A stretch of DNA of 21,830 bases. Origin: a virus. Positions 1 to 21,830 of this stretch are shown here, piece by piece. Position 1 is the first letter of the stretch. Each line of letters starts with the position of its first letter. The position numbers and the translations under genes were made by a program. Below the pieces are notes generated by a model. The model did not search any database, was not told where the DNA came from, and was given only the letters and a program-made list of their open reading frames with translations. The stretch is from positions 1 through 21,830 of IMG/VR virus record IMGVR_UViG_3300042898_001610. One strand, 5' to 3'.

Positions 1-68
1 CAGACAACACACCCGGCATGCCGGTTGCGTTGGCGCGTCGAATGATCGAACTAGCCGAAAAGCGTTAG
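1..68 (+). CDS. C-terminal end of a probable prohead protease (partial)
   Basis: The frame beginning at base 3 is open from the window edge to a TAG at 66-68 and encodes a tail of 21 residues ending in MIELAEKR. A short amphipathic, Arg/Glu/Leu-rich end directly upstream of a major capsid gene is what I would expect for an HK97-type prohead maturation protease, which trims the capsid N-terminal delta domain. Only the position and this short tail support the call. A second frame is open through this stretch to 171 but its product looks non-protein-like. Confidence 0.45.
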   Translation, partial: DNTPGMPVALARRMIELAEKR

Positions 69-184
69 TGCGAAACATCGCAGCCCGGAACAGTTGCCCG
101 GACCATTTGCGCAATGGCACCACCAACCTGAAACCACCTGCACACAAAACAAACCCCCTATCCCGTCCATGAAAGGACAATCAA
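69..184. other. Untranslated leader of the major capsid gene
   Basis: These 116 bases lie between the upstream stop and the capsid start. They contain a small hairpin (CCATT at 103-107, AATGG at 113-117 around TGCGC) and the capsid ribosome-binding site GAAAGGA at 171-177. The stretch from 135 onward is A/C-rich and looks unstructured, which suits a highly translated mRNA. I see no convincing -10/-35 pair. Confidence 0.4.
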
Positions 185-1402
185 ATGGCTGATGAACTCG
201 TCACCCGTCTGACCGAACAGCGCGCCAGCGCATGGGAACAGGCCAAAAGCCTGTTGGACCATGCTGCCGCTGAAGGTCGCGATCTTTCCGGTGAAGAATC
301 GGAACAGTTCAACCGCATCAATGATGACATTGATGCACTAGATTTCCGCCGCAAGTTTCTCATTGATGGTGAAGCGCGTGAGCGTGCCATCGATGAATCA
401 CGCGCTGCACTTGGCCTTCCCGCCGATTTCGGTTCGCGTGAAGTTGCTGCACATGTTGAGAATGATTCGGACATCATCCGTGCAATTGCTATGGGTGAGC
501 GTCGCAACCATTCGTTTGAACAGCGTGATGTGACGAAGGGCAGCACCGGCGCACCGGTTCCCACTTCGTTCTATGACCGTCTTGTTGAACACCTTGTTGT
601 TCAGGGTCCGATGCTTGACGGCAATGTTGTCACCATCCTGACCACGGCATCAGGCGAGAACCTGCAAATTCCGCGCACCAGCACCTACACTGCCCCCGGC
701 ATTGTTGGTGAAGGTACTGCGATTCCTGAGAGTGATCCCACGTTTGCATCGTTCGTGACGCTTGGGGCCTTCAAGTTCGCGAGCACGTTCCAACTGACCC
801 GCGAACTGGTAGAGGATGCATCGATGGGGGTCAATCTTCTTGATTTTGTCGCCCGTCAGGCATCAGTGGGAATGGGCACAGCGGTCAACGCTTCGCTCAC
901 CACTGGCACCGGCACCACGCAACCAAACGGAATTGTCAATGGCGCATCGTCTGCCGTTACCGGTGGAACCGGAACGCTTGGTGGACCCTCTGCCGACAAT
1001 CTGATTGACATGGTTTACACCTGCCCATCACCGTATCGCCGCCAAGGCGCTGCATGGCAGATGCGTTCCAGCACGCTCGGCGTTGTCCGTAAGTTGAAGG
1101 ACACACAGGGCCAGTACCTTTGGGCACCGGGCCTTGTGCCGGGTCAGCCTGATCAGTTGCTTGGATATCCGGTTTATGAAAACCCGGATGTTGCAGCAAT
1201 CGGAACCGCCGCGAAGTCGGTTCTGTTCGGTAATTTCGCCAGTGCGTACTATGTGCGTCAGGTTCGCGGAATTGATGTTGCCCGTGATGACAGCGTTGGA
1301 TTTGTCAACGATCTGATCACGTTCCGTGTCACATGGCGTGGTGACGGCAACGTTGTCGATCCGAACGCAGTGTGGTACTTCAAGGGCGGCACCGCCGTCT
1401 GA
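185..1402 (+). CDS. Major capsid protein, HK97 fold, with N-terminal delta domain
   Basis: This is the 405-aa structural subunit of the icosahedral head. Residues about 1-80 are highly charged, Glu/Arg/Ala-rich and likely coiled coil, typical of the scaffolding delta domain that the protease removes. A probable maturation boundary lies near residues 105-125, just before STGAPVPTSFYDRL. The remainder has the usual phage_capsid layout: an N-arm, a long glycine/threonine-rich beta region, then VRKLKDTQGQYLWAPG and LLGYPVYENPDV, and a C-terminal segment reading VLFGNFASAYYVR followed by RGIDVARDD. Those last motifs are highly characteristic of the family. The ATG at 185 has a good RBS (GAAAGGA). 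No separate scaffold gene is visible, which fits a fused delta domain. Confidence 0.95.
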   Translation: MADELVTRLTEQRASAWEQAKSLLDHAAAEGRDLSGEESEQFNRINDDIDALDFRRKFLIDGEARERAIDESRAALGLPADFGSREVAAHVENDSDIIRAIAMGERRNHSFEQRDVTKGSTGAPVPTSFYDRLVEHLVVQGPMLDGNVVTILTTASGENLQIPRTSTYTAPGIVGEGTAIPESDPTFASFVTLGAFKFASTFQLTRELVEDASMGVNLLDFVARQASVGMGTAVNASLTTGTGTTQPNGIVNGASSAVTGGTGTLGGPSADNLIDMVYTCPSPYRRQGAAWQMRSSTLGVVRKLKDTQGQYLWAPGLVPGQPDQLLGYPVYENPDVAAIGTAAKSVLFGNFASAYYVRQVRGIDVARDDSVGFVNDLITFRVTWRGDGNVVDPNAVWYFKGGTAV

Positions 1403-1430
1403 TTCAACCATTCATTTGGTTGACAAATTC

Positions 1431-1489
1431 GCGTGTGATGGGTTCGCAACTTGCCCGTGGTTGCAACCCATCACACGCACCACGGGCAA
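1431..1489 (+). promoter_or_regulatory. Two mutually exclusive hairpins between capsid and glycosyltransferase genes
   Basis: The arms 1431-1450 and 1460-1478 pair over 19 bases with one bulged C, enclosing a 9-base loop (1451-1459, TTGCCCGTG). That whole loop is the exact reverse complement of 1481-1489 (CACGGGCAA), two bases past the hairpin. With only two linking bases a full pseudoknot across the 19-bp stem is sterically unlikely, so the two pairings probably compete. There is no U-tract, so this is not a simple intrinsic terminator. It ends about 10 bases before the next RBS and could act as an attenuator, an RNA processing site or a translation switch that sets capsid to enzyme ratios. 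Confidence 0.75.
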
Positions 1490-1510
1490 AACGAAACAGG
1501 GGAAAAACTT

Positions 1511-2746
1511 ATGGGCAAGAAACAACGCAATGTTCAACACAATGGACGTGTCACAACACGCACACCCGCCGAACAGGTTGGTGTTCTCATTCATTCAAAC
1601 GCGCCGTGGGCCAACACCGGCTATGGCGTGCAAACAGGGGCATTGGCAAAAGCCTGCCAACAGGCAGGCCGCACCGTCACCCTGTCAGTGAACTACGGGT
1701 TGCAAGGTGGCATATCAGGTTGGGAAGGCATTGAAGTATTGCCAACCGGATTCCATCCGTACAGTGCAGACATACTTGGCGCACACACCCGCTACACAGA
1801 AGAAACAACCGGACAACCAACAGCGTTGATCACACTGTTTGATTGTTGGGTGTACAAAGGACGCGACAACAGCACCATCCCCGTGATTGCATCATGGGTG
1901 CCAATCGATCATTTGCCCGCACCAAACGATGTGATGGAATGGTGCAACCAAACAAACGTGCTGCCTATTGCAATGTCACGTTTCGGTTTGGACATGCTGA
2001 ACAATGCAGGCATTGAATCAATGTATGCACCACACGGGGTGAACACATCTGTGTTCCACCCTGACGCAACCATTGATGGCATACCGGGCCGCACTGCATT
2101 GGGCATTCCTGATGATGCATTCATGGTTGGCATTGTTGCCGCAAACAAAGGCACCGCACCGATCCGCAAAGCATTCGGTGAGAACCTTTTGGCAATGGGC
2201 CAGTTCATGGCTGAACATGATGATGTTTGGCTTTACATGCACACCGAAAAGAAAGGTGCGCAAGGCGGCATTGATTTGATGCGCCTGATGGATGCCTGCG
2301 GTATCCCTGCCAACCGCACAGTGTGGGTTGACCAGTGGGGCTACTACGCAGGTTTATCATCGGAAGTGATTGCCGGTTTGATGGCATCAATGGATGTGAA
2401 TTTGCTGGCATCACGCGGCGAAGGGTTCGGGGTTCCCGTACTAGAAACTGCAGCGTGTGGCGTGCCATCCATCGTTTCCAACTTTACGGCACAACCTGAA
2501 TTGGTGGAAGGTTCAGGATGGTTGACCGCAGTGCAACCGGATTGGGATGCGGCACAGGCAACATGGTTTGCCACACCGCTGATCCATTCCATTGTTGAAA
2601 ATCTGAATGACGCATATGAACACGCACGCGATGCGCACCGCCGTGAGGCTGCCCGTGCGCACGCTGAAACATATGACCATGCCATTGTGTTTGAAAAGTA
2701 TTGGCAACCAATCCTTTCTCACATTGATGAACTGATGGCCAAATGA
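1511..2746 (+). CDS. GT4-type glycosyltransferase
   Basis: The 411-aa product has the two-Rossmann architecture of GT-B enzymes. It has an N-terminal APWANTGYGVQT glycine loop near residues 28-40 and a PHGVNTSVFHP segment near 175-185. The C-terminal half carries the nucleotide-sugar motif GEGFGVPVLETAACGVPSI, with the E-x7-E pair at Glu304 and Glu312. Such enzymes transfer a sugar from a nucleotide donor. The acceptor cannot be read from sequence, but lying directly after the capsid gene suggests virion proteins. I chose ATG 1511 because CAGGGGAAAA precedes it; an in-frame TTG at 1451 lies in the hairpin and is less likely. The stop overlaps the next start by 4 bases (ATGA). Confidence 0.9.
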   Translation: MGKKQRNVQHNGRVTTRTPAEQVGVLIHSNAPWANTGYGVQTGALAKACQQAGRTVTLSVNYGLQGGISGWEGIEVLPTGFHPYSADILGAHTRYTEETTGQPTALITLFDCWVYKGRDNSTIPVIASWVPIDHLPAPNDVMEWCNQTNVLPIAMSRFGLDMLNNAGIESMYAPHGVNTSVFHPDATIDGIPGRTALGIPDDAFMVGIVAANKGTAPIRKAFGENLLAMGQFMAEHDDVWLYMHTEKKGAQGGIDLMRLMDACGIPANRTVWVDQWGYYAGLSSEVIAGLMASMDVNLLASRGEGFGVPVLETAACGVPSIVSNFTAQPELVEGSGWLTAVQPDWDAAQATWFATPLIHSIVENLNDAYEHARDAHRREAARAHAETYDHAIVFEKYWQPILSHIDELMAK

Positions 2747-3291
2747 GTACGGCACAAATTCCGTGGGGATTGTTGGGGCAACGGTTGCATGCGTTTGAAC
2801 GCATCACCGCCATGTTGAAACCCGGATGTGTGATTGTTGAAACCGGCACTGTCAGGTTGGCAGGCAATTGGGGTGGCGATGGCCAGTCAACTGTTGTGTG
2901 GAATGCCTACGCTGAACTGTTGGGTGGGCATGTCACAACAATTGATTTGGACCCGGTAGGTGCTGAACTGGTTGAACAAATGGGTTTGGCCAACACCACT
3001 GCCATCACCGGTGATTCACTGGAAGTGTTGCCCACCCTCACCGTGTCGCAAATTGATTTCCTTTATTTGGATTCGTTTGATGTGGATTGGAATAACACCA
3101 CCCCGGCAGCGGAACATCATTTGGCTGAACTGAAAATTGTTTGGCCACTACTCAAACCCGGTTCCATTGTGGCCGTTGACGACAATCGAAACGGCCACGG
3201 CAAAGGTGAACTGGTCGCAGCGCATATGGCTGCAAATGATGTTCCCGAAATTTTGAACGAATACGTGCGCGTATGGAAGGTTCCACAGTGA
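2743..3291 (+). CDS. Class I SAM-dependent methyltransferase-like protein
   Basis: The 182-aa protein has the Rossmann methyltransferase series in order. Motif I-like VETGT is at residues 32-36, the acidic ribose-binding strand end TIDLD is at 66-70, and GDSLEVLP is at 90-97. The strand FLYLDSFD is at 106-113 and KPGSIVAVDDN at 138-148. This looks like the methyltransferase-24 group, which includes small-molecule and sugar O-methyltransferases. Motif I is ETGTVRLAG rather than the usual ExGxGxG, so cofactor binding is not certain. It overlaps the glycosyltransferase by 4 bases and is probably translationally coupled to it, suggesting methylation of the transferred sugar or of the same protein target. 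Confidence 0.8.
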   Translation: MSTAQIPWGLLGQRLHAFERITAMLKPGCVIVETGTVRLAGNWGGDGQSTVVWNAYAELLGGHVTTIDLDPVGAELVEQMGLANTTAITGDSLEVLPTLTVSQIDFLYLDSFDVDWNNTTPAAEHHLAELKIVWPLLKPGSIVAVDDNRNGHGKGELVAAHMAANDVPEILNEYVRVWKVPQ

Positions 3292-3887
3292 CAATCACAA
3301 ACGGATATTGCACACTTGGCGAATTGAAAGCCGTGTTGCGCATCATGGACACAGTTGATGATGAACTGTTGGAATCACGAATCAGTGAGGCCTCACGCGT
3401 TATTGACCAGCATTGTGATCGCAGGTTCTATGCTGACGCAACTGCAACGGCACGGGTGTTTGTGGCAAACGCAACTGATGTTGTGTTTGTTGATGACATT
3501 GCAACCGTCACAGGTTTGGTTGTGAAAACTGACAGTGCAGGCGACGGCACCTATCTGACCACCCTGACCGCATCGCAGTTTCAAAACGAACCATTGAACG
3601 CAACATCAAAAGGGTTGCCCATCACATCGATCCGTGGCACCGCCACCGGTGTGTTCCCAACCATCGCTGCCCCGGCAGGTGTGCAGGTCACTGCAAAATG
3701 GGGGTGGCCTTCCGTGCCTGAACCTGTGAAATCTGCATGCATTCTGCTGGCAGGTCGATTGGTGAAGCGTGGCGATAGTTTGCTCGGCGTGGCCGGGTTC
3801 GGGGATTTGGGGGCCATAACCGTCAGGGCCATTGACCCTGATGTTGAACGCATGTTGCGCCCCTACCGTATTGCGGTGGTTGCGTAA
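3288..3887 (+). CDS. Head-tail connector (gp6-like adaptor)
   Basis: The 199-aa protein begins TNGYCTLGELKAVLRIMD and continues DDELLESRISEASRVIDQHCDRRFY, the helical start typical of HK97 gp6/SPP1 gp15-like adaptor proteins. A beta-rich middle is followed by PEPVKSACILLAGRLVKRGDS and a C-terminal DPDVERMLRPYR, also typical. The adaptor ring sits under the portal and joins head to tail. I prefer the GTG at 3288, which overlaps the methyltransferase stop as GTGA and has GGAAGG at 3275-3280 upstream. An in-frame ATG at 3273 would add five residues and overlap more deeply. Confidence 0.85.
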   Translation: MTITNGYCTLGELKAVLRIMDTVDDELLESRISEASRVIDQHCDRRFYADATATARVFVANATDVVFVDDIATVTGLVVKTDSAGDGTYLTTLTASQFQNEPLNATSKGLPITSIRGTATGVFPTIAAPAGVQVTAKWGWPSVPEPVKSACILLAGRLVKRGDSLLGVAGFGDLGAITVRAIDPDVERMLRPYRIAVVA

Positions 3888-4294
3888 TGGCAGGCACCGG
3901 CACAGACATTCAAAACGCATTGGCCGTAGCGTTGGCAACCATTCCCGGTTTGCGTGTCGCAGATCATTTGCCGGAACAGGTTGCACCGCCAATGGCAGTG
4001 ATCCAACTGCAATCAGTTACATACCATCGTGCAATGCGTGGCGGTTTGTCTGAATGGCGTTATGTCATTTCGCTGATTGCAGGCCGAATGGGTGATCGTG
4101 CGGCACAACGCCAAATGGATGGTTGGTTGTCATACGGTGACGTGCAATCTGTGCGTGCCGCTATTGAGGCTGATCAAACATTGGATGGCAATGCATCAAC
4201 TTTGATTGTTGATGAAATGGTGAGCGTGCGCCCGCTGTCAATCGGTGATGCCGCCTACACCACCTGTGAATTCAATATCACTGTTCACGCCTAG
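3887..4294 (+). CDS. Neck/tail-terminator candidate
   Basis: The 135-aa product is alpha/beta mixed: a helix (IQNALAVALATI), then strands around MAVIQLQSVTYHRAM and SEWRYVISLIAG, a helical AAQRQMDGWL segment and a final CEFNITVHA strand. Between the connector and the tube protein, phages usually place a head-closure and a tail-terminator protein; length and strand pattern fit a tail terminator that caps the tube. The start ATG shares one base with the preceding TAA. Function rests on position and fold impression, not on a recognised signature. Confidence 0.6.
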   Translation: MAGTGTDIQNALAVALATIPGLRVADHLPEQVAPPMAVIQLQSVTYHRAMRGGLSEWRYVISLIAGRMGDRAAQRQMDGWLSYGDVQSVRAAIEADQTLDGNASTLIVDEMVSVRPLSIGDAAYTTCEFNITVHA

Positions 4295-4306
4295 AAAGGG
4301 ACAAAC

Positions 4307-4480
4307 GTGAGTGAATACAAAATCGTAGGCAACCACAATGTGGTTGACCGCGAACCCGGCAGCATCATCACCGATGATGACCTTGCCGCAGTGGATGTTC
4401 AACATCTGATTGATGCAGGACATATCACGCCAGTATCCAAAGCGGCGAAGGCCGCACCCGTCACCAATGAAAAGGACTGA
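4307..4480 (+). CDS. Small GTG-start protein upstream of the tail tube gene
   Basis: A GTG at 4307, preceded by GAAAGGG at 4294-4300, opens a 57-codon frame ending at TGA 4478-4480. The product starts with a beta-like KIVGNHNVVDREPG stretch, followed by DDDLAAVDVQHLIDAGHI and a lysine/alanine-rich end. Small proteins of this kind, with an LIDAGHI-type helix, are familiar beside actinophage tail genes, but their role is not known to me. It fills the gap between neighbours exactly and has a good RBS, which makes it very likely real. Confidence 0.8.
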   Translation: MSEYKIVGNHNVVDREPGSIITDDDLAAVDVQHLIDAGHITPVSKAAKAAPVTNEKD

Positions 4481-4485
4481 GCCAA

Positions 4486-4893
4486 ATGGCACAGGTAATT
4501 ACTAATGCAGCCGTCACCATTGGTGGCGTAGATTTGAGTCAGCACATCACAAAGGTCACGTTGTCATCAACGCGCGCCGAAATCGAAACCACCACGTTCG
4601 GCAACACTGCCAAACGGCGTGTTGGTGGACTCGCTGACAACAGTGTTTCCCTTGATTTCAACAATGACTATGTTGGCGCAGGCAGTGTGGAAGCAACTCT
4701 GTACCCGCTACTTGGCAGCACCGCCGCAGTTGTTGTTCGACCGAACGGAACCACCACCGGTACCGCTAACCCTTCGTACACCTTCAATGTGTTGGTGACT
4801 GAATGGATGCCACTGGATGCGCAGGTTGGCGAACTGACCACTGCATCAATCACATGGCCAGTTGACGGCACCATCGCAAAGGCGACCGCCTAA
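4486..4893 (+). CDS. Major tail tube protein
   Basis: The 135-aa, Thr/Val/Gly-rich protein has an N-terminal VTIGGVDLSQHITKVTLSS strand pair, a central TTTFGNTAKRRVGGLADNSV loop and LDFNNDY. It ends with the strands TFNVLVTEWMPLDAQVGELT and SITWPVDGTI. This order (GVDLS, ETTTFG, G-L-D-S-L-F) is the common signature of small siphovirus tail tube proteins, which stack as hexameric rings around the tape measure. It starts six bases after the preceding stop, with AAGGACTGAG as RBS, and lies directly upstream of the chaperone gene. Confidence 0.88.
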   Translation: MAQVITNAAVTIGGVDLSQHITKVTLSSTRAEIETTTFGNTAKRRVGGLADNSVSLDFNNDYVGAGSVEATLYPLLGSTAAVVVRPNGTTTGTANPSYTFNVLVTEWMPLDAQVGELTTASITWPVDGTIAKATA

Positions 4894-4895
4894 TC

Positions 4896-5171
4896 ATGGC
4901 CGCGTTGATGCGCTTACGGGTCGTACCTTCTGAGGGTGAAGCGTATGATGTGAATGTCACACCACTGGTGATTGTGTCCGCCGAACGTCAGTTCGGTAAG
5001 GGCATGCAACAGTTGTTTGGGGAATCTGCGTCATATGAGGCGTTGTGTTGGGCCGCATGGAAAGCCTCACATGTTTCAGGTCGTGTTGTGAAACCGTTTG
5101 ATGAATGGTTGCAGGGCATTGACAGCATTGAAGCCGGTGAGGTTGAGCGCGTCCCTTTGGCGAATCCATGA
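4896..5171 (+). CDS. Tail assembly chaperone, short form (gpG-like)
   Basis: The 91-aa product contains LRVVPSEGEAYDVNVTPLVIV, then AERQFGKGM and ASYEALCWAAWKASHVSG, and ends in a flexible acidic tail. This matches the first reading frame of siphovirus tail assembly chaperones, which coat the tape measure during tail assembly. Position between tube and tape measure genes supports this strongly. The last codons contain a C CCT TTG slippery heptamer in the correct phase, so part of the ribosomes should shift -1 and make a longer form. Confidence 0.85.
   Translation: MAALMRLRVVPSEGEAYDVNVTPLVIVSAERQFGKGMQQLFGESASYEALCWAAWKASHVSGRVVKPFDEWLQGIDSIEAGEVERVPLANP
5153..5159 (+). promoter_or_regulatory. 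-1 ribosomal frameshift slippery site CCCTTTG
   Basis: The heptamer fits X XXY YYZ with X=C, Y=T, Z=G. In the zero frame it reads (GT)C CCT TTG at codons 5154-5156 and 5157-5159. After slipping back one base the ribosome reads GGC at 5159-5161, passes TCC ATG at 5165-5170 and continues in the downstream frame to 5299. The fusion would be 134 residues: 88 from the first frame plus 46 from the second. The zero-frame stop lies only 10 bases downstream. Confidence 0.85.
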
Positions 5172-5299
5172 CATTGCTGGTGGCACAGGTTGCTGTTGCC
5201 ACCAGCATTTCCCCTGTTGATTTGTTGAACACACCGCCGGACATTTTTTTTGCAATGGTTGGTTTGTTGAAACAACAGGCACGCGAACGGTCACGCTAG
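5168..5299 (+). CDS. Tail assembly chaperone, frameshift extension (gpT-like)
   Basis: This frame has an ATG at 5168 in an ATGA overlap with the preceding stop and encodes 43 residues to TAG 5297-5299. The product reads ISPVDLLNTPPDIFFAMVGL and ends in KQQARERSR, the short helical motif often found as the second part of actinophage chaperones. It is in the -1 frame relative to the upstream gene and is probably made mainly as the C-terminal part of the fused product, though reinitiation at 5168 is possible. An eight-T run at 5244-5251 is an assembly-error risk point. Confidence 0.8.
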   Translation: MTLLVAQVAVATSISPVDLLNTPPDIFFAMVGLLKQQARERSR

Positions 5300-5308
5300 G
5301 AAAACGTC

Positions 5309-5902
5309 ATGGCATCGAAGAGACCCAAACCGTCATTCACCGCAAAGGCACAGGCCGATTTCACAGGCCGTGCCGGTTGGGATTTGGACGCGTCGTTGTA
5401 CAACTACGCTGAAACAAAAGCGTTGATGAAAAAGACGGACCCGGAACTACGCAAAGCAATGGATAAAACAATCAAAGATTTGTTGAATCCGATTGCGAAA
5501 CGTGCAAAATCGTTTGTGCCTGATCAACCATTGTCAGGTTGGAACTACGGGGATGCAGGTGAAAGGTATTTGCCTAGCCGTTTGCCGTTTTGGAATCCTT
5601 CACTGGCCAAACGTGGCATTGCAGTGAGGCAGGGTGGCAGACGTTCCAAAGGTGCAGTGACACAAGCGGCATGGAAAATTTCAAACAGTTCCGGTGCCGG
5701 TGCAGCATTTGAAACCGCAGGGCGCGGCCCATCCAAACATGCGTTTGTGAAAGCAATACAAAATACGCATGGCAAACCATCACGCCTGATTTGGCGTGCA
5801 TGGGATGAAGCGGGTGGTGAAAAAAACGTTGTTGGTGAAGTGCGGGCAACGGTCAATGAGTATGAATCACTACTGCAAACGCAGTTGAACGCAATGAGAT
5901 AG
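5309..5902 (+). CDS. Unknown basic protein between chaperone and tape measure
   Basis: The 197-aa protein is rich in Lys/Arg/Ala, with a helical stretch ETKALMKKTDPELRKAMDKT near residues 32-52 and IKDLLNPIAKRAKSFVPDQP after it. The C-terminal part contains SKHAFVKAIQNTHGKPSRLI. Such a helix followed by a basic, Trp/Gly-rich body recalls HK97 gp10-type neck/tail-completion proteins, but these normally lie upstream of the tube gene. A clear RBS (AGGAAAA) precedes ATG 5309. It is surely a structural-operon gene; whether it is a virion part or a second tail assembly factor I cannot tell. Confidence 0.75.
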   Translation: MASKRPKPSFTAKAQADFTGRAGWDLDASLYNYAETKALMKKTDPELRKAMDKTIKDLLNPIAKRAKSFVPDQPLSGWNYGDAGERYLPSRLPFWNPSLAKRGIAVRQGGRRSKGAVTQAAWKISNSSGAGAAFETAGRGPSKHAFVKAIQNTHGKPSRLIWRAWDEAGGEKNVVGEVRATVNEYESLLQTQLNAMR

Positions 5903-5911
5903 GGGCCGGTC

Positions 5912-8113
5912 ATGGCTGTTGTGCTGAACGTCATATCGACTTTCAACGATAAAGGATTGAAAAGCGCAACAAATGAACTGGACAAGTTCAGCAAGGCCAC
6001 CACTGAAAAGTTGAGCAGCACCACCAAAGCAATGGGTGCAGTTGGTGCCGGTATTCTTGCCGGTGCCGGTGCCGTTGGTGTTGGGTTGTATCAAATCGGG
6101 TCATCGTTTGATGAGGCGTTTGATGCGATCCGTACCGGAACCGGTGCAACCGGGCCTGTGTTGGATCAGTTGAAAAACGATATGAAAGCGGTGGCCAGTG
6201 CGGTCCCTGCATCGTTTGGCGATGCCGGTGCCGCTATTACCGGATTCAATCAAAAACTTGGGTTGACCGGTAAGCCGTTGCAACTGCTATCTGAACAGGC
6301 GTTGGAACTGTCCCGGATTACCGGTACAGAACTGGCGGGCAATGTAGAATCCATCACCAATGTGATGCAAAACTTTGGTGTGTCTGCCGGGGATCAGTCC
6401 GGCAAACTTGATTTGTTGTTCAGGGCCTCGCAAGCATCAGGTGTTTCCGTTTCTGCCCTATCAGAGCAAATGTCCGGTGCCGGTGTCGTATTGCGTTCCG
6501 TTGGTTTGGATTTCGACCAATCCGCTGCGTTCCTCGCTACGTTGGGCAAGGCTGGAATTGATGCATCAGATGTGATGCCTGCCCTGTCCAAATCATTAGC
6601 GGTTGCAGCGAAGAACGGCAAGGACGCCACCACAGTTTTCAATGACACCTTCAATGCAATCAAAAACGCACCCAACGATGTTGATGCTGCGGGTGTTGCG
6701 TTGGATGTGTTTGGTGCAAAGGCTGGCCCCAAGTTTGCTGCAATGATCCGTGAAGGCAAACTGTCCTATCAGGACATGTTGGCTGCAATGCAGGGTGGCA
6801 GTGAAACCATTTTGGGTGCAGGCGCAGACACACAAGATTTTGGTGAGAAACTGACCCTGTTGAAAAACAGGGTTTTTGTCGCGTTGGAACCAATCGCCAC
6901 GCAGGTGTTCAACGCCATTGGTGATGCAATGGACCGCATTGGCCCGAAGGTTGAACAACTCACAAATTGGATGACGGAACACAAAACGGTGATGATGGTT
7001 GTTGCCGGTGTATTGGGTGGTGTGATGCTCATTGCATTGGCCGCATACACCGCTGGCATGATTGCTGCCGCCGCTGCAACGATTGCAGCAGGCGCACCGT
7101 TCATTGCTATTGGTGCAGCGATTGCCGCAATGGTTGCTGCCGCAATTTATCTTTGGGTGAATTGGGATCAAATCTGGAATTGGGTGATGGACCACAAAGC
7201 CTATGCAGCAATTATTGCAATTCTCGGCAGCGTCATCATTGTGCCGATTGTTGCTCTAGTTGCAATCATCAAATGGTTGCAGGCGAATTGGGAAACCGTC
7301 TGGTCAAAGATTCAAACAGTTACCGGTTTCGCTTGGGGCATCATCAAACCAATTTGGGATGCAATCTACGGGTACATTGTCAATTATCTGATTCCCTACT
7401 TCAATTTCCTTTGGGATGTTTTCCAAAATGTTTGGACATGGATTAGCGAGAAGATCACCGAAGTTTGGAACAATGTGATCAAACCCATTTGGAATGCCAT
7501 CTACGGGTTCATTGTCAATTATCTGATTCCATATTGGACATTGTTGTGGAACGTTGCACGATCTGTGTGGGATCAAATCTCATCAAAGATCAGCACGGCA
7601 TGGGGCGTCATTTCTGCGGTGTTTGAAGGAATCAAAAACGGTATTGCAACTGTTTGGGGATTTTTCCAAACCGCAAAAGATATCATTGGCAACGTGTTCA
7701 ACAACATTGCCAATGCAATCAGCGGACCGTTCCGCACCGCATTCAATTTCATTTCTGATGCATGGAACAACACGGTGGGCAAATTGTCGTGGTCTGTTCC
7801 CGGTTGGATTCCAGTTATTGGCGGCAACAAAATTGAAGCGCCGAAACTTCCACGTTTCGCCAACGGCGGTATTTTCAACACCGCAATGGGTGGCGGTTCA
7901 GGCCTCGCAGTGCTGCATGATAATGAAATGATTTTGAATCCGAAACAACAAAAGGCGTTGTTCAGCGGCAACGGTTTGGGTGGTGGCGGTTCTGTCATCA
8001 ATATCAATGTTGAGGTTGGGCCGACTGCCGACAAAGCCGCTATTGGGCAAACCATTGTTGAGGCAATCAGTGCGTATGAACGGCGTGCCGGTGACGGATG
8101 GCGGGCAGCATGA
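5912..8113 (+). CDS. Tape measure protein, TP901 type
   Basis: The 733-aa protein sets tail length and is ejected with the DNA. Residues 1-50 are a charged helical start. Residues about 60-310 match the TP901 core, including LSRITGTELAGNVESITNVM and SQASGVSVSALSEQM. Two hydrophobic blocks, about 360-420 and 428-455, are long enough for membrane insertion. A tryptophan-rich part, 478-567, holds two 45-residue tandem repeats. The C-terminal LPRFANGGIFNTAMGGGSG and LAVLHDNEMILNP are hallmarks of actinophage and Gram-positive tape measures. At about 1.5 angstrom per residue the tail would be near 110 nm. The stop overlaps the next start (ATGA). Confidence 0.93.
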   Translation: MAVVLNVISTFNDKGLKSATNELDKFSKATTEKLSSTTKAMGAVGAGILAGAGAVGVGLYQIGSSFDEAFDAIRTGTGATGPVLDQLKNDMKAVASAVPASFGDAGAAITGFNQKLGLTGKPLQLLSEQALELSRITGTELAGNVESITNVMQNFGVSAGDQSGKLDLLFRASQASGVSVSALSEQMSGAGVVLRSVGLDFDQSAAFLATLGKAGIDASDVMPALSKSLAVAAKNGKDATTVFNDTFNAIKNAPNDVDAAGVALDVFGAKAGPKFAAMIREGKLSYQDMLAAMQGGSETILGAGADTQDFGEKLTLLKNRVFVALEPIATQVFNAIGDAMDRIGPKVEQLTNWMTEHKTVMMVVAGVLGGVMLIALAAYTAGMIAAAAATIAAGAPFIAIGAAIAAMVAAAIYLWVNWDQIWNWVMDHKAYAAIIAILGSVIIVPIVALVAIIKWLQANWETVWSKIQTVTGFAWGIIKPIWDAIYGYIVNYLIPYFNFLWDVFQNVWTWISEKITEVWNNVIKPIWNAIYGFIVNYLIPYWTLLWNVARSVWDQISSKISTAWGVISAVFEGIKNGIATVWGFFQTAKDIIGNVFNNIANAISGPFRTAFNFISDAWNNTVGKLSWSVPGWIPVIGGNKIEAPKLPRFANGGIFNTAMGGGSGLAVLHDNEMILNPKQQKALFSGNGLGGGGSVININVEVGPTADKAAIGQTIVEAISAYERRAGDGWRAA
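7343..7612 (+). repeat. 135-bp in-frame tandem repeat in the tape measure gene
   Basis: ATC AAA CC(A/C) ATT TGG begins at 7343 and again at 7478, exactly 135 bases (45 codons) later. The first 22 residues of each unit (IKPIWDAIYGYIVNYLIPY and IKPIWNAIYGFIVNYLIPY) differ at only two positions; the rest of the unit has diverged but keeps the Trp spacing. The period is a whole number of codons, so unit number would change tail length without breaking the frame. Confidence 0.85.
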
Positions 8114-10077
8114 GCGCAACATTGGCTGATGGTGTTGTTGTAACTGTTGAAATTGGATTCTCAACTACAGCCGGAAGCGGAACCGTTCCGCTCAATTCAA
8201 CCCTTGCGTCAATCACATGGACTGATGTTTCACAATATGTGCGTGATGTGTCAACCAAACGTGGCAGGTCATCAGAACTTGACGATTTCACAACAGGAAA
8301 TTGTCAAGTTGTGTTGGACAATCGCACACGAATATTTGACCCTGAATATTCTGCTGGAACATATTTTGGAAAGTTGACACCGGGAAGGCCAATTCGTATC
8401 AAAGCAACACCACCCGGTGGTGTTGAAGCAGGTGTATTTTTTGGGTTCATTGACCAATGGGACCAGCAATACAATTTTTCAAATGATGCAATTGCCAATG
8501 TGACTGCATCAGATGCATTCAAAATCATGAACAGCATCACCCTCCCATCCTTTTGGGAATGGGCAATACAAAACACTTCAATAGCAAACTACCCATTCAT
8601 TTTGAGGATCTGGCATCGGCTTGACGATGCCACCGGGGTTTCATCGCCTCAGAACTATCAACCTCTTGAAACAACTTACAACTGGGTTTCCACAGGAGGC
8701 GTGCCTGCAACTGCAACACGCGTTGATGGTTTGATTGCAAATGACAGCAATGGTGCAGCAACTTTCGATGGCACAAAATATTTGCGTGCTTTTGAATCAA
8801 CAACTGGTTTGACTCCCGCCATTATTGGTGCAGTTACGGCGGGCTGTTGGATTCAAACAACATCAACTGCAACTGCACGAATGGGTGTCATTTCAAGCGA
8901 TACACTAGAAACAAGCAATTTTGGATTTGGTGTTGTCGTTTCCGGTGGTGTCGCAACAATTACGGCATGGGCTGACAATTACATTGTCAATGTTCCAACG
9001 GTCGTGAATGATGGACAGCCACATTTGGTTGTTGTCAAAGCAAATTGGTTTGATTCAGGTGTTTGGATCGACGGTGTTTTCACATCCATTTACACCGGCA
9101 CGCCTTACACTGCGGTTGATTCGCTGAGTGAATACAGTGTTGGGGGGCCATCTACGTTTTCGACAACAACTGCTCACAATTTCACCAGTGCATTTGTTGG
9201 TACAATTGATGAACATTTCCAGTTTGAATATCCTTCCACTGATGTTGCATTGTCTAATGCTGACGTGACCATGCTTTACGGTGCAGGGAAAGGCACCTAT
9301 CTGAATGGTCAGACAACATCTGCACGCATTGCATCATTGCTTCAAATGGCCTATTGGATGACAGACGGAACGAACCTCACAACAGGTGGTTCTGTTGTGC
9401 AACCAATTGACACACAGGGACAAACCCTACTGTCAGCCCTGAAAGAATGTGAGACTGCGGAACAGGGACGATTGTTCATTGATGGCAATGGCAAAGTTGC
9501 TTTTATTTCACGAAATGCAACAGCAACAACGGCAATCTACAAAAACTCTCAACGCACATTTGGTGATTCCACAGGTGAACTGCCATACACACAATTGGAA
9601 TTCACATTCAATGATCAATTGGTGAAAAACCGTGTCATCATCGAACGTGCAAATGGATTGACATTCACCGCGAATGACACAACTTCACAGGGACAGTATT
9701 TTATTCGCACCGATTCAATCAGTTCTTTGATCAACAATTCAGATCAGGACGTTGCAGATATTGCGAACTATCGCATAGCAGTCTACAAACAACCTGCATT
9801 GCGTATTGAATCAATGACTATCAATCCACGCTCTGATGTGTCCCTTTATTCAGGCTGCATTGGTGATGAAATTGGCACACGAATCACTGTCAACCGCAGA
9901 CCGCAAAATGTTGGTTCTGTGATTTCTAAACAATTGATCATTGAAGGTGTCAGTCATAAGATTGGTTCTCAAACATGGGAAACAACTTACAACCTGTCAC
10001 CTGCACCGCTTCCGTTTTTGATTCTTGATGACACCACATACGGCGTCATTGATTCGATCAATGTTCTAGGTTACTGA
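8110..10077 (+). CDS. Minor tail/hub protein with LamG-like insertion
   Basis: The 655-aa product starts with a beta-rich part containing WTDVSQYVRDVSTKRGRSSE and LDNRTRIFDPEYSAGTYFGK, followed by PGRPIRIKA. These motifs recur in actinophage minor tail proteins that form the tail-tip hub. Residues about 210-394 look like a concanavalin/LamG domain: GAATFDGTKYLRA, then PHLVVVKANWFDSGVWIDG and GTIDEHFQFEYPSTDVALSN. The C-terminal part returns to hub-like sequence (GRLFIDGNGKVAFISRN). I chose ATG 8110 (ATGA overlap); an ATG at 8098 is possible. Three 60-base lines I counted are 38-43% GC, clearly below the neighbours, and codons are A/T-ending, suggesting separate origin. Confidence 0.85.
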   Translation: MSATLADGVVVTVEIGFSTTAGSGTVPLNSTLASITWTDVSQYVRDVSTKRGRSSELDDFTTGNCQVVLDNRTRIFDPEYSAGTYFGKLTPGRPIRIKATPPGGVEAGVFFGFIDQWDQQYNFSNDAIANVTASDAFKIMNSITLPSFWEWAIQNTSIANYPFILRIWHRLDDATGVSSPQNYQPLETTYNWVSTGGVPATATRVDGLIANDSNGAATFDGTKYLRAFESTTGLTPAIIGAVTAGCWIQTTSTATARMGVISSDTLETSNFGFGVVVSGGVATITAWADNYIVNVPTVVNDGQPHLVVVKANWFDSGVWIDGVFTSIYTGTPYTAVDSLSEYSVGGPSTFSTTTAHNFTSAFVGTIDEHFQFEYPSTDVALSNADVTMLYGAGKGTYLNGQTTSARIASLLQMAYWMTDGTNLTTGGSVVQPIDTQGQTLLSALKECETAEQGRLFIDGNGKVAFISRNATATTAIYKNSQRTFGDSTGELPYTQLEFTFNDQLVKNRVIIERANGLTFTANDTTSQGQYFIRTDSISSLINNSDQDVADIANYRIAVYKQPALRIESMTINPRSDVSLYSGCIGDEIGTRITVNRRPQNVGSVISKQLIIEGVSHKIGSQTWETTYNLSPAPLPFLILDDTTYGVIDSINVLGY

Positions 10078-10085
10078 GGAAAATT

Positions 10086-10760
10086 ATGGGTTCAGGATTT
10101 CGCACATTTCAAACAGCGGAGGTTCTCACTGCCTCCAATGTCCAAAATTATTTGATGGAACAATCCGTAATGGTTTTCAATTCTGTTGGTGAGAGAAACG
10201 CGGCCATCGCTTCACCTGAAGAGGGCATGGTTTGTTTTCTCAATACTGGCGACCGAACTGAAGGCCTCTACACCTACACGGCTGGGGCTTGGCGTGAGGC
10301 TCGTATCCCGGTTCCGGGTTTCTCAGCAACAAAGACAGGCGCGCAATCCGTAGCCGCTAACGCTTTCACTGTCGTCACATGGAACAGCGAAACCTACGAT
10401 CATGGCAGCGTTTTCGCTTCTAACACTTTCACTGTCCCGACTGGTTACGCCGGCAAATGGCTGCTGATTGCAAACATTGCGTTTGGCACTTTGAACACTG
10501 GCGCAAACAAGGCAGCGTTTATTACGAGACAAGCATCGGGTGGTGGCGCTCCAACTTCAGCCGACGCAATCGCCGCTCAGGGTTACAGGGCGGACAGCGA
10601 TTTTACGGTTCCACGCGCCAACCTTTCCGTCATTTACAACGCAACAGTCGGCGATCTTTTCAAAGTTTGCGTCTTGCACGATTCACTCGCCACCATCAAC
10701 GTCCTAGCAAGCGCCGCAGGCGTTCCAAACTTTTTCCAAGCAACATGGTTGGGAACCTGA
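10086..10760 (+). CDS. Tail tip/fibre protein with C1q-like jelly-roll end
   Basis: The 224-aa protein begins GFRTFQTAEVLTASNVQNYL followed by MEQSVMVFNSVGERNAAI and SPEEGMVCFL, a conserved N-terminal module in actinophage minor tail proteins that probably attaches to the hub. Residues about 75-224 form a strand-rich domain (FSATKTGAQSVAANAFTVV, then GKWLLIANIAFGT and a final FFQATWLGT) resembling C1q/TNF-like jelly rolls that trimerise at fibre tips. It is a good candidate for host binding. TGAGGAAAATT before ATG 10086 is a strong RBS. A 51-base spacer follows before the endolysin. Confidence 0.75.
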   Translation: MGSGFRTFQTAEVLTASNVQNYLMEQSVMVFNSVGERNAAIASPEEGMVCFLNTGDRTEGLYTYTAGAWREARIPVPGFSATKTGAQSVAANAFTVVTWNSETYDHGSVFASNTFTVPTGYAGKWLLIANIAFGTLNTGANKAAFITRQASGGGAPTSADAIAAQGYRADSDFTVPRANLSVIYNATVGDLFKVCVLHDSLATINVLASAAGVPNFFQATWLGT

Positions 10761-10811
10761 TGCCAACCGTCCCCACTTCCGATTGTTCCTTCTGAGAATC
10801 GAGACCCTGAA

Positions 10812-11870
10812 ATGTCGTTCTACCTGTTAGACAATCCCCCCGCATCACCGCAGTTTTACACTTCACGGAACAACGGCATTTCAGGTGGCGTTGTAATCCA
10901 CACAACAGAAGGTTCCGGTGGTGACACTGCCGCAGAGAACACCGCAGCGTTCATTGCGCGACGTTCTGATCCGGGTTCGTATCACATGATTGTTGACACT
11001 GATTCAAGTGTTGCAATGATGCCTGATGACTTCACCGCTTTTGGGGTTGCCAGTTCCGGTTTCAATTCAACGTGTTGGATGATCGCTATTGCAGCAGTGT
11101 CCGCAGACCTCAACCCTGATGATCCACGCACACAGGCTGAGATTGACCGCATGGGTGCAGAGATTGTTGCGTTTTGGCGACGCAACAACATTGACATTGC
11201 AGCCGCGTCACAGTTCATTGGTGATGATGTGAAGGTGCGGCCCGGTCTCGCACATCATGGTGATGTTCAACCTGCTGACCGTTCCGATGCATGGTCGCGA
11301 CGCGCTGACCGTTGGATTTTTGATTCAATGTTGTTGCAATCGATTGAACGTCACAGTGGTGAACAACCGGTTGTTCCTCCCACTCCTGTTCCTCCCACCC
11401 CCAACCCTGAAGGTTCCGTGTTTGGCCCCGGTTCTACTGGTGACAAAGTGCGCGAGATTCAAAACATTGTTGGTGTTGCGCAGGACGGTATCTATGGGCC
11501 GCAAACTGAATCTGCGGTGCGTCAATGGCAAGCCAACCTGAACATTCCTGCTGATGGTGTGTGGGGTCCAATCACGGCAGGTGCAACCTATAACCTGTTT
11601 GTTTTTCTGAACAATCTGCCTGCCGTTGCCCCAACCAATCCGTGGTTGGAAACATTGAACAATGCGCGTGGGCAAATTATCCGCACCGGTTCAACAGGTG
11701 ACGCAGTGAAGATCGCGCAAGAACTGTTGAATGTGAAAGGCTATTCGCTTGTCAGTGATGGCATTTTTGGTTCACGCACTGACAGTGCAACCCGTCGTTT
11801 CCAATCTGATCGTGGTTTGATGGTTGACGGTATTGTTGGGCCACAAACTTGGGATGCGTTGGTGGCATGA
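10812..11870 (+). CDS. Endolysin: AmpD-like amidase with two peptidoglycan-binding repeats
   Basis: The 352-aa enzyme should cut the bond between N-acetylmuramic acid and L-alanine. VVIHTTEG puts one zinc ligand at His30. HGDVQPADRSD supplies His149 and Asp159, with the same ten-residue spacing as AmpD. A Pro-rich linker (VVPPTPVPPTPNPEG) lies near residues 184-200. Two PG_binding_1 repeats follow: GSTGDKVREIQNIVG with DGIYGPQTESAVRQWQ, and GSTGDAVKIAQELLN with DGIFGSRTDSATRRFQ and DGIVGPQTWDAL. There is no signal peptide, so release needs a holin. The stop lies next to the following membrane gene. Confidence 0.93.
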   Translation: MSFYLLDNPPASPQFYTSRNNGISGGVVIHTTEGSGGDTAAENTAAFIARRSDPGSYHMIVDTDSSVAMMPDDFTAFGVASSGFNSTCWMIAIAAVSADLNPDDPRTQAEIDRMGAEIVAFWRRNNIDIAAASQFIGDDVKVRPGLAHHGDVQPADRSDAWSRRADRWIFDSMLLQSIERHSGEQPVVPPTPVPPTPNPEGSVFGPGSTGDKVREIQNIVGVAQDGIYGPQTESAVRQWQANLNIPADGVWGPITAGATYNLFVFLNNLPAVAPTNPWLETLNNARGQIIRTGSTGDAVKIAQELLNVKGYSLVSDGIFGSRTDSATRRFQSDRGLMVDGIVGPQTWDALVA

Positions 11871-11873
11871 CCA

Positions 11874-12170
11874 ATGTTTGCACAAACGATTACTGACACT
11901 GCCGGGTTTGGTGCCGCTGAATGGGTTGCCATTCTCACCGGCATCAGCATTGTTGTGGGTGCAATCACCACACTGATTGTTCAAATTGTGCGGTTGCGTA
12001 ATGAGAACACCGAACAGCATGCCGACAACCGGCAGGTTGTTGTTGATGTTCGTGATCGCCTGTTGGATTTGCACCAGTCTGTTCAACGGGTGGATGACAA
12101 AGTTGACAGCCTTGATGCACGGTTGGATCGACATGAAAACATCCATCACCGCGGCAAGCGGCGCTGGTAG
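11874..12170 (+). CDS. One-TM coiled-coil membrane protein, lysis-associated
   Basis: The 98-aa protein has one strong transmembrane helix at about residues 17-42 (AEWVAILTGISIVVGAITTL onward). A charged heptad-like region follows (RDRLLDLHQSVQRVDDKVDS) and then a basic His/Arg-rich end. This layout matches small actinophage membrane proteins of the DUF2746 type that sit beside endolysins. It may be a second holin component, an antiholin or a spanin-like helper. The start at 11874 is the first ATG after the endolysin stop with a workable frame; an ATG overlapping that stop at 11867 dies after nine codons. Confidence 0.75.
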   Translation: MFAQTITDTAGFGAAEWVAILTGISIVVGAITTLIVQIVRLRNENTEQHADNRQVVVDVRDRLLDLHQSVQRVDDKVDSLDARLDRHENIHHRGKRRW

Positions 12171-12198
12171 TCCTATCCGCTAACGAACGGGCAACGGT

Positions 12199-13017
12199 AT
12201 GGCTGAACAAAAACCACGGACACATTTGGTGATCCCTGACACACAATCAAAACCCGGCACACCAAATGATGCGTTGGGTTGGATCGGTTCCTACATTGTT
12301 GAGAAGCAACCTGATTGCATTGTGCATTTGGGTGATCACGCAGATTTCCCGTCACTGTCATCGTATGACGTGGGCAAAAAAGATTTTGAAGGCCGCAGAT
12401 ATCGTGATGATGTTGATGCTGCCAACCTTGCGTTTGATGTGTTGTGTGAACCGATGGAAACACACAACCGACGCAAAGCGAAACAAAACAAAAAGCAATA
12501 CAAACCTGAACTGATCATGTTGCATGGCAACCATGAACATCGTGTGCAGCGGGCCATTGATAATGATGCTGCACATTTGGATGGTGTCATCAGTTTGGAT
12601 GATCTGAACTATGCATCACATGGTTGGCAGGTTGTTCCGTTTCTGCAACCCATCTGCATTGATGGTGTTTATTACGCACACTATTGGGCCAACCCTATGA
12701 CGGGCAGACCGTTCGGGGGCAATGCCACCACACGGTTGAAACAGGTGGGCCACAGTTTCACAATGGGCCATCAACAGGTGTTGGATTATGCAATCAGGTT
12801 TGTTGCAGGGCGTTCACAACATGCGTTGATTGCAGGTGCCGCGTATCTGCACACTGAAAAGTATTTGGGTCCGCAGGGAAATGATCACTGGCGCGGCATC
12901 ATTGTGAAACATCAGGTTGAACAGGGGTCATATGATCCCATGTTTGTAAGTCTTGATTATTTGTGCAGACGTTTTGAAGGTGTCCCATTGGCCAAATTCA
13001 TGGCCCATGTTTACTGA
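12199..13017 (+). CDS. Calcineurin-like metallophosphoesterase
   Basis: The 272-aa product has the metallophosphoesterase motifs in order: IPDTQ (Asp14, Gln16), LGDHADF (Asp46, Asp49), LHGNHEHR (Asn111, His112), AHYW (His161) and MGHQQ (His191). The usual first motif is DxH; here Gln replaces the metal-binding His, a variant I recall from other phage members. Such enzymes hydrolyse phosphomono- or diesters using two metal ions, and phage versions may act on DNA ends or nucleotides. The substrate is unknown. It is odd to find it inside the lysis/late block. AACGGGCAACGGT upstream provides a weak RBS for ATG 12199. Confidence 0.85.
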   Translation: MAEQKPRTHLVIPDTQSKPGTPNDALGWIGSYIVEKQPDCIVHLGDHADFPSLSSYDVGKKDFEGRRYRDDVDAANLAFDVLCEPMETHNRRKAKQNKKQYKPELIMLHGNHEHRVQRAIDNDAAHLDGVISLDDLNYASHGWQVVPFLQPICIDGVYYAHYWANPMTGRPFGGNATTRLKQVGHSFTMGHQQVLDYAIRFVAGRSQHALIAGAAYLHTEKYLGPQGNDHWRGIIVKHQVEQGSYDPMFVSLDYLCRRFEGVPLAKFMAHVY

Positions 13018-13033
13018 CCGCAGGGGGTCAACT

Positions 13034-13429
13034 ATGAATGATGAACTGTTTGAAATCGATGATGACGGGGTGGGTTCCATCCTGCTCAATGCGTTTGCGC
13101 TCACACACGGGGACCGCAACAACCAATATGGGCCTTTTGTTGAGGACTATCAGCGCGTTGCCAATGTGTGGAATGCATTGTGTGATGGTGAACCAACGGT
13201 GATGTGTCCTGAATATGCGTTGTTGTTTATGACTGTGATGAAAGTGTGCCGTGTCGCGTATGGGTTGCATAGTGGCATGGCGTTTGAAAATCCGGCGGTT
13301 GTTGAGGATTCCATCACCGATGCCACCGGCTATTTGGATGGCCTTTGGAAATCATTGAACACACCCGATCCGGTGCATGAACCGGATGACATTGATGATT
13401 GGGATGATGATGATGACGATTGTGATTGA
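13034..13429 (+). CDS. DUF6378-like protein
   Basis: The 131-aa protein contains HGDRNNQYGPFVEDYQRVAN, then PEYALLFMTVMKVCRVAYGL and EDSITDATGYLDGLW. The combination HGDRN-YGP, a helix with MxxKVCR, and D-x-x-GYL is the signature I associate with DUF6378, common in actinophages and with no established role. The C-terminus is a run of Asp/Glu (from about residue 115) probably involved in protein contacts. ATG 13034 has CAGGGGGTC upstream; upstream TTG extensions are unneeded. It may cooperate with the neighbouring phosphoesterase. Confidence 0.8.
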   Translation: MNDELFEIDDDGVGSILLNAFALTHGDRNNQYGPFVEDYQRVANVWNALCDGEPTVMCPEYALLFMTVMKVCRVAYGLHSGMAFENPAVVEDSITDATGYLDGLWKSLNTPDPVHEPDDIDDWDDDDDDCD

Positions 13430-13538
13430 ACCGGACATCATCACCATGCCGGATGAGGATGAACCGGAACCGTATGACCCGGATGAAGATGAATACCCGG
13501 ATAAACAGGAATATCCGAAACACGATTGGGGAATTTGA
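13404..13538 (+). CDS. Acidic micro-protein overlapping two genes
   Basis: Four ATG codons in a row (13404-13415) open a frame of 41-44 codons ending at TGA 13536-13538. The product is extremely acidic and Pro/Tyr-containing (IIEPDIITMPDEDEPEPYDP-like composition, ending in KHDWGI). It overlaps the acidic tail of the preceding gene in another frame and its stop overlaps the holin ATG as TGATG. The tight spacing fits the operon style here, but GAT-repeat low complexity could also produce such a frame by chance. It may be a DNA mimic or only a translation-coupling device. Confidence 0.55.
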   Translation: MMMMTIVIEPDIITMPDEDEPEPYDPDEDEYPDKQEYPKHDWGI

Positions 13539-13804
13539 TGAACACTATTTTGTTGCGTGACATTGTGGAACGTGCCGTGAAAACTGCGGCACAGTCTGTG
13601 CTGCTGGCAATTGCCGGTGCCACCGGTGCCGATCTGTTCACATTGGATTGGCAGACCATTGGCATGGCCGCGTTGGGTGGTGCGCTGTTGTCTGTTTTGA
13701 CGTCGATTGTGTCTCTGCCGTTTGGCCCTGCCGGGTCGCCGTCAGTGGTTGCAACTGTTGAACCGGCGCGCGTTGTGTCAACGCCGAAACCTAAGGGTTT
13801 GTGA
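13538..13804 (+). CDS. Holin, r1t-like, two transmembrane helices
   Basis: The 88-aa protein has an N-terminal amphipathic NTILLRDIVERAVKTAAQS, TM1 at about residues 15-34, a short LDWQT turn and TM2 at about 40-62 (GMAALGGALLSVLTSIVSLP), then a soluble Pro/Lys-rich tail. The pattern R-A-x-x-T-A-x-Q-S, a central DW and ALLSVLTS is typical of actinophage holins in the r1t group. Holins form the membrane lesion that releases the endolysin. ATG 13538 overlaps the preceding stop and has TTGGGGA upstream; a TTG at 13526 would add four residues. Confidence 0.85.
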   Translation: MNTILLRDIVERAVKTAAQSVLLAIAGATGADLFTLDWQTIGMAALGGALLSVLTSIVSLPFGPAGSPSVVATVEPARVVSTPKPKGL

Positions 13805-14145
13805 TGGGTGTTCCGGCCAACTATCCGCTGACCATTCGCACAGGTGACACCGAAACCGTCACCGTTTCATTGCAAGATTCTGCCGGGGCTGCGGTGAACA
13901 TTACGGGCCGCACCTATCAGGCACAGATTCGTGACACTGCCGCATCAACTGCGGTGTTGGCAACGTTCACCTGTTCAGTCACTAATGGCACGGCAGGCAC
14001 GTTTGCTTGCACGTTGGGAACGGCAACCACTGCTGCCCTGTCTGAACAAACCGGTGTTTGGGATTGTCAGGAAACAACTGCCGGTGGTGTGGTGTCCACG
14101 TTGCTGGCCGGTCAGGTTTGGATTGTTCAGGATGTGACACGGTGA
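13804..14145 (+). CDS. BppU-like/Ig-like tail accessory protein
   Basis: The 113-aa product opens ANYPLTIRTGDTETVTVSLQ, then AAVNITGRTYQAQIRDTAAS and ends with VWDCQETTAGGVVSTLLAGQ followed by VWIVQDVTR. This beta-sandwich pattern (low-complexity RGDT, a V-D/N-L/I-T-G turn, QIR, and a closing strand) is common in baseplate-associated proteins such as BppU N-terminal domains. It likely mounts the fibre encoded next. ATG 13804 shares one base with the holin stop, and its own stop overlaps the following GTG. Confidence 0.65.
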   Translation: MGVPANYPLTIRTGDTETVTVSLQDSAGAAVNITGRTYQAQIRDTAASTAVLATFTCSVTNGTAGTFACTLGTATTAALSEQTGVWDCQETTAGGVVSTLLAGQVWIVQDVTR

Positions 14146-14729
14146 GCGTGTCGCTGACAGTGCAACAGGACACGGTGCGTTTGCGTGCTAGTGGCAGCGC
14201 GGTGGTTGTGCAGCAGTCGGCGCATGATGTTGTTGCTGCGGGTGTTGCTGGCCCTGCCGGTTCGCTTGGATATTTCGGTGCGTTTTCATCGACACAAACA
14301 CAAACTGTTGGTGCCGGTACTGCCGTCGCGATGACGTTGGACACGGTTGATGATGCGGTTGGTGTGTCGGTTACTGATGGCAGTCGGGTGGTGTTGTCCA
14401 ATCCGGGTGTTTGGAATGTGCAGTTTTCTGCACAGTTGCTGAAAACATCCGGTGGCACTGGCACTGTGTCAATTTGGTTGGCACAGAATGGCAGCCCGGT
14501 GGCGAGGTCATGCACTGATGTGAAGGTGCAGGGCAATGGGACTGAGGAAGTGGCGTCATGGAATTGGGTGGTGCGCACTACCGGGGCCAATGAGTATGTG
14601 CAGGTGATGTGGTCGGACAACACCGGTGATGTCACCTTGTATGCGGTTGGCACCCGTACCGGTCCGGTGCGGCCTGCGGTGCCGTCTGTGATCCTCACAG
14701 TGACCCCCGTATTGGTGAACCCTTACTGA
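14142..14729 (+). CDS. Second jelly-roll tail fibre/receptor-contact protein
   Basis: The 195-aa protein has a short strand-rich N-terminus, a collagen-like AGVAGPAGSLGYFGAF turn near residues 38-53, then a C1q/TNF-like domain. That domain includes TAVAMTLDTVDDAVGVSV, then GVWNVQFSAQLLKTSGGTGT, VSIWLAQNGSPVARS and EYVQVMWSDNTGDVTLYA. Such domains trimerise at the tips of fibres. It starts at GTG 14142 in a GTGA overlap with the preceding gene, which probably couples the two. It is the last gene of the late operon. Confidence 0.7.
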   Translation: MSVSLTVQQDTVRLRASGSAVVVQQSAHDVVAAGVAGPAGSLGYFGAFSSTQTQTVGAGTAVAMTLDTVDDAVGVSVTDGSRVVLSNPGVWNVQFSAQLLKTSGGTGTVSIWLAQNGSPVARSCTDVKVQGNGTEEVASWNWVVRTTGANEYVQVMWSDNTGDVTLYAVGTRTGPVRPAVPSVILTVTPVLVNPY

Positions 14730-14837
14730 CCCCCCCTGATTGTTCTCCGGTTCATGCACACGGCATTCCCCTGCGCCGTGATTGGATGCCAACAGGCTTG
14801 ATTGCCTACTGAGCAAACCCCTATTTGAACCGGCTGC

Positions 14838-14884
14838 AAAGCCCCCCTGCCCCACCGTTTCGGTGCCGGGTGGGGGGGCTTTTT
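14838..14884 (+). terminator. Rho-independent terminator closing the late operon
   Basis: AAAGCCCCCC (14838-14847) pairs with GGGGGGCTTT (14873-14882), extended by CACC/GGTG inside a small bulge, and the 3' arm ends in CTTTTT. A long GC stem plus T-run makes this a strong terminator; the A-run on the 5' side would allow weak function on the other strand. It lies 108 bases after the last late stop. The region 14730-14837 has no gene, only a short CACGGC/GCCGTG hairpin (14759-14780). Confidence 0.88.
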
Positions 14885-14905
14885 GCGTTCCCGGAATCCC
14901 CTGCA

Positions 14906-14957
14906 ATTTGGGGGGTTTGTGGGGGTTGTTGCATGTGTGGCAGATGTGTACTAGAAC
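14906..14957 (+). promoter_or_regulatory. Promoter P1 with conserved upstream G/T-rich element
   Basis: A TTGCAT -35 box (14929-14934) and TAGAAC -10 box (14952-14957) are spaced 17 bases apart, as for actinobacterial housekeeping sigma factors. The 37 bases 14906-14942 are identical to 15601-15637, including ATTTGGGGGGTTTGTGGGGG upstream of the -35. The repeated element could be an operator or activator site. Transcription would start near 14964 and cross a GGGGG/CCCCC hairpin (14972-14986) before the RBS. Confidence 0.65.
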
Positions 14958-14971
14958 TTGTGCATGGGAAC

Positions 14972-15010
14972 GGGGGACCAGCCCCCACCGGAAAGCAAGG
15001 AAAGCAACCA
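14972..15010 (+). promoter_or_regulatory. Leader hairpin and RBS of the first early operon
   Basis: GGGGG (14972-14976) can pair with CCCCC (14982-14986) around a five-base loop. It is followed by AAGGAAAGCAACCA just before ATG 15011. The last 15 leader bases and first 15 coding bases match those at 15686-15715. The hairpin at the 5' end of the mRNA may protect it from decay. Confidence 0.5.
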
Positions 15011-15310
15011 ATGAACACAGCAACCGAAACCAACCTCACCACCGTGGCAGAATCAGCAAAGCAAACTGCCGCCATGATCCGCACCGGCCTGCGCAACCGC
15101 ACCGGCCTTCGCTACTCAGTCACACTTGGACGTGGCACCGCTGCCCACCACATCTACATTTCAGCAGGCAAGGGCGTTGACGAAACTGCTGCCCGCTCTG
15201 CACTGAGTGAAATCCTCAGTTGGCCAACACTCGGCCATCCACTGTGGATTGTCATGGGACACAAGGAACGCCTTGCCATCCTCACCGCCATCACAGGCGG
15301 TGAGGCATGA
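15011..15310 (+). CDS. Unknown early protein (99 aa)
   Basis: The product begins MNTATETNLTTVAESAKQTA and continues with a helical AAMIRTGLRNRTGLRYSVTL segment, a strand HHIYISAGKG and a helix ETAARSALSEIL. A helix-strand-strand-helix layout of this kind occurs in small domains of phage early proteins, but I recognise no family. It is the first gene after promoter P1 and has a strong RBS. Its stop overlaps the next start by 4 bases (ATGA), so both are made from one short transcript. Confidence 0.8.
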   Translation: MNTATETNLTTVAESAKQTAAMIRTGLRNRTGLRYSVTLGRGTAAHHIYISAGKGVDETAARSALSEILSWPTLGHPLWIVMGHKERLAILTAITGGEA

Positions 15311-15546
15311 ACACCAAACTGGCATCAGAACTTGCACCCGGTGACATCATTACGATCCGCACCGAAGTGCCTGCCTACGATTTCGGAATGCGCAACCCGC
15401 AACCGGCAACGGAATGGGTGCAAATCAAACATCGCATTGAACACACCGAACACAACGATGGTGTGGTGAGGCTCTCACTGCACACATGGCACCGCGATTT
15501 CATCAAGTCATATCCTGCCAACCAACAGTTCAACGTTGTCAGTTGA
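15307..15546 (+). CDS. Unknown early protein (79 aa)
   Basis: The small protein contains LASELAPGDIITIRTEVPAY near its start, then a His-rich middle (KHRIEHTEHNDG) and LSLHTWHRDFIKSYP. The LxPGDxI phrase is a common beta-turn in small beta-barrel proteins and suggests a compact beta fold; there are no catalytic motifs I can name. It is coupled to the preceding gene by an ATGA overlap and is the last gene before a hairpin and the second promoter. Confidence 0.78.
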   Translation: MNTKLASELAPGDIITIRTEVPAYDFGMRNPQPATEWVQIKHRIEHTEHNDGVVRLSLHTWHRDFIKSYPANQQFNVVS

Positions 15547-15559
15547 ACCAACCGACACC

Positions 15560-15582
15560 GCCGGGGGAAACGTTCCCCCGGC
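15560..15582 (+). terminator. Perfect 10-bp hairpin after the first early operon
   Basis: GCCGGGGGAA (15560-15569) and TTCCCCCGGC (15573-15582) form a perfect stem with loop ACG. It lies 14 bases after the stop at 15546. There is no T-run, so it may be a weak or factor-aided terminator or an mRNA 3' end stabiliser. A second GC hairpin, CCCCC(15595-15599)/GGGGG, follows directly and ends in TTT, and may take part. Confidence 0.55.
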
Positions 15583-15600
15583 ACCCTGCCACAGCCCCCG

Positions 15601-15652
15601 ATTTGGGGGGTTTGTGGGGGTTGTTGCATGTGTGGCACAGGACTGGTAGACA
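15601..15652 (+). promoter_or_regulatory. Promoter P2, duplicate of P1
   Basis: The -35 TTGCAT (15624-15629) and -10 TAGACA (15647-15652) are again 17 bases apart. The 37 bases 15601-15637 are identical to P1, after which the spacer diverges. The conservation covers the upstream element and -35 but not the downstream spacer, which points to a protein contact surface there. It should drive the long operon from 15701 to WhiB. Confidence 0.65.
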
Positions 15653-15660
15653 ATGGACAT

Positions 15661-15700
15661 GGCCCCGCAGGGGTGGCCCACCAACAAAGGAAAGCAACCA
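15661..15700 (+). promoter_or_regulatory. Leader hairpin and RBS of the second early operon
   Basis: CCCC (15663-15666) pairs with GGGG (15670-15673) around GCA. AAAGGAAAGCAACCA follows up to ATG 15701. The arrangement copies that at 14972-15010 although the hairpin sequence itself is different, so the structure rather than its sequence seems to be kept. Confidence 0.5.
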
Positions 15701-15886
15701 ATGAACACAGCAACCAACACACCCGGATACAACTGCCGCATCACAATCTTTTTTTCAACCAACAAAAACGGGCGACGCCTCGCCCGCTACGTTGCACAGG
15801 GTCGCCCGTTCCGCTCATTCCCTTTGCCGGTTGACACCGCTGAAATCCTCATCGCCACCGGCGGAGCCGACAGGGGGCAGGCATGA
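15701..15886 (+). CDS. Unknown early protein (61 aa)
   Basis: The protein starts MNTAT like the gene behind P1, then reads CRITIFFSTNKNGRRLARYV and QGRPFRSFPLPVDTAEILIA. It is basic, with a short strand and an Arg-rich loop, which could contact nucleic acid, but no family is recognised. The shared first five codons come from the duplicated leader; the remaining sequence is unrelated. The stop overlaps the next ATG (ATGA). Confidence 0.75.
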   Translation: MNTATNTPGYNCRITIFFSTNKNGRRLARYVAQGRPFRSFPLPVDTAEILIATGGADRGQA

Positions 15887-16149
15887 ACACTGAACCCAAG
15901 TTTTTGGCAGTCACCTACACCACCGATGGTGAACCAATCGCATATTGGTTGGGGGGTGAATCTGCGTGTGTGCGGTTTGTGGATCGTGAGCGCGCGCAGG
16001 ATGAACGGGTGACAACCCACACCATCACGCAGGTTGCACCATCAATGACATGGGAACAGGCACGCGATCAAACATTCATACCGGACCCCGATGCCACACG
16101 CAGTGTGGTGTGGTCCGGGACATGGACTGAACTAGAAAGGCACGCATGA
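15883..16149 (+). CDS. Unknown early protein (88 aa)
   Basis: The 88-aa protein contains KFLAVTYTTDGEPIAYWLGG, then a charged CVRFVDRERAQDER and a C-terminal SMTWEQARDQTFIPDPDATR. It looks like a small soluble alpha/beta protein. No motif allows a function. Both ends are ATGA overlaps with neighbours, so it is embedded in the coupled early operon. Confidence 0.75.
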   Translation: MNTEPKFLAVTYTTDGEPIAYWLGGESACVRFVDRERAQDERVTTHTITQVAPSMTWEQARDQTFIPDPDATRSVVWSGTWTELERHA

Positions 16150-16319
16150 ACACTGAATCAATCACTACGGGCGAGGCTGCCCACATGTTGGGGGTGTCAT
16201 CGGAAACGGTGCGCCGCTGGATCAAATCCGGGTATCTGCCCGCAACGTTCCTGCCATCAGGTCAGGCACGCATCACACAACAATCAATCACTGAACTACA
16301 GAACAGGGGAAAACAATGA
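16146..16319 (+). CDS. Excisionase-like helix-turn-helix protein (57 aa)
   Basis: The ATG at 16146 opens a 57-codon frame to TGA 16317-16319. Residues 7-46 read TTGEAAHMLGVSSETVRRWI and then KSGYLPATFLPSGQARI, the classic MerR/excisionase-type HTH (helix-turn-helix_17) with a wing. Such proteins bind DNA as excisionases or small regulators. It is coupled by ATGA overlaps at both ends. With no integrase in view, a regulator of the early promoters P1/P2 is as likely as an excisionase. Confidence 0.87.
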   Translation: MNTESITTGEAAHMLGVSSETVRRWIKSGYLPATFLPSGQARITQQSITELQNRGKQ

Positions 16320-16528
16320 ACATTGAAATCACCAAACATGAGGCAGACCAGTTGCGCACCATTCTTGCCGATGCAATGGCCACCGCTGAACGTTTGATCA
16401 CCCACCCTGATGCATCGGAAGTGTTGGTGCAGCGGTCCACCCTCATTGCCCATGTGTGTTTGTCTGTCATCAACAAAATCACGTTTGAACAAACCCGCAC
16501 CAGTGGCACAAAGAATTTGAGGGGTTGA
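16316..16528 (+). CDS. Unknown small helical protein (70 aa)
   Basis: The 70-aa product is almost wholly helical: ITKHEADQLRTILADAMATA, then ERLITHPDASEVLVQRSTLI and AHVCLSVINKI. It begins with ATGAACATTGAA, similar to its upstream neighbours. It overlaps the HTH gene by four bases and might be its partner, but nothing proves this. Family not recognised. Confidence 0.75.
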   Translation: MNIEITKHEADQLRTILADAMATAERLITHPDASEVLVQRSTLIAHVCLSVINKITFEQTRTSGTKNLRG

Positions 16529-16529
16529 A

Positions 16530-16811
16530 ATGTCTGAAATGAAACGGGCCTACACCCAAACCACCGATGCAATTGAACTGTTCAGGCAGGGCATCACGGA
16601 ACATTGCCGTGCCGATTCATACCAAAACATGTGCAACATGCTGCATCAACGCGCCAACCTGCACATTGATACCGCCATTCACATGGTGTTGGATGCGTTG
16701 CACTTAGACCACACCCATGATGCTGATGTGTGGGCCACCCTCGCAGACACCAACAAACCGGTGGATGACACAGTGGCCATGTTGTTTGATTTGAAGGCGG
16801 TGAACCGGTGA
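16530..16811 (+). CDS. Unknown His-rich helical protein (93 aa)
   Basis: The protein is helical with many histidines and two cysteines: TTDAIELFRQGITEHCRADS, YQNMCNMLHQRANLHIDTAI, then VLDALHLDHTHDADVWATLA. The repeated His/Asp pairs (LHLDHTHD) could bind a metal ion, but the order does not match a known HD or hydrolase motif. GAGGGGTTGAA gives a strong RBS at ATG 16530. Its stop overlaps the next GTG. Confidence 0.75.
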   Translation: MSEMKRAYTQTTDAIELFRQGITEHCRADSYQNMCNMLHQRANLHIDTAIHMVLDALHLDHTHDADVWATLADTNKPVDDTVAMLFDLKAVNR

Positions 16812-17104
16812 GCGCAACCGTGCAATGTGCATTGTGCAATCAACGTTTCAACGCAGGGACCGCAGCGCACCGGGTCGCAGAATTCAACCGGCACCAATGC
16901 AACCAACTGCCCCCCATCGATGACACCCCATCCATTCCGGCAGGCATCATGGTGATGGCTGCACTGCTCACCGCATTCATGGTTGCCGCATGGATTGTTC
17001 AATGGCTGGCAAATGCCGCATGGTTCACCCCGGTGGCCCTGTTCGCAATCATCTGCATTGCAGGTGTCGCCGTGTTCAAACTGACAGAAGGGAATGCACA
17101 GTGA
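16808..17104 (+). CDS. Zinc-finger membrane protein, two TM helices
   Basis: The 98-aa product begins with a probable zinc site (Cys7, Cys10, His29, Cys31), then a Pro-rich linker and two hydrophobic helices at about 46-66 and 72-92. The N-terminal finger would face the cytoplasm. Small phage membrane proteins of this form could take part in superinfection exclusion or membrane anchoring, but no family is recognised. It begins with GTG 16808 in a GTGA overlap and itself overlaps a following micro-gene. Confidence 0.75.
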   Translation: MSATVQCALCNQRFNAGTAAHRVAEFNRHQCNQLPPIDDTPSIPAGIMVMAALLTAFMVAAWIVQWLANAAWFTPVALFAIICIAGVAVFKLTEGNAQ

Positions 17105-17187
17105 AACAGGCATGGCCGTTGATTGTGTGTGCCGTATTGTTCGCCACCGTACTGGCATGGGCGCATGCGATCAGTCAGGGGTTGTGA
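17101..17187 (+). CDS. 28-residue membrane micro-protein
   Basis: GTG 17101 overlaps the preceding stop (GTGA) and opens 28 codons ending at TGA 17185-17187. The next gene's ATG shares the last base of that stop. The product, with a KQAWP start, a hydrophobic core LIVCAVLFATVLAWAHAI and a short polar end, is a single TM helix. Perfect fit between two coupled neighbours and a clean hydrophobic profile argue for translation. It may partner the two-TM protein encoded upstream. Confidence 0.65.
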   Translation: MKQAWPLIVCAVLFATVLAWAHAISQGL

Positions 17188-17516
17188 TGGCGAACCCCAA
17201 CAAAATCAAAGGCGACGCAGCAGAACGCGAGACCACCCGCTACCTGCAAGGGTCAGGGTTCACCGCCTCGCGAATTCCTGCCGGATCAAACGCCGATATT
17301 GGTGATGTCTGGTTGCCACCCCCATTGCCTGCGGTGCAAGTGAAGAACGTTGCCAAACTGGATTTGTCAGGTTGGTGCGATCAGGTAGCGGAACAGGCAT
17401 TGAACGCCAACCGTGAATGCGGTGTGGTAGTTCACAAACGTCGGGGCAAATCTGATCCCGGTGATTGGTATGTCACTATGACGTTGGAAACATTCACAAA
17501 ACTTTTGAAAGGCTGA
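17187..17516 (+). CDS. Holliday junction resolvase-like PD-(D/E)XK nuclease
   Basis: The 109-aa protein reads KIKGDAAERETTRYLQGSGF with Glu13/Glu15, then PAGSNADIGDVWLPPPLPAV and QVKNVAKLDLSGWCDQV. The series Glu13, Asp40, Gln51-x-Lys53 fits the archaeal-Hjc-like/VRR-type nuclease core, with Gln in the place of the usual Glu. In phages such enzymes resolve branched DNA before packaging. The following DQVAEQALNANRECGVVVHK helix-strand pair is also usual for this fold. CAGGGGTTGTG sits just before ATG 17187. Confidence 0.8.
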   Translation: MANPNKIKGDAAERETTRYLQGSGFTASRIPAGSNADIGDVWLPPPLPAVQVKNVAKLDLSGWCDQVAEQALNANRECGVVVHKRRGKSDPGDWYVTMTLETFTKLLKG

Positions 17517-17518
17517 TC

Positions 17519-17728
17519 ATGGACACATTCAATTTGGACACAATGAACCGCACATGGGATTTGTTACTGGCAGCGGCCAACAATGATGAACCGGACATGG
17601 AACTTTATTTGGATGCTGCCGATGCGTTGCACACATGTTTGGAACGCATCGATCATTTGGAACAAATCCAATCCAATTTGCGGGCCGAACTGCAACGGCA
17701 CCGTTCTATGGAAGCGGCAGGATATTGA
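17519..17728 (+). CDS. Unknown small acidic helical protein (69 aa)
   Basis: The protein is mainly helical and acidic: NLDTMNRTWDLLLAAANNDE, then LYLDAADALHTCLERIDHLE and IQSNLRAELQRHRS. The last half has a coiled-coil look. GAAAGGCTGATC gives a good RBS for ATG 17519. Its stop overlaps the TTG start of WhiB, so the two are probably coupled. Family not recognised. Confidence 0.75.
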   Translation: MDTFNLDTMNRTWDLLLAAANNDEPDMELYLDAADALHTCLERIDHLEQIQSNLRAELQRHRSMEAAGY

Positions 17729-18093
17729 ACACGCAACTGGAACCACCTGAACGGTGGGCAGACAAAGCCGCATGCAAAGGCATGCTGCAAACTTTCTACG
17801 CAAACCCCAACAACAAAAAAATGATGGACAACGCAGTGGCCGTTTGTTTCACCTGTCCGGTTGTGATGCCATGCCAACAATGGGCATTGGCGAACCATGA
17901 GGAACATGGCGTGTGGGGTGGCATGACACCTGAACAGCGGTTGCGGATGATTGGGGCGAAACCGAAGCGTGCTGCCACTGTTTCATGTGGCACATCATCC
18001 GGGTATGTGAAGGGTTGCCGGTGCGATCAATGCCGACAGGCTCACACCGCAGCGGTGCGGGAATACAGGCAACGCCAGCGTGCCAACCGGTGA
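17725..18093 (+). CDS. WhiB-family regulator with second cysteine-rich domain
   Basis: Residues 10-75 form a WhiB domain: RWADKAACKG with Cys17, CFTCPVVMPC with Cys41, Cys44 and Cys50, and the HGVWGGMTPEQR turn. The four cysteines should hold an iron-sulfur cluster, and WhiB proteins bind the housekeeping sigma factor of Actinobacteria. Residues 86-122 add CGTSSGYVKGCRCDQCRQAH and a basic end; Cys88, Cys98, Cys100 and Cys103 could bind zinc or DNA. The best start is TTG 17725 overlapping the preceding stop (TTGA), with GGCAGGA upstream; an ATG at 17635 would overlap far more. Confidence 0.92.
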   Translation: MNTQLEPPERWADKAACKGMLQTFYANPNNKKMMDNAVAVCFTCPVVMPCQQWALANHEEHGVWGGMTPEQRLRMIGAKPKRAATVSCGTSSGYVKGCRCDQCRQAHTAAVREYRQRQRANR

Positions 18094-18096
18094 CTG

Positions 18097-18336
18097 TCAC
18101 AGGGTGCGGGTACGGTTTCGATACCAGCGAACTGCGCCGGTGCCGTTGACAATCTGCCACATCACAAACATGGCCAAAAAGCCGGGCTGACCGGTGACAA
18201 TCGAGAACACACACCACGGCCATGAATGCAACATCACAATCACAAACCCCCACCATCGGCCACGGCCAACAAACCACTGACCAACAACACCGACCAGTTC
18301 ACAACACAACAAAATCCACGGCCACATGTGGGCCAT
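18097..18336 (-). CDS. Small W/G-rich membrane protein, the only minus-strand gene
   Basis: On the minus strand, ATG at 18336 opens 79 codons to TGA 18099-18097. The product is hydrophobic with three likely TM segments: MAHMWPWILLCCELVGVVGQ, a WFVGRGRWWGFVIVMLHSW turn-helix and VTGQPGFLAMFVMWQIVN, then a basic Arg-rich end. The GR-x-WWG and TGQ-GF pattern is one I know from small actinophage membrane proteins. No plus-strand gene fills this 265-base gap. The gene faces WhiB tail to tail with three bases between them. An upstream ATG (18369) would add 11 residues but overlap the divergent nuclease start. Confidence 0.75.
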   Translation of the reverse strand: MAHMWPWILLCCELVGVVGQWFVGRGRWWGFVIVMLHSWPWCVFSIVTGQPGFLAMFVMWQIVNGTGAVRWYRNRTRTL

Positions 18337-18358
18337 TCTAAACGGGAGCAAACAAACA

Positions 18359-19921
18359 ATGACAAACATAATTGGGCAACCAGTGTCCGATGCGGTGCGC
18401 CGTGACAGGTGGGGCCGCTATCAGGTGCTACCGCCGCAAGGTGGAAAGGTCACCGGGTACACGCGCGCCACCACAGTGGCCAAAGCGTTGGACGACACCA
18501 GTTCACTGATGACATGGAACGCACGAATGACCGCATTGGGATTGGCGGCGCGCGCCGATCTGTACGGGCTACTCACTGCCGCCGATCCTGATGACCGCAA
18601 AACAATTGATGGGATTTGCAAACGGGCCAGTGAAGCCGGGGGTGCAACCGTCAGGCGTGATCTAGGTACTGCCATTCATGCCATGTTGGAACAGTCCTAC
18701 ACCAACCCCAACTATCAGGCACCACCGCAGTACGCAGCAGATGTTGCCGCAGTGCATCAGGCACTGGCCGATGCAGGTGCGCGTGTGCTGCCGGAATATG
18801 TGGAACGCATGGTGGTGCTGGATGCGTATGAAATTGCTGGCACATGTGATGGTGTGTTGGAAATCGGTGGGGAACGGTTCCTGTTCGACAACAAAACGGG
18901 ATCACTGACCAGCCTGAAATTTGGAAACCTTGCATGGGCAATTCAAATGGCGATCTACGCACACGCTGATGCGCTCTACACACAAGGTGTGGCCGCTGAC
19001 GGTTCGCAGGACATTCGTGAACCAATGCCTGCGGTCAGTCGGGAACGTGCCGTGATCATTCACATTGAACCGGGCAGCGCACATTGCACATTGCATTGGG
19101 TGGACCTCACCGCCGGATTTGAGGCGTTGCAGGTTGCGATGCAGGTGCGACAGTTCCGGAAAGTGAAACCGTTGCAACCGTTCACACCCACCGAATCACT
19201 GCCCGCAATGGCTGCAACGATCACCCCTGAAACGGTTGATGACGATTGGCGCAAGTCTGTGCGGGAACGGTTGGGGGTGATCCTTGCGAATCCTGAGGCC
19301 AAACAGATGGTGGCCTATTCATGGCCTGAGGCGGTGCCAACTTTGAAATCAGGGGACCCCATCAGCATTGAACAGGGTGACCGGATCATCGCCATGTTGA
19401 CGATGATTGAACGTGAACACCAACTACCATTCCCCACCATTGCCCCTGTATTGGCCCCTGTTGCCCGTGCAAAGCCAAAACGGGCACCTGCCCCCGATGA
19501 GGGGCGCGAGGTCACACAGGCCGAAATAGAGGGTCTGACGGCATTGGCACAAGAACTGCCCGAAAACTGTCGGGCCATTGTCAATGACGTGATGAAAGCC
19601 TGCACAAAAGCCAACCGGCCAATCAGATTGACCGGGCGAGGCGGCAAACCAACCGAACAGCGACTGGAAGTATGCAAAGCACTAGTAGCCCTAGCCCATT
19701 TCGATGATGTGCAATTGATCATGGCCGCAGTTGCTATTGCCACAGGGGTGGCGCGTAATAATGCAGACTCATTGGGTGACGTGTTGGGTGGTCTCACTAT
19801 CGAACAGGCACGCAATGCGCAGGGTGTTGCCAAAGAAATTGCAGCCGGGTCATTGATCCCAATGTGGGATGACGACGGCAACGCATATTTGTTTGGCGAC
19901 TGGCCACCGGTCACAAAGTGA
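18359..19921 (+). CDS. RecB/Cas4-like PD-(D/E)XK exonuclease
   Basis: The 520-aa protein carries the RecB-type nuclease motifs: GTAIHAM with His107, AGTCDGVLEI with Asp164 and LFDNKTG with Asp177 and Lys179. A later AWAIQMAIYAHA helix is the usual QxxxY-type motif. Such enzymes degrade double-stranded DNA ends for recombination or host genome recycling. Residues about 380-520 form a helical extension (TQAEIEGLTALAQELPENCR and more) of unknown role. GGGAGC precedes ATG 18359. The SSB-like gene follows after 45 bases, suggesting a recombination pair. Confidence 0.88.
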   Translation: MTNIIGQPVSDAVRRDRWGRYQVLPPQGGKVTGYTRATTVAKALDDTSSLMTWNARMTALGLAARADLYGLLTAADPDDRKTIDGICKRASEAGGATVRRDLGTAIHAMLEQSYTNPNYQAPPQYAADVAAVHQALADAGARVLPEYVERMVVLDAYEIAGTCDGVLEIGGERFLFDNKTGSLTSLKFGNLAWAIQMAIYAHADALYTQGVAADGSQDIREPMPAVSRERAVIIHIEPGSAHCTLHWVDLTAGFEALQVAMQVRQFRKVKPLQPFTPTESLPAMAATITPETVDDDWRKSVRERLGVILANPEAKQMVAYSWPEAVPTLKSGDPISIEQGDRIIAMLTMIEREHQLPFPTIAPVLAPVARAKPKRAPAPDEGREVTQAEIEGLTALAQELPENCRAIVNDVMKACTKANRPIRLTGRGGKPTEQRLEVCKALVALAHFDDVQLIMAAVAIATGVARNNADSLGDVLGGLTIEQARNAQGVAKEIAAGSLIPMWDDDGNAYLFGDWPPVTK

Positions 19922-19966
19922 CCACGGCAAACAACAACACAAACAACAACAGAAACGGAAACAACA
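19922..19966 (+). promoter_or_regulatory. A/C-only unstructured leader before the SSB-like gene
   Basis: The spacer is almost wholly A and C in repeated AACAAC/ACAAAC units with one weak purine stretch (AGAAACGGAAAC) as RBS. Lack of G and T means it cannot fold, which usually favours ribosome loading on a heavily translated gene. It lacks promoter boxes. Confidence 0.5.
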
Positions 19967-20389
19967 ATGTCAATTGATCCATCCATCATCGATGATTTCA
20001 CCGCAACCACCGGCAACGTTGCCAAATGGGATGCAGTAGGCGACACCCGCAAAGTGCGCATTGCCACTGCCACCAAACAACAGGTGACCAACTTTGCAAC
20101 CGGTGAACCTGAAACATGGGGCAACGGTGAACCAAAATGGCAACTGGTATTCACCGGCACCGATCCTGACACTGGTGAGGATACCCGCATTTTTGCAAAG
20201 GGTTTCATGTACACGGCAGTCAAAAAGTGTTTTGCCGCTGCCGGAAAGGTTCCCGAAGTTGGGGGCGTTCTCGCCATCCAATGGACAGGTGAGGAACCCC
20301 CGAAGGTGAAGGGTTACAACCCATCCAAAACTTGGCGTGCGCAGTATGCACCGCCTGCCATCACCATTGACGCTGACGATTTGCTCTGA
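19967..20389 (+). CDS. Probable single-stranded DNA-binding protein-like
   Basis: The 140-aa product has an OB-fold-like strand pattern: RKVRIATATKQQVTNFATGE, WGNGEPKWQLVFTGTDPDTG, then DTRIFAKGFMYTAVKKCFAA and VLAIQWTGEEPP. It ends in an acidic tip (ITIDADDLL), like SSB proteins that use such tails to recruit partner enzymes. Position behind a RecB-like nuclease supports a role in recombination or replication. The family signature is not exact, so function is an inference. Confidence 0.65.
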   Translation: MSIDPSIIDDFTATTGNVAKWDAVGDTRKVRIATATKQQVTNFATGEPETWGNGEPKWQLVFTGTDPDTGEDTRIFAKGFMYTAVKKCFAAAGKVPEVGGVLAIQWTGEEPPKVKGYNPSKTWRAQYAPPAITIDADDLL

Positions 20390-20395
20390 CAGTTC

Positions 20396-20445
20396 TACCG
20401 GCATCGGGGTCATATCCCCCGCCAACCGTGACACCGGTGCCGGTA
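20396..20445 (+). ncRNA. Structured intergenic RNA candidate
   Basis: TACCGGCA (20396-20403) pairs exactly with TGCCGGTA (20438-20445). Inside, CGGGG (20405-20409) pairs with CCCCG around TCATAT, and CACCGGTG (20433-20440) is itself palindromic and competes with the outer stem. The element sits between the SSB-like stop and a terminator, so it could be an mRNA 3' element, a processed small RNA or a DNA operator. Confidence 0.4.
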
Positions 20446-20451
20446 TCCTCG

Positions 20452-20493
20452 CAGCCCCCACACGCAAACGGGCATTGTGTGTGGGGGCTGTTT
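20452..20493 (+). terminator. Rho-independent terminator after the SSB-like gene
   Basis: CAGCCCCCACAC (20452-20463) and GTGTGGGGGCTG (20479-20490) form a perfect 12-bp stem with a 15-base loop. TTTC follows, giving a short T-run. This ends the nuclease-SSB transcript; it lies only 36 bases before the next start, so any promoter for 20526 must overlap it or be upstream. Confidence 0.82.
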
Positions 20494-20525
20494 CATAACC
20501 GGAAACAATCAGATTGGATTAGGTA

Positions 20526-20711
20526 GTGCGCAAAACTGAAACGCACATTGAAATTTCACAGGACCGCAACACCGGCAAGTTTGTGATTGCCGCAGTGCGT
20601 GGTGCCGATTGGGTGTTCATTCGTGATGAACCCATTTTGGCTGATGCAATACAGATCGCCCAACACGGTGCAAACAGTTTTGGTTTGCGCGTCATCGAAA
20701 AAAGCATGTGA
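20526..20711 (+). CDS. Unknown small protein (61 aa)
   Basis: GTG 20526 starts a 61-aa protein with strands HIEISQDRNTGKFVIAAVRG and ADWVFIRDEPI, then a helix LADAIQIAQHGANSF. The order beta-beta-alpha with a GADW turn suggests a compact small fold of the kind common beside phage replication genes. GGATTAGG upstream is a fair RBS. Its stop overlaps the next start as GTGA. Family not recognised. Confidence 0.75.
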   Translation: MRKTETHIEISQDRNTGKFVIAAVRGADWVFIRDEPILADAIQIAQHGANSFGLRVIEKSM

Positions 20712-21433
20712 AAGGGATGACAGTGGAACCGTACTATCAAGATGATTTTGTTACGCTTTACAACGCAGACTGCCGCGACGTTTTGCCGGTGTTGTCTGAT
20801 ATCGATTTGGTGTTCACGTCACCCCCATACAACCTGCGTGGTGACGGCCACAAGATTGGTGGTCATTATTTCACCAACCTCAATGATGGCTACAACTCAT
20901 ACACAGATGATTTGCCAAGTGAGGACTACCAGCAATTTCAACATGATGTGTTGCGCGCGTGTTGGGCATCACTGTCAGACACCGGCGCGATTTATTACAA
21001 CCACAAACCGCGTGTGAGCGGCGGTGAAATCAAATTGCCATTCAATTTGATCCCCGATGAAATCCCAATCAGGCAAATCATCACATGGGACAGGGGCAAC
21101 GGGTTCAATAGGGTGTTCCAATACTATGTGCCGCGTTATGAATGGATAATCATGCTGGCCAAACCTAATTTCAGAATTACAACACGCGATGTTTGGGACA
21201 TTTGGAAATTTCCACCGGCTAGATCAAAACACCCGGCACCGTTCCCAATCGAACTGCCTGCAACAGCAATCAACACAACCGACGCGCAAACAATCCTTGA
21301 CCCGTTCGCAGGTTCAGGCACAACCCTGCGTGCCGCAAAAGATGCAGGGCGCAAAGCCATCGGCATTGAACTAGATGAAACCTATTGTGAAATGATTGTT
21401 GAACGTTTGGCACAAGAAGTGTTGCCGTTCTGA
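20708..21433 (+). CDS. Beta-class DNA methyltransferase (N6-adenine or N4-cytosine)
   Basis: The protein has the catalytic motif IV TSPPYN (Ser38-Pro-Pro-Tyr41) before the SAM-binding motif DPFAGSGTT (198-206), an order typical of beta-class amino-methyltransferases. SKHPAPFPIELPATAI and GIELDETYCEM are also family marks. SPPY is more frequent in N4-cytosine enzymes, but adenine methylation is possible. No restriction partner is visible, so it probably protects phage DNA from host enzymes. Start choices are GTG 20708 (GTGA overlap), ATG 20717 and GTG 20723, the last with AAAGGG at the best spacing. The distance between motifs is short for a target recognition domain. Confidence 0.9.
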   Translation: MKGMTVEPYYQDDFVTLYNADCRDVLPVLSDIDLVFTSPPYNLRGDGHKIGGHYFTNLNDGYNSYTDDLPSEDYQQFQHDVLRACWASLSDTGAIYYNHKPRVSGGEIKLPFNLIPDEIPIRQIITWDRGNGFNRVFQYYVPRYEWIIMLAKPNFRITTRDVWDIWKFPPARSKHPAPFPIELPATAINTTDAQTILDPFAGSGTTLRAAKDAGRKAIGIELDETYCEMIVERLAQEVLPF

Positions 21434-21699
21434 TGCGGCACGGACCTGACCCGTACACACGATGTTTGGAACTGTTGGATGAATGGTTAGACCAGCACCC
21501 GCAACCAACCGTGCAACTACTAGAAACCACAACCCGGCTGCACAACATCAAAACAACCGGTGACCGCATGGCCGACCTACTCACCGACATCACCAACGCA
21601 GAACGCACACGCATCAAAGGATCATGGCAAATCACAATCAGCAACCAACTATTGACTGATGCCGTGTTCACACTTGACCAATGGCAAAACTGTATTTGA
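21433..21699 (+). CDS. Unknown helical protein (88 aa)
   Basis: The 88-aa protein is helical: PYTRCLELLDEWLDQHPQPT, then VQLLETTTRLHNIKTTGDRM and TNAERTRIKGSWQITISNQL. Its ATG shares one base with the methyltransferase stop (TGATG), so the two are likely coupled. It might be an accessory subunit, but I recognise no family. Confidence 0.75.
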   Translation: MRHGPDPYTRCLELLDEWLDQHPQPTVQLLETTTRLHNIKTTGDRMADLLTDITNAERTRIKGSWQITISNQLLTDAVFTLDQWQNCI

Positions 21700-21704
21700 T
21701 TGAT

Positions 21705-21830
21705 ATGAAACAAACATGGAAATGCAGCGCATGCGGTCACACCTACACAACACCTATCACCATCAAAGGTGTGACATGCCCCGGCTGCACCAAACGGAAA
21801 AGGGACAAACTGCAATGGATGCAACTAGAC
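21705..21830 (+). CDS. Zinc-ribbon protein, cut by the window end
   Basis: ATG 21705 opens a frame that runs off the window after 42 codons. The visible part has WKCSACGHTYTTP and GVTCPGCTKRKRD, i.e. two CxxC knuckles at Cys7/Cys10 and Cys25/Cys28, a standard zinc ribbon. Small phage zinc ribbons often contact nucleic acid or RNA polymerase. A TTG at 21696, overlapping the preceding stop as TTGA, is another possible start and would match the operon style. The remaining product is unknown. Confidence 0.7.
   Translation, partial: MKQTWKCSACGHTYTTPITIKGVTCPGCTKRKRDKLQWMQLD

Follow-up and report, generated by a model that had tools for sequence, protein, structure and literature searches.

Paralogous putative promoter and leader units with an ATG at the predicted transcript start precede two non-structural operons of a viral genome fragment

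Two near-identical promoter/leader units were found in front of two operons of non-structural genes in a viral DNA fragment of 21.8 kb (21,830 nucleotides), which as a whole is referred to as the window. The unit is real, is conserved in related phages and recombines. New here, as judged from sequence comparison, appears to be a constant RTG codon (ATG or GTG) at the predicted transcript start (+1), behind which homologous genes would be found in leaderless and leadered versions. We favor, at a probability of about two in three, that the units are paralogous early promoters whose transcripts start on the RTG and have interchangeable 5' ends, with recombination taking place at the +1 ATG.

Results

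Gene organization of the window

The window contains structural genes, the two promoter/leader cassettes and non-structural genes, in that order and all on the plus strand. The major capsid protein gene (185-1402) opens the structural genes and is followed by tail genes, an amidase lysin, a phosphoesterase and a holin; the last structural gene is located at 14142-14729. This operon is closed by an intrinsic terminator at 14840-14884 (stem-loop of -27.2 kcal/mol, z -2.91, followed by TTTTT), and relatives carry a terminator at the same position. Operon 1 comprises a gene for 99 amino acids with no family match (15011-15310) and a gene for 79 amino acids (15307-15546) with a 91% identical counterpart in L015 (related viral contigs are designated by L and a number). 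Operon 2 begins with a gene for 61 amino acids (15701-15886), whose L015 homologue is predicted to be leaderless. In L011 this gene and the homologue of window gene 15883-16149 apparently form one fused reading frame (5764-6252, 162 amino acids), and elsewhere the homologues of the two halves are two separate genes. The non-structural genes further encode a small MerR/HTH_17-type DNA-binding protein (16146-16319; Pfam HTH_17, E 1.5e-11) and a WhiB-family protein (17635-18093; Pfam Whib, E 4.2e-18), both candidate regulators, as well as a RusA-like resolvase, a PD-(D/E)XK exonuclease and a DNA methylase. The operons are termed early on the basis of their gene content and position.

A 10-bp hairpin, GCCGGGGGAAACGTTCCCCCGGC, is located between operons 1 and 2 (15560-15582; -21.4 kcal/mol, z -4.57). 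It is kept in L003 (about 2795-2816) and L015 (about 12668-12691), has no T run, and is a candidate terminator or RNA processing site.

The window had no near or distant DNA match among 50,697 phage records and is without a close isolated relative. Relatives of the structural proteins were not found among 84,980 cellular genomes. The top relatives of the exonuclease belong to phages of Streptomyces, Gordonia, Corynebacterium, and Mycobacterium, and since these phages infect actinobacteria an actinobacterial host is likely.

Two copies of a promoter/leader unit

The 37-mer ATTTGGGGGGTTTGTGGGGGTTGTTGCATGTGTGGCA is present at 14906-14942 and 15601-15637, as the initial annotation had stated; both copies are exact, none would be expected from 100 dinucleotide shuffles, and a search of the window record gave no third. 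The -35 box TTGCAT is found at 14929 and 15624, and the -10 boxes TAGAAC (14952-14957) and TAGACA (15647-15652) follow after the 17 bases claimed for both sites. We refer to the putative core promoters as P1 (14929-14957) and P2 (15624-15652). They are recognized from sequence only; neither their -35 nor their -10 boxes come close to TTGACA/TATAAT, and a strict sigma-70 consensus scan did not list the sites. The upstream element of P1 (14898-14928) consists of a CCCC..GGGG palindrome and the G/T-rich GTTTGTGGGGGTTG, that of P2 (15595-15623) of a CCCCCGATTTGGGGG palindrome and GTTTGTGGGGGTTG, and the two elements share the 37-base identity. The P1 element is kept in L003, L005, L011, and L015, and partly in L004 and L018.

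The start points proposed earlier, 14964 and 15659, each turned out to be the A of an ATG. The ATG of P1 (14964-14966) lies six bases after the -10 box and may open a leaderless ORF of 16 codons, MGTGDQPPPESKESNQ (14964-15014), which ends in a TGA that shares bases with the start codon of the following gene (ATGA). The ATG of P2 (15659-15661) is in frame with gene 15701 and would add MAPQGWPTNKGKQP to its product. Both leaders contain the GC hairpin that had been noted in them. In P1 it has the form GGGGG-ACCAG-CCCCC (leader A, 14972-14986) and is also found behind P2 of L011; in P2 it is located at 15661-15678 (leader B), and an identical leader is found behind P1 of L011. The common start sequence claimed for the two leaders extends over 29 bases, with the ribosome-site/start sequence AAGGAAAGCAACCAATGAACACAGCAACC identical at 14997-15025 and 15687-15715. 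The Shine-Dalgarno/start context AAGGAAAGCAACCAATG within it (14997-15013, second window copy at 15687-15703) occurs promoter-free in L003 and L015.

A search of 14700-16200 against Rfam gave nothing above the gathering score. Direct pairing between the promoter box (14919-14928) and the leader (14979-14988) was considered and rejected, as the box is absent from the transcript.

Conservation in related phages

Relatives were gathered by pattern and protein searches of viral contigs. The promoter was found conserved, with 14 distinct copies in 10 related phages when the window is included and L007/L008/L009 are taken as one. Each contig carries one or two copies, in every case where late genes give way to non-structural (early) ones. 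Clade 1 consists of the window, L003, L005, L011, L015, and L004, and has GTTTGTGGGGGTTG or close variants directly before TTGC. Clade 2 consists of L006, L007/L008/L009, and L012, and has GGATCCGGGGGATCCG or a one-base variant at the box position. All copies have TTGC at -35 and nearly all have TTGCNNNTGTGG. The promoter of L036 represents a third form, which has diverged further and matches less well. L018 (reverse strand, about 1390-1530) combines the flanks and backbone of clade 2 with the G-rich box of clade 1, which indicates that the upstream box has been exchanged independently of the leader and the HTH gene.

In L003 and L005, which lack a second promoter copy, operon 2 retains the ribosome-site/start sequence; that of L003 sits behind a 10-bp hairpin. 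As the start sequence is kept where the promoter is absent, it forms a module that can be separated from the promoter unit. In L037-L063, which are related more distantly through the phosphoesterase, no promoter copy could be recognized, and among 13 viral contigs matching a loose G-box pattern, L017 and L019-L024 were rejected as relatives because their DNA is unrelated.

An RTG codon at the predicted transcript start

An RTG is located 6-7 bases past the -10 hexamer, at the expected transcription start, in all 14 distinct copies, although these share ancestry and therefore count as fewer than 14 independent observations of the invariant ATG. The codon is ATG in clade 1 and L036 and GTG in clade 2 and L018; in clade 2 the GTG lies within a TG-rich stretch. 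Among the nine clade-1 copies the ATG is constant, and the six discriminator bases occur in six variants. A start at the RTG would fit the situation in Mycobacterium tuberculosis, where the TANNNT -10 box precedes the start by 7-12 bp (Cortes et al., 2013; PMC3898074).

The pattern TTG[C/A]-16..18-TA-box-6..7-RTG, whose -10 alternatives were taken from boxes already seen in the copies, had 15 plus-strand matches in the 125,691 bases of 12 records, all of them at these promoters. There was one match on the minus strand and two on the reversed sequence. When the RTG requirement was dropped, six extra plus-strand matches appeared away from the promoters.

A fixed frame for the ORF opened by the +1 RTG was tested and not supported. 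The RTG was found in frame with the gene in six of the ten copies tabulated, in an ATGA overlap in three and in another frame in one, and such mixed frames argue against a strong requirement for this ORF.

Predicted leaderless and leadered versions of homologous genes

At the L004 promoter and at the two promoters of L015, the first gene itself is predicted to start with the +1 ATG, with no Shine-Dalgarno site, and these three mRNAs are predicted to be leaderless. Protein homology of the L004 first gene extends to the N-terminus; it is 60% identical to the leadered homologue in L003 and 71% to that in L006, and the L005 homologue, whose identity falls within this 60-71% range, is leadered as well. 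The first gene of L015 operon 1 matches the leadered window gene 15701 (blastp, 35% over 55 amino acids, E 2e-7), and the first gene of L015 operon 2 matches the leadered L008 gene (45% over 76, E 1e-22). In leadered copies the leader measures 41-47 bases and carries both a GC hairpin and a Shine-Dalgarno site. The predicted folding energy of the first 47 nucleotides is -2.9 to -4.3 kcal/mol for leaderless and -10.8 to -15 kcal/mol for leadered copies. The same promoter unit is followed by different first genes among the phages, and these first genes have been reshuffled.

Exchange of leaders and the leader hairpins

The cassette had initially been described as mobile or recombining, and it is recombination that the comparison with L011 bears out, as the leaders of P1 and P2 have changed places. 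Leader A follows P1 and leader B follows P2 in the window, and in L011 the order is reversed. Window P1 and L011 P1 are 100% identical in the -10/discriminator region and 64% in the leader, while window P2 and L011 P1 are 100% identical in the leader and 58% in the -10/discriminator region. This pattern places the exchange breakpoint at the +1 ATG. Leader C is common to L003 and L005, whose discriminators are different. The two L011 promoters have the same -35 and spacer, which differ from those of other phages, a sign of homogenization within the genome.

The description as mobile was not upheld. No more than two copies were found per contig, always at the same junction, neither a transposase nor terminal repeats were present, and the G-box pattern had seven matches in 84,980 cellular genomes, all in unrelated sequences.

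All four leader types (A, B, C, and D of clade 2) have a 5'-proximal hairpin with a five-base loop. Compared to dinucleotide shuffles, the folding of the window hairpins has z -0.13 (14972-14986) and z +0.76 (15661-15678). Leaders A-C fold no better than shuffles (z -0.44 to +0.76) and only D does better (z -1.2 to -1.6); position tests gave p 0.06 (A), 0.195 (B), 0.087 (C), and 0.012 (D). The hairpins are present, but A-C fold like shuffles and three copies in relatives are hairpin-free, so that the earlier argument that structure had been kept while sequence changed is weak for the window leaders.

Discussion

A model for the two promoters and its alternatives

In the model that we favor, two paralogous promoters, probably dependent on the housekeeping sigma factor, would drive the non-structural (early) operons. 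Host RNA polymerase would use TTGCAT together with TAGAAC or TAGACA, the conserved G/T-rich upstream box may help or control the polymerase, and transcripts would begin at AUG (GUG in the second clade). The gene could then start at the +1 RTG with an unstructured, AC-rich 5' end, as suggested for L004 and L015, or be placed behind a leader of 41-47 bases that has a Shine-Dalgarno site and, near its 5' end, a GC hairpin, as would be the case for the window, L003, L005, L011, and the second clade. Leaders and first genes would be shuffled when the near-identical promoters recombine, the breakpoint lying at the +1 ATG. The window copies are most likely translated mainly from the Shine-Dalgarno ATG at 15011 and 15701, and their hairpin may protect the 5' end or mute the +1 AUG.

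A plain promoter duplication, where only the upstream box and the -35 box matter, is the alternative that we take most seriously, although we would put it somewhat below even odds. The +1 RTG would then have no translational role and be a relic or a start preference of RNA polymerase, and the leaders would be ordinary 5' UTRs. Hairpins A-C folding like shuffles, the mixed frames among the 10 tabulated copies and the fact that purine starts are common (PMC3898074) are all consistent with this; however, it is the whole ATG that is invariant in the nine clade-1 copies while the preceding six bases vary, and in three copies it is the gene start. Conversely, the +1 RTG might be translated in leadered copies too, to give a 16-residue peptide coupled through ATGA from P1 and an N-terminally extended protein from P2. 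For leaderless initiation in mycobacteria a 5'-terminal RTG is both necessary and sufficient, and small ORFs that overlap the next gene through RTGA are enriched there (Shell et al., 2015; PMC4633059); the ATGA overlap is exact in window P1, L011 P2, and L008. We nevertheless find such translation unlikely: the GC hairpin begins within a few bases of the AUG, the frames are mixed, the peptide differs between leader types, and the rule is a mycobacterial one whereas the host of the phage may not be a mycobacterium. A bolder proposal, which we also hold to be improbable, is that of a promoter family always starting on AUG or GUG, in which the 5' hairpin would be a switchable module moving a gene between leaderless and Shine-Dalgarno translation, and in which leadered copies would use the +1 codon to make coupled small ORFs or extended proteins.

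Two further alternatives concern the unit as such. The G/T-rich box and palindrome may be an operator for the phage HTH or WhiB protein, by which both promoters would be switched together. The genes for both proteins are found in both main clades, in contigs reaching far enough downstream, and the -35 and spacer shared by P1 and P2 of L011 are phage-specific, as expected if they track a regulator or have been gene-converted. However, clade 2 keeps HTH and WhiB and yet has GGATCCGGGGGATCC replacing the G box, and L018, with its clade-2 backbone, has the clade-1 box, so that we regard the operator as a tentative and rather doubtful suggestion. Spread of the unit within the genome as a mobile repeat, either a MITE or an integron-like cassette, might explain that first genes differ between phages behind the same promoter unit, but with at most two copies per record at a single locus, no terminal inverted repeats, no transposase and no related copies in the 84,980 cellular genomes it is very improbable.

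In the window the box is preceded by the palindrome CCCC(C)..(G)GGGG, at 14898-14914 and 15595-15609. In L011 P1 two changes preserve its pairing (CCCCTG/CAGGGG), and the palindrome may therefore be an RNA hairpin or an operator.

Comparison with known systems

The SAS/ESAS units of cluster K mycobacteriophages (Pope et al., 2011, PMC3203893; Adephagia, PMC11373665) resemble the cassettes in several respects. They comprise a repeated ribosome-site/start sequence before several non-structural genes, with or without a promoter unit, in phages of the same broad host group. ESAS has a SigA-like promoter with 17-18 base spacing in the repeated unit, to which the repeated and conserved TTGCAT-17-TAGAAC/TAGACA corresponds by sequence. 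The SAS GGGATAGGAGCCC was absent from the cassettes when up to two mismatches were allowed; the window has two matches with two mismatches, on the minus strand at 10297 and 20406, a total near chance. The imperfect 17-bp inverted repeat of ESAS was likewise absent, the longest repeats being 10 nt with arms 50 nt apart (14886-15015) and 7 nt (15585-15705). In contrast to SAS/ESAS, the constant part of the window cassettes is the upstream G/T-rich box, and the leaders have exchangeable hairpins. We did not find a +1 RTG with leaderless alternatives described in the passages considered of PMC3203893 and PMC11373665, the latter of which does mention one Adephagia promoter predicted to give a leaderless transcript. 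The cassettes appear to work like SAS/ESAS but are not a member of that group, as the defining sequences are absent.

The mycobacterial leaderless and RTGA transcripts (PMC4633059; PMC3898074) would share with the present units the ATG or GTG at the 5' end, which is predicted for the phage transcripts, and the ATGA-overlapping small ORF. Unlike the mycobacterial cases, the phage units have one promoter type before homologous phage genes that are leadered in some phages and predicted to be leaderless in others, and are known from sequence alone.

The major capsid protein of the Streptomyces phage phiC31 is distantly related to that of the window (about 30%). This phage has several near-identical early promoters in one actinophage genome, a layout resembling the one described here.

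If the favored model is correct, the phages would provide a natural matched set of homologous genes behind one promoter with and without a leader, i.e., a leader swap run by nature, and the question of why actinobacterial genes are leaderless or leadered would become directly testable. The junction between promoter and leader (the +1 ATG) would be a recombination boundary for plugging in new first genes, comparable to the SAS/ESAS sequences of mycobacteriophages.

In L053 (8157-8235) and L055 (about 7150-7190), which represent other phages of freshwater type, different sequences give a comparable layout: the promoter is of TTGACA type, a small GGGGAAACCCC hairpin lies close to the 5' end, and the start codon is preceded by AAGGGAG.
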